64,000 bases of DNA from positions 62,001-126,000 of the forward strand of contig SEEL01000004.1 of NCBI GenBank assembly GCA_004144345.1. The letters are read 5' to 3'. Position numbers and translations under genes: made by a program. Positions within the stretch are counted from its first letter, which is position 1; each line of letters opens with the position of its first letter. This DNA comes from Hyphomicrobiales bacterium. GTDB taxonomy: Bacteria > Pseudomonadota > Alphaproteobacteria > Rhizobiales > Devosiaceae. This document shows positions 1-64,000 of the stretch, piece after piece. The notes under the pieces were generated by a model. It was not told the origin of the DNA. It was given only the letters and a program-made list of their open reading frames with translations, and searched no databases.

Positions 1-1015
1 TCTGTGCCTCGGCAGCGATCTCCTCGGGCGCCCAGTTGGCGATGAAATGCATGATGCCGAAATAGCTGAAGGGCAACGTGATGGCGTGCAGCGCCTGGAG
101 CGCGAAGAGTACCGGCAGCGACGGGCTGAACGCCATGGCGAACCAGCGCCCGGCGGCAACGACTCCGGCAATGATCAGCATGGTGCGCGCCGTCATGCGC
201 CCGCCGATCTTGCGCCAGAAGAACATGGTGACCGCTTCGCCGGCGGCGCTGATGGCGATGAGCGGGCCGAACCAGCCCTCGCCGATGCCGTCGATCTTCC
301 ACACCAGCGCGCCCATCGCGCCGAGGAAGAAATGCGTCGCCTGGATCAGCGCGAAGGCGATGCAGGGCAGCACGAACCAGGGTTGCACGATAAGGCTGCG
401 CAGCGTCGCGCCACCCGGCTTGCGGACGGGCGCCTCGACATGCTCGGGGGCACGGAAGCGCGGCAGCTGGAAGGCGAGCCCGGTCCGCAACAGCGACAGC
501 ACGATGAACAGCGGCACGAAGACGGCGGCGCCCAGCCAGCCGATCAACGCGCCGGTGAGCGCCGCCGTGATGGTGTAGCCGACGGTGCCCCAGGCCCGCA
601 CGAAGCCGAAATCGGTGCCGCGCCGCTCGGTCATGCGCAGCGTCGCCGCATCGACAATGGGCACCATGGCGCCCGCCGGCATGGAGCAGAGCGCAAACAC
701 CAACAGCGCGCCCCAGAACTCGCTGACGAACAGGAAGCCGAACGAGGCGAGGCCGGCGATGGCGGCGAGGATGATGATGGCGACGCGCCAGTCGCTGGCG
801 CGGTCGGCAAGCCGGCCGATCACCATGCTGGCCAGCAGCAGCAGCAGCACCGGCACTGCGTTGATGATGCCGATCTGGTCGGGCGTGATGCCCTTGCCGC
901 TCAGCCAGATGGCGAAATAGGCGGAGGAAGCACCGGTCGAGGCGAAAACGGTGAAATGAAACAGCGAAGCGCGCAATTCGGGCGAAAAGCCCTCTGCGCG
1001 GTCGGACGGCGCCAT
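1..1015 (-). CDS. MFS transporter, HcaT/PPP-like (3' end missing)
   Basis: The gene starts at ATG 1013-1015 and runs off the left edge, so only the first ~338 residues are visible. It encodes alternating hydrophobic helices with the layout of a major facilitator carrier. The segment after helix 2 reads IGRLADRASDWR, a variant of the MFS loop motif. The pattern resembles the PPP/nucleoside-symporter-like branch (3-phenylpropionate transporter HcaT family), which is my best family guess; the substrate is unknown. It lies 75 bp downstream of the phosphoesterase gene on the same strand and could be co-transcribed with it and the GH3 gene. Confidence 0.8.
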   Translation of the reverse strand, partial: MAPSDRAEGFSPELRASLFHFTVFASTGASSAYFAIWLSGKGITPDQIGIINAVPVLLLLLASMVIGRLADRASDWRVAIIILAAIAGLASFGFLFVSEFWGALLVFALCSMPAGAMVPIVDAATLRMTERRGTDFGFVRAWGTVGYTITAALTGALIGWLGAAVFVPLFIVLSLLRTGLAFQLPRFRAPEHVEAPVRKPGGATLRSLIVQPWFVLPCIAFALIQATHFFLGAMGALVWKIDGIGEGWFGPLIAISAAGEAVTMFFWRKIGGRMTARTMLIIAGVVAAGRWFAMAFSPSLPVLFALQALHAITLPFSYFGIMHFIANWAPEEIAAEAQ

Positions 1016-1090
1016 TCTACGGGTGCTCCCGGGGCGAGAATCCGCCCCAGGCGGAAACTGTGCGGAAATAGCCGCGCGATGCAAGCGGGA

Positions 1091-1966
1091 TTAGCGCTGA
1101 GACAGCCCCGGATCGAGGTCGTCGGCGGCGGTGTCGTGAACCGGCGCATTGGCCTTGTTGCGCCGCAGCAGGCCCTTGCGCGGCGCCTTGGGCGGCGGCT
1201 CGAGCTGGACGTTCCACTTGATCAGCTCGAACTGCCCGTCCTGCGTCTCGCAGACGGCGGTGCAGCTCTCCACCCAGTCGCCGGTGTTGATGTAGTGGAT
1301 GCCGAGCCGCTCATGCATGTCGGCGAAATGGATGTGGCCGCAGATCACGCCATCGACGCCGGTGTCGCGCGCCGCGAGCGTCAGCGCTTCCTCGAAGCGG
1401 CCGATGACGCTGACGGCGTTCTTGACCTTGTTCTTGGCCCAGGCGCTGAGCGACCAATAGGGGCGGCGCAGGCGCCGGCGGACCCAGTTGATGAAGATGT
1501 TGACGCGCAGCGCCATGCGATAGGCCCAGTCGCCCACATGGGCGAGCCATTTGGCGTGGGCGACGACGACGTCGAACTGGTCGCCATGCATGACCAGATA
1601 GGTGCGGCCGAGCGCCGTGGTGTGGACGGTCTGGTCGACGAATTCGACCTCGCCGAAATAGGTGCCCAGATATTCGCGCAGGAATTCGTCGTGATTGCCC
1701 GGCAGCACGACGATGCGGGTGCCGCGCTCGGCCTTGCCCAGCAGATCTTCGACGAACTCATTGTAGATCGGCGGCCAGTACCAGCTCTTGGCCAGCCGCC
1801 AGCCATCGACGATGTCGCCGATCAGATAGATCGTGCCGGCCTCGTGATGGCGCAGGAAATCGACCAATTGGCCGATCCGGGTGGGGCGCATGCCCAGGTG
1901 CACGTCACTGAGGAACAGGGCGCGGACGTGGCGCACCTCGCCTTTTGTGTCGTCGATTGGGGGCAT
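1091..1966 (-). CDS. Calcineurin-like phosphoesterase, LpxH-like (COG2908 type)
   Basis: A 291-residue metallophosphoesterase. Metal-binding motifs appear in the expected order: SDVHLG near residue 20, GDIVDGW near 50, GNHDE near 95, HGDQFD near 130 and GHIH near 215. This set is typical of UDP-2,3-diacylglucosamine diphosphatase-like proteins that act on the inner face of the membrane in lipid A synthesis. Many alphaproteobacteria use LpxI for that step, so the real substrate is uncertain. The C-terminal tail is basic (RKGLLRRNK). It follows the GH3 gene by 70 bp on the same strand. Confidence 0.85.
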   Translation of the reverse strand: MPPIDDTKGEVRHVRALFLSDVHLGMRPTRIGQLVDFLRHHEAGTIYLIGDIVDGWRLAKSWYWPPIYNEFVEDLLGKAERGTRIVVLPGNHDEFLREYLGTYFGEVEFVDQTVHTTALGRTYLVMHGDQFDVVVAHAKWLAHVGDWAYRMALRVNIFINWVRRRLRRPYWSLSAWAKNKVKNAVSVIGRFEEALTLAARDTGVDGVICGHIHFADMHERLGIHYINTGDWVESCTAVCETQDGQFELIKWNVQLEPPPKAPRKGLLRRNKANAPVHDTAADDLDPGLSQR

Positions 1967-2036
1967 CGGAGCTCCGCCGCTTCAGGGAGCCGGAACATAG
2001 TCGCTTTGCCCAGCCGATGAAACAGGCGGGCGAAAA

Positions 2037-3134
2037 CTACCGGCCGATCCGGGCTTTGAGGGCGACGATGCGCTTGTAGCTGGTCTCGATTCTGGCCCGG
2101 AAGGCGGGATCGGATTCGGCCTCGGCGACGAGAATCTGCCGCACCTTGTCCTGCAAATCGGGGGACGGCTTGGCGGTGTTCGAGAACAGCAGCACGTCGA
2201 CGCCGGCATTTACGGCGCGCACGATCGTGTCGTGGAGGTCGAAAAGCTTGCGGATGGCGCCCATTTCGAGGTCGTCGGTGATGACGACGCCGGAAAAGCC
2301 CAGTTCCTTGCGCAGCACGCCATCGATCCATTCGGGCGAGAGGCTCGACGGCAGCTTGACGCTCCCCGCCCCGGCATAGGCCTCGTGATAGAGATGGCCG
2401 GCCATCACCATGTCGGCATAGCCATCGGCGAACATGGCGCGATAGGGCTCGAGTTCGCTCTCGCTCCAGGTCCTCGAGATGTCGGTAAAGCCCTCATGGC
2501 TGTCGGCGGTGCTCGAGCCGTGGCCGGGGAAATGCTTGAGCGAGGTCAGGAGCCCGGCCTGGTGATGCGCGTCGATGAAGGCTTCGGCATATGCCGTGAC
2601 GGTGTCGGCTGACTTGCCGTAGGCGCGGCCGAATTTGGTGATGACGGTATTCTTGGGGTTCACGCTGAGATCAGCCACCGGGCCGAAATTCACGGTGAAG
2701 CCGAGATCGGCGACCGACCGCGCCATCTTGGCGTAGATCGCCTCGGCCCCGGCGGGGGAGTTCTCGGCCGCGATGGTCGCGGCATTGGGGATTTCGGTGA
2801 AGCCGACATCCTTGGTCAGCCGCTCGACCGAACCACCCTCCTGGTCGAGGGTGATGAAGGGCGGCAGATCGGGCGACGCCGCGCGGAACGCGTCGTTCAT
2901 CGCCTTCACGGCCTTGAGCGACTTGACGTTGGTCTTGAGGTACATGACCCCGCCCAGTTCGCCCGCCGCGATCTCGGCGGCCAGCGCCTTGACCGATTTG
3001 TCGCTGGCATCGTCGCCGGCAAAGCCGACCACGATCATCTGCCCAGCCATCTGCTCGAGCGTCTGCGCGGAAACGCCGCTGGCGGGCGCGGCAAGGAGCA
3101 GCGCCAACAGCGCAACGGACAGGGAATGGCGCAA
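2037..3134 (-). CDS. nagZ: Exported beta-N-acetylhexosaminidase, GH3 (NagZ type)
   Basis: A 365-residue GH3 enzyme. The NagZ signature KHFPGHG followed by DSH is present, and VVITDDLEMGAI carries the expected nucleophile Asp. The family removes N-acetylglucosamine from peptidoglycan fragments during wall recycling. I chose the TTG start at 3134 because GAGGTG lies 6 bases upstream; an ATG at 3173 would give a less typical N-terminus. The protein then begins MRHSLSVALLALLLAAPASG with a cleavage site after SAQ, a clear signal peptide. Classical NagZ is cytoplasmic, so this one probably works in the periplasm. Divergent from the Hsp70 gene. Confidence 0.85.
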   Translation of the reverse strand: MRHSLSVALLALLLAAPASGVSAQTLEQMAGQMIVVGFAGDDASDKSVKALAAEIAAGELGGVMYLKTNVKSLKAVKAMNDAFRAASPDLPPFITLDQEGGSVERLTKDVGFTEIPNAATIAAENSPAGAEAIYAKMARSVADLGFTVNFGPVADLSVNPKNTVITKFGRAYGKSADTVTAYAEAFIDAHHQAGLLTSLKHFPGHGSSTADSHEGFTDISRTWSESELEPYRAMFADGYADMVMAGHLYHEAYAGAGSVKLPSSLSPEWIDGVLRKELGFSGVVITDDLEMGAIRKLFDLHDTIVRAVNAGVDVLLFSNTAKPSPDLQDKVRQILVAEAESDPAFRARIETSYKRIVALKARIGR

Positions 3135-3266
3135 GCAAATCACCTCGGCATGAATGTCGCGAATCCTTGCCACGCTATTGCGGCGAAATCGTAAACATCC
3201 GGGCGCTTGTCGGGCTGCGCCGCAGCCGCTATATCCCCGCCTCCCTCACGCATCCCCGAGCCCGCC

Positions 3267-4538
3267 ATGACTATCCTTTCGCGCCATTGCGGCCTCGATT
3301 TCGGCACGTCCAACACCACGCTCGGCATTGCCGGCGGCGGCAACGCCCCTGCCCTGCTCGTGCCGCTCGAAGGCGACCGCCCGACCATCCCGAGCACGAT
3401 CTTCTTCGACTTCGATTCCAACAGCACCCTCTATGGCCGCGCCGCCACGGCCGCCTATGTCGGTGGCACCGATGGCCGCATGATGCGGTCGCTCAAGAGC
3501 ATCCTCGGCTCGTCGCTGGCCGACGAAGCGGTGCGCATCAAGCGCAAGACCATCCCCTTCCTCGACATCATCGGCGGCTTTGTCGGCGAGCTGAAGCGCC
3601 GCGCCGAGGCTGAGCTGGGCCATGAGCTTGACCAGGTCGTGCTGGGCCGCCCCGCGCATTATGTCGACGACGATCCGCTGGCCGACCGCGAGGCGCAGGA
3701 CCAGATGGAGCGTGCGGTCAAAGCCCAGGGCTTCAAATGGGTGTATTTCCAGTATGAGCCGATCGCCGCCGCGCTCGACTACGAGCAGCAGGTGACGCGC
3801 GAAGAACTCGGGATGATCATTGACCTCGGCGGCGGCACCTCCGACTTCTCGATCGTCAAAGTGTCGCCCGACCGGGCCAATGCCACCGACCGCAGCGGTG
3901 ACATCCTCGCCACGGCCGGCGTCCATATCGGCGGCACCGATTTCGACCGGCTGCTGTCGCTGAAGAAGGTGATGCCGGCGCTCGGCTACCAGACGCCGAC
4001 GGCCGACGGGAAGCGGCCGCTGCCCTCCGCGCCCTATGTCGATCTCGCGACGTGGCACCGCATCAACCGGCTCTACACTGCCGAGACGCTGCGCGAATTG
4101 CACCAGACAGAGCGCGAGGCGCGCGACCCGCAGCGCGTCGCCGATGTGATCTCGATCATCGAGCATCGCGAGGGCCATCTGCTGGCGGGGGCCGTCGAGG
4201 ATACCAAGATCGCGCTGACGGCGGATGACGCCACGCGGCTGGCCTTCGCGGGCGAGGAAGTGACGCTGACGACGCCGGTCAGGCGCGAGGAACTGGCGGC
4301 GGCGCTGGCCCATTCGGTTGACCGCATCGAGGACACGATCGGGCTGACGCTGTCGATGGCGGGCCTGACGGCGGACCGCATCGAGACGCTGATCCTCACC
4401 GGTGGGTCGACGCAGATCCCGGCGATCCTGCAGCGCCTCCGCGCGCTGTTTCCGGCGGCGCGCTTCGTCGATACGGATGCGTTTGGCAGCGTCGGGCTCG
4501 GGCTCGCGCTTGACGCGCGGCGGAAGTTCGGCAGCTAG
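3267..4538 (+). CDS. Hsp70-family protein, YegD-like
   Basis: A 423-residue actin-fold ATPase of the Hsp70 superfamily. The N-terminal phosphate-1 motif GLDFGTSNTTLGI is followed by the connect motif IDLGGGTSDFSIVKV near residue 185 and the adenosine motif LILTGGSTQIPAI near 385. It ends soon after the nucleotide-binding domain and lacks a DnaK-type substrate-binding domain, as in E. coli YegD. Client and role are unknown. The start is ATG 3267 beside CCCGCC rather than the upstream ATG at 3207. The stop codon shares CTAG with the convergent EAL-domain gene. Confidence 0.88.
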   Translation: MTILSRHCGLDFGTSNTTLGIAGGGNAPALLVPLEGDRPTIPSTIFFDFDSNSTLYGRAATAAYVGGTDGRMMRSLKSILGSSLADEAVRIKRKTIPFLDIIGGFVGELKRRAEAELGHELDQVVLGRPAHYVDDDPLADREAQDQMERAVKAQGFKWVYFQYEPIAAALDYEQQVTREELGMIIDLGGGTSDFSIVKVSPDRANATDRSGDILATAGVHIGGTDFDRLLSLKKVMPALGYQTPTADGKRPLPSAPYVDLATWHRINRLYTAETLRELHQTEREARDPQRVADVISIIEHREGHLLAGAVEDTKIALTADDATRLAFAGEEVTLTTPVRREELAAALAHSVDRIEDTIGLTLSMAGLTADRIETLILTGGSTQIPAILQRLRALFPAARFVDTDAFGSVGLGLALDARRKFGS

Positions 4539-6271
4539 GCCGTCTTCGTCGTCAGGCCATCGCTGGAACTACGTTCCACGAGACTGGCGCGCATCTCGGC
4601 GATGCTTTTGGGCCGGCCGAAATGATAGCCCTGCCCCACCTTGCAGCCCATCATCCTCAGCATCCATGCCTGGTCGGCGGTCTCGATGCCTTCGGCAATG
4701 ACGATCTTGCCGAGGGCCTCCGAGAGCATCATCACGGCGCGGATGATGACGCCGGCCTGCTGGTCGCCCGGCAGCTTCTTCACAAAGCTCTGGTCGATCT
4801 TGATCTTGTCGACCGGCAGCCGGCCGAGATAGCCGAGCGAGGAATAGCCGGTGCCGAAATCGTCGAGCGCGATGCCGACGCCCAGATTGCGCAGCTTCTG
4901 CAGCGCATCAATGGTGGCCCGCTCGTTCGACACGAAGATGCCTTCGGTGATCTCGATATCGAGGCGGTTCGCCGGCAGGCCGGACTTGGCCAGCGCCGCC
5001 TTCACTTCGCCCACCACGTCGACCAGCTCGAACTGGATCGGCGAGACATTGACCGAGAGCCTGAGTTCGCCCGGCCAGCTCGCGACCTCACGGCACGCGG
5101 CTTCGAGAATCCAGCGGCCGAGTTCGACGATCTTGCCGGTCTCCTCGGCGATCGGGATGAAGCGGTCCGGCGAGACGATGCCCAGTTCGGGATGCACCCA
5201 GCGCATCAGCGCCTCGGCGCCGATGATCTCGCCACTTTCGAGCGAGGCCTGCGGCTGGAACATCAGCGAGATCTCGCCGCGCTCCATCGCCTGCTGCATT
5301 TCGGTCTCGAGCTGCTGGCGGGCGCGCAGGCGCTCGTCCATCTCCGGCGAGAACGAGGCATAGCCCTTGGCGGCCATGCTGCGGGCGACGCTGAGCGCCA
5401 TGTCGGCATGGCTGAGCAGTTCGTCCGGATCAAAGCCCGACAGGACCGAATGGCTGACGCCGACATCGACGCCGATGATCGCGCGATGCGGGCCGAGCTG
5501 GTAGGGCTCGACCAGCTTGTCCTGCACGATCTCGCAGAACTGCAGCGCCTCGGTCTGCGACAGGCCCGGATGGGCCAGCGCGAAAGCGTGGCCACCGAGC
5601 CGCGCGACGAATTGTGCGCCCGTAGCGCGCAGCCGGCTGACCACCTGCTTGAGCAGCATGTCTCCATGCGCATGGCCCAGCGCGTCATTGACCTGCTTGA
5701 AGCGCGCGAGGTCGATGGCCAGCACAGCGAGCCCATCGGCGCGGCCGCGCTCGGTCTCGAACTTTTCGTTGATGGCGTTGCTGAGGCCGGTGCGGGACAG
5801 CGAACCGGTAAGCGGATCGTGCGTCGCCAGGAACGACAGCCGCTCCTCGGCGCGGCGGCGCTCGGTGACATCCCAGAAATTGAGGCAGGCGACGCGCTCA
5901 TGGGTCGGACCGACGACGCTGGCGGTGACGGCGAACTGCAGCACCAGCCGGTCGTCGCCATCGCCGGTGAGCACAGCCAGCGCCAGCGGCGTCTGCTTGG
6001 CGGGCGTCACGCCCTGCAAGACTTCGCCAACGGCGAGGTGCATGTCGCGCGGCAATACGGCCGCGGCACTCTTGCCCTCGAGGCTCCGGCCCTTGTTGAG
6101 AAGCTCGCACGCGACCTGGCTCGCGGCGACGATCGACCCCGTGCCGTCGATCACCAGCATGCCGGCAAAATTGTCGCTGACGACCTGGGCGAGGGCCGCC
6201 CCGGCTTCGGGTCCGCCACGCAGCGCCCTGAGCCCGGCGCGGACCGCCGACGCCAGATTTCCGAAGCCCAT
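4535..6271 (-). CDS. PAS-GGDEF(degenerate)-EAL cyclic-di-GMP phosphodiesterase
   Basis: A 578-residue cytosolic signalling protein. A PAS-like domain spans about 30-140, a GGDEF-fold domain 150-315 and an EAL domain 325-570. The GGDEF signature is replaced by GGHAF (226-230), so diguanylate cyclase activity is very unlikely. The EAL domain looks intact: EAL at 353-355, DDFGTGYSS at 470-478, KIDQSFV, and a Glu in IAEGIE. It should hydrolyse c-di-GMP to pGpG, with the degenerate domain perhaps sensing GTP. ATG 6271 is preferred over TTG 6292 because GGGAG sits 7 bases upstream. Confidence 0.9.
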   Translation of the reverse strand: MGFGNLASAVRAGLRALRGGPEAGAALAQVVSDNFAGMLVIDGTGSIVAASQVACELLNKGRSLEGKSAAAVLPRDMHLAVGEVLQGVTPAKQTPLALAVLTGDGDDRLVLQFAVTASVVGPTHERVACLNFWDVTERRRAEERLSFLATHDPLTGSLSRTGLSNAINEKFETERGRADGLAVLAIDLARFKQVNDALGHAHGDMLLKQVVSRLRATGAQFVARLGGHAFALAHPGLSQTEALQFCEIVQDKLVEPYQLGPHRAIIGVDVGVSHSVLSGFDPDELLSHADMALSVARSMAAKGYASFSPEMDERLRARQQLETEMQQAMERGEISLMFQPQASLESGEIIGAEALMRWVHPELGIVSPDRFIPIAEETGKIVELGRWILEAACREVASWPGELRLSVNVSPIQFELVDVVGEVKAALAKSGLPANRLDIEITEGIFVSNERATIDALQKLRNLGVGIALDDFGTGYSSLGYLGRLPVDKIKIDQSFVKKLPGDQQAGVIIRAVMMLSEALGKIVIAEGIETADQAWMLRMMGCKVGQGYHFGRPKSIAEMRASLVERSSSDGLTTKTA

Positions 6272-6310
6272 CAGCCGTCTCCCAACGACCAAACCGCTTC
6301 GAATATGCCG

Positions 6311-6344
6311 GAGGCCCCCGCTAGGAAGTCTTAACGGGGGCCTC
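6311..6344 (-). terminator. Hairpin terminator candidate after acs
   Basis: A perfect 10-bp inverted repeat (GAGGCCCCCG at 6311-6320, CGGGGGCCTC at 6335-6344) encloses a 14-base loop just beyond the acs stop. There is no strong T tract, so it may be a weak terminator or an mRNA 3' end stabiliser. Confidence 0.5.
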
Positions 6345-6349
6345 GGGAC

Positions 6350-8293
6350 TTAACGATTCTGCCGGTTGTCGATGAGGTCGGTCACGACGGTCGGGTCGGC
6401 GAGCGTCGTGGTGTCGCCCAGCGCCCCATAGTCGTTTTCGGCGATCTTGCGCAGGATGCGGCGCATGATCTTGCCCGAACGGGTCTTGGGCAGGCCGGGC
6501 GCGAACTGCATCAGATCGGGCGACGCGATGGCGCCGATTTCCTTGCGCACCCAGTTCCTTAGCTCGGTCTTGAGGGCATCGTCGCCGCTCTCGCCTGCCA
6601 TCAGCGTGACATAGCAATAGATGCCCTGCCCCTTGATGTCGTGCGGGTAGCCGACCACGGCGGCCTCGGCCACTTTCGGGTGCGCGACGAGGGCGCTTTC
6701 GACTTCGGCGGTGCCGATGCGGTGGCCCGAAACATTGAGCACGTCATCGACGCGGCCGGTGATCCAGAAATAGCCATCCTCGTCGCGGCGGCAGCCATCG
6801 CCGGTGAAATAGTAGCCCTTGTACTGGGTGAAGTAGGTCTGGACGAAGCGCTCATGGTCGCCATAGACCGAGCGCATCTGGCCCGGCCAGCTGTCCTTGA
6901 TGGCGAGCACGCCCTCGGCCTTGGTCTGCTCCTGGAGCTTGCCCTCGGGCGACAGCACCACCGGCTGGACGCCGAAGAACGGGAACGTCGCCGAACCCGG
7001 CTTGGTCGCCACGGCGCCGGGGAACGGCGCGATCATGTGGCCGCCGGTTTCGGTCTGCCACCACGCATCGACGATGGAGCAGCGCTCCTTGCCGACATGC
7101 TTGTGGTACCAGAGCCAGGCTTCCGGATTGATCGGCTCGCCCACGGTGCCCAGCGTGCGCAGCGTCGGCATCTCGTATTTGTCCGGGAACTGCGAGCCGG
7201 CGCCCATCAGCGCGCGGATCGCCGTCGGGGCGGTGTGGAAGATGTTGACCTTGTGCTTTTCGACGACCTGCCAGAAGCGGCCGGCGTCGGGATAGCTCGG
7301 GATGCCTTCGAACATCAGCGTCGTCGCGCCATTCGCGAGCGGGCCGTAGACGATGTATGTGTGGCCGGTGACCCAACCGACGTCGGCGGTGCACCAGAAG
7401 ATGTCGCCATCGCGATAGTCGAAGTTCAGCTGATGGGTCAGCGAACCCCAGACGAGATAGCCGCCCGTGGTGTGCAGCACGCCCTTCGGCTTGCCGGTCG
7501 AGCCCGAGGTGTAGAGGATGAACAGCGGATCTTCCGCATTCATCGGCTCGGGTGCGCAATCGGCCGACACCTTGGCGGCCTCGTCGGCGTACCAGACGTC
7601 GCGGCCGGCGCTCATCGGCACGTCGCTGCCAGTGACCTTGGTGACGATGACCCGGGCAACGCCCGGCGCCTTGGCCAGCGCTTCGTCGACATTCTTCTTG
7701 AGCGGGATGGTCTTGCCGCCGCGGCGGCCCTCATCGGCGGTGAGAATGACCTTGCTGTCGCAGTCATTGACGCGGCCGGCGATCGAATCCGGCGAGAAGC
7801 CGCCGAAGATCACCGAATGCACGGCGCCGATACGGGTGCAGGCGAGCATGGCGACGGCGGTGTCGATGACCATCGGCATGTAGATGGTGACGCGGTCGCC
7901 CTTCTTGACGCCATTGGCCTTGAGCACATTGGCGTAGCGGCAGACCCGCTCATGCAGTTCGCGATAGGTGACCTTGCCGTCGGTGCCGGGCGTGTCGCCT
8001 TCCCACAGGATCGCCACCTGGTCGCCGCGCTTTTCGAGATGGCGGTCGATGCAGTTGTAGGAGACGTTGAGCACCCCGTCCTCGAACCATTTGATCGAGA
8101 TGTCGGGGTATTCGAAGCTGGTGTTCTTGATCTTGGTGGGGGCCTTGATCCAGTCGAGCCGCTGGGCCTGCTCGGCCCAGAACCCGTCGGGGTCGCTGAT
8201 GGAGCGGGCATATTGCTCCTCATACTGGGCTTTCGTGGTCAGCGTGCGGGCCTTGGCGGCCTCGCTCGGCTGAAACACCAGATTGTCGCTCAT
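6350..8293 (-). CDS. acs: Acetyl-CoA synthetase
   Basis: A 647-residue AMP-forming acetate-CoA ligase, the normal length for Acs. The P-loop motif [14 protein letters not shown] is present near residue 265, with [10 protein letters not shown] near 415 and the C-terminal hinge/lysine motif TRSGKIMRR near 610. That Lys is the usual reversible acetylation site. It converts acetate, CoA and ATP to acetyl-CoA, feeding the TCA and glyoxylate cycles. It stands alone between the EAL gene and the TerC gene. No regulator of acs is visible nearby. Confidence 0.97.
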
Positions 8294-8333
8294 CGGCTCC
8301 TCCCAGACTTTGTTTTATGCGCGTTCTAGCCAC

Positions 8334-8359
8334 TGGTTTGCCCAGCGGCAAGCAAACCA
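8334..8359. repeat. Intergenic inverted repeat between terC-like gene and acs
   Basis: TGGTTTGC at 8334-8341 and GCAAACCA at 8352-8359 form a perfect 8-bp stem with a 10-base loop. It lies after the TerC stop and 41 bases before the acs start. It could end TerC transcription or structure the acs leader; no T tract follows on either strand. Confidence 0.4.
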
Positions 8360-8390
8360 CCCTAGCTCTTTAGCCTCGTGGGGCGAGCGG

Positions 8391-9089
8391 TCAGTGTGCC
8401 GCAGCCGCCGCCACCTCGTGCGGCGTGTAGAGCAGCGGGATCTCGGGGATCGCAATAAACGCCCCGGCGCCTTCCAGCGTCATGCGGAGGGCAACGAACA
8501 GAATGATGACCAGACCAATCCAGGCGATCCAGCGGTAACGGTGCAGCAGCCGGGCGATGAAGGTCGCGGCAACGCCCATCAGCACGACCGAGAGGGCAAG
8601 GCCGAAGATCAGCGCTTCGAAATGGTGCTGCGCCGCGCCGGCCACAGCGAGGACGTTGTCGAGCGACATCGAGACGTCGGCAATGACGATCTGGATGACG
8701 GCCTGGCGCAGGGTCTTGCGTGGCGCCTTGCCGGCGATGGTGCCGTCGGCATTGAGGTCGGCATCGGCAAGCGCTTCGGTCGCCTCATGCTCATCCTGCG
8801 GCGTCACGCTGAGCTCGCGGAACATCTTCCAGCACACATAGAGCAGCAGCACGCCGCCCGCGATCAGCAGCCCGCCGCCCAGCGACAGCAATTGCGTGGT
8901 GATGAGGGCAAAGAAGATGCGCAGCCCGGTGGCGGCGAGAATGCCGATGAGGATGGCCTTGCGGCGCAGATCCTTGGGCAGCCCGGCCGCGGCGAGGCCG
9001 ATGACGACGGCATTGTCTCCCGCCAGAACCAGATCGATGAGAACAACCTGCAGCAGAGCCGAAAGGCCTGACGGCGAAAACAATTCCAA
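8391..9089 (-). CDS. TerC-family integral membrane protein (YjbE-like)
   Basis: A 232-residue membrane protein with about seven predicted helices. The paired TerC motifs are clear: LVLAGDNAVVIGLA near the N-terminus and VSMSLDNVLAVAGAA in the second half, each with a conserved Asp-Asn in a helix. A hydrophilic acidic loop (EHEATEALADADLNADG) separates the halves. TerC proteins are linked to tellurite resistance and, in several bacteria, to Mn2+ export. The start appears to be TTG at 9089. A hairpin in its leader (9116-9153) may be regulatory. Confidence 0.85.
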   Translation of the reverse strand: MELFSPSGLSALLQVVLIDLVLAGDNAVVIGLAAAGLPKDLRRKAILIGILAATGLRIFFALITTQLLSLGGGLLIAGGVLLLYVCWKMFRELSVTPQDEHEATEALADADLNADGTIAGKAPRKTLRQAVIQIVIADVSMSLDNVLAVAGAAQHHFEALIFGLALSVVLMGVAATFIARLLHRYRWIAWIGLVIILFVALRMTLEGAGAFIAIPEIPLLYTPHEVAAAAAH

Positions 9090-9115
9090 GGCAAGGCACC
9101 TAGTTGGAGGCGGTT

Positions 9116-9153
9116 GGGGCTATGTATTCAATCGCGCGCCCCGATGCAGCCCC
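9116..9153 (-). promoter_or_regulatory. 5'-leader hairpin upstream of TerC gene
   Basis: GGGGCT at 9116-9121 pairs with AGCCCC at 9148-9153, and the flanking TT/AA extend the stem across a one-base bulge. On the minus strand this places a large hairpin with a GC-rich loop about 27 bases before the TerC start. A conserved 'terC RNA' leader motif is known in Alphaproteobacteria. I cannot confirm that this is a member, and I see no yybP-ykoY consensus. Confidence 0.35.
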
Positions 9154-9195
9154 CAAAAAGTAGCAACAGCAGGGTTTTTACACCGAACTTGCTGG

Positions 9196-9465
9196 CTATT
9201 TGCGCTGCGCGCGAAGCACAAAGCCGATCACTTCTGCCACTGCCTGATAGAGTTCATGCGGAATGGTGTCATCGACCGGCACGCCGCTAAGGGCTTCCGC
9301 CAGCATCGGATTGGCCTCGATGACGACGCCGTTCTGGCGGGCGATCTCGAGGATCTGCTCGGCCACCAGCCCGCGCCCGCTGGCGACGACGCGCGGCGCG
9401 TCATGCGTGCCGATCTCATATTCGAGCGCCACGGCCAGCGCCGGCTTCTTGATCTCCTCGCTCAT
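9196..9465 (-). CDS. FlhB/EscU C-terminal-domain-like protein
   Basis: An 89-residue soluble protein matching only the cytoplasmic C-terminal domain of FlhB/EscU export-switch proteins: KPALAVALEYEIGTHDAPRVVASGRG, then LAEALSGVPVDDTIPHELYQAVAEVIGFV. It lacks the membrane part and the NPTH self-cleavage loop of full FlhB. Such FlhB-like domains (FhlB/FlhX) commonly sit next to fliK. Its ATG overlaps the fliK stop in an ATGA arrangement (9462-9465), so translation is probably coupled. It may help the type III export substrate switch, an inference from context. Confidence 0.85.
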   Translation of the reverse strand: MSEEIKKPALAVALEYEIGTHDAPRVVASGRGLVAEQILEIARQNGVVIEANPMLAEALSGVPVDDTIPHELYQAVAEVIGFVLRAQRK

Positions 9466-11555
9466 GAGACGCTGTCCACGAACTGGCCGGAGGCGGGCTT
9501 TTCCGCTTCGGGGGGCAGATTGCGCACCCGGACCGACCCCGCATCGAGCCCGAGCCGGGCCAGCGCCGGGGCCAATTCGGGCAGCGCCGCGTTGAGCTTT
9601 TCCGCCGTTTCGGGCTCGGCGGCCCAGAGCGCGACATTGACCGAGCGGCCGAGGAGGCCAATTTCGGCGCCGATTTCGCCGGTGGCGGAGAAATTCATGG
9701 CAAAGCGCATGGTCCAGCCGCGCTTGCGCTCGCCGGGTTTTGACCGCGCGCCATCGCGAAACACCTGGAACTGCGCCATCACCAGCTGGCTGCCGATGAG
9801 GAAGGGCAGTTCCATGCGCTGTTCCGGCACCTGGCCGCGGATCGGGTCGGCATCGGGTAGCGAGGCGAATTGCAGGAGTTTTAGCCGCGACAGCGCCGCG
9901 TCCGCCTGGCTGTGCAGCGCGCGGCCCGCTTCCTGCGGCAGGGGCGGCAGCGGCGGTGGCTCGATCGGCTCGGCGCGTGGCGGCATGCCCCGGAGCGGCG
10001 GGGCGGCCTGCTGCGCGGCCTGAACCGGCGCCGGATTGCCGCCGAGCCAGGCGCCGAGCGAGCCCTTCAGCTGCGCAACGGCCGCCTTCATGTCGCCAGC
10101 CGGTGGCGCGCCCTTGGCGAGGCCGGCTTCGAGATAGACGCCGGATTTGGCGATCGCGGCCTTGAGCAACTCCGCCGTGGGGCCGTTGGGCGGCACGGTC
10201 AGGCGCTGCGCCAGCACCTGCATGGCGGCGCGCAGGACCGGCTCGGGCATGACGCCCGATTTGGTGACGGCGGTCGCCAGCGACAGCAGGAGCGGCCCGA
10301 GCGAGTTCTGCTTCGCCAGCGCCTCGGGCACCATCTCCGCCAGCGCGGCCTGTGGCGTTGCGGGCTGGACGGGAGTGGAGGCGGTTGTAGGGGCGTGAGG
10401 CAAGGCAGGCGTCAGTCTTGGCAGATCGGCCATCGAGGCCGCTGGACGCGCTGCCCCCTGCGCGACGAGCAGCGGGCTGGCAGTGGTGGTGTCGGCGAGG
10501 ACGGGGAGCGCGGCGGCGGCCGGGGCTTGTACCGGGGCGACCGGCGTCGCCGGTGGGATTGCGGCGGGCATCGCAGGCGGTGGCGTCGCCGTGGGGGCTG
10601 CGGCCATAGCGGGAGCGGCTGTAGCGACGGAAGGCGGGGCGGCTGGCGCAGCGGTCTGTGCGACGGGCGGCGCGGCGGAGGTTTGTGGCGGCATTGCCTG
10701 GACTGGGGCGGCGGCGGGAGTTGCCGGGACCGCAGGGGCAATTGGGGACGGCGCTGCGGCTGGCTGAGCCATTACGACAGGGGCGGTTGGCACCGGCTGC
10801 GGGATTGATGCGGATACCGTGGGCGGCACACCCGGTGCCTGCGTTGCGACAGGTGCGACCGGTGGTGCCGGTGATGGGGCGACGCTGGCGGTCGGGGCGG
10901 GTGGCGTGGATACCGTCGCGGTTGTGGGGGGCGGTGGCGCGCCCTGCCCTGCAATTGGCGCTGGCGCCGATGCGGACACAGGCATCGGGGCCGGTGTGGA
11001 TGGCGTAGCCAGCGTCGGCGTCGGCGTCGGCGATGGCGATAGCGTTGGCGCGCTCGGGGTTGAAGCGATGGCTGCGCTGGTCGTCACAACCGTTTGGCGT
11101 GACTCGACATTTGCCGGGGCCGCCTGAGGGGCTGTGGCGATGCGCTCGACGGCGACGGCCAGCGCCGCCCCTACCGTTGGCGGTGCAACCACGGCTGGCG
11201 GCGCACCGGCCATCGACTGCTGCGGCGCCACGGGCATTTCGACCAGCGGGCTGAGCGGCGGGGGGATGGGCATGGGCTGCGCCGGAGGGGGCGCTGCCGC
11301 GGGCTGGCCGACGATGGTGAGTTGCGGAGTCGCGCCGCCGACCGTCACCTGCAATTGCAGCGTCGCGCCGGGCGGCAGGGCCAGCGGCAGTTGTGCGCTG
11401 ACCGAGATGTCGCCGATGCGGAGCACGGTGAGACCGTCGGGCAGCTTGCCCAGCACCAGCGCTTCAAGCAGCTGGCCCGGCGTGAACACCGGTGCCTCGG
11501 CGCCCGCAACGCGCGCGGCGACAGCCTGAGCCAGCGGTGAAACGGTGACGGCCAT
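9462..11555 (-). CDS. fliK: Flagellar hook-length control protein FliK-like
   Basis: A 697-residue protein with a long low-complexity middle, about residues 80-390, made almost only of Ala, Pro, Thr, Val and Gln. The C-terminal ~130 residues form a Flg_hook-type domain (MRFAMNFSATGEIGAEIGLLGRSVNVALWA). FliK proteins act as a molecular ruler and tell FlhB to switch export substrates. The extended A/P-rich region fits the flexible ruler segment. No other flagellar gene is in the window, so this pair is detached from a main flagellar cluster here. Confidence 0.82.
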   Translation of the reverse strand: MAVTVSPLAQAVAARVAGAEAPVFTPGQLLEALVLGKLPDGLTVLRIGDISVSAQLPLALPPGATLQLQVTVGGATPQLTIVGQPAAAPPPAQPMPIPPPLSPLVEMPVAPQQSMAGAPPAVVAPPTVGAALAVAVERIATAPQAAPANVESRQTVVTTSAAIASTPSAPTLSPSPTPTPTLATPSTPAPMPVSASAPAPIAGQGAPPPPTTATVSTPPAPTASVAPSPAPPVAPVATQAPGVPPTVSASIPQPVPTAPVVMAQPAAAPSPIAPAVPATPAAAPVQAMPPQTSAAPPVAQTAAPAAPPSVATAAPAMAAAPTATPPPAMPAAIPPATPVAPVQAPAAAALPVLADTTTASPLLVAQGAARPAASMADLPRLTPALPHAPTTASTPVQPATPQAALAEMVPEALAKQNSLGPLLLSLATAVTKSGVMPEPVLRAAMQVLAQRLTVPPNGPTAELLKAAIAKSGVYLEAGLAKGAPPAGDMKAAVAQLKGSLGAWLGGNPAPVQAAQQAAPPLRGMPPRAEPIEPPPLPPLPQEAGRALHSQADAALSRLKLLQFASLPDADPIRGQVPEQRMELPFLIGSQLVMAQFQVFRDGARSKPGERKRGWTMRFAMNFSATGEIGAEIGLLGRSVNVALWAAEPETAEKLNAALPELAPALARLGLDAGSVRVRNLPPEAEKPASGQFVDSVS

Positions 11556-11617
11556 GGCGCTAGCCTGCCGGATTCGGGTTAACGCGCGTTAACGGCCGAT
11601 GCCGCGAACTGCGGGGA

Positions 11618-12337
11618 TCAGATGGCGATCTGCGCCAGACGCTGGTCCTGGCCGAGACTGGCCTCCAGCCGCTCGATCCGGCCGTCGCGCAACTGCGCCA
11701 CGATTTCGCGGGCGGCGAGCGGCGTCAGCGTGAGGACACGCTCCAGATAGGCCCGGTCGCGCGCCAGCAAATTTTGCAGCGCCCGCGTCACCACGGCGAG
11801 GGCGAAGCGGTTGCCGGCGAGGCGGGCGATGGCGATGAGGAAATCGGCGCGCGCCTCGAGCTCGTCCTGTCCCGCGACGAGCCGGGCATGGGCCAGCGAT
11901 GCAATGGCCCCGTGACCGCCGATCCGGGCCAGTTGCGGCAGCAGCGCCGTGACGCTTTCCCACAATTCGCGGCTGACGGCGGGGCTCTCCTCGCGGCGCA
12001 GCCAGTCGATGAGATCGGCGTCGAGCATGTTCCAATAGCTGCGGTCGAGCACCATGGTGCCGCGGCGGCGGCGCGTTTCGAGCAGGCCCTTGGAGGCAAG
12101 GCCCTTGATGGCTTCGCGCAAGGCGGTGCGGCTGACGCCGAGTTCTTCGCTCAGCGCCTGCTCGGTGGGCAGGATGCTGCCTTCGGGATAGCTGCCGCCG
12201 GCGATGGCGAGGAAAATCCGGCGGGCCACCAGATGGTGCAGATCTTCCTGATCGGGCCGAATCTGGCCGAGCGTCACGCTGGTCGCGACGGGCGCGCGAT
12301 GCCGCGGAATCGGGTCCGGGCGGCGATAGACTGTCAC
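11618..12337 (-). CDS. GntR-family regulator, FadR/FCD type
   Basis: A 239-residue regulator. The N-terminal winged helix reads GSILPTEQALSEELGVSRTALREAIKGLASKGLLETRRRRGT, the classic GntR signature, followed by an alpha-helical FCD ligand domain (about 105-225). It starts at GTG 12337 with GAGGAG upstream. It is divergent from the GDSL esterase and ABC importer genes and is the likely regulator of that cluster. FCD regulators usually bind small carboxylates or sugar acids; the ligand here is unknown. Confidence 0.92.
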   Translation of the reverse strand: MTVYRRPDPIPRHRAPVATSVTLGQIRPDQEDLHHLVARRIFLAIAGGSYPEGSILPTEQALSEELGVSRTALREAIKGLASKGLLETRRRRGTMVLDRSYWNMLDADLIDWLRREESPAVSRELWESVTALLPQLARIGGHGAIASLAHARLVAGQDELEARADFLIAIARLAGNRFALAVVTRALQNLLARDRAYLERVLTLTPLAAREIVAQLRDGRIERLEASLGQDQRLAQIAI

Positions 12338-12367
12338 CTCGAACTCCTCGGGAGCAGGTTGTCTTTC

Positions 12368-12385
12368 ATAATATGTAGGACCTAT
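12368..12385. promoter_or_regulatory. Candidate operator in GntR/GDSL intergenic region
   Basis: Two adjoining short palindromes fill the divergent promoter region: CATA-A-TATG at 12368-12376 and TAGG-A-CCTA at 12377-12385. The CATA/TATG arms recur at 13090-13103, upstream of the ABC binding-protein gene. This is consistent with one GntR protein controlling both promoters, but it is an inference. Confidence 0.4.
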
Positions 12386-12429
12386 ACAGGAACCAGACGG
12401 CGATTTGCAACTGCCGCACCGGGGGAAGC

Positions 12430-13080
12430 GTGACCACCATCGTCTGTTTCGGAGATTCGAACACCTGGGGCTGCCCGCCCTACGCCAACATCGCCCAAAC
12501 GCCTGACCGCATGCCGCTGGAAAAGCGCTGGGCGCAGGTGATGGGGCGTCATCTCGAGCAGCCGGCGCAGATCATCGAGGAGGGTCTTGGCGGCCGCACC
12601 ACGGTGTTCGACGACCCCATCGAAGGCATCCACAAGAACGGCTCGCGGACGCTGATTCCGGTGCTCGAAAGCCATGCCCCGATGGATCTGCTGATCATGA
12701 TGCTGGGCACCAACGACTTCAAGGATCAGTTCTCGATCAGCGCCTTCAACTCGGCGCGCGGCATGCTGACCCTGATCCAGATGGTGAAGGGCCACTACGC
12801 GCTGGTGGAGCGCGGGCCGGAAATTCTCGTGGTCACGCCCCCTGCCCTGACCGAGGCGGCGGAGCCGGCGATCTGGGGCATCGGCCATCGCCGCTGCGCC
12901 GATCATGCCTATTATCTGGAGCAGGTCGCCAACCGCACGGGCTGCTTCCATTTCGACGCCAACAAGGTGGTGCGCGCCGGCATTGACGGCGTCCATCTCG
13001 AGGAAAGCTCGCACGAAATCCTCGGCAAGGCGCTGGCGCGCGAGGCCTCCGCCATTCTCCGGATGCGAAACGCCCAATAG
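12430..13080 (+). CDS. SGNH/GDSL hydrolase (arylesterase/acyltransferase-like)
   Basis: A 216-residue cytosolic SGNH hydrolase starting at GTG. Block I is FGDSNTWG with the nucleophile Ser, block III is MMLGTNDFKD, and block V is DGVHLEESSHE with the Asp-His pair. This resembles the Agrobacterium/Mycobacterium aryl-esterase subgroup. It has no signal peptide, so it acts in the cytoplasm. It is the first gene of a cluster with a sugar-type ABC importer and a second esterase. It probably removes acyl groups from an imported substrate; that role is inferred. Confidence 0.88.
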   Translation: MTTIVCFGDSNTWGCPPYANIAQTPDRMPLEKRWAQVMGRHLEQPAQIIEEGLGGRTTVFDDPIEGIHKNGSRTLIPVLESHAPMDLLIMMLGTNDFKDQFSISAFNSARGMLTLIQMVKGHYALVERGPEILVVTPPALTEAAEPAIWGIGHRRCADHAYYLEQVANRTGCFHFDANKVVRAGIDGVHLEESSHEILGKALAREASAILRMRNAQ

Positions 13081-13089
13081 GGCATTTAC

Positions 13090-13103
13090 ATCATACATAT
13101 GAT
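13090..13103. promoter_or_regulatory. Palindrome upstream of ABC binding-protein gene
   Basis: ATCATA-CA-TATGAT is a perfect 6-bp inverted repeat about 90 bases before the GTG start at 13193. Its CATA/TATG core matches the palindrome at 12368-12376 before the GDSL gene. It is a candidate operator for the neighbouring GntR regulator. Confidence 0.45.
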
Positions 13104-13192
13104 CTATTAACGATAGACTATCGGGATCGAGTCCAAAGGACCGGCCCGGGGAGCGAGGCGCATCGTGGATGTGCCGATCAGGGAGGATAATC

Positions 13193-14176
13193 GTGAAGAT
13201 CACGCAACTGAGCGCGCTGGCGCTCGCTGCCGTCATGGCCGTTTCCGCGCCAATGGCGGCCCATGCCCAGGACGACGAAACCATCATCATGCTCGGCGGC
13301 CCGAGCTCGGACCCGTTCTGGGGCGCCGTGCAGCAGGGCTTCAACGCCGCCGTCGAGGAACTCGGCGTCAAGGGCCAGTGGACCGCCCCGGCCGACTTCA
13401 ACGACATCGTGCCGGTCTATACCCGCATGTTCGAGGCGGCGATCGCCCGCAAGCCCGCCGCCATCGCCGTCGGCAACTTCTTCCCCGAGCCGACCGAGCC
13501 GCTGATCAAGCAGGCCGCGGCCGAAGGCATCCCGGTGGTGATCATCAATTCGGGCGGCGCCAAATATGGCGAGCTCGGCGCCATCGGCTTCATCGGCGAA
13601 GACAGCTACCAGATGGGCTATCAGGGCGGCAAAGTCGCCGTCGGCAATGGCGTCAAGAATGGCCTGTGCATCAACCAGATCGCCGCCAACCCGGTGCTGG
13701 AACAGCGCTGCCAGGGCTATATCGATGCGGTCACCGAAGCCGGTGGCACCGCCAAGATGGTGATCCTCGCCTCCGAGGACATCGGCAACAGCCAGAAGGT
13801 GCAGGCTGCCGTCAGCGCCATGCTGATGCAGGACCAGTCGATCGACGGCGTGGTGACGCTGGGCGTCGCCGTGGCGGTTGATGCGCTTGAATCGATCAAG
13901 CTGGTGCGCGCCGAAGGCCGTGCGGTTGACCTCGGCACGATGGACCTCGGCAACACGGTGCTCGAAGCCATCGACGCCGGCGAGATGAGCTTCGCCTCGG
14001 ACCAGCAGCCGTTCCTGCAGGGCTATTACGGCGTGCTGATCCCCTATCTCTACAACAAATACTCGATGGCCCCGTCGGGCGTGACCTGGGTTGGCCCCTA
14101 CATGGTGACCAAGGACAACGCGGCGGCCGTGCTCAAGGTGAACAAGAACATCCCCGGTTCACGCGGCGCGAACTGA
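13193..14176 (+). CDS. Sugar-type ABC transporter periplasmic binding protein
   Basis: A 327-residue periplasmic-binding protein of the ribose/autoinducer-2 class (LacI-like fold). The GTG start at 13193 follows GGGAGG by 6 bases. It gives the signal peptide MKITQLSALALAAVMAVSAP with cleavage after AHAQ. The mature protein contains the typical PSSDPFWGAVQQGFNAAVEELG opening and ends with a domain-2 motif around DLGNTVLEAIDAGEMSFASDQQPFLQGYYG. It captures the cluster's unknown substrate, likely a sugar or sugar derivative, and delivers it to the permease encoded next. Confidence 0.93.
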   Translation: MKITQLSALALAAVMAVSAPMAAHAQDDETIIMLGGPSSDPFWGAVQQGFNAAVEELGVKGQWTAPADFNDIVPVYTRMFEAAIARKPAAIAVGNFFPEPTEPLIKQAAAEGIPVVIINSGGAKYGELGAIGFIGEDSYQMGYQGGKVAVGNGVKNGLCINQIAANPVLEQRCQGYIDAVTEAGGTAKMVILASEDIGNSQKVQAAVSAMLMQDQSIDGVVTLGVAVAVDALESIKLVRAEGRAVDLGTMDLGNTVLEAIDAGEMSFASDQQPFLQGYYGVLIPYLYNKYSMAPSGVTWVGPYMVTKDNAAAVLKVNKNIPGSRGAN

Positions 14177-14184
14177 TCGTACGA

Positions 14185-14209
14185 GCCGGCCGCGTTGACC
14201 GCGGCCGGC
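14185..14209 (+). terminator. Intergenic hairpin after binding-protein gene
   Basis: GCCGGCCGCG and CGCGGCCGGC form a perfect 10-bp stem with a TTGAC loop, 8 bases after the binding-protein stop. There is no T tract. Such hairpins often protect binding-protein mRNA or partly end transcription, giving more binding protein than permease. Confidence 0.5.
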
Positions 14210-14267
14210 CACCCCCTTGCGACCCTGCCCGCTTTGACCTCACCCTGACGGGGGATCCACGACTTCA

Positions 14268-15298
14268 ATGGCTGCCATGGAACAGACTCTCGAACCCACT
14301 GCCCCGCCGCGCGCCAATCCGCTTGAGCGCCTGCTGCAGATCGCCTGGATCGGCCCCGCCTTCGCCGCGGTCATCATCTACATCTTCTTCGTCATCGTCG
14401 GCGGCTCGAGCGGCTTCTTCACCGTCGCCGGCACCGCCGGCTGGATGAACACCGCAGCCGAACTCGGCATCATCGCCATCCCGATCGGGCTCCTGATGAT
14501 CTCGGGCGAGTTCGATCTCTCGACCGGCTCGGTAGTCGGCGCCTCGGCCATCATCGTGGCGCTTGGCAGCGGGTTCTACGGCCTGCCGGTCGCCTACACG
14601 ATCGCCCTCGCCCTGACGCTCGGCGTCGGCGTCGGCTGCTTCAATGCCTTCCTCGTCAATTCGACGAAGCTGCCGAGCTTCATCGTGACGCTCGCCACCA
14701 ATTTCATTCTCGCCGGCACCTCGCTTGGCCTCAGCCGCCTGATCTCGGGCTCGTCCAACGTCTCGTTCAAGGATGGCGGCTGGGCGGAACCGATCCTTGC
14801 CAGCAAGTGGAACTACTTCAACGTCTCGGTGCTGTGGTGGATCGCGGCGGCGGCGCTCGCGGCATGGGTGCTGCGCCAGACGCGCTTCGGCAACTGGATC
14901 CTCGCCACCGGCGGCAATGCCGATGCGGCGCGCCGCGCCGGTGTCCCTGTCAGCCGCGTCAAGCTCATCCTCTTCATCTGGACCGCCGTGAGCGCCTCCT
15001 TCGTGGGCATCATGTCGGCCACCATGTACAATCAGGGCAACGCCGCGCAGGGCCAGGGCTATGTGTTCCAGACCGCCATCGCGGCGGTGATCGGCGGCGT
15101 GCTGCTGCAGGGCGGCTTCGGCTCGGTGACCGGCATCGTCTTCGGGTGCATCATCTACGGCATCGTCAGCCTCGGCCTCTTCTACACCGGCTGGCCCACC
15201 GACTGGCTGCAGACCTTCATCGGCGCGCTGCTGGTGCTCGCCGTGCTCACCAACAATCTCATCCGCAATGCCGCCCTGAGCCGCGGGAGGAAGAGCTG

Positions 15299-15299
<1 letters not shown>
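14268..15299 (+). CDS. ABC transporter permease (RbsC/XylH type)
   Basis: A 343-residue inner-membrane permease with about ten helices. It has the family segment GEFDLSTGSVVGASA near residue 85 and a late AAVIGGVLLQGGFGSVTG stretch near 275, both typical of ribose/xylose-type permeases. A second in-frame ATG lies at 14277. Its TGA stop overlaps the ATG of the ATPase gene by one base (TGATG), indicating coupled translation. It forms the channel of the importer with the neighbouring binding protein and ATPase. Confidence 0.93.
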
Positions 15300-16069
<770 letters not shown>

Positions 16070-16077
16070 GGGGAAAT

Positions 16078-17241
16078 ATGCAGATCAACTGGCGATCGGG
16101 CCGTGTCGCGGCCCAGGGTTTTGTCGCGCCCGGTTTCGAGCCGGTGGCCGAAGAGTTCGAGCGCAATTTCACCGAGCGCCACGACGTCGGCGCCGCCTTC
16201 GCCGCGATGCATGAGGGGCGGATGGTGGTTGACCTCTGGGGCGGTGACGCCGCGCCGGGTCACTTGTGGAACGACGATACACTGCAGATCATCTATTCGG
16301 GCACCAAGGGCCTGATGGCGGCCTGCATCCTGAAGCTGATCGAACGCGGCCAGATCGGCCTCAACGACAGGATCTCAAAATACTGGCCGGAGTTCGCGCA
16401 GCACGGCAAGGACACCGTGCGACTGCGCCATGTCGTGTCGCATGGCGCGGGCCTCCCCGGCATCGTCGAGACGGTCAGCGCGCAGGACATTGCCGATTAT
16501 GAGAAGATGGAGCGCCTGCTCGCGGTGCAGCCGCTCGCGACCGATCCCGACGCCTTCCATGCCTATCACGCGCTGACCATCGGCTGGCTGCTCGGCGCCC
16601 TGATCCGCCGCATCGATGGCCGCACGCTGGGCCGCTTCTTTGCCGAGGAAGTGGCGGGGCCGCTCGGCCTCGATGCGTGGATCGGCCTGCCCGCAGAGCA
16701 CGAGGCGCGCGTCGGAAAAATCCGGCTCGGCGAGGGCATGGGGCCGCTCGGGCCGGAGCAACTCGCCGACCCGGTGCTCAGATCGATTTGGGGCAACCCG
16801 CCGCTCTTTCCCGATGACGACATGGCGTGGAACCAGCGCTTCCTGCATGAAGCCGAGATCGGCGGCGCCGGCGGCATCGCCGATGCGCGCTCGATGGCGC
16901 GCTATTATGGCTGCATGGCGCTGGGCGGCACGCTCGACGGCGTCACGGTGCTACAGCCGGAAACGGTGGCGCTCGGCCGGGCCGAGCTCTCGCGCTTCAT
17001 GGACCCCTATATCGCCGAGGCGATGGCCTTCGGCACGGTGTGGGCCCTGCAGACGCCGCAAGGCCGCTTCGGTCCTGCCCCAGATGCCTTCGGTCATAGC
17101 GGCGCCGGCGGCTCGATCCACGGCGCCTGGCCAACCGAGCGCACCGGCTTCAGCTACACGATGAACGAGATGCGCGCCGACCCCACCGACGCGCGCTCGC
17201 GCCACGTGCTGATGCGGCTCTACGAGATCGTGCGCGCCTAA
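16078..17241 (+). CDS. Beta-lactamase-fold serine hydrolase (EstB-like esterase)
   Basis: A 387-residue class C beta-lactamase-like hydrolase. The SxxK motif is in YSGTKGLMAA (near residue 77), a YHA motif stands for Tyr-x-Asn near 162, and HSGAGG near the C-terminus replaces KTG. This combination marks family VIII carboxylesterases rather than true beta-lactamases. There is no signal peptide. It is the last gene of the GntR-linked cluster, 8 bases after the ATPase gene. It gives the cluster two unrelated esterases, suggesting an acylated or lactone-containing substrate. Confidence 0.88.
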   Translation: MQINWRSGRVAAQGFVAPGFEPVAEEFERNFTERHDVGAAFAAMHEGRMVVDLWGGDAAPGHLWNDDTLQIIYSGTKGLMAACILKLIERGQIGLNDRISKYWPEFAQHGKDTVRLRHVVSHGAGLPGIVETVSAQDIADYEKMERLLAVQPLATDPDAFHAYHALTIGWLLGALIRRIDGRTLGRFFAEEVAGPLGLDAWIGLPAEHEARVGKIRLGEGMGPLGPEQLADPVLRSIWGNPPLFPDDDMAWNQRFLHEAEIGGAGGIADARSMARYYGCMALGGTLDGVTVLQPETVALGRAELSRFMDPYIAEAMAFGTVWALQTPQGRFGPAPDAFGHSGAGGSIHGAWPTERTGFSYTMNEMRADPTDARSRHVLMRLYEIVRA

Positions 17242-18428
17242 GCCGAGCGAACGAGGCGCAGTGCGGCCGGCTCATCGACCTTGCGCGATTCGAGATAGAC
17301 CTGGTTGCGGCCACCATCCTTGGAGAGATACAGCGCCGCGTCGGCGCGGTTGAGCGCATCGGACAGAGCGTGGTCGCCGCTCGACCATTGCGCCACGCCA
17401 AAGCTGGCGGTGAGCTGTTCATCGATACCGAGCGACTGCCAGTTGCAGTTGGCGAGCGCGAGCCGCAGCCGGTGCGCCAGAACCCCCGCCTCGACGAGCC
17501 GCATGTCGTCGAGGAGGATGACGAACTCCTCGCCACCGAAGCGCCCCACTGCCCCACCCGCTGGCACGATACCGGCGATGCAGGCCGCGATGCCACGCAA
17601 CACCTCGTCGCCCGCCGCGTGGCCGTAGCCATCATTGATGCGCTTGAAATGGTCGAGGTCGCAATGAATGACCGAGACCGGACGACGGTCGGGATCGAGC
17701 AGCGCCGCCGCGCGATCGATGCCGCGCCGATTGAGCAGGCCCGTCAGCGGGTCCTGGTCGGCTTCGCGGCGGAAGGAGGCGACAATGGTCTCGATGACAT
17801 TGCCCATCGCCACGAGGCAGAAGACGGTGACGATGAGCCCGGCGGTGCCCTGCGCAATCATCGCGTAGTCCGACGCGAAATAGTCCTCGGGGCCGCTGCC
17901 CGGCCCCACCAGCCAGCCGACCGCCATCACCCGCAGTACCGTTTCGAGCGTCATCACGATCATCACGCCGATGAGCACCCAATGGAGCGGCCGCTTCGCC
18001 TTCGGCACGGCCATGGCGATGGCCCAGGCGAGCAGCACCGACCATGACGCATCGGCGAGTATCAGCTCGCTCCGCAGATCGCCCTGCGCCACGGCGATGG
18101 CGATGAACGCAAAGGCAAAGGCGGCCACCGCGGCGCGCGTCGGCAGCGCGTGGCCGGCCTGCCCAACCTGCAGCAGCAGCGCCTGCCCATAGGCGAGCGC
18201 GGCGCCAAGAAATACGGCGCTGGCGGTGAGCGCGAGGACCACCGGCGGCAGCGGCAGCATGGGCACGGCAAAGCCAAGGGCCGACAGCAGCAGGCCCGCC
18301 GCCCACCACAGGGCCACTGGCCCCGACCACCGCGCCGCGACCACAAAGGCTGAGGCAAAGGCGAGCATTGTGGCGGGCACGGCGAAGGCAAAAAGGGGCA
18401 AATCCATGCGGCCCGATATGCGGGCCAT
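17238..18428 (-). CDS. Membrane diguanylate cyclase (GGDEF)
   Basis: A 396-residue protein with six or seven hydrophobic segments in residues 10-215 and a C-terminal GGDEF domain (220-385). The active-site motif is GGEEF (298-302), a functional variant, and DQDPLTGLLNRRG opens the domain. I see no obvious RxxD inhibitory site before it. It should make c-di-GMP from two GTP at the inner membrane. An alternative ATG lies at 18407. Its stop overlaps that of the convergent esterase gene (CTAA at 17238-17241). Confidence 0.9.
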   Translation of the reverse strand: MARISGRMDLPLFAFAVPATMLAFASAFVVAARWSGPVALWWAAGLLLSALGFAVPMLPLPPVVLALTASAVFLGAALAYGQALLLQVGQAGHALPTRAAVAAFAFAFIAIAVAQGDLRSELILADASWSVLLAWAIAMAVPKAKRPLHWVLIGVMIVMTLETVLRVMAVGWLVGPGSGPEDYFASDYAMIAQGTAGLIVTVFCLVAMGNVIETIVASFRREADQDPLTGLLNRRGIDRAAALLDPDRRPVSVIHCDLDHFKRINDGYGHAAGDEVLRGIAACIAGIVPAGGAVGRFGGEEFVILLDDMRLVEAGVLAHRLRLALANCNWQSLGIDEQLTASFGVAQWSSGDHALSDALNRADAALYLSKDGGRNQVYLESRKVDEPAALRLVRSA

Positions 18429-18545
18429 GGGTTAAGGACTCCTCGGACTAATCGATCGATTGCTGTCTATCCCCGGCCAATTGCCATTGATCCAAATCAG
18501 CACTCGCACGTTGACAGCGGAACCTGGACCATGGGGACCGCTGCC

Positions 18546-18770
18546 ATGCCTGACCATGTCATTGCCGCCGATCTCGATATTCTCGAGCGTATGCTGTTCT
18601 GCCTCGCCGATATGCGCGCGGCGGGCCAGTTCAGTCCGCTGCACGATCAGGCGCTCGAAGCGTCGCAAATGCTGTCGGGGCTGAGCGATTTGGCGCCGGC
18701 CGCGCATCACGCCCGAATCGGCAATCTCGCGCACCGCTATCAGTGCTTCCTGCGCTCGGTGGCACATTGA
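18546..18770 (+). CDS. Small hypothetical protein
   Basis: A 74-residue frame (ATG 18546; an earlier ATG lies at 18531). The product is helical and slightly acidic: MPDHVIAADLDILERMLFCL, then ADMRAAGQFSPLHDQALEAS. It contains no membrane segment and no known motif. The frame is the only plausible gene between the cyclase and tRNA-Lys. The Shine-Dalgarno is weak (GGGGA). I do not recognise the family; it may be lineage-restricted. Confidence 0.5.
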   Translation: MPDHVIAADLDILERMLFCLADMRAAGQFSPLHDQALEASQMLSGLSDLAPAAHHARIGNLAHRYQCFLRSVAH

Positions 18771-18838
18771 GCATCGTGATCGTCAGCATCGGCCTGATCA
18801 TGCTCGGCATCCTGCTGCGCATCGGGCGCGCGGGCTGA
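18767..18838 (+). CDS. Possible 23-residue membrane peptide
   Basis: A TTG-initiated frame overlaps the stop of the previous small gene (TTGA). It would encode MSIVIVSIGLIMLGILLRIG plus RAG, a single hydrophobic helix with a basic end, as in known small membrane proteins. The start-stop overlap suggests coupling. There is no independent evidence of expression, so this is only a candidate. Confidence 0.25.
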   Translation: MSIVIVSIGLIMLGILLRIGRAG

Positions 18839-18874
18839 GCTTTGTTCGCTATGAGGGGGTTCGACCGGCCATGG

Positions 18875-18895
18875 CACCAATCCCCTTGAGGGGAT

Positions 18896-18900
<5 letters not shown>
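18875..18900. repeat. Perfect inverted repeat overlapping the tRNA-Lys 3' end
   Basis: CACCAATCCCC (18875-18885) and GGGGATTGGTG (18890-18900) form an 11-bp perfect stem with a TTGA loop. The right arm includes the encoded CCA and discriminator of tRNA-Lys. No T tract follows on the minus strand, so it is not a standard terminator. It may affect 3' processing or RNase access. Confidence 0.6.
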
Positions 18901-18971
<71 letters not shown>

Positions 18972-19083
18972 GGTCCGGCGGCGTGACTAGCAGACCCCCC
19001 CACCCCTGTCCAGCGCTGCCACGCACTTTCTTGTCTGCTATGCATTCTGCCGACGTCAAATGCGCCGAGCGGGGATTCTGCCA

Positions 19084-19920
19084 ATGTTTTCCACCTTCTC
19101 CCTGGATGATCTGCAAACCTGGACCGGCCTGCTGCTGCCCGTGCTGGGAGCGCTGATTGTGCTGGTCCTCGGCTGGACCTTGGCCCGTGCGGCCCAGATT
19201 GCGGTGCGCACCTGGGTGCCGCGCATCGGCGGTAACAGTGCGACAATTGCGCCGCTGGCGGGTCAGGCGGCCCGTTACTCGATCCTGATCTTCGCCTTCA
19301 TCACCGCCCTCGGCTTCCTCGGCGTGCCGCAGGCCTCGATTCTCGCTGTCGTCGGCGCCGCCTCGCTGGCCCTCGCACTGGCGTTGCAGAGCACGCTCTC
19401 CAACGTCGCCTCGGGCATCATGCTCGCCTGGCTGCGGCCAATTGCCGTGGGCGAATACATCAAGGGCGATGGGGTCGAGGGCGAGGTGGTCGAGATCGGC
19501 CTGTTCGGCACGCGGCTGCGCTCGACCAGCGGGCTCTATCTGTTCGTCAACAATAACAAGCTGTGGAACGGCGCCATCATCAACCACAGCCGCGAGCCCA
19601 ACCGCCGCATCGACGTCGACATCACCCTGCCCGACACGGCCAACGTGTCGCGGGTGCGGAAGGCCATCCTCACCCTCGCCGCCCGCGACAAGCGCGTCCT
19701 CGGCAATCCCGAGCCGATCGTCTTCGTCAGCGGCTTCGGCACCAGCACCGTGTCGCTCGAACTGCGCGTCTGGGTGCGCACACCCGACTATCGCATCGTG
19801 CTCCGCGACCTGAGCGAAGCCACCAAGGACGGCGTCAACAAGATCCTCGCTGCCGGCGATGGCGGCACCGTCGAGGTGACCGAAAGCGGCGACCCGCAGG
19901 CAGCCCAGTCCGGCCCGTAA
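19084..19920 (+). CDS. Small-conductance mechanosensitive channel (MscS family)
   Basis: A 278-residue MscS-type channel. Three membrane helices precede the beta domain, and the pore helix reads AVVGAASLALALALQSTLSNVASG near residue 100 with the Gly/Ala packing typical of MscS TM3. The following GEYIKGDGVEGEVVEIGLFGTRLRS is the conserved MscS beta-domain opening. It gates under membrane tension to release solutes in hypo-osmotic shock. I chose ATG 19084 over 19060 to match the family N-terminus. It ends 3 bases before the convergent GT61 gene. Confidence 0.93.
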   Translation: MFSTFSLDDLQTWTGLLLPVLGALIVLVLGWTLARAAQIAVRTWVPRIGGNSATIAPLAGQAARYSILIFAFITALGFLGVPQASILAVVGAASLALALALQSTLSNVASGIMLAWLRPIAVGEYIKGDGVEGEVVEIGLFGTRLRSTSGLYLFVNNNKLWNGAIINHSREPNRRIDVDITLPDTANVSRVRKAILTLAARDKRVLGNPEPIVFVSGFGTSTVSLELRVWVRTPDYRIVLRDLSEATKDGVNKILAAGDGGTVEVTESGDPQAAQSGP

Positions 19921-19923
19921 CGC

Positions 19924-21120
19924 TCAGGCGGGCATGAGGCCGAAGTGCTCGCGGATGGCCTGTTCGACGGCTCCGGTGTCGATGGTCCACGAGCGCGACC
20001 GCTCATCTTCGCCAAACCTTCGCGGCGCCGGCGTGCCGATGACATGGGCGAACTGCCAGTCGGCCTTCGACACATAGGCATCGATATCGACGAACCAGTG
20101 GGCCGACGACAATAGCAGGGCCTTCGTCTCAGGCCGCGCATATACAAGGTTGTGCGTGTTTGACCCCGTCGGCCCGATCACCATGTCCGCGTTCAGCATC
20201 AGCTTGATCTGATCAGGAATGGAGTATCCCTCGGGGCGAACAACCTCGAAGCCGTAGCGTCGAACCAGGGCCTCGACATCAGTCTCGTTATGGAGCCGCC
20301 GGAACTTGACGCCGGCCCGCGACAGGTAGATTCGTCGCTTGGGTTCGACGGCAGATTGTGTTGCCAGCGCCTCGAGACGCCCGAAGGCAGCGCGCGCAAC
20401 GGCATGGAAGTTGCCCGTCAGGTCGAGGGGCGCATCCGGGACATAGGCGATCTTGCAGAACAACGGTCCCCTGATTGGCAGGACGCGCTCCATAGCCACA
20501 CCCATGCCCTCGATCAGAGCCGGGTAGAGCCTCGCCGACGTCGCAACTTTGATGCCCTCCGGAGCTCCACCCAGCATCGCAAGCTTAGGGATTGTTTCCA
20601 TCAATGTATGCCCGAACGCTTCGTGCATGCAGTCTGCAACAAATACCGGTTCGTCGACCGCTTGCGCGGCTCGCACGTCGCCATCGAACTCGTAGTTCAT
20701 AGAGCCGCGCTGATGCGCCGGTGTCAGCCATGTCGACGATGCCATCAGGTCCAGGCTTGCCGGCAGGATATGTCCGTGTTTGTCGAGCATCACATGATGC
20801 GGCAGTAGAATAATGTTCTCGAACCGTCTGATCCGCAGTGGCGTGGACTTCGGCAGAGGCACGAAGCGCGGCACGATGGCATTGGGCCCGAACACCCTCG
20901 CCTTCTTCGGCGGCTCGAACGCGCCCTCGAACGTCGCAACGATCTCGGGGTCGGGATCCGACTCCGCCAGCTTCCACGGCAGTCGCGGCAGTCCCATGGG
21001 GCCGGCGCCGAAGCCGCGGGCATAAAAAAGCTGCCGGCGGATGGGCGCCGGCAGCTCACGAGCGAATTTGCGCAGGTTGCCCCGCTGCTTCTGGACAAAT
21101 CGACCGAGGTCGATGCGCAC
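19924..21120 (-). CDS. Glycosyltransferase family 61 protein
   Basis: A 398-residue protein of the GT61 (DUF563) type. The conserved histidine segment ADCMHEAFGHTLMETIPKLA lies near residue 165, and the C-terminal nucleotide-binding block LMLNADMVIGPTGSNTHNLVYA near 315. The family transfers sugars such as xylose or GlcNAc; bacterial members often act in polysaccharide synthesis. It begins 2 bases after the leuA stop and so may be read from the leuA promoter. By eye its base composition is less GC-biased than leuA, which may indicate later acquisition. Confidence 0.88.
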   Translation of the reverse strand: MRIDLGRFVQKQRGNLRKFARELPAPIRRQLFYARGFGAGPMGLPRLPWKLAESDPDPEIVATFEGAFEPPKKARVFGPNAIVPRFVPLPKSTPLRIRRFENIILLPHHVMLDKHGHILPASLDLMASSTWLTPAHQRGSMNYEFDGDVRAAQAVDEPVFVADCMHEAFGHTLMETIPKLAMLGGAPEGIKVATSARLYPALIEGMGVAMERVLPIRGPLFCKIAYVPDAPLDLTGNFHAVARAAFGRLEALATQSAVEPKRRIYLSRAGVKFRRLHNETDVEALVRRYGFEVVRPEGYSIPDQIKLMLNADMVIGPTGSNTHNLVYARPETKALLLSSAHWFVDIDAYVSKADWQFAHVIGTPAPRRFGEDERSRSWTIDTGAVEQAIREHFGLMPA

Positions 21121-21122
21121 GC

Positions 21123-22688
21123 TTAGCTCGCTGCGCTTTCCATGGCGCCTTGTGCCGATCCGCCGCGCTCGATCATCAGCCGGTTGACGGCGTTGAGATA
21201 GGCGCGGGCCGAGGCGACGAGAGTGTCGGGCTCGGCGGCATTGCCCGAAGCGATGCGGCCATTGAGTTCGAGGCGCACATGGGCGCTCGCCTGCGCGTCG
21301 GTGCCACCGGTCACGCCATCGACGGCGTAGAGCACGAGATGCGGATCGGAGCCGACGGCCTGCTTGATGGCGTTGAAGATGGCATCGACCGAGCCGGTGC
21401 CGTCAAAGCTCGAGGCCACTTCGCGGCCATCGATCGTCACCTTCATGTCGCAGCGATGGACGCCGCCGGTCTTGGACACGACTTCCATGTCGACCAGCTT
21501 GATGCGGTCGTCGACCGAACCCGCCTCGTCATCGACCAGCGCGACGATGTCGGCGTCATAGACGTGCTTCTTGCGGTCGGCGAGATCCTTGAAGCGCACG
21601 AAGGCTTCCTGGAATGCATTGTCGCCGAGCTCATAGCCGAGCTCGCGCAGCTTGTCCTTGAACGCGGCGCGGCCCGAATGCTTGCCCATCACCAGCGTCG
21701 TTTCCTTGATGCCCACCGAGGCGGGCGTCATGATTTCGTAGGTCTCGGCATTCTTGAGCATGCCGTCCTGATGGATGCCGCTCTCATGCGCGAAGGCGTT
21801 CTTGCCCACGATCGCCTTGTTGTACTGGACCGGGAAGTTCGCCGCCGCCGAGACGATCTTGCTGGCCCGGCTCAGATGCGTCGTCTCGATATTGGTCTGG
21901 TACGGCATGGCGTCGCCGCGGGTGCGCAGCGCCATCACGATCTCTTCGAGCGCCGCGTTGCCCGCCCGCTCTCCCAGCCCGTTGATGGTGCACTCCACCT
22001 GCCGCGCGCCACCGCGCACGGCCGCCAGCGAATTGGCCACGGCGAGGCCGAGGTCGTTGTGGCAATGGGCGGAGAAGATCACCTTGTCGGCCCCCGGCAC
22101 GCGCGTGATGATCGAGCGGAACATCGCCTCATGCTCTTCGGGGATGGCATAGCCGACCGTGTCGGGCAGGTTGATCGTCGTCGCGCCGGCCTTGATGGCG
22201 AGCTCCACGCAGCGCGCCAGGTAGTCGATCGGCGTGCGCGTCGCATCCATGGCGCTCCACTCGACATTGTCGACGAGGTTGCGCGCCTGGGCGACCGTGG
22301 TGCTGATGATTTCGAGCACCTGCTCCTCGGTCTTCTTCATCTGGTGGGCCAGATGGATCGGCGAGGTGGAAACGAAGGTGTGGATGCGGCCCTGCTGGGC
22401 ATGCCGCACCGCTTCGCCGGCCCGCGCAATGTCGGCCGGAATGGCGCGGGCGAGCCCGGCGACCACGGCCTTCTTCACATGCCTCGCAACCGCGACCACG
22501 GCCTCGAAATCGCCATTGGAGGCGATCGGGAAACCGGCCTCGATGATGTCGACGCCCATCTCGTCGAGCGCTTCGGCGACCTGCAGCTTTTCCTCGAGCG
22601 TCATCGTCGCGCCCGGGCTCTGCTCGCCGTCGCGCAGCGTCGTGTCGAAGATGAAGACGCGGTCTTTATTGGTCTCGGTGGTGGTCAT
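21123..22688 (-). CDS. leuA: 2-isopropylmalate synthase
   Basis: A 521-residue LeuA. The N-terminus VFIFDTTLRDGEQSPGATMT is the HMGL-like catalytic signature. SAHCHNDLGLAVANS carries the metal-binding HxH, and a C-terminal allosteric domain occupies about 390-500 (GGVHRCDMKVTIDGREV). It condenses acetyl-CoA with 2-oxoisovalerate, the first committed step to leucine, and is feedback-controlled through the C-terminal domain. The leader carries a Leu-rich reading frame and alternative hairpins (22733-22945), suggesting attenuation. GT61 follows immediately. Confidence 0.97.
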   Translation of the reverse strand: MTTTETNKDRVFIFDTTLRDGEQSPGATMTLEEKLQVAEALDEMGVDIIEAGFPIASNGDFEAVVAVARHVKKAVVAGLARAIPADIARAGEAVRHAQQGRIHTFVSTSPIHLAHQMKKTEEQVLEIISTTVAQARNLVDNVEWSAMDATRTPIDYLARCVELAIKAGATTINLPDTVGYAIPEEHEAMFRSIITRVPGADKVIFSAHCHNDLGLAVANSLAAVRGGARQVECTINGLGERAGNAALEEIVMALRTRGDAMPYQTNIETTHLSRASKIVSAAANFPVQYNKAIVGKNAFAHESGIHQDGMLKNAETYEIMTPASVGIKETTLVMGKHSGRAAFKDKLRELGYELGDNAFQEAFVRFKDLADRKKHVYDADIVALVDDEAGSVDDRIKLVDMEVVSKTGGVHRCDMKVTIDGREVASSFDGTGSVDAIFNAIKQAVGSDPHLVLYAVDGVTGGTDAQASAHVRLELNGRIASGNAAEPDTLVASARAYLNAVNRLMIERGGSAQGAMESAAS

Positions 22689-22732
22689 CTCTATCGTCCT
22701 ATCCAGCGGCCGGGCGGAAACGCCTTGGGGTC

Positions 22733-22826
22733 AAAACCCTCGCGGCCGGACAAATCTGTTGTTCGGCTCAACTCGCTATCCCCTGACCACCCGCCCGCGT
22801 TCACGCGAGCCGCCGGTACTCAGGGG
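22733..22826 (-). promoter_or_regulatory. Candidate leuA attenuator with alternative stems
   Basis: Three competing pairings are visible in the leader. Stem 1:2 is CCCCTGA (22820-22826, overlapping the leader-peptide stop) with 22780-22786, enclosing hairpin 22793-22799/22804-22810. Stem 2:3 is CGGCTC near 22807-22812 with 22764-22769. Stem 3:4 is GCCGAACA (22760-22767) with TGTCCGGC (22745-22752), followed after 8 bases by TTTT (22733-22736). This is the architecture of ribosome-controlled attenuation, though the terminal T tract is short. Confidence 0.55.
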
Positions 22827-22945
22827 CTGATAAGAAGGAGAAGCAGAAGCGCGGGAAGCAGCAGCAGGCCAGCCGCGACGAGCAGCCTGGCCTGACGGGC
22901 CTGCTGTTCGGCTTGAGCGATGGCAATGGCGCGGGCGCGCTTCAT
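22820..22945 (-). CDS. Leu-rich leader peptide or small membrane protein upstream of leuA
   Basis: A 41-codon frame from ATG 22943-22945 whose last third is dominated by leucine (GLLLLPALLLLLL then ISP). Several Leu codons there are CTT, uncommon in such GC-rich DNA. The frame ends 131 bases before leuA on the same strand, and its stop codon lies in a stem of the putative attenuator. It could be the leucine-sensing leader peptide of leuA. Its basic start and hydrophobic end would also suit a one-helix membrane protein. The Shine-Dalgarno is modest (GGAAC). Confidence 0.5.
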   Translation of the reverse strand: MKRARAIAIAQAEQQARQARLLVAAGLLLLPALLLLLLISP

Positions 22946-23007
22946 CGGCTGAGTTCCAGTTCGCCGCCGATGATGCGCGAATCCTCGGGCCTTTGCAAGC
23001 CTTTGGC

Positions 23008-23433
23008 TCAGTTGAAGGCAAAAACCGCCGAGACGATCACGCCAAGGAAAGCGAGCCCGGTCAGCTGCCCGAACAGCTTCGAGCGCGCCGGCGCGGCGGC
23101 ATCGCCGGCCTTGGCCTTCTTGGCGTTCATCTCGTTGAGGCTGATGAGCACCAGCATCACCACGATCAGGGCCATTTTCACCCAGAACCAGAAATTCGGG
23201 ATCACCCAGTCCCATTTGAGCCAGAGCACGAGGACGCCCGAGATCAGCAGGGTCGCCATGGCGTATTTACCGACCTTGGCCACCGCCTCGACGAGGCCCA
23301 TCAGCTGCGCCCGTCCGTCCGGCGTCGCCGCGGCCAGCCGCGGCCCGAGGATCGGCATCAGCACCGAATTGGCGCCGCCCGCGATGAAGGCGACGATGTG
23401 GATGATGAACAGGATCAGGCCCAGGACGTACAT
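23008..23433 (-). CDS. Hypothetical four-helix membrane protein
   Basis: A 141-residue inner-membrane protein with four predicted helices (about 3-22, 55-72, 80-98 and 122-140). A His lies in the first helix (FIIHIVAFIAGG), and a basic-acidic loop NEMNAKKAKAGDAAAPARSK precedes the last. The layout resembles small DUF2269-like membrane proteins, but I cannot assign a family. It is 62 bp upstream of the Leu-rich frame on the same strand. Confidence 0.7.
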   Translation of the reverse strand: MYVLGLILFIIHIVAFIAGGANSVLMPILGPRLAAATPDGRAQLMGLVEAVAKVGKYAMATLLISGVLVLWLKWDWVIPNFWFWVKMALIVVMLVLISLNEMNAKKAKAGDAAAPARSKLFGQLTGLAFLGVIVSAVFAFN

Positions 23434-23499
23434 CTCGACTCCCCCATGAGACGGCTCAGCCTAGCACAGGCGCCGCCCGCGCGGCAGCCGTCCTGGCGG

Positions 23500-24387
23500 C
23501 TAGTCGCCCAGATCGAGAGTGCCCTGCCCGACGATCACCGCATGCCCGCCGATACCGCCATGCGTCAGCGTCTCGCCATCCTTGCGCAATTGCAGCGAAA
23601 TCAGGCTCGGCCGCCCCATCTCGACGCCCTGCCGCAGGGTGTATTCGGTCTGGCCATCGCCCGCATCGAGCGCCAGTTGGCCGATCAGCGCCGCCGCGGC
23701 CGCGCCGGTGGCCGGATCTTCGCCCAGCCCCATGCCCGGCGCGAACATGCGCGCCGCGAAATCATTGCCGGGCTCCTCAGGGGTCTCGGTGTAGACATAG
23801 ACCGAGTTGTGGCCGAGCGGGAACGTCTCGTTCCAGCCACGCCGCTCGGGCTTGATCCGCCGCAGCACCGCCGCGTTCTTCACCGGCACGAGGTAGAAGA
23901 TCACGCCCGCCGTATAGACCGACGGCTTGTGCACGCCGCAGCCGATGTCCTCGGGGTCGAGCCCGAGCGCCAGCGCCAGATGGGTCCTGTCCGGCGATTT
24001 GCCGGCCACCATCGGCAGTTGCGGCAGCGCGAAACGGGCGTGGCCGGTGCGGCGGTCGATCTTTTCGATCACTGCCGTGATCACGCCGACCGTCTCCTCG
24101 ATCCGCACCGCGCTCGCCTTGAGATCGAGCCCCAGCACCACCGCTGCGCCCACGGTCGGATGCCCGGCAAAGGGCAGCTCGACGGCCGGCGTGAAGATGC
24201 GCACGGCCGCAGAGTGGCGCTCGGATTTCGGCTTGGTGATGAACACCGTCTCGCTGAGATTGAACTCCGCGGCGATGCGCTGCATCTGGTCGTCGAGCAG
24301 CCCGTCGGCCTTATTGACCACGGCCAGCGGATTGCCGCACAGCCGCTCGGTGGTGAACACGTCGAGAAGGAGGTAGTCGAGCTTCAT
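23500..24387 (-). CDS. PhzF-family isomerase/epimerase
   Basis: A 295-residue PhzF-fold protein. The opening YLLLDVFTTERLCGNPLAVV and the segment LSETVFI, with the family's catalytic Glu, are diagnostic. PFAGHPTVGAAVVL near residue 75 and GLGEDPATGAAAAAL near 215 complete both halves of the fold. The family includes the phenazine isomerase PhzF, but most members have unknown substrates and no phenazine genes are here. It is cytosolic and stands alone before two UPF0303 genes on the same strand. Confidence 0.92.
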   Translation of the reverse strand: MKLDYLLLDVFTTERLCGNPLAVVNKADGLLDDQMQRIAAEFNLSETVFITKPKSERHSAAVRIFTPAVELPFAGHPTVGAAVVLGLDLKASAVRIEETVGVITAVIEKIDRRTGHARFALPQLPMVAGKSPDRTHLALALGLDPEDIGCGVHKPSVYTAGVIFYLVPVKNAAVLRRIKPERRGWNETFPLGHNSVYVYTETPEEPGNDFAARMFAPGMGLGEDPATGAAAAALIGQLALDAGDGQTEYTLRQGVEMGRPSLISLQLRKDGETLTHGGIGGHAVIVGQGTLDLGD

Positions 24388-24443
24388 GATGGCGCCCCCC
24401 GCGTCAGGCGTTGCGGCCGAATCTCTTCACCAATCAATCAAGC

Positions 24444-24947
24444 TCACGCCGTGAGCGGCGGCAATGCCAATGACTGCCGGTCAATCCCGAGATGATCGCA
24501 TAGCGCCTCGACCACCAGCCGGTGGTCGTCGCGTTCATGGAGGCCGGAGACGCAGATCGAGCCGATCATGCCCGCCTGCTTGACCCAGATCGGGAAGCCG
24601 CCGCCCGCCAGCACGAAATCGACATTGTCGAGCCCGAGCCGCGCCGGAAAGAAGTCCTCGGGATAGTTCCGTTCCTGCACCACGCGATAGCTGCTCTTGC
24701 TCACGCGATGGACGAGGTTAGCCTTGCGGCGCAGCCAATTGGCATTGTTCGCCGTGGTCCCGGCCATCGCCGTGTAGAACAGCCGCCGCTCACCGGTGCG
24801 AATCTCGGCGGCGATGCCGAGCCCGGCCGCCAGCGCATTGGCGCGGATGGCGGCGCCGAGTTTGAACGCGATCTCCTCGCTGAACTCAGGCAGCACCAGC
24901 GCCTTTTCCTGCTCGATGATCAGCCGGACGTCGTCCTGGTTTGACAT
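24444..24947 (-). CDS. UPF0303 / heme-degrading-domain-like protein (copy 1)
   Basis: A 167-residue cytosolic protein of the UPF0303 (COG4702) type, related in fold to HbpS/GlcG domains. Family landmarks are LFYTAMAGTTANNANWLRRKANLV and LAGGGFPIWVKQAGMIGSICVSGLHERDDHRLVVEAL. The function is not established; some relatives bind heme or aid protein targeting. It forms a tandem pair with the next gene, with which it shares the same landmarks, indicating an old duplication. Confidence 0.82.
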   Translation of the reverse strand: MSNQDDVRLIIEQEKALVLPEFSEEIAFKLGAAIRANALAAGLGIAAEIRTGERRLFYTAMAGTTANNANWLRRKANLVHRVSKSSYRVVQERNYPEDFFPARLGLDNVDFVLAGGGFPIWVKQAGMIGSICVSGLHERDDHRLVVEALCDHLGIDRQSLALPPLTA

Positions 24948-25006
24948 GCCTTCCCCCTGTTAGCGCCGCCGTCTTCTATCACGCCCATGGCCGGGCGATA
25001 GCGCCC

Positions 25007-25504
25007 TCAGGCGGCCGGCAAGGCATAGGCCGCGGCATCGAGCCCGAGCGCCCGGGCGATGGCCGACCGCGCGAACTCATGGTCATCCCGCTCGGTCAGG
25101 CCTGACACTGCGACCGCGCCGACAATGCCGATGCCTTTGACGACGATCGGGAACGCGCCGCCGGCCAGCGCATATTCCGCCGGCTCCAACGCCCATTGCG
25201 GCTCGAGCAGGCGCGGCTTGTCGCCCCGCTCCAGCACCGCACGGTAGCTCGATTTGAGCAACAGCTTCACCGTGCCCGTCTTCCGCTCCGCCCACGCCCG
25301 GTTGCCCGACGTCGCGCCAGCCGTCGCCGCGAAATACATCGTCCGGTCCCAGAGGTAGACGCCTACCACGACGCCCCTGCCGATCGCCTTGGCGGCTTCC
25401 CGGACGTACCCGCCGATCTCGACGGCAATGTCCTCGTCGAACCGCTCGAACACCAGCTTCTGCTCCTGCTCCGCGATGATCGCGAGATCGGTCTCGACCG
25501 ACAT
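25007..25504 (-). CDS. UPF0303 / heme-degrading-domain-like protein (copy 2)
   Basis: A 165-residue paralogue of the previous entry. It has MYFAATAGATSGNRAWAERK and LAGGAFPIVVKGIGIVGAVAVSGLTERDDHEFA at matching positions. I used ATG 25504 (MSVETDLAIIAEQEQKLVFERF), which aligns with the start of copy 1; the longer frame to 25564 adds an unlikely extension. The two genes are 59 bp apart on the same strand. The substrate is unknown. Confidence 0.82.
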   Translation of the reverse strand: MSVETDLAIIAEQEQKLVFERFDEDIAVEIGGYVREAAKAIGRGVVVGVYLWDRTMYFAATAGATSGNRAWAERKTGTVKLLLKSSYRAVLERGDKPRLLEPQWALEPAEYALAGGAFPIVVKGIGIVGAVAVSGLTERDDHEFARSAIARALGLDAAAYALPAA

Positions 25505-25633
25505 ATGCCCTGCTCCGGTTTTGTATCCGGCGACGGTATTAACGTTCACACCGCGCGCTGTCATTACCTAACGGAGGCGCACCGTTTGCCATCCTGAAAA
25601 TTTCATGACAATTGCGTCGGCTTGGGGGGCTCC

Positions 25634-26353
25634 ATGACGACACACACCGCATCTTCGCCGGCTGCAGTTCGCTTTTCTCCAAAGGCAATTCTGCGCATCC
25701 TATGGATCGTTACATCCATCGTGCTGACGCTTGGATTCCTGCGCGAGATCATCGGGGCGTTGCAGGGTCTGCAGACCAGTCAGATCACGTTTTTCTATCT
25801 CGCCCTGAACAGCGAGGTGTCGCTGCCGACGTGGTGGTCCAGCCTGCTTCTCGCGACGGCCGGCATATTGATGATCATCTGCAGCTATGCCGAGCGCGCT
25901 GGAGCGCACCGGACGTGGCTCGGTTGGCGGGTACTCGGGATCGGCTTTCTCTACGCATCGCTCGACGAGGCAGCGGCCCTTCATGAGTGGTTCGGCGAAG
26001 GCTTCAAGTGGCTGCCAGACTCGACCGGAGCGCTCAACTTTCGGTGGGTGGTTGTCGGCATCCCCATCGTCATTGCCGTTGGTCTACTGTTCCTGCCCTT
26101 CCTGTTTCGACTGCCTCGTCGCACCGCTATGCGTCTCGTCGTGGCCGGAGCGGTCTTTGTGGGAGGCGCGCTTGGCGTCGAGATGATCAGTGCGATGGTC
26201 GACTTTGCCGAGGGCCGCTCCTTCACCTACCAGCTGCTGATGGCATGCGAAGAAGCGATGGAGATGATCGGCGTGATCCTAGGTATCCGGGCCGTGCTTC
26301 TCCACATCGATGCCACGCTCGGTGGTCCGGCATTCCGGATCGCGACCACCTAG
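25634..26353 (+). CDS. Hypothetical multi-pass membrane protein
   Basis: A 239-residue membrane protein with about six helices (near 20-40, 60-80, 92-108, 135-158, 170-190 and 205-225). Two acidic clusters sit in or beside helices: YASLDEAAALHEWFGEG near residue 100 and YQLLMACEEAMEMIG near 210. Their Asp/Glu/His content suggests metal or proton handling, an inference. Base composition looks slightly less GC-biased than the neighbours. I do not recognise the family. It ends 4 bases into the convergent GFA gene stop. Confidence 0.75.
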   Translation: MTTHTASSPAAVRFSPKAILRILWIVTSIVLTLGFLREIIGALQGLQTSQITFFYLALNSEVSLPTWWSSLLLATAGILMIICSYAERAGAHRTWLGWRVLGIGFLYASLDEAAALHEWFGEGFKWLPDSTGALNFRWVVVGIPIVIAVGLLFLPFLFRLPRRTAMRLVVAGAVFVGGALGVEMISAMVDFAEGRSFTYQLLMACEEAMEMIGVILGIRAVLLHIDATLGGPAFRIATT

Positions 26354-26820
26354 CCCTTCGCTACTTCGGCGGCGAAGGCGTCGTAGAGGGGTTGGCGGGA
26401 GGCGGGTTGGCCGGGGAAGTTGGGCATCGCCGGGTCGATCGTCACCCAGGGTTGGGCGCGGTCGGTCCAGATGTTGCCGACGGGCCTGGCCCAGCTCATG
26501 TCGTCGAGCGTGCCGGGCTTGAGCACCAGGATGTCGGGCGATGCGAGGGGCTCGTTCCAGACCTTGGTGCCGCAATCGGCACAGCCCAGCATGCGGACGG
26601 TGCGGCCGCTATCGGCCGCCTTGTCGAAACCGACCAGCTCGCCGGCGATGAGCTCGGCATCCGCCACCCGGACCACCATGGACATGGTGTGCGTCGTGCC
26701 GGAGAAGCGCTGGCAGTCCTTGCAGTGACACGCATAGAGACCCAGCGGCGCGGCCTTCAGCCGGTACCGCACCGCGCCGCATTGGCAACCGCCCTCGACC
26801 GGAAACGCCGGTAACTGCAT
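26350..26820 (-). CDS. GFA/CENP-V-like zinc protein
   Basis: A 156-residue protein with the GFA (glutathione-dependent formaldehyde-activating) fold. Zinc ligands are visible as CQCG near residue 12, CHCKDC near 32 and CADCG near 80. Despite the family name most members are not proven formaldehyde enzymes. ATG 26820 (MQLPAFPVEGG) is preferred over the longer frame to 26871. It is cytosolic and monocistronic. Its stop overlaps that of the convergent membrane gene. Confidence 0.88.
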   Translation of the reverse strand: MQLPAFPVEGGCQCGAVRYRLKAAPLGLYACHCKDCQRFSGTTHTMSMVVRVADAELIAGELVGFDKAADSGRTVRMLGCADCGTKVWNEPLASPDILVLKPGTLDDMSWARPVGNIWTDRAQPWVTIDPAMPNFPGQPASRQPLYDAFAAEVAKG

Positions 26821-26942
26821 CGCATCCTCCCTTGGGTCGCGCGCCTGATGACGCGCGCATTCAGACACCATTCACGGCATCGCTCCTAGAAGCGCGCCCC
26901 GTAGTCAACCGGTGGTTCGCCGCCCAACCATAGGAAGCTGAG

Positions 26943-27071
26943 ATGAAGGACTTCTCCGAAGCCCTGTTCGCCAGCCTGCTGCTCCATCGTCGCCAGCGCG
27001 ACGAGGTGCGTCGCAACGACCTCAATGAGGATCTGCGCGCCGCCCGCGAGCGCCAGCGCCAGCGTTCATAG
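26943..27071 (+). CDS. Very small basic protein
   Basis: A 42-residue frame beginning MKDFSEALFASLLLHRRQRD and ending in Arg/Gln repeats (ARERQRQRS). AGGAAG lies about 9 bases upstream of the ATG. A short amphipathic start followed by a charged helix resembles other small stress proteins of Alphaproteobacteria. It is 76 bp upstream of a DUF1127 gene on the same strand, so the two may share a transcript. Confidence 0.55.
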   Translation: MKDFSEALFASLLLHRRQRDEVRRNDLNEDLRAARERQRQRS

Positions 27072-27147
27072 GCAATTCACACAGGCCGCCGCATAAGCCC
27101 GGCCTCCCCGAGGCAAGACCTCGCAACCAGACTCAAGGACGACAAAA

Positions 27148-27318
27148 ATGGGTTTCATTTCTTCGCTGCTCCGCCGTGCGGAAAAGCGCCGTGCCTACGC
27201 CGAACTCTCGCGCCTCGATGACCATCTGCTGCGCGACATCGGTCTCTCCCGCTCCGACCTGCACAGCATGGCCGGCGGCGCCCGCACCGCCCACCACAAG
27301 GGCAACCGGCGTGACTGA
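27148..27318 (+). CDS. DUF1127 (YjiS-like) small protein
   Basis: A 56-residue protein with the DUF1127 core RRAYAELSRLDDHLLRDIGL and an Arg/Lys-rich N-terminus. Such small basic proteins are abundant in Alphaproteobacteria. Characterised ones bind RNA and affect phosphate and carbon metabolism. A strong intrinsic terminator follows 27 bases after the stop, marking it as the end of its transcript. I do not know its target. Confidence 0.88.
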   Translation: MGFISSLLRRAEKRRAYAELSRLDDHLLRDIGLSRSDLHSMAGGARTAHHKGNRRD

Positions 27319-27345
27319 CCAGACCGGTTTCCGCGACGTAAACTG

Positions 27346-27372
27346 AAGGGCCCCGACAATTTCGGGGCCCTT
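27346..27372 (+). terminator. Intrinsic-type hairpin after DUF1127 gene
   Basis: AAGGGCCCCGA (27346-27356) pairs perfectly over 11 bp with TCGGGGCCCTT (27362-27372) around a CAATT loop. The T tract is weak (TTCGCATTT), but position and stability fit a terminator. Confidence 0.75.
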
Positions 27373-27572
27373 CGCATTTCCGGCTCACTGTTCTCACTAT
27401 TCGTGCCGCCTTTCGGGCATCGCGCGCGGCACTGGCCGGGACGCACATCGCCCCTGGCACATCGCAAAGGCCGGACATGCCGGCCCCCGGCATCCATGCG
27501 GTACGCCCACCGGCACGCTGACATAGCCCGCATTGTCCCGGCGCGCGCCGGGCAGCATCGGCAGATCGTCCA

Positions 27573-28382
27573 TCACGCCACCGCCGGCTGCGCGAACAGC
27601 CCCTCGATCGTGTCGCGGTCGGGATGGCTGAAGCGATCCTCCGACAGCGCACCGAGCATGTTGCCGAGCACCTTGTGCATCATGGCCCCGGCCGTCACCG
27701 GCAGATGGCCCGAGATGATGGCCGTGGGATCGAGCGTTTCGATATCGCGGAGCAGCCCGCCGAGCCGGCTCTTGTCCACCATGCCCAGCCAGGGTGCATC
27801 GATCCCTGCCCACATGGTCATGCCGTCGCGCAACGTCGCTTCGGGAATGGCCGCGGTCTCCTCATAGGGCGCGTCGAGCAGCGCGCCGAACGAATCGACG
27901 CTGTAAAGCACGCGCGTCTTCGTATCGAAGAAGCCGGTGGTCTCGGGCGCATCATAGGTTGGCGGCTTCAGCAGTACCAATTCGCGGTCGCCGAGGTCGA
28001 GTCGCTGGCCGTGGTCCATCGGCACCAGCCGGCTCATGTCGAAATCACCGCGGAGGCCCATCTTGGCCGCGCCGAGCTGCGGGATCACGACCTTGGCGTT
28101 CGGCGCCAGCTTCAGCACCGCATCGAGATTGCCGACATGGTCAAGATCGGTGTGGCTCACATAGATCCACTTCAGATCCTCGAGGTCGATGAGCTCGCCG
28201 ACCGCGTGGAGAAACTGGTCCTGGAACGCCTCGCCGCTGGTGTCGACAAGGATCGGCTCCCTGGCGTGGATGAAATGGGCATTGGCCGGCAGGATGCCGA
28301 GCGGCCCGATGGGGAAGAAGCCGCGGAAGGTGGTCACGTCAGGCGCGGTCCGTGTGGCGCCGATAAAGGTGGGGGCGTCCAT
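27573..28382 (-). CDS. MBL-fold metallo-hydrolase
   Basis: A 269-residue metallo-beta-lactamase-fold protein. The metal motif reads SHTDLDHVGN near residue 76, with Asp in place of the middle His, as in flavodiiron/ODP-like MBL domains. A later ISGHLPVT supplies another metal His. No flavodoxin domain is present. It could be a hydrolase or oxygen/NO-linked protein; the substrate is unclear. It is divergent from a TetR gene, and two palindromic sites lie between them, so the TetR protein probably controls it. Confidence 0.85.
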   Translation of the reverse strand: MDAPTFIGATRTAPDVTTFRGFFPIGPLGILPANAHFIHAREPILVDTSGEAFQDQFLHAVGELIDLEDLKWIYVSHTDLDHVGNLDAVLKLAPNAKVVIPQLGAAKMGLRGDFDMSRLVPMDHGQRLDLGDRELVLLKPPTYDAPETTGFFDTKTRVLYSVDSFGALLDAPYEETAAIPEATLRDGMTMWAGIDAPWLGMVDKSRLGGLLRDIETLDPTAIISGHLPVTAGAMMHKVLGNMLGALSEDRFSHPDRDTIEGLFAQPAVA

Positions 28383-28418
28383 TTCTCAACTCTCCTATGG
28401 AAGCGCGATTGATTTCGC

Positions 28419-28477
28419 GATACATAGATGTGCAATGGAATGTGAACCGCAGCTGAATGGCTGCACATGGGTGTGCA
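28419..28477. promoter_or_regulatory. Two candidate TetR operators between MBL and TetR genes
   Basis: TGCACA-TGGG-TGTGCA (28462-28477) is a perfect 6-bp inverted repeat. A related site, GATACATAGATGTGCA, lies at 28419-28434. Seen as direct repeats, TGTGCAATGGAATG (28429) and TGTGCATTGGAATG (28472) match at 13 of 14 bases, 43 bp apart. The second overlaps the TetR start, which suggests autorepression. Confidence 0.55.
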
Positions 28478-28482
28478 TTGGA

Positions 28483-29052
28483 ATGGCGCGAGAATATGTA
28501 AAGGCCAGGCGGGCCGAGCAGGAAGGCGAGACGCGGCAGCGGATCGTCGAGGCCGCGCTGGCGCTGCATGGCGAAGTGGGGCCGAACCGCACGACCATCA
28601 GCATGATTGCCGAGCGGGCCGGCGTGCAGCGCCACACGGTCTATGCGCATCTGCCTGACGACCGCGCCGTGTTCATGGCCTGCTCCGGCCTGCATGCCGA
28701 GCGCGAGCCCCTGCCCTCGCCCGAGGGCTGGGCGGCCATCGACGAGCCGGCAGCGCGCCTGACCGCAGGGCTGTCGGCGCTCTATGGATGGTTCGCGAAG
28801 AACGAGGCGGTCGTTGCGCATGTGCTGGCCGATGCGGAACAGAATGCAACGCTCGGCGAGGTCTCGCAGCTTCGCTTCGGCGAGCCGCTGGCAGCGATCC
28901 GGGCCTCGCTCGTCAAGGGCCTCGATGCGAGGGGCAAGGCCGCCCTTGTGCTGGCCACGAGCTTTTACACCTGGCGGACGCTGACGCGGGAGGCCGGGAT
29001 GAAGCCCAAGGATGCCGTGGCGCTGCTGGTCGGATCGATCCTGCGCTCCTAG
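28483..29052 (+). CDS. TetR-family regulator (MBL-linked)
   Basis: A 189-residue TetR-type regulator. The HTH reads GPNRTTISMIAERAGVQRHTVYAHLPDDRAVFMAC (about 35-68), and the C-terminal ligand domain ends with LVGSILRS. ATG 28483 (MAREYVKARRAEQE) gives the usual short N-terminal arm; a longer form could begin at 28435. It is divergent from the MBL gene, with candidate operators between. The ligand is not predictable. Confidence 0.88.
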   Translation: MAREYVKARRAEQEGETRQRIVEAALALHGEVGPNRTTISMIAERAGVQRHTVYAHLPDDRAVFMACSGLHAEREPLPSPEGWAAIDEPAARLTAGLSALYGWFAKNEAVVAHVLADAEQNATLGEVSQLRFGEPLAAIRASLVKGLDARGKAALVLATSFYTWRTLTREAGMKPKDAVALLVGSILRS

Positions 29053-29081
29053 AAAAGCAAAAGGGGCCCTTGCGGACCCCT
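29052..29081 (-). terminator. Intrinsic terminator of ilvC
   Basis: On the minus strand AGGGGTCC pairs with GGGCCCCT (one mismatch) around a short loop and is followed by TTTTGCTTTT. It lies 25 bases after the ilvC stop. It may also end the convergent TetR transcript. Confidence 0.8.
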
Positions 29082-29105
29082 CTCACCAATTCAGTGGCGT
29101 AGAAC

Positions 29106-30789
<1,684 letters not shown>

Positions 30790-30844
30790 CGGAACTCTCC
30801 CTCGCCCCGTCAGCGCTGGACTGCGCGAGAGGCATTGGAGGTGT

Positions 30845-30859
30845 ACCGTACGTTACGGT
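30845..30859. promoter_or_regulatory. Palindromic operator upstream of TetR-ilvC
   Basis: ACCGTA-CGT-TACGGT is a perfect 6-bp inverted repeat, matching the size and symmetry of TetR-family operators. It lies between the cutC stop and the TetR start, so binding would control the TetR-ilvC unit. Confidence 0.65.
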
Positions 30860-30865
30860 TCGGCG

Positions 30866-31591
30866 TCAAGCCGGATCGCGCGAGGCCATTTCGGCCTTCA
30901 GGGCCCGGACAATTCCGGCATCGGTTTCCATGCGCGGCCCCGTCGCAAAGCCCAGCCTGACCGCCGCCGGGCTGGCGGCGATCGGCTCGCCGGAGCAGGA
31001 GGAGTGCAACTCGTCCACGGCGCCCGAGGCAATGATCTCGGCGGCATTGCCGGGGCGGATGCCCGCCCCCGCCATGATGGCGACGCGGCCCCGCGCGACC
31101 CGATGCATCACCGCCAGCCTGTCGAGGCCGTCAAGCGCGCTCTCCGCGCCGCCCGAACTAAGAATGCGTTCTACTCCGACCGCAATCGCTGCCTCGGTCG
31201 CCTCGGCGACATCCGGCACCAGATCGATGGCACGGTGCAGCGTCGCGCCGAGCCCGTCCGCATGGGACCGCAGGCGTTCCAGCAGGCGCGTATCGAGGCG
31301 GCCATCGGCGAGGCTGGCGCCGATCACCACGCCGGCAAGACCCGCCGCGCGGATGGCATCGATGTCGCGCAGCATCGTATCGGTGTCCGCCGCATCGAAG
31401 ACGAAATCGCCGGCGCGCGGGCGCACCATGGCATAGACCGGCACCGACGCCTCAGCCGCCAGCGCCAGCAGACCCGGCAGCGGCGTGAGGCCGCCCAGTT
31501 CCAGCGCCGAACAGAGTTCAAGTCGATCGGCGCCGCCCGCAATCGCCGCGGCGAGACTCTGCGGATCGGCGACGCATACTTCGAGGATCAA
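30866..31591 (-). CDS. cutC: CutC-family protein
   Basis: A 241-residue TIM-barrel protein. MILEVCVADPQSLAAAIAGGADRLELCSALELGGLTP is the unmistakable CutC N-terminus, and ILSSGGAESALDGL near residue 155 is the second hallmark. The family is annotated for copper homeostasis, though the evidence for that role is weak. Its start overlaps the ROK kinase stop by 4 bases, so it is the last gene of an esterase-monooxygenase-ROK-CutC operon, which hints at a sugar-related rather than copper role here. Confidence 0.93.
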   Translation of the reverse strand: MILEVCVADPQSLAAAIAGGADRLELCSALELGGLTPLPGLLALAAEASVPVYAMVRPRAGDFVFDAADTDTMLRDIDAIRAAGLAGVVIGASLADGRLDTRLLERLRSHADGLGATLHRAIDLVPDVAEATEAAIAVGVERILSSGGAESALDGLDRLAVMHRVARGRVAIMAGAGIRPGNAAEIIASGAVDELHSSCSGEPIAASPAAVRLGFATGPRMETDAGIVRALKAEMASRDPA

Positions 31592-32487
31592 GACAGGCCT
31601 CCCATGATGGCGGCCCCGACAAGGCCCGGTTCGATAGCGAGCGCCGCCTGGACAACCAGCGGCGCGTTTGTGCGGCGGAGGATGCGGCTGCGCACTTCGC
31701 GGTCGAGCCGCTCGACCAGCTTCGCCGATTGGCCGAGCCCGCCGCCGAGCGGCACGATGCTGGCGCCGACGACATTGACCACGAGCGCCAGCGGCGGCGC
31801 TACGACGTCGAAATAGACATCCATCGTGCGGCCCGCTGCCGCGTCGCCAGCCTCCCAGGCCGCAACGATCTCGACGCTGCTTGGCGCGCGATCAGTCAAA
31901 TGCCTGTGCAGCCGCTCGAGCCCGCGCGCCGCGCCGACCGTGTCGACGCAGCCGGACTGGCCGCAGCCGCAGGCATAGCGCGGGATCTCGATCGGCGGCG
32001 TGCCGACCCGCGTCGGTGCGATCGGGCCATGGCCCCACTCGCCGGCATAGCCGCCCGCGCCGTTGACCACTTTGCCGTCGATCACCAAGCCGCCGCCGAC
32101 CCCCGTGCCGAGGATCGCGCCGAACACGATGCGATGCCCGCGCCCTGCCCCCGCCACAGCTTCGGCCAGCGCGAAGAGATCGGCGTCATTGCCGACCAGC
32201 ACCTCGCGCCCGAGCCGCCGCGTCAGCTCGGCGGCAAGCGGCAGTCCGTCGATGCAGGGAATGTTGGCGACCTTGATGATGCCATCGGCCGGATCGATGA
32301 CGCCGGTGATCGAGACCGCCACGGGGGACCCCACCGGCGATTGCGTCACCATCTCGCCAATCGCCGCGACGAAGGCGTCGAGATCGTCGAGCGGCGTCGC
32401 ACGCCGGCCGAGCGGCGTCAGGTCGGTCGCGCTGCGGGCCAATGCGCCCTTGATGCCCGAGCCGCCAATGTCGAGGCAGGTGATCAT
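31588..32487 (-). CDS. ROK-family sugar kinase
   Basis: A 299-residue ROK protein without an HTH domain, so a kinase rather than a repressor. The N-terminal phosphate loop is LDIGGSGIKGAL, and NDADLFALAEAV near residue 105 holds the catalytic Asp region. GYAGEWGHGPI precedes the zinc motif CGCGQSGCVDTVGA near 165. It probably phosphorylates glucose, an N-acetylated hexosamine or a similar sugar. Both ends overlap neighbouring genes by 4 bases. Confidence 0.92.
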   Translation of the reverse strand: MITCLDIGGSGIKGALARSATDLTPLGRRATPLDDLDAFVAAIGEMVTQSPVGSPVAVSITGVIDPADGIIKVANIPCIDGLPLAAELTRRLGREVLVGNDADLFALAEAVAGAGRGHRIVFGAILGTGVGGGLVIDGKVVNGAGGYAGEWGHGPIAPTRVGTPPIEIPRYACGCGQSGCVDTVGAARGLERLHRHLTDRAPSSVEIVAAWEAGDAAAGRTMDVYFDVVAPPLALVVNVVGASIVPLGGGLGQSAKLVERLDREVRSRILRRTNAPLVVQAALAIEPGLVGAAIMGGLS

Positions 32488-33593
32488 GCGCTATCCATGA
32501 CTGGCTTGAGTCCCAGTGTCTGCAGCAATTCGCTGGCCGCGGCGCTGCCGGCGCGATTGGCACCGATGGTCGAGGCCGACGGCCCGTAGCCAACGAGGTG
32601 GATGCGCGGATCGCGTGCCACCTGCGTCGCGAGCCGCCCGCTCATCAAGATGCCGCCGCTCGGCTCGCGCAGCAGCAGCGGCGCCAGATGGTCGAGCGAC
32701 GAGCGGAAGCCGGTGCACCAGAGGATGACGTCGACCGTCGCCTCGCGCCCATCGGCCCAGCGCACGCCATCAGGCGTGATCTCGCTGAACATCCCCTGCC
32801 GGTTGAGCACGCCGCGCTCGCGCATCGAGACGATGGCCGGCGTCACCGGCAGGCCGGTGACCGAGACCACCGAATTGGGCGGCAGCCCCTGCCGCACCCG
32901 CGCCTCGACCAGCGCCACGGCGGCGCGCCCCGCTTCCGGATCAAACGGCCCTTCGCGGAACTCCGGCGGCCGCCGCGTCACCCAGATCGTCTCCGCCACG
33001 AAGGAGATCTCGTTGAGCAGTTGGATCGCCGAAATGCCGCCCCCGACGATCACCACGCGCTGCCCCGCGAAATCCTCGGCGCGGCGATAATTCTGCGTGT
33101 GGAGCTGCCGTCCCCGGAACAGCTCGCGTCCCGGATAATCGGGGATATAGGGCGACTCCCAGGTCCCCGTCGCATTGATCACGCCGCGCGCCGAAAAAGT
33201 CTCGCGGTCGGTCTCGATGCGGAACCGCACGTCGCGCGCGCACACCACGCTCACCGTCACCGGCCGATAGACCGGCAGTTCGAACTTCCGCTCATAGGCC
33301 GCGAAGTATTTCGGCACGGCGACCGCCGCCTCGACATTGTCGCCAGCCTCGGGCAGCGCCTCCGACATCGCCATGCCCGGCAGATCGTGGATGCGGTTGA
33401 CCGTGCTCAGCGTCAGCGACGGCCAGCGATATTGCCAGGCGCCGCCCGCCTGTGGCGACTGGTCGAGCACCACGAAGCCGCGCCCGGCCGCAAGGCCGAG
33501 CCGCTTCAAATGATAGGCCGCCGACAGTCCCGCCTGCCCCGCGCCGATGATGGCGACGTCCGTCTTGATCGCGACGCGCGCCGCCACCGCCAT
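32484..33593 (-). CDS. Flavin-dependent monooxygenase / NAD(P)-binding oxidoreductase
   Basis: A 369-residue FAD-dependent protein. GAGQAGLSAAYHLKRLG near residue 16 binds FAD, and VVIVGGGISAIQLLNEI near 175 binds NAD(P)H. NATGTWESPYIPDYPG lies between, as in flavin monooxygenases of the CzcO/YpfE group. ATG 33593 (MAVAARVAIKTDVAII) fits; the longer frame overlaps the esterase gene. It starts 4 bases after the esterase stop and overlaps the ROK start by 4. The substrate is unknown. Confidence 0.88.
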   Translation of the reverse strand: MAVAARVAIKTDVAIIGAGQAGLSAAYHLKRLGLAAGRGFVVLDQSPQAGGAWQYRWPSLTLSTVNRIHDLPGMAMSEALPEAGDNVEAAVAVPKYFAAYERKFELPVYRPVTVSVVCARDVRFRIETDRETFSARGVINATGTWESPYIPDYPGRELFRGRQLHTQNYRRAEDFAGQRVVIVGGGISAIQLLNEISFVAETIWVTRRPPEFREGPFDPEAGRAAVALVEARVRQGLPPNSVVSVTGLPVTPAIVSMRERGVLNRQGMFSEITPDGVRWADGREATVDVILWCTGFRSSLDHLAPLLLREPSGGILMSGRLATQVARDPRIHLVGYGPSASTIGANRAGSAAASELLQTLGLKPVMDSA

Positions 33594-33597
33594 CAGA

Positions 33598-34557
33598 TCA
33601 GCCCAGCGCGGCGAGCCATTCGACCTGCCGCCGTTCCTGCAGCGTGCCGCCGCCCTCATGGTTGTTGAAGCGATAGCTCTCGATGGTCTTGTTGCCGGCA
33701 AAGGCGTTGTAGGCGCCATAGACCGTCGAGGGCGGGCAGATGTCGTCCATCATCGCCACCGAGAACAGCGCACTGGCCTTTGCCCGGGCCGCGAAATGCA
33801 CGCCGTCGAAATAGTTGAGCGTGCGGAAGGCGGTGTCGACCTTGCTGCGATGCACCGTCAGCCAGCGCACGATCTCGCCATAGGGGTCGCGCGTCGTCAG
33901 CCCGACGGCACGCGGGAAGTCGCAGAGGAACGGCACGTCGGCGAGTATGGCGTAGACGCTCGGGTCGAGCCCGGCCACCGCCAGCGAAATGCCGCCGCCC
34001 TGGCTGCCGCCCGCCACCGCGATCCTGGCCGGATCGATCTCGGCACGGCTGCGCGCCGCTTCCACCGCGCGCACGCCGTCGGTGAACACCCGGCGATAAT
34101 AATAGGTCGCCGGGTCCATGATGCCGCGCGTCATCGAACCCGGATGCGCCGGATCGGAACCGGCGGGATCGGGCGTGTCGCCGGCCGACCAGTTGCTGCC
34201 CTGCCCGCGCGTATCCATTACCAGCACGGCCCGGCCACTCGAGGCCCACAGCAGATGCTGGTGCGGCAGATCGCGACCGCCGCCATAGCCGAGGAATTTC
34301 ACCACGCAGCGCGTCACGTCACGGCCGGCCGGCTTGATGTACCAGCCGCGGACCGTATGGCCGCCAAAGCCGGCAAAGCTCACATCAAAAACATCGAAGA
34401 CCGGCAGGCCGACATCGACCGGCGTGAAAGTCGCATTGAGCGGATGGCTGCGCGTCTCGGCCAGCGTTTCGGCCCAGAAGGCGTCGAAATCGGCCGGCGC
34501 CACGGCGCTCGAACGGTAGGTGGCGAGTTGGGCAGGCGAAAGATCGAAGAATGGCAT
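33598..34557 (-). CDS. Acetylxylan esterase / cephalosporin-C deacetylase family
   Basis: A 319-residue alpha/beta hydrolase of carbohydrate esterase family 7. The nucleophile motif is GGSQGGGISLAV near residue 183, DTRGQGSNW near 115 is typical of CE7, and a late NHEGGG supplies the catalytic His. It removes acetyl groups from xylo-oligosaccharides or related compounds. It has no signal peptide, so it acts on imported material. It is first in the operon with monooxygenase, ROK and cutC. A decayed copy of its start lies at 35718-35830. Confidence 0.92.
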   Translation of the reverse strand: MPFFDLSPAQLATYRSSAVAPADFDAFWAETLAETRSHPLNATFTPVDVGLPVFDVFDVSFAGFGGHTVRGWYIKPAGRDVTRCVVKFLGYGGGRDLPHQHLLWASSGRAVLVMDTRGQGSNWSAGDTPDPAGSDPAHPGSMTRGIMDPATYYYRRVFTDGVRAVEAARSRAEIDPARIAVAGGSQGGGISLAVAGLDPSVYAILADVPFLCDFPRAVGLTTRDPYGEIVRWLTVHRSKVDTAFRTLNYFDGVHFAARAKASALFSVAMMDDICPPSTVYGAYNAFAGNKTIESYRFNNHEGGGTLQERRQVEWLAALG

Positions 34558-34635
34558 GACGTGACCCGGTTGATGTATCGCGCACATCGCCATGCCTGCC
34601 GTGAACCTGCAAGCCCCCGCGGGCCCGCTGGCAAC

Positions 34636-34659
34636 CGAGCGGTCCCGTGGGACCGCTCG
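34636..34659 (-). terminator. Hairpin after binding-protein gene
   Basis: CGAGCGGTCCC and GGGACCGCTCG form a perfect 11-bp stem with a two-base loop, 16 bases after the stop at 34676. There is no T tract. It separates this gene from the CE7 operon downstream. Confidence 0.5.
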
Positions 34660-34675
34660 CGGAACGCGCCGCGCG

Positions 34676-35617
34676 CTAGTGCAGCGACGCCAGCGCCTTC
34701 TCGTAATAGGTGAGGATGGCGTTCGCGTCGCCATAACCGGCAATGGTCAGCTTGCCGATCGGGAACTCGTAGCCCGCGGCCGTCGCGCTCAGCGCCTTGT
34801 AGGTGCCCAAGTCGCGGGTCTGCGTCGTGGTCTCGATCGGATCGCCATTGAGCGCCGTGCCGTAGAACAGGATCTGGGCATCGGCGAGCGCGTCGCCCAG
34901 CGTTTCATTGCTGAGATAGACGTCGCTGCCATCCTCTGTCTTCAGCGCCTCGACGCTCTGCGCATAGACCGCGCCAGCCGGCTCGAGGATGCGGCCGCTC
35001 ATCGTGTTGGACGGATAGAGCGCCGGTTCGCCGAAATCCCAGGCGACCCACACCGCGATCGGATGCGCCGCCGCCATGTCGCCGGTTCGCGCCTTGATAT
35101 CCGCCTGCCGCGCCGCAAAGGCCTCTTCCACCGTCTTCAGTTCAGCCGTGCGGTTGGTCGCCTCGGCGATCTGCGCCACCCGGCTCTGCCATTTGGCGCG
35201 ATCGGGACCGGAAATGCCGACCAGCACCACGGGCGCGAGCTTGCGCAATTCATCGACCTGCGCCGGGTCCATCGTGTTGATCGCAAAGATCAGGTCCGGC
35301 TCGAGCGCCGCCGCCTGCTCGAGATTCACCTCGCCCGCCGGCGTGGCAACCACCGGTACGTTCTCGATCTGCGCCCAGTAATCGTCCGGCACATTGGCGG
35401 CGGTAATTGCCCCCTGCCCGACCGGCACGAGGCCCAGATCAAGCAGCGGCTGCGTCGCGATGTAATGGGTGGTGATGACGCGCTGCGGGTTCACCGGCAC
35501 CTCGACATCGCCGAAGCTGGTGGTGACGGTGCGGGTGTCCTGCGCGAGGGCGAACGGGGTCGAGGCAAGAACGCTGGCGAGAGCCAGGGCGGCCAGAAGC
35601 GGCCGGCGAATAGACAT
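34676..35617 (-). CDS. Iron-siderophore/heme-type ABC substrate-binding protein
   Basis: A 313-residue class III (FepB/BtuF-like) binding protein. The signal peptide is MSIRRPLLAALALASVLAST with cleavage after ALA, from ATG 35617. Family features are NPQRVITTHYIATQPLLDLG and AALEPDLIFAI. It should bind a ferric siderophore, heme or cobalamin in the periplasm. No permease or ATPase gene is adjacent, so it is an orphan. A RirA-like box (TGA-N9-TCA) lies about 60 bases upstream, supporting iron control. Confidence 0.87.
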   Translation of the reverse strand: MSIRRPLLAALALASVLASTPFALAQDTRTVTTSFGDVEVPVNPQRVITTHYIATQPLLDLGLVPVGQGAITAANVPDDYWAQIENVPVVATPAGEVNLEQAAALEPDLIFAINTMDPAQVDELRKLAPVVLVGISGPDRAKWQSRVAQIAEATNRTAELKTVEEAFAARQADIKARTGDMAAAHPIAVWVAWDFGEPALYPSNTMSGRILEPAGAVYAQSVEALKTEDGSDVYLSNETLGDALADAQILFYGTALNGDPIETTTQTRDLGTYKALSATAAGYEFPIGKLTIAGYGDANAILTYYEKALASLH

Positions 35618-35674
35618 AAGGATGCTCCAAAACAAGTCCGGCAGCCGGGCTGCCGCGGGCATTCCTAATTAATA

Positions 35675-35689
35675 TGATCTAGCCAGTCA
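35675..35689. promoter_or_regulatory. Candidate iron-responsive (RirA/IRO) box
   Basis: TGATCTAGCCAGTCA matches the TGA-N9-TCA iron-responsive operator bound by RirA in Rhizobiales. It sits in AT-rich promoter-like DNA upstream of the orphan iron-type binding protein. The motif is short, so chance is possible. Confidence 0.45.
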
Positions 35690-35717
35690 ACTTATGAGGA
35701 AATCCCCCGCCGCCGCG

Positions 35718-35830
35718 CCGAGCGGTAGGTGGCGAGTTGCGCGGCCGGGAGATCGAAAACGGCATGGTGACAGTGGCGTACTGTTGGTGGGGCCGCCAAC
35801 ACGCCACGCCGGTGCGAACGTTCAAGCCCC
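35718..35830 (-). pseudogene. Remnant of a second CE7 esterase gene start
   Basis: The minus strand from 35765 reads MPF, then with a one-base deletion DLPAAQLATYRS, matching MPFFDLSPAQLATYRSS at the start of the CE7 esterase (34557). Similarity continues about 60 bases upstream of both start codons, up to CAAGCCCC. Only ~16 codons survive. It looks like a duplicated and decayed gene start. Confidence 0.65.
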
Positions 35831-36724
35831 TTGATGATCCGTGATGACGGCTTCAATCACCTCGAAGGGCGCGGCGTCGGCCGGATGGGTCACTTGACCG
35901 GTCGCCGCCAGCAAGGCCGCCTTCCACAACGCCCAGCCACGCGCCCGCGCCCATGTGCCGGCATCGGCGTCGACGGTCCGGCGGAACGCCTCGCGCGCAG
36001 CGCCGGTGAAGAACACCCAGCCCATCACGAGATCGCAGGCCGGATCGCCCACCGCGCTGCAGCCGAAATCGATCACTGCCGCCAGTTTGCCGTCACGCAG
36101 CAGGAGGTTGCCCACGGCGACATCGCCATGCACCCAGACCGGCGCAACGGTCCGCGCTGCCTCGGCCGCATCGAGCACCGCAACGGCGCCGGCATTGTCG
36201 ATCCGGTCGCCAAGCTCGGCGACAAACTTCCGGGCTTCGGCGCCATAGGCCGTCGCGAAATCGGCACCGCGCAGATAGCAATGCTGGCCGGGCGGCGGAC
36301 CACCTGTCGTATCGACGCGCTGCAGCACATTGAGGAAGCCCGCAATGTCCTCGGCAAAACGCACCTCGCCCGCTAGCGCCCGTGTCGCCGGCGCGCCCTC
36401 GATCCAGTCATAGATCGACCACAGCCAGGGGAATTCGTCATTGGGCTGGCCGACCCCGATGGGGACCGGTATCGGCAGCGGCAGCAGCGGCGCGAGCTTT
36501 GGCAGCCAGTGCACTTCCTTCTGCGCCTGCTCGGCATAGCCTTCGCCGGTCGGCAGCCGCACCTTCATGCGGTCGCCAAGATGGAAGGTCCAATTGTCCC
36601 AGCCATCCTGCGCTACGTGGCGGATCGGCAGATCGGTCCATTGCGGAAACTGCGCGGCGATCAGCCGCTCGACCATCGCCACATCGACGGGGAACTTGCC
36701 CGCCTTGATTTTCTCTTCCCTCAA
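35822..36724 (-). CDS. Aminoglycoside phosphotransferase-fold kinase
   Basis: A 300-residue APH-fold protein. The catalytic loop is VWVHGDVAVGNLLL near residue 205 and the metal motif VIDFGCSAVGDPACDLV near 225. The family phosphorylates small molecules such as aminoglycosides, macrolides or sugars; this member need not confer resistance. I chose TTG 36724, whose TTGA overlaps the DUF763 stop. ATG 36676 (MVERLIAAQFPQW) is the alternative. Confidence 0.87.
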   Translation of the reverse strand: MREEKIKAGKFPVDVAMVERLIAAQFPQWTDLPIRHVAQDGWDNWTFHLGDRMKVRLPTGEGYAEQAQKEVHWLPKLAPLLPLPIPVPIGVGQPNDEFPWLWSIYDWIEGAPATRALAGEVRFAEDIAGFLNVLQRVDTTGGPPPGQHCYLRGADFATAYGAEARKFVAELGDRIDNAGAVAVLDAAEAARTVAPVWVHGDVAVGNLLLRDGKLAAVIDFGCSAVGDPACDLVMGWVFFTGAAREAFRRTVDADAGTWARARGWALWKAALLAATGQVTHPADAAPFEVIEAVITDHQGA

Positions 36725-38001
36725 GCCGCGCCTCTGCGTGCGCGGGCCCATGCCGGCATTGGCTGGCCGGCATCGCGTATATCGTCGAACACGGTGCGTC
36801 CGCCATATTCCTTGCTGCGCCGCCATTCTTCGTCGACATAGCCGTAGAATGACGGTCCAGTCGCTGTCGCCTCCACCACCCGCGCCTGGTCGTCGAGCCG
36901 CTTGATCGCCGCCAGTTCCTCGCTCGCGCCGAGCCGGGCTTTCACCACGGCATACTTCAGCACCTTGATCGTCTCGTCATAGACTTTCAGCGGCACCGGG
37001 AACGGCGCCCCGTCCTTGCCGCCCTTCGACATGGCAAAGCGCGCCGGATCGGAGAAGCGGTGCGGTGCGCCATGGATCACTTCGGCGACCATCGCCAGCG
37101 AGCGCACCGTGCGCGCCCCGACGCCGGGCACCAGCAGCAAATCCGCAAAATCCGCCGGTCCCTGATCGGCCGCCGCCGTGAGCGAGCCATGCAGGCGCCT
37201 GAGGATCACATCCTTGGGCTTCACATCATGATGGGCAGGCATGACCAGATGCGGCAGCATCGGTTCGTCCTCCCCTTCCGGCGCCGCATCGCGCCCTTCG
37301 AGCGCGCCCACTTCGCGCACGATCCGGTCGGGCCCGAGTTCGCCCAGAATATCCACCGACCCCGTTCGCGCCTTGGCCGCGCGCACATCGGTCAGGTTGA
37401 CGATGGTGCCCTGCCCCATGCCCTCGATGGCGCTGTGCGGCGCCTCGACGAAATCGCGCAAGCCGGCCGACTGCCAGTGATAGCGCCGCGCCGTCGATGT
37501 CTCGTCCTTCATCCCCTGCTGCACCACGACCCATTTGCCGTCATCGGCCACGATGAAGCCGTGGAGGTAGAGATCGAAACCGTCCTGCACTGCCGCACTG
37601 TCGACCTTGGCCACCAACCGCGAGGCCTTCGCCAGCGCATGCCCGTCGAAGCCGACGCGATCGCCGATGGCGACAAGCTCATCCGGCGTCTTGCGCGAAT
37701 GACGGCCACGGCCGCCGCAGACATGCAGACCCAGTTCCTTCTCCAGCGGCGTCAGCCCGCGCTTCAGCGCGCCGATCACCGAGGTGGTGATGCCGCTCGA
37801 ATGCCAGTCCATCCCCATGACGGCGCCAAAGCTCTGGAACCAGAACGGATTGGCCAGCCGGGTCAGGAACTCGTCGCGCCCATATTCGCGCACGATGGCT
37901 TCGGTGATGACGGCGCCAAGCTTCGCCATCCGGCCAGCCAGCCATTCGGGCACGCGGCCGCCATGCAGCGGCAGATCGGCACTTCCGGCACGTTGTGTCA
38001 T
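36721..38001 (-). CDS. DUF763 domain-containing protein
   Basis: A 426-residue DUF763 protein. The opening GSADLPLHGGRVPEWLAGRMAKLG and the segment LANPFWFQSFGAVMGMDWHSSG are characteristic. A helix-hairpin-helix-like motif, LLVPGVGARTVRSLAMVAEVIHG near residue 295, suggests DNA contact. The family is widespread in archaea and bacteria without a proven function; a DNA-related role is inferred from the HhH. Translation of the APH gene appears coupled to its stop. Confidence 0.9.
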   Translation of the reverse strand: MTQRAGSADLPLHGGRVPEWLAGRMAKLGAVITEAIVREYGRDEFLTRLANPFWFQSFGAVMGMDWHSSGITTSVIGALKRGLTPLEKELGLHVCGGRGRHSRKTPDELVAIGDRVGFDGHALAKASRLVAKVDSAAVQDGFDLYLHGFIVADDGKWVVVQQGMKDETSTARRYHWQSAGLRDFVEAPHSAIEGMGQGTIVNLTDVRAAKARTGSVDILGELGPDRIVREVGALEGRDAAPEGEDEPMLPHLVMPAHHDVKPKDVILRRLHGSLTAAADQGPADFADLLLVPGVGARTVRSLAMVAEVIHGAPHRFSDPARFAMSKGGKDGAPFPVPLKVYDETIKVLKYAVVKARLGASEELAAIKRLDDQARVVEATATGPSFYGYVDEEWRRSKEYGGRTVFDDIRDAGQPMPAWARARRGAA

Positions 38002-38054
38002 GCCCTGAACCTACCACGGAACAAACAGGAAACAAAAAATCTCCGCTGGCCGTG

Positions 38055-38110
38055 TTGACTCGGTAGCGCCATCGGTTCATAACCAAATCGTTCTATAACA
38101 CTTCGGTTAT
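38055..38110 (+). promoter_or_regulatory. Promoter and operator region of ArsR operon
   Basis: TTGACT (38055) and CATAAC (38078) are 17 bp apart, a plausible sigma-70 promoter. GGTTCATAACC (38074-38084) is an inverted repeat over the -10 box, and a further GGTTAT lies at 38105-38110. An ArsR repressor binding here would autoregulate. Confidence 0.5.
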
Positions 38111-38114
38111 TCAA

Positions 38115-38498
38115 ATGGACCCGTCCGAACGCCTCGATGCCACCTTCATCGCCCTCGCCGATCCGACCCGGCGCGCTATCCTGGCGCGGCTGCAATCGGG
38201 CGACGCGACGGTGAGCGAACTGGCCGAGCCGTTCTCGATCAGCCAGCCGGCCGTCAGCAAGCACCTGAAGATTCTCGAACGCGCCGGCCTCGTGTCGCGC
38301 TCCAGTGTCGGCACCAGCCGGCCGGTCAGGATCGAGGCCGGGCCGATGCGCGAAGCCGCCGACTGGCTCGAGAAGTACCGCGAGTTCTGGGAGAAGAGCT
38401 ACCAGCGCCTCGATGCCCTGCTCGAGATCCTGCAGACCCCGCTCAACAATGATGCGCCTGCCAAGGCCAAGAAGCAGAGAAAGAACGACGATGCCTAA
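38115..38498 (+). CDS. ArsR-family regulator
   Basis: A 127-residue winged-helix regulator. The HTH reads ATVSELAEPFSISQPAVSKHLKILERAGLVSRS (about 35-67). Cysteines of metal-sensing ArsR proteins are absent, so this belongs to the non-metal group often paired with AHSA1 genes. The N-terminal LDATFIALADPTRRAILARLQSG is typical of that group. Its stop overlaps the next start by 8 bases. Confidence 0.93.
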   Translation: MDPSERLDATFIALADPTRRAILARLQSGDATVSELAEPFSISQPAVSKHLKILERAGLVSRSSVGTSRPVRIEAGPMREAADWLEKYREFWEKSYQRLDALLEILQTPLNNDAPAKAKKQRKNDDA

Positions 38499-38973
38499 GC
38501 CGCTCACCATCGAAGCAGTTGGCGACCGCCAACTCGTCATCACCCGCGATTTCGACGGTCCGCGCGACCTCGTGTGGCTCTGCTACACCAAGCCCGAACT
38601 GCTGCGCCGCTGGTACGGCCTGCCCGACTGGCAGATGACCGTGTGCGACATCGACCTTCGCGTCGGCGGCAAATGGCGCTTCGTCAGCGTCTCGCCCGGC
38701 GGCTACGAGATGGCCAGCCAGGGCATCTACACGCTGATCGACGAGCCCCGGCAAGTCGACCAGACCGAAGCGTATGACGACAACTGGACCGGCGGTGAGA
38801 CCATCAACGAGCTGCGCCTCGACGCGCTTGGCGACGGCCGCACCCGCACCATCACCACCGTGACCTATGCCACGCCCGAGGCCCGCGCCGGCGCCGCCGC
38901 CTCGCCGATGGCCGACGGCATGGAGATCGGTTTCAAGCGGCTCGACCAGCTGGTCGCCGAAGAGACGACTTAG
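38491..38973 (+). CDS. SRPBCC / AHSA1-like protein
   Basis: A 160-residue START-like (SRPBCC) protein. The sequence ITRDFDGPRDLVWLCYTKPELLRRWYG is the standard AHSA1 start, and DLRVGGKWRFVSVSPGG follows. ATG 38491 lies inside the end of the arsR gene, an 8-base overlap that implies coupled translation. Such proteins bind a hydrophobic ligand; the pair with ArsR is a widespread unit of unknown purpose. Confidence 0.92.
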   Translation: MPKPLTIEAVGDRQLVITRDFDGPRDLVWLCYTKPELLRRWYGLPDWQMTVCDIDLRVGGKWRFVSVSPGGYEMASQGIYTLIDEPRQVDQTEAYDDNWTGGETINELRLDALGDGRTRTITTVTYATPEARAGAAASPMADGMEIGFKRLDQLVAEETT

Positions 38974-39001
38974 ACTAGACCAGACTTCTACCGCGATCGA
39001 C

Positions 39002-39030
39002 GTCCCGGCCGGGCATGCCCTGGCCGGGAC
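39002..39030 (+). terminator. Hairpin after ArsR-AHSA1 operon
   Basis: GTCCCGGCC and GGCCGGGAC form a 9-bp perfect stem around an 11-base segment that can fold further (GGC/GCC). It lies 28 bases past the stop. There is no T tract. Confidence 0.5.
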
Positions 39031-39121
39031 CGGACAAACTCGCCCCGAATTCCGCCGGGGGGCCCCCGCATTCCTTTTCACCCGCGCTTCGCGCTAAATT
39101 CGCTCAACGAAGGAGACGTCA

Positions 39122-39568
39122 ATGACCTCTACCACCATCACTCCGTTCCTCTGGTTCGACAACACCGTGCCGCAGGCTGTGGAATTCTACACCTCGGTGT
39201 TCCCCGACGCGAAGGTCGAGATGAAGAGCGACTTCATCGCCATCTTCGAAATCCAGGGCCAGCGCTTCTACGCCCTCAATGGCGGTCCGCAGTTCAAGTT
39301 CACCGAAGCCGTCTCGTTCTTCATCAGCGTCGATACGCAGGAGGAAGTGGACTATTACTGGGACAAGCTCATCGCCGGTGGCGGCGAACCGTCGATGTGC
39401 GGCTGGCTCAAGGACAAGTTCGGCCTCAGCTGGCAGGTCATCCCGCGCAAGCTGATGGAGCATCAGGCGAGCCCCGACCGCGCCGCCGCCGAGCGCTCGC
39501 AGCAGGCGATGCTCAAGATGCGCAAGATCGTCATCGCCGACCTCGATAAAGCCTATGCCGGCAAGTAA
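39122..39568 (+). CDS. VOC-family protein (PhnB-like)
   Basis: A 148-residue glyoxalase-fold (VOC) protein of the PhnB/3-demethylubiquinone-like type. ITPFLWFDNTVPQAVEFYTSVFPDAKV is the family opening, and CGWLKDKFGLSWQVIPRKL the late conserved block. GAAGGAG precedes the ATG. The function is unknown; the fold is shared by antibiotic-binding and isomerase proteins. It overlaps the AlkD-like gene by 14 bases. Confidence 0.92.
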   Translation: MTSTTITPFLWFDNTVPQAVEFYTSVFPDAKVEMKSDFIAIFEIQGQRFYALNGGPQFKFTEAVSFFISVDTQEEVDYYWDKLIAGGGEPSMCGWLKDKFGLSWQVIPRKLMEHQASPDRAAAERSQQAMLKMRKIVIADLDKAYAGK

Positions 39569-40301
39569 GGCAAAGTCCGTGGCGCTGGCGGATCATTCCG
39601 CCCGCGCCTTCACCGCCCGCCTGCTCGCCCTCCAGTCCGACGAAGAGCTGCGCAAGATCCAGCGCTACTTCAAGTTCGGCGAGGGCGAGTACGCCCATGG
39701 CGACACATTCATCGGCGTGCGCATGGGCTCCATCTTCGCCCTGGCGAAGGAGTTCGCCGATATGCCGCTGGCCGATATCGAGACGCTGCTCGACAACGAC
39801 ATCCATGAGTTCCGCGTCGGCGCCCTGTCGGTGATGGCCAAGCAATACCCGCTGAAGACCACCACCGAGGATCGCCGCAAGGGGCTCTACGAGCTCTACC
39901 TCCGCCGCCACGACCGCATCAACAATTGGGACCTTGTCGATCTCGCCGCCTGGCATGTGATCGGCCCCTATCTCATCGATCGCTCCAGAACAGTGCTCCA
40001 CAAGCTGGCGAAATCGAAGAGCATGTGGGAGCGCCGCACGGCTGTGCTCGCGACCTTCAGCTTCATCCGGCTCGGCCAGTTCGCCGATACCTTCGCCATC
40101 GCGAAGCTGCTGATCAAGGACAGTGAGAACCTCAACCACAAGGCCGCCGGCTGGATGCTCCGCTCCGTCGGCGACAAGGATCGCGCCGCGCTCCTCGGCT
40201 TCCTCGACACGCATGCCGCCGCCATGCCCCGCCCCATGCTCAGCAATGCCATCGAGAAGTTTGCGCCCGCCGACAAGGCGCATTACAGGTCGCTGACATG
40301 A
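39555..40301 (+). CDS. DNA alkylation repair enzyme, AlkD-like
   Basis: A 248-residue all-helical HEAT-like repeat protein. YFKFGEGEYAHGDTFIGVRMG is the AlkD-family signature near residue 38. RRLY-type motifs appear as EDRRKGLYELYLRRHDRINNWDLVDLAAWHVIG near 105, with the catalytic-region Asp. It excises alkylated bases, N3- and N7-methylpurines in the family. Overlaps with both neighbours suggest one operon: VOC, AlkD, methyltransferase. Confidence 0.9.
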   Translation: MPASKAKSVALADHSARAFTARLLALQSDEELRKIQRYFKFGEGEYAHGDTFIGVRMGSIFALAKEFADMPLADIETLLDNDIHEFRVGALSVMAKQYPLKTTTEDRRKGLYELYLRRHDRINNWDLVDLAAWHVIGPYLIDRSRTVLHKLAKSKSMWERRTAVLATFSFIRLGQFADTFAIAKLLIKDSENLNHKAAGWMLRSVGDKDRAALLGFLDTHAAAMPRPMLSNAIEKFAPADKAHYRSLT

Positions 40302-41062
40302 GCACCGTCCACCACGCCGCCGCCGGTTTCGACGCCGATGCCGACCGCTACGCCCGCGGCCGGCCCGACTATCCCGCCGAACTCGACCTCTGGCTTACCA
40401 GCACGCTCGGCCTCGCACCCGGCAAGACCGCCATCGATCTTGGTGCCGGCACCGGCAAGTTCACCCGCCGCCTCGTCTCATCTGGCGCGCGTGTCATCGC
40501 CGTCGAGCCGGCCGCCGCCATGCGCGAAAAACTCACCGCCGATCTGCCCGGCATCGAGACGCTGGATGGCATGGCGACCGCCATCCCGCTGCCCGACGAG
40601 AGCGCCGACGCCATCGTCTGCGCCCAGGCCTTCCACTGGTTCGCCACCGCCGACGCGCTGGCCGAGATGCGCCGCGTGCTCAAGCCCGGCGGCAAGCTCG
40701 GGCTCATCTGGAACACCCGCGACGACGATGTGGCCTGGGTGAAGCACTTGGCCACGATGATCGACCCCTATGAGGGCGACGCGCCCCGCTACCACTCCGG
40801 TGCGTGGCGTCGCGTCTTCCCGGCCGAGGGTTTCGCACCGCTCGCGGAAGCCGTGTTCCGCCACGAACATGCCGGTCCGGTCGAACAGGTGATCGTCGAT
40901 CGACTGCTCTCGGTCAGCTTCATCGCCAGCCGTTCGCTGGCCGAACGCGACGCCCTCGCGGCCCGGCTGCGCGCCTTTGCCGCCAGCGAACCGGGCCTCG
41001 CCGGCCGCGATAGCGTCAGCGTGCCCTATCTGACGCACGCTTTTTCCACGACGCGGCTCTAG
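40298..41062 (+). CDS. Class I SAM-dependent methyltransferase
   Basis: A 254-residue methyltransferase with motif I AIDLGAGTGKFTRRL near residue 42 and an acidic ribose-binding residue in IAVEP. DAIVCAQAFHWF near 104 is typical of the UbiE/Trm9-like group. Its ATG overlaps the AlkD stop by 4 bases. The substrate is unknown. It ends the VOC-AlkD-methyltransferase unit. Confidence 0.92.
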   Translation: MSTVHHAAAGFDADADRYARGRPDYPAELDLWLTSTLGLAPGKTAIDLGAGTGKFTRRLVSSGARVIAVEPAAAMREKLTADLPGIETLDGMATAIPLPDESADAIVCAQAFHWFATADALAEMRRVLKPGGKLGLIWNTRDDDVAWVKHLATMIDPYEGDAPRYHSGAWRRVFPAEGFAPLAEAVFRHEHAGPVEQVIVDRLLSVSFIASRSLAERDALAARLRAFAASEPGLAGRDSVSVPYLTHAFSTTRL

Positions 41063-41150
41063 CGCAGGGCTGGGTTTCTTTCATCGGCACTTGCCGATAT
41101 AAGGCAGCCGGCCCACATTGCGGGCAGCAACAAACAACAAGACTGCCAGC

Positions 41151-42272
41151 ATGTCCCTCCTGTTCTCCCCGCTCGCCTTGCGCGACCTGACCCTCCGCAA
41201 CCGCACCGTCATCGCCCCGATGTGCCAGTATTCGGCGCAACACGGCCTCGCCAATGAGTGGCACTTCGTGCATCTCGGCCGCTTCGCGCTGGGCGGCTTC
41301 GGCCTCGTCATCCTCGAGGCGACGGGCGTCTTGCCCGAGGCACGCATTTCCTATGGCGACCTCGGCCTGTGGGACGACGGGCAGATCGCGCCGCTGAAGC
41401 GCATCGTCGATTTCCTCCATGCCGAAGGTTCCGCCGCCGGCATTCAGCTCGCCCATGCCGGCCGCAAGGCCTCGACGCCCATCGCCTGGCGCAATGGCTT
41501 TGACGAGACGGCGCAGGACAAGCTCGACTACGCCTTCGAGGCGTGGACCCCGGTCGCGCCGAGCCCGATCATCCACACCGAACGCCACCCCGGCTACACT
41601 GTGCCGCGCGAAATGACCGTGGCCGATATCGCCGCCACCGTGCAGGCTTTCGCCGCTGCCACCAGCCGCGCCGACCAGGCCGGCTTCGACGTCGTCGAAA
41701 TCCACGGCGCGCATGGCTACCTGATCAATCAGTTCCTCTCGCCGCTCGCCAACAAGCGCACCGATGCCTATGGCGGCAGCCGCGAGAACCGCATGCGCTT
41801 CGGCCTCGAAGTGATCGACGCCGTCCGCGCCGCCTGGCCCGCCAACAAGCCGCTCTTCATCCGCATCTCCGCCACCGATGGCGTCGAGGGCGGCTGGACC
41901 GTGGAAGATTCCGAAATCTTCGCCGGCGAGGCCAAGGCCCGTGGCGTCGATGTCGTCCACGTCTCCTCGGGCGGCTTCGATGGCGCCAGCATCAAGCCGG
42001 GCCCGCTCTATCAGGTCCAGCTTGCGAGGGCGGTGCGCAGCGCCGGCGTCAAGACTGTCGCCGTCGGCCTCATCAGCGACCCCGCCGACGCCGAGCGCAT
42101 CCTTGCCGAAGGCGATGCCGATCTCGTCGCGTTCGCCCGCGGCGCGCTCGAAGACCCCAACTGGGCCATCCATGCCCACCACATCCTCGATGGCGCCGAA
42201 TACGACCTCTGGCCCAAGCAGGCCCGCAACCGCATCCGCGACAAGGATCGTGTGCTAGGATTGCGCCAGTAG
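41151..42272 (+). CDS. NADH:flavin oxidoreductase, YqjM-type old yellow enzyme
   Basis: A 373-residue FMN enzyme. VIAPMCQYSAQHGLANEWHFVHLG near residue 20 contains the Cys and Tyr typical of the YqjM (thermophilic-like) class. GIQLAHAGRKAST and EIHGAHGYLINQFLSPLANKR hold the substrate His pair and FMN contacts. It reduces activated alkenes and probably acts in oxidative or electrophile stress. ATG 41151 gives the standard N-terminus. Confidence 0.93.
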   Translation: MSLLFSPLALRDLTLRNRTVIAPMCQYSAQHGLANEWHFVHLGRFALGGFGLVILEATGVLPEARISYGDLGLWDDGQIAPLKRIVDFLHAEGSAAGIQLAHAGRKASTPIAWRNGFDETAQDKLDYAFEAWTPVAPSPIIHTERHPGYTVPREMTVADIAATVQAFAAATSRADQAGFDVVEIHGAHGYLINQFLSPLANKRTDAYGGSRENRMRFGLEVIDAVRAAWPANKPLFIRISATDGVEGGWTVEDSEIFAGEAKARGVDVVHVSSGGFDGASIKPGPLYQVQLARAVRSAGVKTVAVGLISDPADAERILAEGDADLVAFARGALEDPNWAIHAHHILDGAEYDLWPKQARNRIRDKDRVLGLRQ

Positions 42273-42373
42273 GCGCTCGCCGGCGGAGCGCGCGCGCCCC
42301 TCGTGGCGCGCTCGCTCATTCGCCGTTCATCTTGCCTGAGGCATGAGCGCCCCACTGAACCTGGGAGCTCACC

Positions 42374-43057
42374 ATGAACATCAAGACAGTTGCCGCCGCC
42401 CTCGCGCTGCCTGTTCTCCTGGCCGCCTGTGCGCCGGAGGTCGAATCCACCATCTATCTCACCGATCTCGTCAAAGCCGTCGAAGGCGGCGAGACCATCT
42501 CCGTGCCGGCCGTGCTGCGCGTGCCGCAGGGTGGCGAGGACGAGTGCAAGGAAGGCCTCAACGGCCTGATCGAAAAGCTCAAGGCGCTCGCGCCGGTCAG
42601 CGGCAAGGGCCAGTGCATCAGCAAGGACCAGCACGGCCAGGGCACGCAGCTCGCCGAGATCGAAACCGAACTGCAGATCGTTCCCGCCGGCACCGATGCC
42701 GACGAGCCGAACTTGTTCGTGCTCGAAGCGGCCATGACCGATGATGGCCGTACCGACCTCACCCTCAAGATGCTGCAACCCATCGACACGGTGATCAAGG
42801 CGCTGCAAGCCGAGAACCCGGCGCAGGTCGAGTTCGATCCGTCCTTCTTCCTCATCACCCTCAACAACGACACCGACCAGACCGTCGAGATCGCCGTCAA
42901 CCACGTCTTCGTCGACGGCAAGTCGTCGCTGGAAACGGACGGCACGGTCTCGCTCGATCGCCGCGGCGAGCTGAAGATCCAGTTTTCGGACGTTGCCTCG
43001 AGCTTCGTCGAGCAGGGCAATTCCTACTGGTTCGCCAGCATCGGCCCCGCTTCTTAG
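42374..43057 (+). CDS. Hypothetical lipoprotein
   Basis: A 227-residue predicted lipoprotein. MNIKTVAAALALPVLLAAC ends in a clear lipobox with Cys19. The mature part is acidic, with two further Cys (ECKEG and GQCIS, about 25 residues apart) that could form a disulphide, and beta-rich repeats toward the C-terminus. I do not recognise the family with certainty. It is followed by intergenic hairpins and a repeat copy, so it is probably monocistronic. Confidence 0.82.
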   Translation: MNIKTVAAALALPVLLAACAPEVESTIYLTDLVKAVEGGETISVPAVLRVPQGGEDECKEGLNGLIEKLKALAPVSGKGQCISKDQHGQGTQLAEIETELQIVPAGTDADEPNLFVLEAAMTDDGRTDLTLKMLQPIDTVIKALQAENPAQVEFDPSFFLITLNNDTDQTVEIAVNHVFVDGKSSLETDGTVSLDRRGELKIQFSDVASSFVEQGNSYWFASIGPAS

Positions 43058-43058
43058 C

Positions 43059-43100
43059 GGTTGGACGAACGAGCCCTCTTGGGATCGGTCGTACAGAACG
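43059..43100 (+). repeat. Intergenic hairpin repeat, copy A
   Basis: This copy begins GGTTGGACGAACGAGCCCTC and can fold as ACGAaCGAgCCC with GGGaTCGgTCGT. It matches copies B and C near 47265-47372 at the outer ends, while the arms differ by paired substitutions. Confidence 0.55.
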
Positions 43101-43131
43101 CAAGAAGCCACTAGTAGGCTTCTTAGTTCTG
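43094..43131 (+). terminator. Long interrupted hairpin downstream of lipoprotein gene
   Basis: AAGAAGCC (43102-43109) and GGCTTCTT (43117-43124) pair perfectly around ACTAGTA. CAGAAC and GTTCTG extend the stem by 6 bp outside a small bulge. It overlaps the end of repeat copy A. It may terminate the lipoprotein transcript, although the T content is modest. Confidence 0.5.
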
Positions 43132-43155
43132 CCTTCTTTGAGGGCTGACCTTGTA

Positions 43156-43183
43156 ACCGCACGTGGCCACGCCCACGTGCGGT
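43156..43183 (+). promoter_or_regulatory. Strong hairpin just before secreted-protein gene
   Basis: ACCGCACGTGG and CCACGTGCGGT form an 11-bp perfect stem with a 6-base loop and are followed by TTGCGTT. It ends 19 bases before the ATG at 43203 and directly precedes the Shine-Dalgarno (TGGAGG). It could be a terminator for upstream transcription or a 5'-leader element. Confidence 0.5.
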
Positions 43184-43202
43184 TTGCGTTCTGGAGGACT
43201 TC

Positions 43203-43640
43203 ATGACCAGCAAAGCCGCCATCTTCGCCCTGCTCAGCCTGTGGGGCGTGGGCACCACGGCCACGGTCCTCCCTGCCTATGCGCAGGACACCACGACGCC
43301 CGCCGAAACCGGCGACGATGCCGACAGCAGCGACGAGTTGACCAACCGCGTCTGGGTCAAGGCCGGCGACGACTCGCTGCCGGGCGTCATCAAGATTTTC
43401 CTCTCCGACGGCACGCTGGTGCAGGATTCGTGCTGGGAGACACACCGCCTGTCCGCCTGGCAGATGGATGGCGCGACCTCGGTCAGCTGGAACGAGGACG
43501 GCATGGACATCAAGGCCGACATCGTCACCCTCAGCGCCGACGAACTCGTGCTGTCGCTGCAGCTGATCGGCGGCGCGGTCGAAGAACGCTACACGCCCGC
43601 CGGTGTCCCCTATGTCTGCCCGGACATCCCCAAGAGCTGA
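43203..43640 (+). CDS. Hypothetical exported protein
   Basis: A 145-residue protein with signal peptide MTSKAAIFALLSLWGVGTTA and cleavage after AYAQ. An acidic linker (TGDDADSSDE) leads into a beta-rich domain with Cys residues in DSCWETHRLSAWQ and PYVCPDIPKS, a likely disulphide. TGGAGG precedes the ATG. A similar layout occurs in several short periplasmic proteins of Hyphomicrobiales, but I cannot name a function. A strong terminator follows. Confidence 0.75.
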   Translation: MTSKAAIFALLSLWGVGTTATVLPAYAQDTTTPAETGDDADSSDELTNRVWVKAGDDSLPGVIKIFLSDGTLVQDSCWETHRLSAWQMDGATSVSWNEDGMDIKADIVTLSADELVLSLQLIGGAVEERYTPAGVPYVCPDIPKS

Positions 43641-43664
43641 GCGGCCTCTATCCCGGAAATGCAA

Positions 43665-43696
43665 AAGGCGCCGATCACCCGGCGCCTTCTTTCTTG
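43665..43696 (+). terminator. Intrinsic terminator, probably bidirectional
   Basis: AAGGCGCCG (43665-43673) pairs with CGGCGCCTT (43680-43688) around ATCACC, followed by TCTTTCTT. A's precede the left arm, so it may serve both this gene and the convergent MFS gene. Confidence 0.85.
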
Positions 43697-43713
43697 CCTC
43701 GATGTGAGCCGGA

Positions 43714-44928
43714 CTATTCGGCCGGTGCAATCTCCATCTGCCGCGGCTCGCGCCGCCGGCCCAGCGTCAGCTGCGTGATCGCAAAGGCCAGCACCGCGCA
43801 CACCGCGAACGCCACGACCATCGGCCGCTGCGTGCCGTCGCCGAAGGCGCCCACAATGCCCATCACCACCGAAGCGACGATCATCTGCACCGTGCCCATC
43901 AGGGCCGAGGCGGAGCCGGCGATCTCGCCCTGCTCTTCCATCGCCAGCACGCCCGTCGAGGGCAGCACGAGGCCGAGGAAGCCGAAGGCGACGAACATGA
44001 AGCCACCCATCACCCACACGCTGTCGGCGCCCATCAGCGTCACCGCGAAGAGCCCGAGCATGGCGAGCACATAGCCGGTGACCGCAACGCGGACCACGCG
44101 GTTGAGCCCGAAGCGCCCGACAAGGAAGCCGGTCGCCTGGCTCGCCGCGAAGAAGCTGATCGCATTGACCGAGAAGGCCAGCGAATACTGCGTCGGCGTC
44201 AGCCCGAAATGGTCGATATAGACGAAGCTCGAATTGCCGAGGAACGCCATGAAGCTCGCCATGCCGAACGTGCCGATCAGCGTCAGGCCGAGGAAGCGCC
44301 AGTCGCGCAGCAACTGGCCGTAGGCCCGGATGGCGCTGCCCAGCCCCGAGTCGAGCCGGGCTTCCTTCGGCCGCGTCTCCTTGAGCGCGACCGCGACCAG
44401 CACCAGCCCGAGCACGCCCACCACCGCCATCACCCAGAACATCGCGCGCCAGTCGGCGATGGCGATCACGAGGCTGCCCGAGAGCGGGGCGAGGATCGGC
44501 GACACCGAGAACACCAGCATGATGAGGCTCATCAGCTGCGCCGCCTGCGCGCCGGTGTAATTGTCGCGCACGATGGCGCGCGGCAGCGACATGCTCGCGC
44601 AGGCGCCGACGCCCTGCAGGAACCGCGCGAAGATCAGCATCTCGGCATTGGGCGCGATCGCGCACAGCACCGAGCCGATGATGAAGATGGCCATGCCGAA
44701 ATAGAGCGGCGGCTTGCGGCCGAACATGTCGGAGAGCGGGCCATAGACCAGCTGGCAGACCGCGACGGCCGCCATATAGGCCATCAGGCTCTGCTGGATG
44801 GTGGCATCGGTTGCACCAAGATCGGCGCCGATCGCCGGCAGCGCCGGCAGATACATGTCGATGGCCACCGGACCGATCACGGACAGCAGGCCAAGGACGA
44901 TGGCCGTACGAACGAGTTGAGCGTTCAT
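43714..44928 (-). CDS. Bcr/CflA-family multidrug efflux MFS transporter
   Basis: A 404-residue, 12-helix MFS exporter. PVAIDMYLPALPAIGADLGA in helix 1 and YGPLSDMFGRKPPL after helix 2 are hallmarks of the Bcr/CflA drug-resistance group. ATG 44928 gives the correct N-terminus (MNAQLVRTAIVLGLLSVIG); the longer frame is not conserved-looking. It exports unknown drugs or metabolites using the proton gradient. The upstream 266-base gap holds only a short inverted repeat (TCCCGTC/GACGGGA, 45072-45094). Confidence 0.93.
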   Translation of the reverse strand: MNAQLVRTAIVLGLLSVIGPVAIDMYLPALPAIGADLGATDATIQQSLMAYMAAVAVCQLVYGPLSDMFGRKPPLYFGMAIFIIGSVLCAIAPNAEMLIFARFLQGVGACASMSLPRAIVRDNYTGAQAAQLMSLIMLVFSVSPILAPLSGSLVIAIADWRAMFWVMAVVGVLGLVLVAVALKETRPKEARLDSGLGSAIRAYGQLLRDWRFLGLTLIGTFGMASFMAFLGNSSFVYIDHFGLTPTQYSLAFSVNAISFFAASQATGFLVGRFGLNRVVRVAVTGYVLAMLGLFAVTLMGADSVWVMGGFMFVAFGFLGLVLPSTGVLAMEEQGEIAGSASALMGTVQMIVASVVMGIVGAFGDGTQRPMVVAFAVCAVLAFAITQLTLGRRREPRQMEIAPAE

Positions 44929-45194
44929 GAGACGTCTTTCTGCGAAGGACAGTCGGCCGCCCGGGCAAGCCGGTGGGGCCGAGTATGGAAATTCTCTGGA
45001 TTCCGGGCCCGGTCCCAACCGGGTCTCGAAGGAGGCGCTGCCTCAGGCGGTATAAATCATCGTCGGATCACTCCCGTCCGAACATCAGACGGGAACTATA
45101 TCGGCACCTTACGATGAAGCCAGCCTGAACAGCCGCATTGCAGCCATGCGGCCGCGCCGCACGCTCCCATGTGCCTTGCATGCAGCGGCAGGTG

Positions 45195-47120
45195 CTAGAG
45201 CAGCACCTGCGTCCCGATCTCGACCACCCGGCCCGTCGGAATATGGAAATACTCCGTGGCGTCCGTGGCGTTGCGGGCCAGCGCGATGAAGATGCGGTCG
45301 AGCCAGATCGGCAGTCCCTTGCGCGACGGTTTCAGCGACCGGCGGCTGAGGAAGAACGAGGTCGACATGATGTCGAACTTCCAGCCGAGCTTGCGCGCCA
45401 GCGTCAGCGCCTTGGGAATGTTCGGCGTCTCGATGAAGCCGAACCGCACCACCACGCGATAGAACAGATCGTTATAGGCGTCGATCGTCACCTTCTCGTC
45501 GTCCGGCACGCGTGGCGTATCGGCCGTCAGCACCGTTAGAATGACGTTGTGCTCGTGCAACACCTTGTAGTGCTTGAGGCTGTGGAGCAGCGCCGTCGGC
45601 GCGCCTTCGATATCGGAGGTGAGGAACACCGCCGTCCCCGGCACGAGGGTCGGTTTCTTCTTGGACAGGTTCTCGACCAGGAATTCGAGCGGCACCTCGT
45701 CGCGGCGCGTCTTCTCGCTGAGGCGGCGGCGTCCAAGGATCCATACGGTCATGATCCCCGCCACCAGAAGCGCCACCGCCGCCGGCACCCAGCCGCCCTG
45801 CAGCAGCTTTACGATGTTGGCGACAAAGAAGCCGATGTCGACGGCAAGGAACGGCACCATCACGATCAGCGTCGGGATCAGGTGCCACTTCCACACGCGG
45901 TACATCACCACGCCGAGCAGGATCGTCGTCACCAGCATCACGCCCGACACCGCAATGCCATAGGCGTTGGACAGATGCGCCGAGCTGCCGAACGACACCA
46001 CGAGGATGATCACGAAGATCATCAGGATCGTGTTGATCTGCGGCATGTAGATCTGCCCGCTCGTCGTCTCCGACGTGTGGCGCACGGTCATGCGCGGCAA
46101 AAGATTCAGCGCGATCGCCTGCCTCGTCAGCGAATAGGTACCGGTGATCACCGCCTGGCTGGCGATGATCGTCGCCGCCGTCGCAAAGATCACGATCGCC
46201 ACCCGCGACCAGTCGGGGAACATCTCGAAGAACGGGTTCGTGATCTGCGACAGATCGTGCGACAGCACGAACGCCCCCTGCCCGAAATAATTCAGCAGCA
46301 GCGCCGGGAACACCAGCGCAAACCAGGCAATGACGATCGGCTTCCGCCCGAAATGGCCGAGGTCGACATACAGCCCCTCGACACCTGTCACCGCGAGGAA
46401 CACCGCGCCCAGCACCACCAGCGCGAGGCTCGGATGGGTGAACAGGAACATCGCGCCATAGGACGGGTTCAGCGCCCACAGCACCGCCGGATATTCGATG
46501 ATCCGCCACAGCCCGCAGGCGGCCAGCACGAGGAACCACAGCGCCGTCACCGGTCCGAAGACGCGCGCCACGCCTTCGGTGCCGAAGCGCTGCACCGAGA
46601 ACAGGCCGACGATCAGCACCAGCGTGATCGGCACGATGAAGCGCTCGAACTGCGGCGCGACGACCGAAATGCCTTCCACCGCCGACAGCACCGAGACCGC
46701 CGGCGTGATGATGGCGTCGCCGAAGAACAGGCCGGCGCCGAGCACGCCCATCACGATGATCCAGCGCGGCCGCTTGGCAAAGCTCGCCGCGGCCAGCGAC
46801 ATCAGCGACAGCGTACCGCCCTCGCCCTTGTTGTCGGCGCGGGTGACGAAGAAAATGTATTTGATGGTGACGATGATCGTCAGCGCCCAGATGATGAGCG
46901 ACAGCAGGCCCATGATCTCGACATCGGTTTCCTGCGACGCCGGACGGATCGAGAGCGCCTGGCGGAACGCATAGAGCGGGCTTGTGCCGATATCGCCATA
47001 AACGACGCCCAGGGCGCCGAGCACGAGAGCGGGCATGTGCTTGTTGTTGGCGTGGCCGGCCGTTTGGCTCGCAACGTCGCCGGCAGCCTTCTTGGTGCCG
47101 GATGCATTCGTCTGCGTCAT
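45195..47120 (-). CDS. kup: Low-affinity potassium transporter Kup
   Basis: A 641-residue Kup/HAK transporter. ALGVVYGDIGTSPLYAFRQAL is the family N-terminal motif near residue 36, followed by about 12 helices and a C-terminal cytosolic domain of ~150 residues (VPGTAVFLTSDIEGAPTALLHSLKH). It imports K+ with protons. ATG 47120 (MTQTNASGTKKAAGD) is preferred over the upstream frame to 47162. Rhizobia often carry several kup copies. Confidence 0.96.
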   Translation of the reverse strand: MTQTNASGTKKAAGDVASQTAGHANNKHMPALVLGALGVVYGDIGTSPLYAFRQALSIRPASQETDVEIMGLLSLIIWALTIIVTIKYIFFVTRADNKGEGGTLSLMSLAAASFAKRPRWIIVMGVLGAGLFFGDAIITPAVSVLSAVEGISVVAPQFERFIVPITLVLIVGLFSVQRFGTEGVARVFGPVTALWFLVLAACGLWRIIEYPAVLWALNPSYGAMFLFTHPSLALVVLGAVFLAVTGVEGLYVDLGHFGRKPIVIAWFALVFPALLLNYFGQGAFVLSHDLSQITNPFFEMFPDWSRVAIVIFATAATIIASQAVITGTYSLTRQAIALNLLPRMTVRHTSETTSGQIYMPQINTILMIFVIILVVSFGSSAHLSNAYGIAVSGVMLVTTILLGVVMYRVWKWHLIPTLIVMVPFLAVDIGFFVANIVKLLQGGWVPAAVALLVAGIMTVWILGRRRLSEKTRRDEVPLEFLVENLSKKKPTLVPGTAVFLTSDIEGAPTALLHSLKHYKVLHEHNVILTVLTADTPRVPDDEKVTIDAYNDLFYRVVVRFGFIETPNIPKALTLARKLGWKFDIMSTSFFLSRRSLKPSRKGLPIWLDRIFIALARNATDATEYFHIPTGRVVEIGTQVLL

Positions 47121-47264
47121 GTAGCCTTCAAAGCCCCCCGATGAGGCGGGCGGGTGGTACACCCGGCCTAGATCGCGTTCAACGGGTCAATCTGCGACAG
47201 GTTAGCAAGTTTTCCTGTTGCGAAAAATGCCCGGCGCGCGAACGCGTTCCCATTCCTCCACAAC

Positions 47265-47306
47265 GGTTGGCCAAGCGAGCCCTCTCGGGCTCGATTGGTC
47301 CAGAGC
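47265..47306 (+). repeat. Intergenic hairpin repeat, copy B
   Basis: This copy begins GGTTGGCCAAGCGAGCCCTC and folds with CGAGCCC/GGGCTCG plus CCAA/TTGG arms, ending CCAGAGC. The 330-base kup upstream gap (47121-47450) consists of copies B and C, the FMN-reductase terminator and a short AT-richer segment; I see no gene there. Confidence 0.7.
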
Positions 47307-47321
47307 ACAATAAAACAGTGC

Positions 47322-47372
47322 GGTTGGCCAAGCGGCTGGAGCGCGTCAGCGCGTAATCGCTTGGTCCAGAGC
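47322..47372 (+). repeat. Intergenic hairpin repeat, copy C
   Basis: It begins GGTTGGCCAAGCGGCTGGAG and ends CGCTTGGTCCAGAGC. CCAAGCG pairs with CGCTTGG over 7 bp, and the inner loop differs from copy B. B and C are tandem, 15 bases apart, in the same orientation. Confidence 0.7.
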
Positions 47373-47373
47373 G

Positions 47374-47410
47374 CTACAAACAAGAAGGGCGGCGCTTGTG
47401 GCGCCGCCCT
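47374..47410 (-). terminator. Intrinsic terminator of FMN reductase gene
   Basis: GGGCGGCGC (47387-47395) and GCGCCGCCC (47401-47409) form a perfect 9-bp stem. On the minus strand it is followed by TTCTTGTTTGT, about 41 bases past the stop. Confidence 0.85.
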
Positions 47411-47450
47411 CGTCGGGGAAGAAGGAGAGACCCCGGCGTTCCGGGATAGC

Positions 47451-48053
47451 TTAGGCGGCCTTGGCGGCAACCTCGTCGGCGGCGCGGGCCACCTTGGTGG
47501 CGTTGGTCCACCAGGCCAGATTGTCCAGCACGTCCTTGGTGAACGGCACCTGGCCGGGCAGCACGTCGTCCCAGGTCTTCTGGCCCATCATGATGGGGCC
47601 GAAGTCCGAGCCGCCGATGTGCAGCGCGTGACGGACGGTCACTGCCTGCAGTTCGGTCAGGATCGTGCGCAGATGCTCGACAGCGCGGGCGCCGCCCACC
47701 GAACCGTAGGCGACGAAGGCCACGGCCTTCTTCATGAACGGCTTGTAGGCCCAGTCGATGGCGTTCTTCAGCGCGCCCGGGATCGAGCGGTTATATTCCG
47801 GCGTCACGATGATGTAGCCGTCGAATTCGTTCAGCTTGGCCTGCCACTTGGCGGCTTCGGCGTTGGGGGTCGGCATCCACAGATCGGAAGCCGGGGCGTC
47901 GAACAGCGGCAGCGGATAGTCCTTCAGATCGACGATCTCGACGTCGAAATAGCCGGTTTGGGCGGCCAGGTCGGCGATCCACTTGGCGGGCTTGTCGCCC
48001 TGACGGTTCGGGCGAATGCTGCCGATGATCACGGCAATTTTGGACTTGGTCAT
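47451..48053 (-). CDS. NADPH-dependent FMN reductase
   Basis: A 200-residue flavodoxin-like reductase. VIIGSIRPNRQGDKPAKWI binds the FMN phosphate, and VTPEYNRSIPGALKNAIDWAYK near residue 85 is the family signature. It reduces FMN, quinones or azo compounds with NAD(P)H. ATG 48053 (MTKSKIAVIIGS) fits the family start; the frame to 48071 adds six residues. The 244-base gap upstream holds no gene I can support. Confidence 0.93.
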   Translation of the reverse strand: MTKSKIAVIIGSIRPNRQGDKPAKWIADLAAQTGYFDVEIVDLKDYPLPLFDAPASDLWMPTPNAEAAKWQAKLNEFDGYIIVTPEYNRSIPGALKNAIDWAYKPFMKKAVAFVAYGSVGGARAVEHLRTILTELQAVTVRHALHIGGSDFGPIMMGQKTWDDVLPGQVPFTKDVLDNLAWWTNATKVARAADEVAAKAA

Positions 48054-48297
48054 TTTGCTCTCCAGTAACAAAGCGTAACTGAGGGCAGATATGTGCCTGC
48101 GTTCAGATTCCGCAAGCGGGCACTTTGTCCGAGCCAGCGAACAGATTGTTCATCGCGTGAAACCCATGACCCCTAGGCACAATCCTGTGCGTGCCGGAAA
48201 TCCTGGGCTGCGCCGCGAGTGCCCTGCCGAAAGCACTGGCCGGCCAACGACCGGTCAGTTTTGGCGAGGGTATTGTTCGCTAATATCGATCAATCGC

Positions 48298-49056
48298 TCA
48301 GCCGCCGAGGATGGCGCGATACCGCCGCACCGTCTCGGCGAGACCATAGATCAGCGCATCGGCGGTCACCGCATGGCCGATCGAGCATTCGTCGAGATCG
48401 GGAATCGCCTGCATCAGCGCCGGCAGATTGGCGAGGTTGAGATCGTGCCCGGCATTGACGCCGAGCCGCTTGCCGCCCGCCGCGTTCGTGCCGGCCTCGC
48501 GCGCCGCATCGGCGGTTTCGCGCAACGCCGCCAGATGCACCGCCGCCACTTCCGGCTTCAGCGCCCCGCCATAGGGCCCGGTATAGAGCTCCACGCGGTC
48601 GGCGCCGACGAGCGCCGCCGCCGCCGGCGCGGTAGCCTCGGCATTGATGAATAGCGACACCCGCATCCCGGCCGCATGCAGCCGTTCGATCGCCGGCACC
48701 AGCACGGCCCGGTTCGCCTCGATGGCCCAGCCATGGTCCGACGTCGCCTGCATCGGATCGTCGGGCACCAAGGTCACCTGCTCGGGCCTGGCCCGTTCGC
48801 ACAGCGTCAGGAAATCGTCCGTCGGGTAACCCTCGATGTTGAACTCCCGGCCGGGGAATTCCTCACGGAGCAGCGTCGCCAGCTCGAACACATCGGTCCG
48901 GCGGATATGCCGCTCATCCGGCCGCGGATGGACGGTAATGCCCTCGGCGCCCGCCTCGAGCGCAATCCGGGCCATGCCGGTGACGCTCGGCCACGGCACG
49001 GCGCGGCGGTTACGGAGTTGGGCGATCGCGTTGAGATTGACGGAGAGCTTGGCCAT
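48298..49056 (-). CDS. pdxJ: Pyridoxine 5'-phosphate synthase
   Basis: A 252-residue TIM-barrel enzyme. SVNLNAIAQLRNRRAVPWPS opens the barrel, ITVHPRPDERHIR near residue 40 holds active-site His and Arg, and LGVNAGHDLNLANLPAL near 200 the phosphate-binding end. It condenses 1-deoxyxylulose 5-phosphate with 3-amino-2-oxopropyl phosphate, the last step of the DXP-dependent B6 pathway. It is downstream of two EamA exporter genes on the same strand. Confidence 0.97.
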   Translation of the reverse strand: MAKLSVNLNAIAQLRNRRAVPWPSVTGMARIALEAGAEGITVHPRPDERHIRRTDVFELATLLREEFPGREFNIEGYPTDDFLTLCERARPEQVTLVPDDPMQATSDHGWAIEANRAVLVPAIERLHAAGMRVSLFINAEATAPAAAALVGADRVELYTGPYGGALKPEVAAVHLAALRETADAAREAGTNAAGGKRLGVNAGHDLNLANLPALMQAIPDLDECSIGHAVTADALIYGLAETVRRYRAILGG

Positions 49057-49099
49057 GGAGCGGCCTTACACCAGCGCCGCCGCGGTTTGAAGCCCGACG

Positions 49100-49984
49100 C
49101 TAGGCGGTCCCGGTCATCCGGGTCCGCCGCCCGTCCATGATCACCACCGCCACGCCGCTCGCGAGGATCACTGCGATACCGGCCAGCGCCAGCGTGTTGG
49201 GCAGCGTGCCGAACGCCACCACCCCGGCGATCAGCGCCCAGATCGTGCTCGTATAGAAGAACGGCGCCACCGCCCCCACCGCGCCCCGCCGGTAGGCAAG
49301 GAAGATGAAGAGGTGCCCGATGGTAAGGAACACCGCCGAGCCGAACAGCAGCCCGACGATCCGCAGATCCGGCATCACGAAGCGCTCGAACAGCAACGTC
49401 GCGATCCCCGCGCCAACCAGCACCACCGCCCCTGCCCCGAGCGGCACCACGAGCCCCGGCACATCGGCCTTCACCTGCCGCCCGATCAGATCGCGCGCGG
49501 CGCAGCACACGGCGTTCCACAGGCCGAACAGCGCAAAGGCCGAAAAGCCGCTGCCGCCCGGCTGCGCCACCATCAGCGCGCCGAAGAAGGCGAGGCAGAT
49601 CAGCGCGATCTCGGCCTTGCCGATCTTGGTGCCGAAGAACCACACCGCCGCCAGTGTCAGCAGCATCGGCGCCAGCTGGCTGAGCGCCGTCACATCGGCA
49701 ATCGGCGCATAGGCGAGACCGATGATGTAGCCCAGCACCGCCAGCAGTTCGAACGCATTGCGCCCCATCACCACCGGGTCGAACACTTTCGGCAGCGCCT
49801 TCGCCTGCCCCGTGACGACGAGCAGCGGCACCCCGAGGATCACCGTCGCAACGCCGCGCAAAAACAGCGTCTCGAAGGGCGGGATGTCCGCCATGACGAA
49901 TTTGAGGATCGTGTCGTTGACGATGAACGCCGCCGTCGCGGCCGTCATCAGCACGATGCCGTGGAGATTGTTCTGCTCGCTCAC
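49100..49984 (-). CDS. EamA-family DMT transporter (copy 1)
   Basis: A 294-residue protein with ten helices in two EamA repeats. FLRGVATVILGVPLLVV and PIADVTALSQLAPMLLTLAAVWFFG are family landmarks. It likely exports a metabolite. Its start overlaps the preceding EamA gene stop by 4 bases. The two share many positions (NAVCCAARDLIGRQV against TAIGTAARDIVGRKV), so they are tandem duplicates. Confidence 0.92.
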   Translation of the reverse strand: MSEQNNLHGIVLMTAATAAFIVNDTILKFVMADIPPFETLFLRGVATVILGVPLLVVTGQAKALPKVFDPVVMGRNAFELLAVLGYIIGLAYAPIADVTALSQLAPMLLTLAAVWFFGTKIGKAEIALICLAFFGALMVAQPGGSGFSAFALFGLWNAVCCAARDLIGRQVKADVPGLVVPLGAGAVVLVGAGIATLLFERFVMPDLRIVGLLFGSAVFLTIGHLFIFLAYRRGAVGAVAPFFYTSTIWALIAGVVAFGTLPNTLALAGIAVILASGVAVVIMDGRRTRMTGTA

Positions 49985-50871
49985 GCCAGCACCATCAGCC
50001 GCCGCCGGCGTTCATCGAGCAGCACCACCGCGACGCCGCTGATCACGATCAGGCAGATCCCGGCGATCGCCAGCGCATTGGGGAAGGTGCCGAAGACGAA
50101 CACGCCCGACAGCATCGCCCACAGCGAGAACAGATAATAGAACGGCGCCACGGCCGACGTCGCCGCCGCGCGATACGACATGAAGATGAAGATGTGGCCA
50201 AGGCTGAGGAACAGCCCCGAACCGGCGAGCAGCAGCAGATGGCGCGGGCTCGGCATCACCCATTGCTCGAAACCGAACGTCGCGATGCCCGCCCCGACCA
50301 TCACCAGCAGCAGGGTGGAATAGGCCACCACCAGCGCCGGAATGTTGGTGCCGACCTTGCGCCCGACGATGTCGCGCGCCGCCGTGCCAATCGCGGTCAG
50401 CACGCCAAGGACCGCATAGGGCGTCGCCCCGCTGCCGCCCGGCTGCGCCACCAGCAGCGCCCCGGCAAAGCCGAGCACCATCAGCAGCAGCCGCGACCTG
50501 CCGATCTTCTCGCGATAGATCACCGCCACGCCCAGCAGCAGCAGCATCGGCGAAATCTGCCCCAGCGCCGACAGATCGGCGATCGGCATGTTGGCCAGCG
50601 CCACAACGAAGCAGAGCACCGCGAACAATTCGAACAGATTGCGCAGCACCACCCAGCGATCGAAGACATGCTTCAGCTGCCGGCCATTGCCCGACAGCAG
50701 CACCACCGGCAACAGGATCAGCGACGCCAGCACCCCGCGCATGAACAGCACCTGATAAGGCGGCAGCCCCTCCGTCGCGAGCTTCATCAGCACGTCGTTC
50801 ACGGAGAACACGCAGGTGGCGATCACCATCAAGGCAATGCCGCGCAGATTGGACGTCGGAGGGGAGGACAT
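49981..50871 (-). CDS. EamA-family DMT transporter (copy 2)
   Basis: A 296-residue ten-helix EamA transporter, first of the tandem pair. LFMRGVLASLILLPVVLL and PIADLSALGQISPMLLLLGVAVIYREK are family landmarks. The overlap ATGA couples it to the next copy. A pair of homologous DMT proteins could act as a heterodimer, as for some small multidrug exporters, or have separate substrates; I cannot tell which. Confidence 0.92.
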   Translation of the reverse strand: MSSPPTSNLRGIALMVIATCVFSVNDVLMKLATEGLPPYQVLFMRGVLASLILLPVVLLSGNGRQLKHVFDRWVVLRNLFELFAVLCFVVALANMPIADLSALGQISPMLLLLGVAVIYREKIGRSRLLLMVLGFAGALLVAQPGGSGATPYAVLGVLTAIGTAARDIVGRKVGTNIPALVVAYSTLLLVMVGAGIATFGFEQWVMPSPRHLLLLAGSGLFLSLGHIFIFMSYRAAATSAVAPFYYLFSLWAMLSGVFVFGTFPNALAIAGICLIVISGVAVVLLDERRRRLMVLA

Positions 50872-50969
50872 TTGGGCCGGGGCTCGAAGACCGCCTCACC
50901 TATCCGGCTTTGGCCCCGAACTCAATCGGACGTCCTTCTCTCCGGCGCTATGTCGCAAGCCCCGCGCGG

Positions 50970-51512
50970 CTAGTACGTGCAGTTTCCGTGATAGCTCTGG
51001 CAATAGCTGTTGGACGGGCAGCAATAGGGCAACGGCGGGTTGTAGCGCTTGTCGGCGCAGCAATTGTAGCCATAGGGGCATTCGGTGCCGATATAGAGGC
51101 ACCACGCGGCCTTCGCCGTGCTCGGCGCCGCGGCCACGGCAATCGCCGACATCGAGGCGATGCCCGCCGCGCGCGCCACCTTGGCGAACACCGTACGGCG
51201 GCTGATCAACGGTTGCACCGGCGCGCCGGCTTCCGCCACCGGCTGGCTTTGCGATTTCCGCAGCGCCTGCCTGGCGCCGTTAAGCCCGGCCGTCACGATA
51301 TGCAGAACGAACAGCCCCGTCGCCACGGCGGCGAGCGCGCCCGCCACGACGGCAATGGACGGCAGTCCCGTCACCGCGGCGAGGACCAGCGCCGCGGCGA
51401 AGACGCCGAGGCTGGTCAGCATGAAAAACAGCGATTCCCGCATGCAGCGGGCACAGGTTCCGATACGCCGCACGAACAGCACGGCTTCTTCGCGCAATCT
51501 GTCGATCGTCAT
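50970..51512 (-). CDS. Membrane protein with Tat-like motif and eight-cysteine tail
   Basis: A 180-residue protein of mixed layout. An N-terminal CARC (20-23) is followed by two helices (28-48, 52-72). A loop ends in SRRTVF (104-109), which resembles a Tat twin-arginine motif, then a third hydrophobic segment (112-135). The last 43 residues are Cys-rich: Cys at 138, 145, 151, 152, 164, 165, 171 and 178, with spacing 6-5-11-5-6. The CPYGYNCC and YCCPSNSYC blocks look granulin-like. I know no matching family. Confidence 0.65.
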   Translation of the reverse strand: MTIDRLREEAVLFVRRIGTCARCMRESLFFMLTSLGVFAAALVLAAVTGLPSIAVVAGALAAVATGLFVLHIVTAGLNGARQALRKSQSQPVAEAGAPVQPLISRRTVFAKVARAAGIASMSAIAVAAAPSTAKAAWCLYIGTECPYGYNCCADKRYNPPLPYCCPSNSYCQSYHGNCTY

Positions 51513-51592
51513 CCGATCCCCCTCTCATCAACCGTTTCAGGCTGTCACGGGAGGGGAACCGGTCGCATGACCTACCTTGACTACGTCGGGAG

Positions 51593-52147
51593 CTACATCC
51601 CTTCGGGGCCGCGCGAGATGGCGGCGAGGCCGGTCCGGACCACTTCGACCAACCCGAGCGGCATCATGATGGCGATGAAGCTGTCGATCTTGCTCGGCTT
51701 GCCGGTGATCTCGAACACGAAGCTCTCGGTCGTCGCGTCGACGATCTGCGCCCGATACGCATCGGCAAGGCGCAACGCCTCGGCGCGCGGCTCGCCCGTG
51801 CTCGCAACCTTCACCAGCGCCAGTTCGCGCTCCAGCGCCTTGCCCTCGGCGGTGAGGTCATGCACCCGGTGCACCGGCACCAGCCGCTCGAGCTGCAGCT
51901 TGATCTGCGACAGCACTTTCGGCGTCGCCACCGTCACCACCGTGATGCGGCTCAGCCCCTTGTCGTGTTCGGTCTCCGAGACCGTGAGGCTGTCGATGTT
52001 GTAGCCACGCGCCGCGAACAGGCCGACGATGCGCGCCAGGATACCGGGCTCATTGTCGACCAGCACGCTGAGCGTGTGCCGCTCGGCAGTCTGCGTTTCC
52101 GCGGCGAGGAAATAGGCCGAGCCGCTCGGCTGAAGATGTGCGTTCAT
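51593..52147 (-). CDS. ilvH: Acetolactate synthase small (regulatory) subunit
   Basis: A 184-residue regulatory subunit with an ACT domain: HTLSVLVDNEPGILARIVGLFAARGYNIDSLTV near residue 24, including the valine-binding region. The second domain contains RELALVKV. It binds the IlvI catalytic subunit and gives valine feedback inhibition. It begins 11 bp after the ilvI stop, forming an ilvIH operon under the leader at 53978-54078. Confidence 0.96.
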   Translation of the reverse strand: MNAHLQPSGSAYFLAAETQTAERHTLSVLVDNEPGILARIVGLFAARGYNIDSLTVSETEHDKGLSRITVVTVATPKVLSQIKLQLERLVPVHRVHDLTAEGKALERELALVKVASTGEPRAEALRLADAYRAQIVDATTESFVFEITGKPSKIDSFIAIMMPLGLVEVVRTGLAAISRGPEGM

Positions 52148-52158
52148 TTTGGTGCTCC

Positions 52159-53928
52159 TCAGACCAGCTGCTTGCCCTTGGCGTCGATGACCGAGCCGAT
52201 GTCGTCCTGGAAGTCGGGCAGGATCATCTCATTGTGCGGCTTGCCCGACGGGATCATCGGCAGGCAGTTCTCGTGCTTTTCGACGAGGCAGTCGAAGATG
52301 ACCGGACCGTCATAGTCGAGCATCTCCTTGATCGCCGCGTCGAGCTTCTTGGGATCGTCGCATTTGATGCCCTTGGCGCCGAACGCTTCGGCCAGCTTAA
52401 CGAAATCGGGCAGCGACTCCGAATAGGAATGCGCGTAGCGCCCGCCATGCAGCAGATCCTGCCACTGGCGCACCATGCCCATGCGTTCATTGTTGAGGAT
52501 GAAGATCTTGACCGGCAGGCGGTACTGCACCGCCGTCGAGATTTCCTGCATCGTCATCTGCACCGAGGCTTCGCCGGCGATGTCGATGACCAGTGCATCC
52601 GGATGCGCCACCTGCACGCCGACGGCGGCCGGCAGGCCATAGCCCATCGTGCCGAGGCCGCCCGACGTCATCCAGTGGTTCGGCTGCTCGAAGTGGAAAT
52701 GCTGCGCCGCCCACATCTGGTGCTGGCCGACTTCGGTGGTGATGAACACCTCGCGCCCCTTGGTCGCCTCATAGAGACGCTGGATCGCGTGCTGCGGCTT
52801 GATCGTCGTGTCGGAGTTCTTGAAGCCGAGCGACTTCTTGGCACGCCAGCCATCGATCTGCTTCCACCACGGCGCGATCGCCTCGGTGCGCGGCTGGTTG
52901 GTCTTGCTCCGCCAGATGCGGACCATTTCCTCGAGCACCAGCCCGCAATCGCCCACGATCGGCAGATCGATGCGCACGTTCTTGTTGATCGAGGACGGGT
53001 CGATATCGACATGGATCTTGGTCGAGCCCGGCGAGAAGGCATCGAGGCGGCCGGTGATGCGGTCGTCGAAGCGCGCCCCGATGTTGATCATCAGGTCGCA
53101 ATCATGCATCGCCATGTTGGCTTCGTAGGTGCCGTGCATGCCCAGCATGCCCATCCATTGCGGATCGGAACCGGGGAACGAGCCGAGCCCCATCAGCGTC
53201 GAGGTCACCGGAAAGCCGGTGAGCTCCGCCAGTTCGCGCAGCTTCTCGCTCGCCTCGGGGCCGGAGTTGATGACGCCGCCGCCGGTGTAGAAGATCGGCC
53301 GTTCGGCGCGCAGCATCAAATCCACCGCCTGCTCGATCGCGGCCACATCGCCCGACGTCGCCGGGTGATAGCTCTTGTGGCGCGTCGTCGCGATCTCGTC
53401 GGCACCGTAATAGGTGCCCATCGCGAACTGCACGTCCTTGGGGATGTCGATCAGCACCGGGCCGGGCCGGCCGCTGCGCGCAATGTGGAAGGCCTCATGC
53501 AGCACGCGCGGCAGCTCCGCGACGCTCTTCACGAGGTAATTGTGCTTGGTGCAGCTGCGCGTGATGCCGACCGTGTCGCATTCCTGGAACGCGTCCGAGC
53601 CGATCAGCGCCGTCGGCACCTGCGCCGTGATGACGACCAGCGGGATCGAGTCCATCAGCGCATCGGTGAGCGGGGTAACGACATTGGTCGCGCCCGGGCC
53701 GGAGGTCACGAGCACGCAGCCGACCTTGCCGGTCGAGCGCGCATAGCCCTCGGCCATGTGGCCGGCGCCCTGCTCGTGCCGCACGAGGATGTGCTGCAGC
53801 TTGTCCTGCTGGAACATCGCATCATAAATCGGCAGGGCCGCGCCGCCCGGGTACCCGAAGATATGCTCGACGCCCTGATCCACCAGCGCCTGGATCACCA
53901 TCTCGGCGCCCGTCATCTGCTCGGCCAT
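52159..53928 (-). CDS. ilvI: Acetolactate synthase large (catalytic) subunit
   Basis: A 589-residue thiamine diphosphate enzyme. VDQGVEHIFGYPGGAALPIYD near the N-terminus, VRHEQGAGHMAEGYAR with the catalytic Glu near 50, and DIAGEASVQMTMQEISTAVQYRLPVKIFILNNE near 450 with the ThDP-binding motif are all present. The ThDP motif reads GEAS where GDGS/GDGC is common. It makes acetolactate or acetohydroxybutyrate in valine, leucine and isoleucine synthesis. The leader has a candidate attenuator. Confidence 0.97.
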   Translation of the reverse strand: MAEQMTGAEMVIQALVDQGVEHIFGYPGGAALPIYDAMFQQDKLQHILVRHEQGAGHMAEGYARSTGKVGCVLVTSGPGATNVVTPLTDALMDSIPLVVITAQVPTALIGSDAFQECDTVGITRSCTKHNYLVKSVAELPRVLHEAFHIARSGRPGPVLIDIPKDVQFAMGTYYGADEIATTRHKSYHPATSGDVAAIEQAVDLMLRAERPIFYTGGGVINSGPEASEKLRELAELTGFPVTSTLMGLGSFPGSDPQWMGMLGMHGTYEANMAMHDCDLMINIGARFDDRITGRLDAFSPGSTKIHVDIDPSSINKNVRIDLPIVGDCGLVLEEMVRIWRSKTNQPRTEAIAPWWKQIDGWRAKKSLGFKNSDTTIKPQHAIQRLYEATKGREVFITTEVGQHQMWAAQHFHFEQPNHWMTSGGLGTMGYGLPAAVGVQVAHPDALVIDIAGEASVQMTMQEISTAVQYRLPVKIFILNNERMGMVRQWQDLLHGGRYAHSYSESLPDFVKLAEAFGAKGIKCDDPKKLDAAIKEMLDYDGPVIFDCLVEKHENCLPMIPSGKPHNEMILPDFQDDIGSVIDAKGKQLV

Positions 53929-53977
53929 CTCTTAGTCCTTCCTCACTCGTCCGCCCGCTCGCGGAAATTCAGGCAAT

Positions 53978-53999
53978 AAAAAAGGCCCCATCAGGGACC
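53978..53999 (-). terminator. Leader terminator of ilvIH attenuator
   Basis: On the minus strand GGTCCC-TGAT-GGGGCC forms a 6-bp stem (one G-T pair) followed directly by TTTTTT. It lies about 50 bases before the ilvI ATG and 31 bases after the leader-peptide stop, so it would stop transcription before ilvI. Confidence 0.8.
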
Positions 54000-54030
54000 T
54001 GTTTGCGCGCACCAGTCTTCTCGCGGGGAG

Positions 54031-54078
54031 TTATCCCACGTGACCGATGCGCCCCACTACTACAAGAATGTTCCGCAC
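54031..54078 (-). CDS. ilvIH leader peptide (MRNILVVVGRIGHVG)
   Basis: A GTG-initiated 15-codon frame with GGAG 8 bases upstream. It encodes MRNILVVVGRIGHVG: Ile, Leu and three consecutive Val, i.e. all three branched-chain amino acids, with two GTA Val codons that are rare in this DNA. It lies upstream of a T6 terminator in the ilvI leader. This is the arrangement of a ribosome-mediated attenuator sensing branched-chain aminoacyl-tRNAs. Family knowledge supports such control of ilv genes; this particular leader is my inference. Confidence 0.75.
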   Translation of the reverse strand: MRNILVVVGRIGHVG

Positions 54079-54193
54079 AAACGTGCTCCGTTTCAAAGTC
54101 GGCGGGACGATAGGCTCGCCATCACGAGCCTGTCAAGCGGCTTCTCCCCTCGCGCCGAACTGCCCTATCCTTCGGTGAATCGGAAGGAAATCC

Positions 54194-55366
54194 ATGGCTG
54201 CCGCCTGCACCGCGCTCATTCTCGGCTTCCTCTGCACCCCCGAAGCGCAGACGGACAGCTTCCTCGACGTCACGGCCGAAGCCCTGCCCGCCAAGGACCC
54301 CCGCCTTCATTCGATGGCAGCGAGCGCCGCCGATATCGACAATGATGGCGACCTCGATCTCGTCATCGCCGTCGAGTTCGGCACCAACCGCCTGCTGCTC
54401 AATGACGGCACCGGCCGCTTCACCGACGCCTCCGCCAGCCTGCCGCCGCACCCGCCCGGCGATCATGAGGACGTCGCCATCGCCGACTTTGACGGAAACG
54501 GCCAGCTCGACCTCGCCTTCTATGGCGAGGACGACCAGATCGCCGCGCTCTTCCTCAACCAGGGCGGCCTGACCTTCATCGAAGCCACCGCCCGCCTGCC
54601 CTCGCGCGGCATCGCCAATGCCGTGGTCGCCGCCGATATCGATGGCGACGGCGATGCCGATCTCATCGTCGGCAATGCCGGTCCCGATTTCGTCTTGATC
54701 AATGACGGCGCGGCCAACTTCACCGACGAAAGCGATCGCCTGCCCGTGGGCAACGGCATAACGCAGGACATTGCCACCGGCGACGTCAATGGCGACGGCA
54801 CCATCGATCTGCTGTTCGGCAATGAGGATGGCAATGCGCTCTACTTCAACGACGGCATCGGCGGCTTCCATCGCGAGCGCCTGCCCTCCCGCCCGACGCC
54901 CGAGGAAACCCGCGACGCCGATTTCGTCGATATCGACGGTGACGGCGACCTCGACATCTATTTCGCCAATGTCGAGATCTTCGTCCCCGACCGCGACCGC
55001 CAGGACCGCCTGCTGCTCAATGACGGCCACGGCATCTTTGCCGACGTCACCGCCACGCATCTGCCCGCCGAAACCGAAACCACCATGGCCGCCGCCTTCA
55101 TCGATCTCGACGGCGACGGCGATCTCGACATCGTCAGGGGCGGCTTCGATCTGAGCCGCACCCGCGACCCGGTCACGCCGCTCATTGCCTGGCTCAATGA
55201 CGGTGCCGGATATTTTGCGGCCGCGACAGGCGCCATCCCGGCCACCGCCCTTGCCAACACCTTCGACCTCGAAGTCGCCGACTACAATGGCGACGGCGTC
55301 GACGATCTGTTCGTCGCCAGCCGCGGCGGTGCCGACCGCCTGCTGCTGGGCCTTGCTAGACGCTGA
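54194..55366 (+). CDS. FG-GAP/VCBS seven-repeat propeller protein
   Basis: A 390-residue protein with seven Ca2+-loop motifs of the DxDxDGD type, near residues 47, 98, 148, 197, 246, 304 and 363. That number fits one complete integrin-alpha-like seven-bladed propeller. The N-terminus MAAACTALILGFLCTPEAQT is hydrophobic but lacks a basic start, so export is likely but not certain. AAGGA precedes ATG 54194. It may bind sugars or proteins at the surface. It overlaps the convergent LuxR gene by 11 bases. Confidence 0.85.
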   Translation: MAAACTALILGFLCTPEAQTDSFLDVTAEALPAKDPRLHSMAASAADIDNDGDLDLVIAVEFGTNRLLLNDGTGRFTDASASLPPHPPGDHEDVAIADFDGNGQLDLAFYGEDDQIAALFLNQGGLTFIEATARLPSRGIANAVVAADIDGDGDADLIVGNAGPDFVLINDGAANFTDESDRLPVGNGITQDIATGDVNGDGTIDLLFGNEDGNALYFNDGIGGFHRERLPSRPTPEETRDADFVDIDGDGDLDIYFANVEIFVPDRDRQDRLLLNDGHGIFADVTATHLPAETETTMAAAFIDLDGDGDLDIVRGGFDLSRTRDPVTPLIAWLNDGAGYFAAATGAIPATALANTFDLEVADYNGDGVDDLFVASRGGADRLLLGLARR

Positions 55367-56066
55367 TCGCGCTGCGCCGGATGCACTCCACCACCGTGTG
55401 CGTGCGGGTGAGCGTGCCGTACCGCTCCGCCACATTGCGATAGTGGAACATCACTGTACCGCTGGTGATCCCGAGAATCTGCGCCACGTCCTCGGCCGAT
55501 TTGCCCAGCGCAAACCAGCTCATCACGTCGCGCTCGCGCGGCGACAGGCTGCGATCGGCCGGCACCGCGCCGGTCTCGAGTACCCCGAGGCGCGAGTGGA
55601 ACGCCATCGCCAGCACCGCCAGCGCCCGCTGCGTGCCGGGCGTCAGCAGATGATGCGCCATGCGGATGAAGACATCGCCCTTGTGGCCGCTGCGCGACCG
55701 TACCGGCACGATCAGCCCGTCGGAGATGCCGAACTCCTCCGCCAGCCTGAACACCGCCATCTGCTCCGGCTGGTCACTCACCTCGGCCCGCACGTCGCTC
55801 CAGCGGAACGGCTGGATCATCCGCGCGATCCGCGCCACGATCGCGCTGCGGCCCGTGAGCCCGTTGTCGACGAAATACTCGCACCAGCCATTGAGGCCGC
55901 GATTGTGGTCGACGATCATCCGCGACGTTTCGGGCAGATTGGCCACCGCGAACCCTGCCGCGCCGACTTCGTCCAGCAAGCCCCAGAATCGGTCGATCAG
56001 TTCTGCGACATCGCTGCTCTCGACCAGCCTATGCAGTCTATCTGTTGTAAAGTGCCCGTCCGCCAA
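55356..56066 (-). CDS. LuxR-family regulator (AHL-domain solo)
   Basis: A 236-residue LuxR protein with an autoinducer-binding domain (about 20-160) and an HTH (173-235: LSPRERDVMSWFALGKSAEDVAQILGIT). I chose TTG 56066 with AGAGGA 6 bases upstream; the frame to 56144 is also TTG. Trp61, Tyr64 and Trp89 match conserved ligand-pocket positions, but the Asp that contacts the AHL amide (Asp70 in TraR) is Ser74, followed by Ala75 in place of Pro. No luxI is in the window. It may sense a non-AHL ligand and control the divergent operon. Confidence 0.88.
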   Translation of the reverse strand: MADGHFTTDRLHRLVESSDVAELIDRFWGLLDEVGAAGFAVANLPETSRMIVDHNRGLNGWCEYFVDNGLTGRSAIVARIARMIQPFRWSDVRAEVSDQPEQMAVFRLAEEFGISDGLIVPVRSRSGHKGDVFIRMAHHLLTPGTQRALAVLAMAFHSRLGVLETGAVPADRSLSPRERDVMSWFALGKSAEDVAQILGITSGTVMFHYRNVAERYGTLTRTHTVVECIRRSAISV

Positions 56067-56163
56067 GCTCGGTCCTCTGAAAAGCGCTAGAAATCTCAAT
56101 CGACTTGATTTGCCTATACGCAATTTGTCGGATAGAGCCGCCAACCTTAGTTAGTATTGCCGG

Positions 56164-56180
56164 TAAATTTCCGAAGTTTA
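56164..56180. promoter_or_regulatory. Candidate LuxR operator (17-bp dyad)
   Basis: TAAATTTCCGAAGTTTA is a dyad with one mismatched pair (TAAA-t-TTC-c-GAA-g-TTTA), in the intergenic region of the divergent LuxR and amidohydrolase genes. Its length fits lux-box-like sites of 18-20 bp. Confidence 0.45.
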
Positions 56181-56277
56181 GCCGGATTGCATCCCGATTT
56201 GGCGGCGCGACCCCAGCGCCGCCCGGACCACGGGTCCGCCTTGCCAAGGGCCCGGGCGGCGGTCCAGATTTGCCGCC

Positions 56278-57327
56278 ATGCAGATCGATTGCGACATCCA
56301 CCCGGGCGTGCCCGATACCGCCGCCCTGTTCCCCTACATGCCTGCCCATTGGCGCGACACCAGCGTGATGCGGGGCATCGATGATCTCCAATCGGCCAAC
56401 TATCCCGACACCACGCCGCTCACCGTCCGCCCCGACTGGCGCCCGGCGAGGGGCCGCCCGGGCACTGATGCCGCGACGGTCGCCGCGCAATGCCTCGACC
56501 CCTTCGGCAGCGATATCGGCATCCTCAACCCGCTGTTCGGCGTCCAGACGCTCTATGGCGACGACCTCGCCGCCGCCTATGCATCGGCCCTCAATGGCTG
56601 GACCCGCGGCGAATTCCTCGACCGCGATTCCCGCTTCCGCGCCTCGATCATCGTCTCGCTCGAAAACATCGAGATGGCCGTCGCCGAGATCGACCGCTGC
56701 GCCGTCGACCCGAGCTTCGTGCAGGTAATGCTGCTGGCCGGGACCTCGCGCCCCCTCGGCCGCCGGCAATATTGGCCGATCTACGAGGCCTGTGTCCGCC
56801 ACGGCCTCAGCCTCGCCATCCATGCCGGCCAGGAGTTCCGCAACGCCCCCACGGCGCTCGGCTGGCCGAGCTATTATCTCGAGGACTACACCGCCAACGC
56901 GCAGGCCTTTCAGTACCAGCTGACCAGCCTCTTCTGCGAAGGCGTGTTCGAGAAATTCCCGACCCTCACCTTCATCATGCTCGAATCCGGCTGGACCTGG
57001 GTGCCGGCACTGCTCTGGCGCATCGCCAAATATTGGGGCGGCCTCCGCTTCGAAGTCCCCTGGACCAACCGCTCGCCTGAGGAGATCGTGCGCGACCAGC
57101 TGCGCTTCTCGCTCACCCCGGTCGATGGCCCCGCCGATGGCGACCAGTTGCGCCGCGTGCTCGACCATCTCGGCTCCGACCGCGTGCTGCTGTTCTCGAC
57201 CGATTATCCGCACAACCAGTTCGACGGCGCCGACCCCTTCCCGGATGTCTTCGACCCCGCTTTGCGCCAGATCATCTCGTCCGACGCGCCGCTCGCCGCC
57301 TATCCCCGGCTCGGAGGCGCGCCATGA
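56278..57327 (+). CDS. Amidohydrolase-2 family protein (first of pair)
   Basis: A 349-residue TIM-barrel metal-dependent hydrolase/decarboxylase of the ACMSD-like COG2159 type. The metal motif CDIHPG is near residue 5, LAIHAG near 180, a Glu in MLESGWTW, and the late metal Asp in FSTDYPHNQFD near 302. The family catalyses hydrolysis or non-oxidative decarboxylation. Start ATG 56278 has no strong Shine-Dalgarno. Its stop overlaps the next start by 4 bases. Confidence 0.88.
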   Translation: MQIDCDIHPGVPDTAALFPYMPAHWRDTSVMRGIDDLQSANYPDTTPLTVRPDWRPARGRPGTDAATVAAQCLDPFGSDIGILNPLFGVQTLYGDDLAAAYASALNGWTRGEFLDRDSRFRASIIVSLENIEMAVAEIDRCAVDPSFVQVMLLAGTSRPLGRRQYWPIYEACVRHGLSLAIHAGQEFRNAPTALGWPSYYLEDYTANAQAFQYQLTSLFCEGVFEKFPTLTFIMLESGWTWVPALLWRIAKYWGGLRFEVPWTNRSPEEIVRDQLRFSLTPVDGPADGDQLRRVLDHLGSDRVLLFSTDYPHNQFDGADPFPDVFDPALRQIISSDAPLAAYPRLGGAP

Positions 57328-58391
57328 GCCTGCCCGTCGGCATCTATGATTGCGACATCCACCCCACGCTGCGCTCCGCCGCCGACCTCGAGCCGTGGCT
57401 GAGCCAGCAATGGATCGAGCACGCCCGCGATTATGGCGCGCTCCGCCAGACGCAGTACACCACGGGCTCGCCCTATCATAAGAGCCAGCCCAATGCCGGC
57501 CGCCGCGACGCCTACCCGCCCGAGGGCGGCGCGCAGGGCTCGAGCCTGCCGTTCCTGCGCGAACAACTGCTCGACGCGCACAACATCGGCTGCGGCATCC
57601 TCAATCCGCTGATTGCCTCGCAGGGCGTCCGCAACCTCGATCACTCCATCGCCCTCTGCCGCGCCATCAACCACTGGCAGGCCGAGCGCTGGGTCGATCC
57701 CGAGCCGCGCCTCCGCGCCTCGATCGTCGTGCCCTATGAGGACCCGATCGCCTCCGCCGCAGAAATCCGCCACTGGGCCGGCGACCGGCGTTTCGCGCAG
57801 GTACTGTTGCTGTCCAGAACGTCGTTCCTCCCCGGCAACCGCCGCTACTGGCCGATCTACGAGGCTGCCGCGGAAGTCGGCCTCCCCGTCGGCATCCACG
57901 CCTTCGGCAATTCCGGCTGGCCCGTTTCGAGCGCCGGCTGGCCAAGCTTCTACATGGAAGAAATGGTCGGCCACGCGCAGACCAGCCAGTCGGGCCTCGT
58001 GAGCCTCGTCATCGAAGGCGTGTTCGAACGCTTCCCGGCGCTCAAGCTCGTCCTCGTTGAATCCGGCTTCACCTGGGCGCCGTCCCTGATGTGGCGCCTC
58101 GACAAGCACTGGAAGACGCTGAAATCCGAAGTGCCACACCTGAAGCTGTCGCCCAGCGAATACATCCGCCGCAATGTCTGGTGGACCAGCCAGCCCATGG
58201 ACGAACCCGAGAACCGGCGCTACCTCGCCGATATCTTCAACTGGCTCGGCTGGGATAGAATCATGTTCTCATCGGACTATCCGCACTGGGACTTCGACGA
58301 TCCCGCGCGCGTCATCATGTTCCCGGCCACCGACGCACAGAAGCACGCCTTCTTCACCGGCAATGCCGCCCAAATCTACGGGCGCGATTGA
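57324..58391 (+). CDS. Amidohydrolase-2 family protein (second of pair)
   Basis: A 355-residue paralogue with the same motif order: YDCDIHPTLRS near residue 8, VGIHAFG near 190, LVESGFTWAPSLMWRLDKHWK near 240 and FSSDYPHWDFDDP near 312. Such paired homologues suggest a heteromeric enzyme or two successive reactions. It overlaps both neighbours by 4 and 1 bases, so the three genes are translationally linked. The substrate is unknown; a Rieske partner suggests an aromatic or carboxylated compound. Confidence 0.88.
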   Translation: MSLPVGIYDCDIHPTLRSAADLEPWLSQQWIEHARDYGALRQTQYTTGSPYHKSQPNAGRRDAYPPEGGAQGSSLPFLREQLLDAHNIGCGILNPLIASQGVRNLDHSIALCRAINHWQAERWVDPEPRLRASIVVPYEDPIASAAEIRHWAGDRRFAQVLLLSRTSFLPGNRRYWPIYEAAAEVGLPVGIHAFGNSGWPVSSAGWPSFYMEEMVGHAQTSQSGLVSLVIEGVFERFPALKLVLVESGFTWAPSLMWRLDKHWKTLKSEVPHLKLSPSEYIRRNVWWTSQPMDEPENRRYLADIFNWLGWDRIMFSSDYPHWDFDDPARVIMFPATDAQKHAFFTGNAAQIYGRD

Positions 58392-58804
58392 TGACCCGCC
58401 ATATCGTCGCCGCAGTCGCCGATTTTCCGCCGGGCACGCGCCGCACCGTCACGATCAACGATCGTGCCGTGGTCGTCTTCAATGTCGATGGTGCCTATTA
58501 CGGCCTCTTTGACCGCTGCCCGCACAATGGCGGCAGCCTCGCGCAGGGCGTCCTCACGGGCCTCCTGCAAGCGTCCGAACCCGGCGCCTACAGCTACACC
58601 CGCGAAGGCGAGATCATCCGCTGCCCCTGGCATGGCTGGGAGTTCGACATCCGCACCGGCCAGTCCTTCTGCCGCGCCGTGCGCGCCAAGGCTCGACCCT
58701 TCGCGGTGAAGGTCGAGCCCGGCAGTGATATTGTCGAAGGCCCCTACAAGGCAGAGACCATCGAGGTCCGCGTGGAGGACAGTTACGTCGTCATCGACGC
58801 CTAG
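58391..58804 (+). CDS. Rieske [2Fe-2S] ferredoxin-like protein
   Basis: A 137-residue Rieske protein. The cluster ligands are CPHNGG near residue 41 and CPWHGW near 78, fully conserved, separated by an unusually long insertion (about 35 residues, GVLTGLLQASEPGAYSYTREGE). No oxygenase catalytic domain is present, so it is an electron-transfer partner for an enzyme encoded elsewhere or for the preceding hydrolases. It starts at ATG 58391 (TGATG overlap). Confidence 0.9.
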   Translation: MTRHIVAAVADFPPGTRRTVTINDRAVVVFNVDGAYYGLFDRCPHNGGSLAQGVLTGLLQASEPGAYSYTREGEIIRCPWHGWEFDIRTGQSFCRAVRAKARPFAVKVEPGSDIVEGPYKAETIEVRVEDSYVVIDA

Positions 58805-58962
58805 AACACGGCCAGATATTTCAGCAGCGACACGATGCCGATCACGATCACCACGACCTGCAGGATCTGCTTGATGCGTCCCTCGATCGGCAACCGCTGC
58901 ACCAGCCACAGGATCAGGACGACGACGAGGAATGTGATGAGAATGGATACGAGGGTGGCCAT
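58801..58962 (-). CDS. Thivi_2564-like small membrane protein
   Basis: A 53-residue protein with two hydrophobic segments, MATLVSILITFLVVVLILWL near the start and a second after PIEGRIKQILQVVV. This fits the Thivi_2564 family of small membrane proteins of unknown function. ATG 58962 is preferred; the frame to 58992 adds a charged stretch. It shares CTAG with the convergent Rieske gene stop. Confidence 0.8.
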   Translation of the reverse strand: MATLVSILITFLVVVLILWLVQRLPIEGRIKQILQVVVIVIGIVSLLKYLAVF

Positions 58963-59068
58963 CGGCCTCTCCTTGGGACGCTCGGCCGTCATTGCGGCCG
59001 CCTTCTAGAACGGCGCGATCCGCCAAAGGGTTGCGGCCTGCCGTTGCCGGCGCTATTGGCGCTTCATC

Positions 59069-59386
59069 ATGAGCGATTTCCGCATCCCGGCCGACGGCCC
59101 GATCATTGCTACCGAAGCCGACTTCACCGATTTCATCGGCGAGGCCGCATGGGGCGGTTTCACCCGCATCATCGTGCCGGTCGGCCGCTTGTCGCCCGAT
59201 TTCTTCCGGCTCAGCACCGGCCTTGCCGGCGCCATCCTCCAGAAAGCCACCAACTACAGGCTCAAGGTCGCCATCGTCGGCGATATCTCGGCTTTTACGG
59301 AAAAGTCCGGCCCGCTGCGCGATTTCGTCTACGAATCCAACGGCCGCGGCGACATCCGCTTCATCGCCTCCGAAGCCGACCTCTAG
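59069..59386 (+). CDS. DUF4180 protein
   Basis: A 105-residue protein with the DUF4180 blocks FFRLSTGLAGAILQKATNYRLKVAIVGDIS and GPLRDFVYESNGRGDIRFIAS. It is cytosolic. The family occurs across bacteria without assigned function. A weak hairpin (AGCCT/AGGCT, 59392-59410) follows. Confidence 0.88.
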   Translation: MSDFRIPADGPIIATEADFTDFIGEAAWGGFTRIIVPVGRLSPDFFRLSTGLAGAILQKATNYRLKVAIVGDISAFTEKSGPLRDFVYESNGRGDIRFIASEADL

Positions 59387-59464
59387 GCGTCAGCCTAAAC
59401 CTGTCAGGCTTTCCCTTGCGGGGCAGTTCAGCTAAACCCGCGCTCTGCGAGTTGGACGTCCATC

Positions 59465-60880
59465 ATGAACGAATATCAACCGGCGCTGGCCCCCAGCGCC
59501 GCATTGCCGTCGTCGTCGCATAGCTGGGGCGCGGAATACCGCGCCCTGATGCTGCTTGCCTGGCCGCTGATCATTTCGCAGCTGGCGCGCAGCGCGCTGT
59601 TCACCACCGACGTTATCGTGCTCGGCCGGCTCGGCGCCGATTTCGTCGCCGCCGGCGCCCTCGCCAATGCGCTGTTTGTCTGCGTCCAGCTGTTCGGCAT
59701 CGGCGTCGTCGGCGCCGTCGCGCCGATGGTGGCGCAGGCGCTGGGCGCCAAGGACCTCCGCTCGGTGCGCCGCACCGTCCGCCAGGGTGTCTGGCTGTCG
59801 GTCGTCCTGTTCGTGATCCTCTTCCCCATCGCCTGGAACATCGGGCCGATCTATCGCTGGATGGGCCAGGATGCCGAGCTCGTCGCGCTCGCCGAAATCT
59901 TCGTCCACGCTGCCGTCTGGCTGCTGCTGCCCGCTTTCATCCTCGTCGTGCTGCAGTCCTTCCTCGCTGCCCATGGCGATACGGCCGCAGTGCTCATCAT
60001 CACCATCATCGGCGTCTTCGTGAACCTGGGCGCCAATTATCTGCTGGTGTTCGGCCATTGGGGCTTTCCGGCCCTCGGCATCATGGGCTCGGGCCTCGCC
60101 ACCTCCATCGTCAATTTCGTGATGATGGGGCTGGCGATCCTCTACATCCAGACAAACCGCCGGTTCCGCCGCTACCACATCTGGCACAAATTCTTCGAAG
60201 CCGACTGGCGGCGCCTGTGGGAGCTGATCAAGATCGGCGGCCCCATCGGCACCATGCTGCTCGCCGAAGTCGCCCTCTTCACCTCCGCGGCTCTGCTGCA
60301 GGGCCGGTTGGGCAATGCCGAACTCGCCGCCCATTCGGTCGCGCTGACCATCGCTTCGCTCGCCTTCATGGTCCCGCTCGGCCTCAGCCAGGCGACCGTC
60401 GTGCGCGTCGGCCGCGCCCTCGGCGAAGGCAACAAGGATGGCATCCGCAAAGCCGGCTGGGCGTCCTTCTTCATCAGCGTCGGCTTCATGGCGGTGACCT
60501 CGGTCATCCTGTTCGCCGCGCCGCACCAGATCGTCGGCCTGTTCCTCGATTCCGGCATGGCCGAGAACACCGCGCCGCTTACTCTCGCCGCCAGCTTCCT
60601 CGTCGTTGCCGGCTTGTTCCAGCTTGTCGACGGCACGCAGGTGACGATGAGCGCCGCCCTCCGCGGCCTTAGCGACACCACGATGCCGCTGATCATCGCG
60701 CTCGCCGGCTATTGGGCCGTCGGCTTCCCGGTCGCCTATTATTTCGGCTTCCACACGCCGCTACGGGGCGTCGGCATCTGGGCCGGCCTCGCTGCCGGTC
60801 TCGCCGCCGTGGCGATCGTGCTGACCATCCGCTGGGCCATGCGCGAGCGGCTCGGGCTGACGAACAAGGCGCCGGTCTAG
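59465..60880 (+). CDS. MATE-family efflux transporter
   Basis: A 471-residue, 12-helix MATE transporter in two similar halves. LAWPLIISQLARSALFTTDVIVLGRLG opens the first half and GGPIGTMLLAEVALFTSAALLQGRLGNAELAAHSVALTIASL the second. It exports cationic drugs or metabolites with Na+ or H+. It shares CTAG with the convergent miaA stop. Confidence 0.95.
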   Translation: MNEYQPALAPSAALPSSSHSWGAEYRALMLLAWPLIISQLARSALFTTDVIVLGRLGADFVAAGALANALFVCVQLFGIGVVGAVAPMVAQALGAKDLRSVRRTVRQGVWLSVVLFVILFPIAWNIGPIYRWMGQDAELVALAEIFVHAAVWLLLPAFILVVLQSFLAAHGDTAAVLIITIIGVFVNLGANYLLVFGHWGFPALGIMGSGLATSIVNFVMMGLAILYIQTNRRFRRYHIWHKFFEADWRRLWELIKIGGPIGTMLLAEVALFTSAALLQGRLGNAELAAHSVALTIASLAFMVPLGLSQATVVRVGRALGEGNKDGIRKAGWASFFISVGFMAVTSVILFAAPHQIVGLFLDSGMAENTAPLTLAASFLVVAGLFQLVDGTQVTMSAALRGLSDTTMPLIIALAGYWAVGFPVAYYFGFHTPLRGVGIWAGLAAGLAAVAIVLTIRWAMRERLGLTNKAPV

Positions 60881-61743
60881 CGCCACTCCCAATCCGCCAT
60901 CCGGCCGCGGAACCAGGTCCGCTGCCGCTTGGCATATTGGCGCGTGGCGGTCACCGCGCGCTCGATCATCTCCTCGCGCGAGATGCGCCCCGCCAGCCAG
61001 TCGCCGATTTCCGGCACGCCGATCGCCTTCATCACCGGCAGCGACGGATCGAGCCGGCGCTTGAGCAGCGCCTCGACCTCTTCCACCGCGCCCTGCCCGA
61101 GCATCGCCTCGAAGCGCTGGGCGATCCGCTGGCGCAGCACATCGCGCTCCGGGTTGAGCACCAGCCGCTCCATCTGCCAGCCGCGCAGCAGCGGCACGGT
61201 CTTGGCATCCTGGAACGCCGCCAGCGACCGGCCCGTCGCCTTCAGCACCGCGAGGGCCCGGATCACCCGTTGCGGATCGCTGCCCTTGAGCCGCTGCGCC
61301 ATCAGCGGATCGCGCGCCGCCATCAGCTTCATCCGCGCCTCGCGGTCGAGCCCGTGCACTTCCGCCGCCGCCCAGGCCAGCGCGTCGCCCGAAACCCGTG
61401 GGACCTCGGCAAAGCCCTTCGTCAGCGCCTCGAAATAGAGCCCCGTGCCGCCGGCGAAAATCAGCGGCGCGCCGGCATCCGCGATGATCGCCGCCGCCGC
61501 CCGCGCCCAATCCCCGGTCGAAAAGCGGATTTCGGGCGCCACCGTGCCGTAGAGCCGGTGCGGCGCCGCCGCCAGATCCTCGTCCGAGGGCCGCGCCGTG
61601 ATCAGCCGCAGCCCGTCATAGACCTGCAGCGCATCGGTATTGACGACGATGCCGCCCATTTCCCGCGCCCGGGCCAGCGCCAGCGCCGACTTGCCGCTGG
61701 CAGTCGGACCCGCTATCAGGACCGCTCTTTTCACTAAAACCAT
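60877..61743 (-). CDS. miaA: tRNA dimethylallyltransferase
   Basis: A 288-residue MiaA. GPTASGKSALAL is the P-loop, and NTDALQVYDGLRLITARPS the DSxQ-type motif with Ala for Ser. GGTGLYFEAL and RQYAKRQRTWFRG near the C-terminus match the family. It adds a dimethylallyl group to A37 of tRNAs reading UNN codons. It is divergent from serB with only 3 bases between starts. Confidence 0.96.
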   Translation of the reverse strand: MVLVKRAVLIAGPTASGKSALALARAREMGGIVVNTDALQVYDGLRLITARPSDEDLAAAPHRLYGTVAPEIRFSTGDWARAAAAIIADAGAPLIFAGGTGLYFEALTKGFAEVPRVSGDALAWAAAEVHGLDREARMKLMAARDPLMAQRLKGSDPQRVIRALAVLKATGRSLAAFQDAKTVPLLRGWQMERLVLNPERDVLRQRIAQRFEAMLGQGAVEEVEALLKRRLDPSLPVMKAIGVPEIGDWLAGRISREEMIERAVTATRQYAKRQRTWFRGRMADWEWR

Positions 61744-61746
61744 TGG

Positions 61747-62625
61747 GTGCCCGTGTCGGTCCTTTGCCTCATCGCCAATCCCAATGAGCCCGCTCTGGAC
61801 CTGCCGCTCCTGCAGCGCATCCAGGCCGAGACCGGTGGTGAGATCAACTGGCTCACCCAGCGCATCGCGGCCGAGATCGTCAAGCCGAAACTGGCCGAAC
61901 CGGTCGAAGCGGCCCGCGCCCTCATCGGCGACCGCCCCGTGGATATCGCCCTCGTCCCCCTCGCCAACCGCCGCAAGCGCCTGCTGATCGCCGACATGGA
62001 TTCCACCATGATCGAGCAGGAATGCATCGACGAGCTGGCCGATGCCGTCGGCCTCAAGGCGGAAGTCGCCGACATCACGGCGCGCGCCATGAATGGCGAA
62101 CTCGACTTCGAAGCCGCATTAAGAACCCGCGTGAAGCTGCTGACGGGACTCCCGATTTCACGCATGGAGGAAGTCCGCCGCGAGCGGATCACCTTCGCGC
62201 CGGGAGGCCGCGCCCTCGTCCAGACCATGAAGACCCATGGTGCTTTCACCTCGCTCGTTTCGGGCGGCTTCACCTATTTCGCCGACTACATCGGCAAGCG
62301 CATCGGCTTCGATGAAGCCATGGCCAACATTCTCGAGATCGAGGGCGATGCCCTCGCCGGCACCGTCACCGAGCCGATCCTCGGTCGCGAAGCCAAGCTC
62401 AGCCGCCTGCGCACCCTCGCCGCCTTCCACGATATCCCGATGGCCGCGACCCTCGCCGTCGGCGATGGCGCCAACGACCTCGACATGATCAAGGCCGCCG
62501 GCCTCGGCGTGGCGCTGCACGCCAAGGCCGTCGTGGCCGCACAGGCCCAGGTCAAGATCGACTATGGCGACCTCACGGCCCTGCTCTATCTGCAGGGCTA
62601 CGCCGACGAGGACATCGTCCGCTAA
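61747..62625 (+). CDS. serB: Phosphoserine phosphatase
   Basis: A 292-residue HAD-type phosphatase starting at GTG 61747. ADMDSTMIEQECIDELA near residue 80 holds the nucleophile Asp, SGGFTYFADYI the Ser, and VGDGANDLDMIKAAGLG the Mg2+-binding Asp pair. An N-terminal ~70-residue domain precedes it. It makes serine from phosphoserine, the last step of serine synthesis. It is divergent from miaA. Confidence 0.96.
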   Translation: MPVSVLCLIANPNEPALDLPLLQRIQAETGGEINWLTQRIAAEIVKPKLAEPVEAARALIGDRPVDIALVPLANRRKRLLIADMDSTMIEQECIDELADAVGLKAEVADITARAMNGELDFEAALRTRVKLLTGLPISRMEEVRRERITFAPGGRALVQTMKTHGAFTSLVSGGFTYFADYIGKRIGFDEAMANILEIEGDALAGTVTEPILGREAKLSRLRTLAAFHDIPMAATLAVGDGANDLDMIKAAGLGVALHAKAVVAAQAQVKIDYGDLTALLYLQGYADEDIVR

Positions 62626-62636
62626 GGCGCGCGGTC

Positions 62637-64000
62637 CTACTGGATCAGCTTGATCGCGACGAACCGGCTGGTCCCAGCCGGGTCCGTGACCTTGAACAGC
62701 ACCGCCGGCCGCCCCGCTTCCTTGGCGGCATCGACCTTTTCCGTCAGTTCGGCGACGCTGGTCACCTTCTGCTGGTTCACTTCGCTGATCACCAGCCCCG
62801 ACAGCAGCCCCTGCCGCGACGCATCCGTGCCCTCGGTCACCTCGGTGATCACGACACCCGTCTGCGTTTCGGCGATCTGGAACGCCTCGCGCGCCGCGTC
62901 GTCGATCGGCCCGACATCGAGCCCGAGCATCTCCTTGAGTGCGACCGGCCCGGCCGGCGCATCCTCCGCCGCCGGCGGCACCACTTCGGGCGTCTGCGCG
63001 GCGGCAACGATCTGCTCGCCCACTTCCAGCCGGCCGAGCGTGATGTCGAGCGTCACTTCCGCGCCTTGCCGGAGCACGGTGACCGTCACCTTCTCGCCCA
63101 CCGCCGTCTCGGCCACATAGCGCGGCAGATCGCGCATGCGGATGATATCGCGGCCGTTGAAACCGAGAATGATGTCGCCCTCCTCGACCACGCCCTCGGC
63201 GGGTCCGGTGCGCGTCACATCCACCACCATCGCGCCATGCGTGTTGGGCCGGCCGAGGCTGTCGGCGATCTCCTGCGTCACATCCTGGATGCCGACGCCC
63301 AGCCAGCCGCGCCGCGTCTCGCCGAATTCGGCGAGCTGCATCACCACCGGCCGCGCGAGGTTCACCGGCACGGCAAAGCCGATACCCAGTCCCGAGCCGC
63401 CGCGCGCGATGATCGCCGTATTGATGCCGACCACCTTGCCGTCCATGTCGAACAGCGGCCCGCCCGAATTCCCCTGGTTGATCGCCGCATCGGTCTGGAT
63501 GAAGTCGTCATAGGGCCCGGCATTGATGTCGCGATTGCGCGCCGACACGATCCCGAGCGTCACCGAGCCGCCCAGCCCGAACGGATTGCCGATCGCCATC
63601 ACCCAGTCGCCCACTTGCGCGACGTCGCTGTCGCCCATCTCGACGAAGGGCAGATCGCGCCCGGCCTCGACCTTGAGCACGGCGAGGTCGGCCTTCGGAT
63701 CGGCGCCAACGAGTTTCGCGGTCAGCCGCGTCCCGTCGGTCAAAAACACCAGGATCTCGTCGGCGCCCTCGACCACGTGATTGTTGGTAACGATCGTGCC
63801 ATCCGCCGCGATGATGAAGCCTGAACCGAGGCTGCGCGCTTCGCGCATCGCCTCCGGCCCCTGCCCCTCATTGGGGTTGAGCTCGTCGAACATTTCGTTG
63901 AGGGGCGAGCCCTCGGGCGCCTCCGGGAACGGCATGCCGCCGCCGCCCAGCATCCGCGTCGTGCCGATATTGACCACCGCCGGGGAAAGCTGTGCCGCCA
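62637..64000 (-). CDS. Do-family (DegP-like) serine protease, 5' end missing
   Basis: At least 454 residues of a Do/HtrA protease whose N-terminus lies beyond the right edge; the frame is still open at 64000. The catalytic His is in IVTNNHVVEGA, the Asp in KADLAVLKVE and the Ser in QGNSGGPLFDMDG. Two PDZ domains follow (GWLGVGIQDVTQ, and a second with VITEVTEGTDASRQG). It degrades misfolded periplasmic proteins. It ends 12 bases from the convergent serB stop. Confidence 0.95.
   Translation of the reverse strand, partial: AAQLSPAVVNIGTTRMLGGGGMPFPEAPEGSPLNEMFDELNPNEGQGPEAMREARSLGSGFIIAADGTIVTNNHVVEGADEILVFLTDGTRLTAKLVGADPKADLAVLKVEAGRDLPFVEMGDSDVAQVGDWVMAIGNPFGLGGSVTLGIVSARNRDINAGPYDDFIQTDAAINQGNSGGPLFDMDGKVVGINTAIIARGGSGLGIGFAVPVNLARPVVMQLAEFGETRRGWLGVGIQDVTQEIADSLGRPNTHGAMVVDVTRTGPAEGVVEEGDIILGFNGRDIIRMRDLPRYVAETAVGEKVTVTVLRQGAEVTLDITLGRLEVGEQIVAAAQTPEVVPPAAEDAPAGPVALKEMLGLDVGPIDDAAREAFQIAETQTGVVITEVTEGTDASRQGLLSGLVISEVNQQKVTSVAELTEKVDAAKEAGRPAVLFKVTDPAGTSRFVAIKLIQ

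Follow-up and report, generated by a model that had tools for sequence, protein, structure and literature searches.

A probable ribosome-mediated attenuator of ilvIH in the Atu_C8 RNA family, with related leaders upstream of Bcr/CflA-type transporter genes

INTRODUCTION

Attenuation of ilvIH has already been proposed for alphaproteobacteria. A survey of small RNAs (sRNAs) in S. meliloti includes an "ilvIH cis regulatory" entry, for which it refers to Vitreschak et al. 2004 (PMC2573895), and a passage on Caulobacter describes the ilvIH operon as attenuated via a leader frame (PMC4117421). In Agrobacterium, three sRNAs from the literature have been reclassified as 5' UTR leaders, according to an excerpt of a survey (PMC3738593). 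In S. meliloti, the trp leader peptide peTrpL is stated to take part in the control of a multidrug resistance operon (PMC7298713).

Here we analyzed a stretch of 64,000 nt from a Hyphomicrobiales bacterium of the Devosiaceae (contig SEEL01000004.1; "the window" is this whole stretch), in which a leader of this kind precedes ilvIH. With respect to the published proposals, the window leader is an ordinary further case. What is described here beyond the published ilvIH leaders is a covarying stem, the distance or overlap between it and the terminator, and copies of the leader linked to MFS transporter genes.

RESULTS

Organization of the leader upstream of ilvIH

All parts of the leader lie on the minus strand. 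A consensus scan identified a sigma-70-like promoter, TTGACA-18-TATCGT, at 54107..54136 (one site, against 0.0 ± 0.1 in shuffles), which was absent from the first-pass annotation of this DNA; many relatives share the TTGAC box, 53-60 nt 5' of the element. A Shine-Dalgarno-like GGAG (54086..54089) follows, 7 nt 5' of a GTG start codon, and the predicted leader peptide frame, MRNILVVVGRIGHVG, covers 15 codons from this GTG to a TAA stop (54031..54078), as read from the sequence and from relatives. Inside the frame, at 54069-54055, are the regulatory codons ATT CTT GTA GTA GTG (Ile-Leu-Val-Val-Val). The first-pass annotation had described a GTG frame with GGAG and an Ile-Leu-Val-Val-Val run with two GTA codons, and we found these at 54089-54031.

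Between leader and terminator, folding predicted an 11-bp stem that the first-pass annotation did not contain. Its 5' arm, GCGCATCGGTC, lies after the regulatory codons within the leader frame (54042..54052) and its 3' arm, GACTGGTGCGC, at 54007..54017, both assigned by fold and covariation. An inner hairpin (54022..54040), its loop at the leader stop codon, was also predicted, and compensatory changes in it were seen by eye, uncounted, in the family alignment. A site scan placed the intrinsic terminator, including T6, at 53978..54000, and it is kept in alignment A1. Its hairpin (54000-53983) comprises seven pairs around the loop TGAT, and T6 reaches 53978, 50 nt 5' of the ilvI ATG at 53928; the 6-bp stem and T6 described earlier at this distance from ilvI are therefore present, with one additional A-T pair. 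Three terminator-like sites were detected in 701 bases, compared with 0.3 ± 0.6 in shuffled sequence, and the remaining two overlap one another within ilvI.

Downstream, ilvI (acetolactate synthase large subunit, 52159..53928) and ilvH (small subunit, 51593..52147) both passed their NCBIfam cut-offs. The locus thus has the arrangement of an attenuator, with a short predicted frame that carries cognate regulatory codons, an intrinsic terminator between this frame and ilvI, and, downstream of the leader, ilvI and ilvH as an operon for the cognate amino acids.

The hexamer ATTGCC, just after the T run (53977-53972), is widely conserved in relatives in alignment A1, although the terminated RNA is expected to end before it. 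The genome contains TTTTTTATTGCC a single time, so this sequence is not a common terminator tail there. The divergent neighbor on the plus strand (54194-55366) encodes repeated D-x-D-x-D-G-like motifs, presumably FG-GAP/VCBS-like, and matched no NCBIfam model at cut-off. A tRNA gene was located by Rfam at 18899-18971 on the minus strand of the window.

Codon usage and conservation of the leader frame

We next considered how readily such a codon run arises by chance. When the 208-nt upstream stretch was shuffled 2000 times with dinucleotides preserved, 0.3% of the shuffles contained a short frame with a run of at least five Ile/Leu/Val codons, and 2.7% one with a run of at least four. The codons of the run are mostly rare ones for ilvIH. 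GTA accounts for none of the 60 Val codons in ilvI and ilvH, ATT for 4% of the 52 Ile codons, and CTT for 3% of the 64 Leu codons; the fifth codon, GTG, is common (55% of Val). Rare regulatory codons are expected to increase the sensitivity of an attenuator, according to the relevant passage of PMC1183508.

Leaders could be parsed at 269 of the 270 places. A run of at least three Ile/Leu/Val codons was present in 244 of the 246 parsed ilvI-linked leaders, compared with 8/246 and 2/246 in the other two frames, a control that is partly circular because the frame was picked by its own run. Four T's (18, 21, 24, and 27 of the window row) are invariant or nearly so across 60 diverse leaders (51 ilvI-linked and 9 MFS-linked), and each is the second position of an Ile/Leu/Val codon of that row.

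Distribution of RF02502 and its position before ilvI

By cmscan, the window leader matched Rfam family RF02502 (Atu_C8, "Rhizobiales sRNA") over all of its positions (1-122 of 122), at 53968..54085 on the minus strand, with 53.7 bits against a curated cut-off of 50. This is the only RF02502 match in the window's genome. In a search of the order, 100 of 199 genomes contained a match, at 103 places in total, with 28 genomes having one above the Rfam cut-off. At 101 of the 103 places, the match was on the same strand as a homologue of ilvI (60-100% identity) and 20-161 nt upstream of it, and the other two (L007 and L032) directly precede a different gene. These results indicate that RF02502 is chiefly an ilvIH leader.

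Of the 136 genomes in the window's family, 121 matched, at 141 places; 120 of these places were before ilvI and 20 before an MFS gene. The last, a second place in one genome (G216, 30.1 bits), resembles an ordinary terminator 3' of another gene and was set aside. In a second family (f23), which appears to be Rhizobiaceae, 240 of 247 genomes matched; 38 of the 41 places read, mostly the best-scoring ones, were before ilvI and three before an MFS gene. Some f23 genomes have a second, more divergent ilvI with an Atu_C8 leader of its own (L031/G023, L155/G473, and L264/G389), and the L031 leader clusters, at 88/80 support, with MFS-linked leaders from its own genus.

Fifteen genomes of the window's family had no Rfam match, and 11 of these were searched for IlvI, which was not found at the threshold used in four. 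Six of the 11 belong to one genus (g4). The upstream region is contained in five of these six genomes, while the sixth starts within ilvI, and in all five ilvI is preceded by a leader (for example, MRNVLVLVISGTGGANIS) and a terminator. These leaders were missed by the Rfam model and were detected at 36-45 bits by R1, a model built in this analysis. In a further Rfam-negative genome (G205), the match was truncated at its 5' end. R1 matched 117 of the 199 order genomes. The 82 genomes in which R1 found no match weigh against the attenuator reading; they include G093, a g4 genome that carries the leader, so some of these blanks are search losses rather than real absences. In a class sample, R1 matched 3 of 289 genomes: the window, one member of the order, and the MFS-linked G674. 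The first-pass annotation had made its reading depend on the leader being present in related genomes, and it was found before ilvI at the 101 order places, at the 120 family places, and in the five g4 genomes.

A stand-alone, trans-acting sRNA whose nearness to ilvI is incidental would agree with the Rfam type of the family ("Gene; sRNA") and with the use of RF02502 as an sRNA benchmark family in a passage of PMC5913331. The Sinorhizobium attenuator RNA rnTrpL is also described, in an excerpt of PMC10117765, as a dual-function sRNA, so a second role for an Atu_C8-type RNA is possible. We nevertheless consider a stand-alone sRNA very unlikely, given the same-strand position shortly before ilvI at 101 of 103 order places, the direct precedence of a gene at the other two, and a conserved coding frame with cognate codons, which is unexpected for a pure sRNA.

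Covariation of the stem and its relation to the terminator

We then examined the proposed ribosome-mediated attenuator at the level of RNA structure. Seven of nine stem pairs were altered on both sides in some sequences, and 98% of cells were paired; the terminator helix was less even in the same alignment (85.6% of cells paired). Stem and terminator together gave a covariation score of 0.383 versus 0.183 in shuffled alignments, with none of 500 shuffles, which do not preserve relatedness, scoring as high. Slid versions scored 0.052-0.118, and the top three pairs in a mutual-information scan were stem pairs.

A spacer of 6 nt (7 nt without the A-T pair) separates the stem from the terminator in the window, and the two share no bases. 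The first-pass annotation had suggested that GGGG in the leader codons could compete with CCCC at the terminator side, a proposal that was not borne out. In the covariation scan, no upstream column convincingly covaried with the terminator 5' arm, and equilibrium folding gave a terminator probability of at least 0.97 at each of the 16 ribosome positions tried. One pair of columns joining stem and terminator, 91-104, was within the top 20 of the scan, and we take it as relatedness because column 104 scores equally with the stem partner column 39 and the neighboring pairs are unlisted. The GGGG/CCCC pairing failed across alignments, as did three other pairings picked by eye, namely the stop-region GGGAT with GGTCCC, GACT with GGTC, and, in the second family, AGCC with GGCT. 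GTAGTAG with TTATTGC, past the T run, was seen by eye in the window's family and was dropped on its absence from f23 sequences. The stretch from the stop codon to the terminator 5' arm gave no common fold among 94 sequences of the window's family or among 85 from a mixed group of the order; it gave three pairs in f23 (30 sequences) and three plus two pairs in the MFS group (23 sequences). Thus, alignments and the covariation scan yielded no conserved antiterminator competing with the terminator in window-type leaders.

The extent to which upstream RNA is predicted to hold the terminator 5' arm, before its 3' arm is synthesized, was also calculated. In the 246 ilvI leaders, the mean was 0.39 with the RNA free, 0.33 with the ribosome stalled on the run, and 0.54 with the ribosome at the stop codon; in the 23 MFS leaders, the values were 0.45, 0.40 with the ribosome stalled on the run, and 0.36, respectively. 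The ilvI values contradict a simple switch, in that stalling does not increase the holding. Codon sensing by the leader is well supported by these sequence comparisons, and the step from stalling to readthrough is one that we infer for the window type, where stem and terminator are 6 nt apart and share no bases.

If the terminator were constitutive and partial, with a leader frame that plays no regulatory role, its predicted formation at every ribosome position and the failure to find an antiterminator would be as expected, but the conservation of Ile/Leu/Val codons in relatives, including rare synonymous ones, would not, and we regard this explanation as highly improbable. A riboswitch directly binding branched-chain amino acids or ppGpp would suit a compact covarying stem 5' of a terminator, but is scarcely credible where conservation falls mostly on codon positions, on the terminator, and on the two arms of the stem, where neither the sequence nor the length of the inner hairpin is constant, and where no Rfam riboswitch family reaches cut-off.

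Leaders upstream of Bcr/CflA-type MFS transporter genes

The MFS-linked places comprise the 20 of 141 in the window's family and the three of 41 examined in f23, plus some records of other groups. The gene downstream of L007 matched TIGR00710 (Bcr/CflA efflux) at 217 bits, above the cut-off of 200.9, and that downstream of L032 matched the same model at 163 bits, below this cut-off; CmlA models were among the lower-scoring matches of both. From identity with named records, L007 is from Pelagibacterium xiamenense and others are from Devosia.

The MFS-linked leaders resemble MMIENGMVVVGARMGTAA. In the window's family, the run consisted of valine only in 16 of 20 (just VV in two of these 16), and in the other four it was LVVV, IVV, LVVVI, and IIV. 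Leu and Ile made up 2.3% and 6.9% of the residues in 23 MFS-linked leaders, compared with 10.2% and 11.7% in the 246 ilvI leaders, while the share of Val was equal (19%) in both. The f23 MFS leaders retain both Ile and Leu (MVLIVVI and MVLVVVI).

A tree was built from 108 elements, and in it one starred group (99/98) united all of the MFS-linked rows (22) with all of the f23 rows (21) and excluded the ilvI leaders included from the window's family (25). This tree has few columns and long branches, and its bootstrap had not settled, so only the one starred grouping is used. Since the MFS copies group with the f23 ilvI leaders and not with those of the window's family, the leader and the transporter gene have probably moved together. 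A local duplication of the ilvI leader within the window's family found no support in the tree.

Among 52 loci encoding relatives of the transporter, some from the same species as the places above, R1 detected the element in 17 (E ≤0.0017), including Roseibium, Nisaea, and Rhodospirillaceae records and G674, and in six more only at E 0.18-0.63. Six of the other 29 have distant leaders by eye; in seven (L305, L307, L314, and L319-L322), no leader or T run was seen by eye within ~200 nt; three are disrupted or truncated (L288, L289, and L297); and in the rest, given at most a quick look, no such leader was seen. The link to the leader is therefore frequent among close relatives of the transporter and not universal. 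No close copy of the linked transporter was found in the window's genome, where the best relative is 33% identical; the window itself contains, at 43807-44895 and ~9 kb from the leader, an MFS gene with this identity to the attenuator-linked transporter.

Distant leaders upstream of the transporter gene

By eye, we selected 12 leaders of greater divergence from the transporter loci. Most of them resemble MKFVVVVAGDRRMDR, with only a short run in L315 and no run in L317. In 11 of the 12, a helix of five to nine pairs between the leader codons and the region after the stop codon overlaps the terminator 5' arm by 1-6 nt, as counted without a shuffle control, and this helix ranks second among the helices in three of the 11. 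In the twelfth (L316), an inner hairpin was selected by the script as the terminator. By comparison, the best stem was 6-9 nt from the terminator in all seven window-type MFS leaders examined, one of which (L294) has an additional, second helix overlapping the terminator.

Such an overlap is a requirement for an antiterminator. In the distant leaders, the 5' arm of the stem would be covered once the ribosome has reached the stop codon, and a valine-stalled ribosome would leave much of this arm free. When 10 of them were folded with the full terminator, the terminator reached 0.87-1.00 with the ribosome stalled and 0.95-1.00 with the ribosome at the stop codon; the terminator wins at equilibrium, so the overlap gives no equilibrium switch in these 10. 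We read the stem as having originated as an antiterminator.

DISCUSSION

On the frame, its rare codons, the covarying stem, the terminator, the position before ilvI, and their conservation, the window leader is very probably a ribosome-mediated transcription attenuator of ilvIH. Transcription would begin near 54100, as judged from the promoter-like site, and a ribosome would translate the 15-residue leader. With ample charged Ile, Leu, and Val tRNAs, the ribosome would reach the stop codon and occlude the 5' arm of the stem that follows, with RNA polymerase halting at the terminator to leave an Atu_C8-type RNA of ~120 nt. When Ile, Leu, or Val is scarce, the ribosome would stall at ATT CTT GTA GTA GTG, and the polymerase would continue into ilvIH. 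Translation, stalling, readthrough, and their dependence on amino acid supply are the parts of this scheme that we infer.

A covarying stem is now available for the ilvIH leader of the order. Its relation to the terminator marks a mechanistic gap, in that distant copies have an equivalently placed stem that overlaps the terminator, and the stem of the window type does not.

The transporter-linked copies, with the same leader ahead of an efflux-type transporter, are the surprising part. We lean toward the interpretation that the ilvIH attenuator was recruited before a Bcr/CflA-type MFS transporter gene and moved as a cassette between families and beyond the order, its run being narrowed to valine in most Devosia-type copies. 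If so, the transporter would be switched on by a shortage of valyl-tRNA or by anything else that stalls ribosomes on the leader, for example an amino-acid antimetabolite or a ribosome-targeting antibiotic exported by the pump, and the Atu_C8 "sRNA" of Rfam would be an attenuator family with two regulons. A testable claim follows for both the transporter and attenuator reuse: valine supply or ribosome stalling should control the pump.

In our search of open-licence papers, we found no report connecting Atu_C8 with ilvI and none connecting a leader of the branched-chain amino acid type with a Bcr/CflA transporter, each of which is weak evidence of novelty. Compared with the alphaproteobacterial ilvIH attenuators (Vitreschak et al. 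2004; Caulobacter, PMC4117421), the window leader is alike, as far as the passages on them go, in leader frame, attenuation, and the ilvIH operon downstream; it differs in being from another host family, and the known leaders enter this comparison as descriptions rather than structures. RF02502 is typed as an sRNA gene, whereas the places read here are nearly all ilvI leaders with a coding frame, along with some MFS leaders, so that the sRNA-gene label covers what is in practice a leader placed in cis. The MFS-linked leaders share with cmlA, as outlined in an excerpt of PMC8876359, a leader peptide before an MFS-efflux gene, in that case for chloramphenicol resistance; cmlA differs in its chloramphenicol-induced translational attenuation, as described there, whereas the leaders here have an intrinsic terminator and Val codons. 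In rnTrpL/peTrpL of Sinorhizobium meliloti, the terminated RNA of an attenuator is likewise a small RNA (PMC10117765, in the part on this RNA). That system is a Trp attenuator acting posttranscriptionally on another operon, whereas here the leader stands directly before the efflux-type gene.
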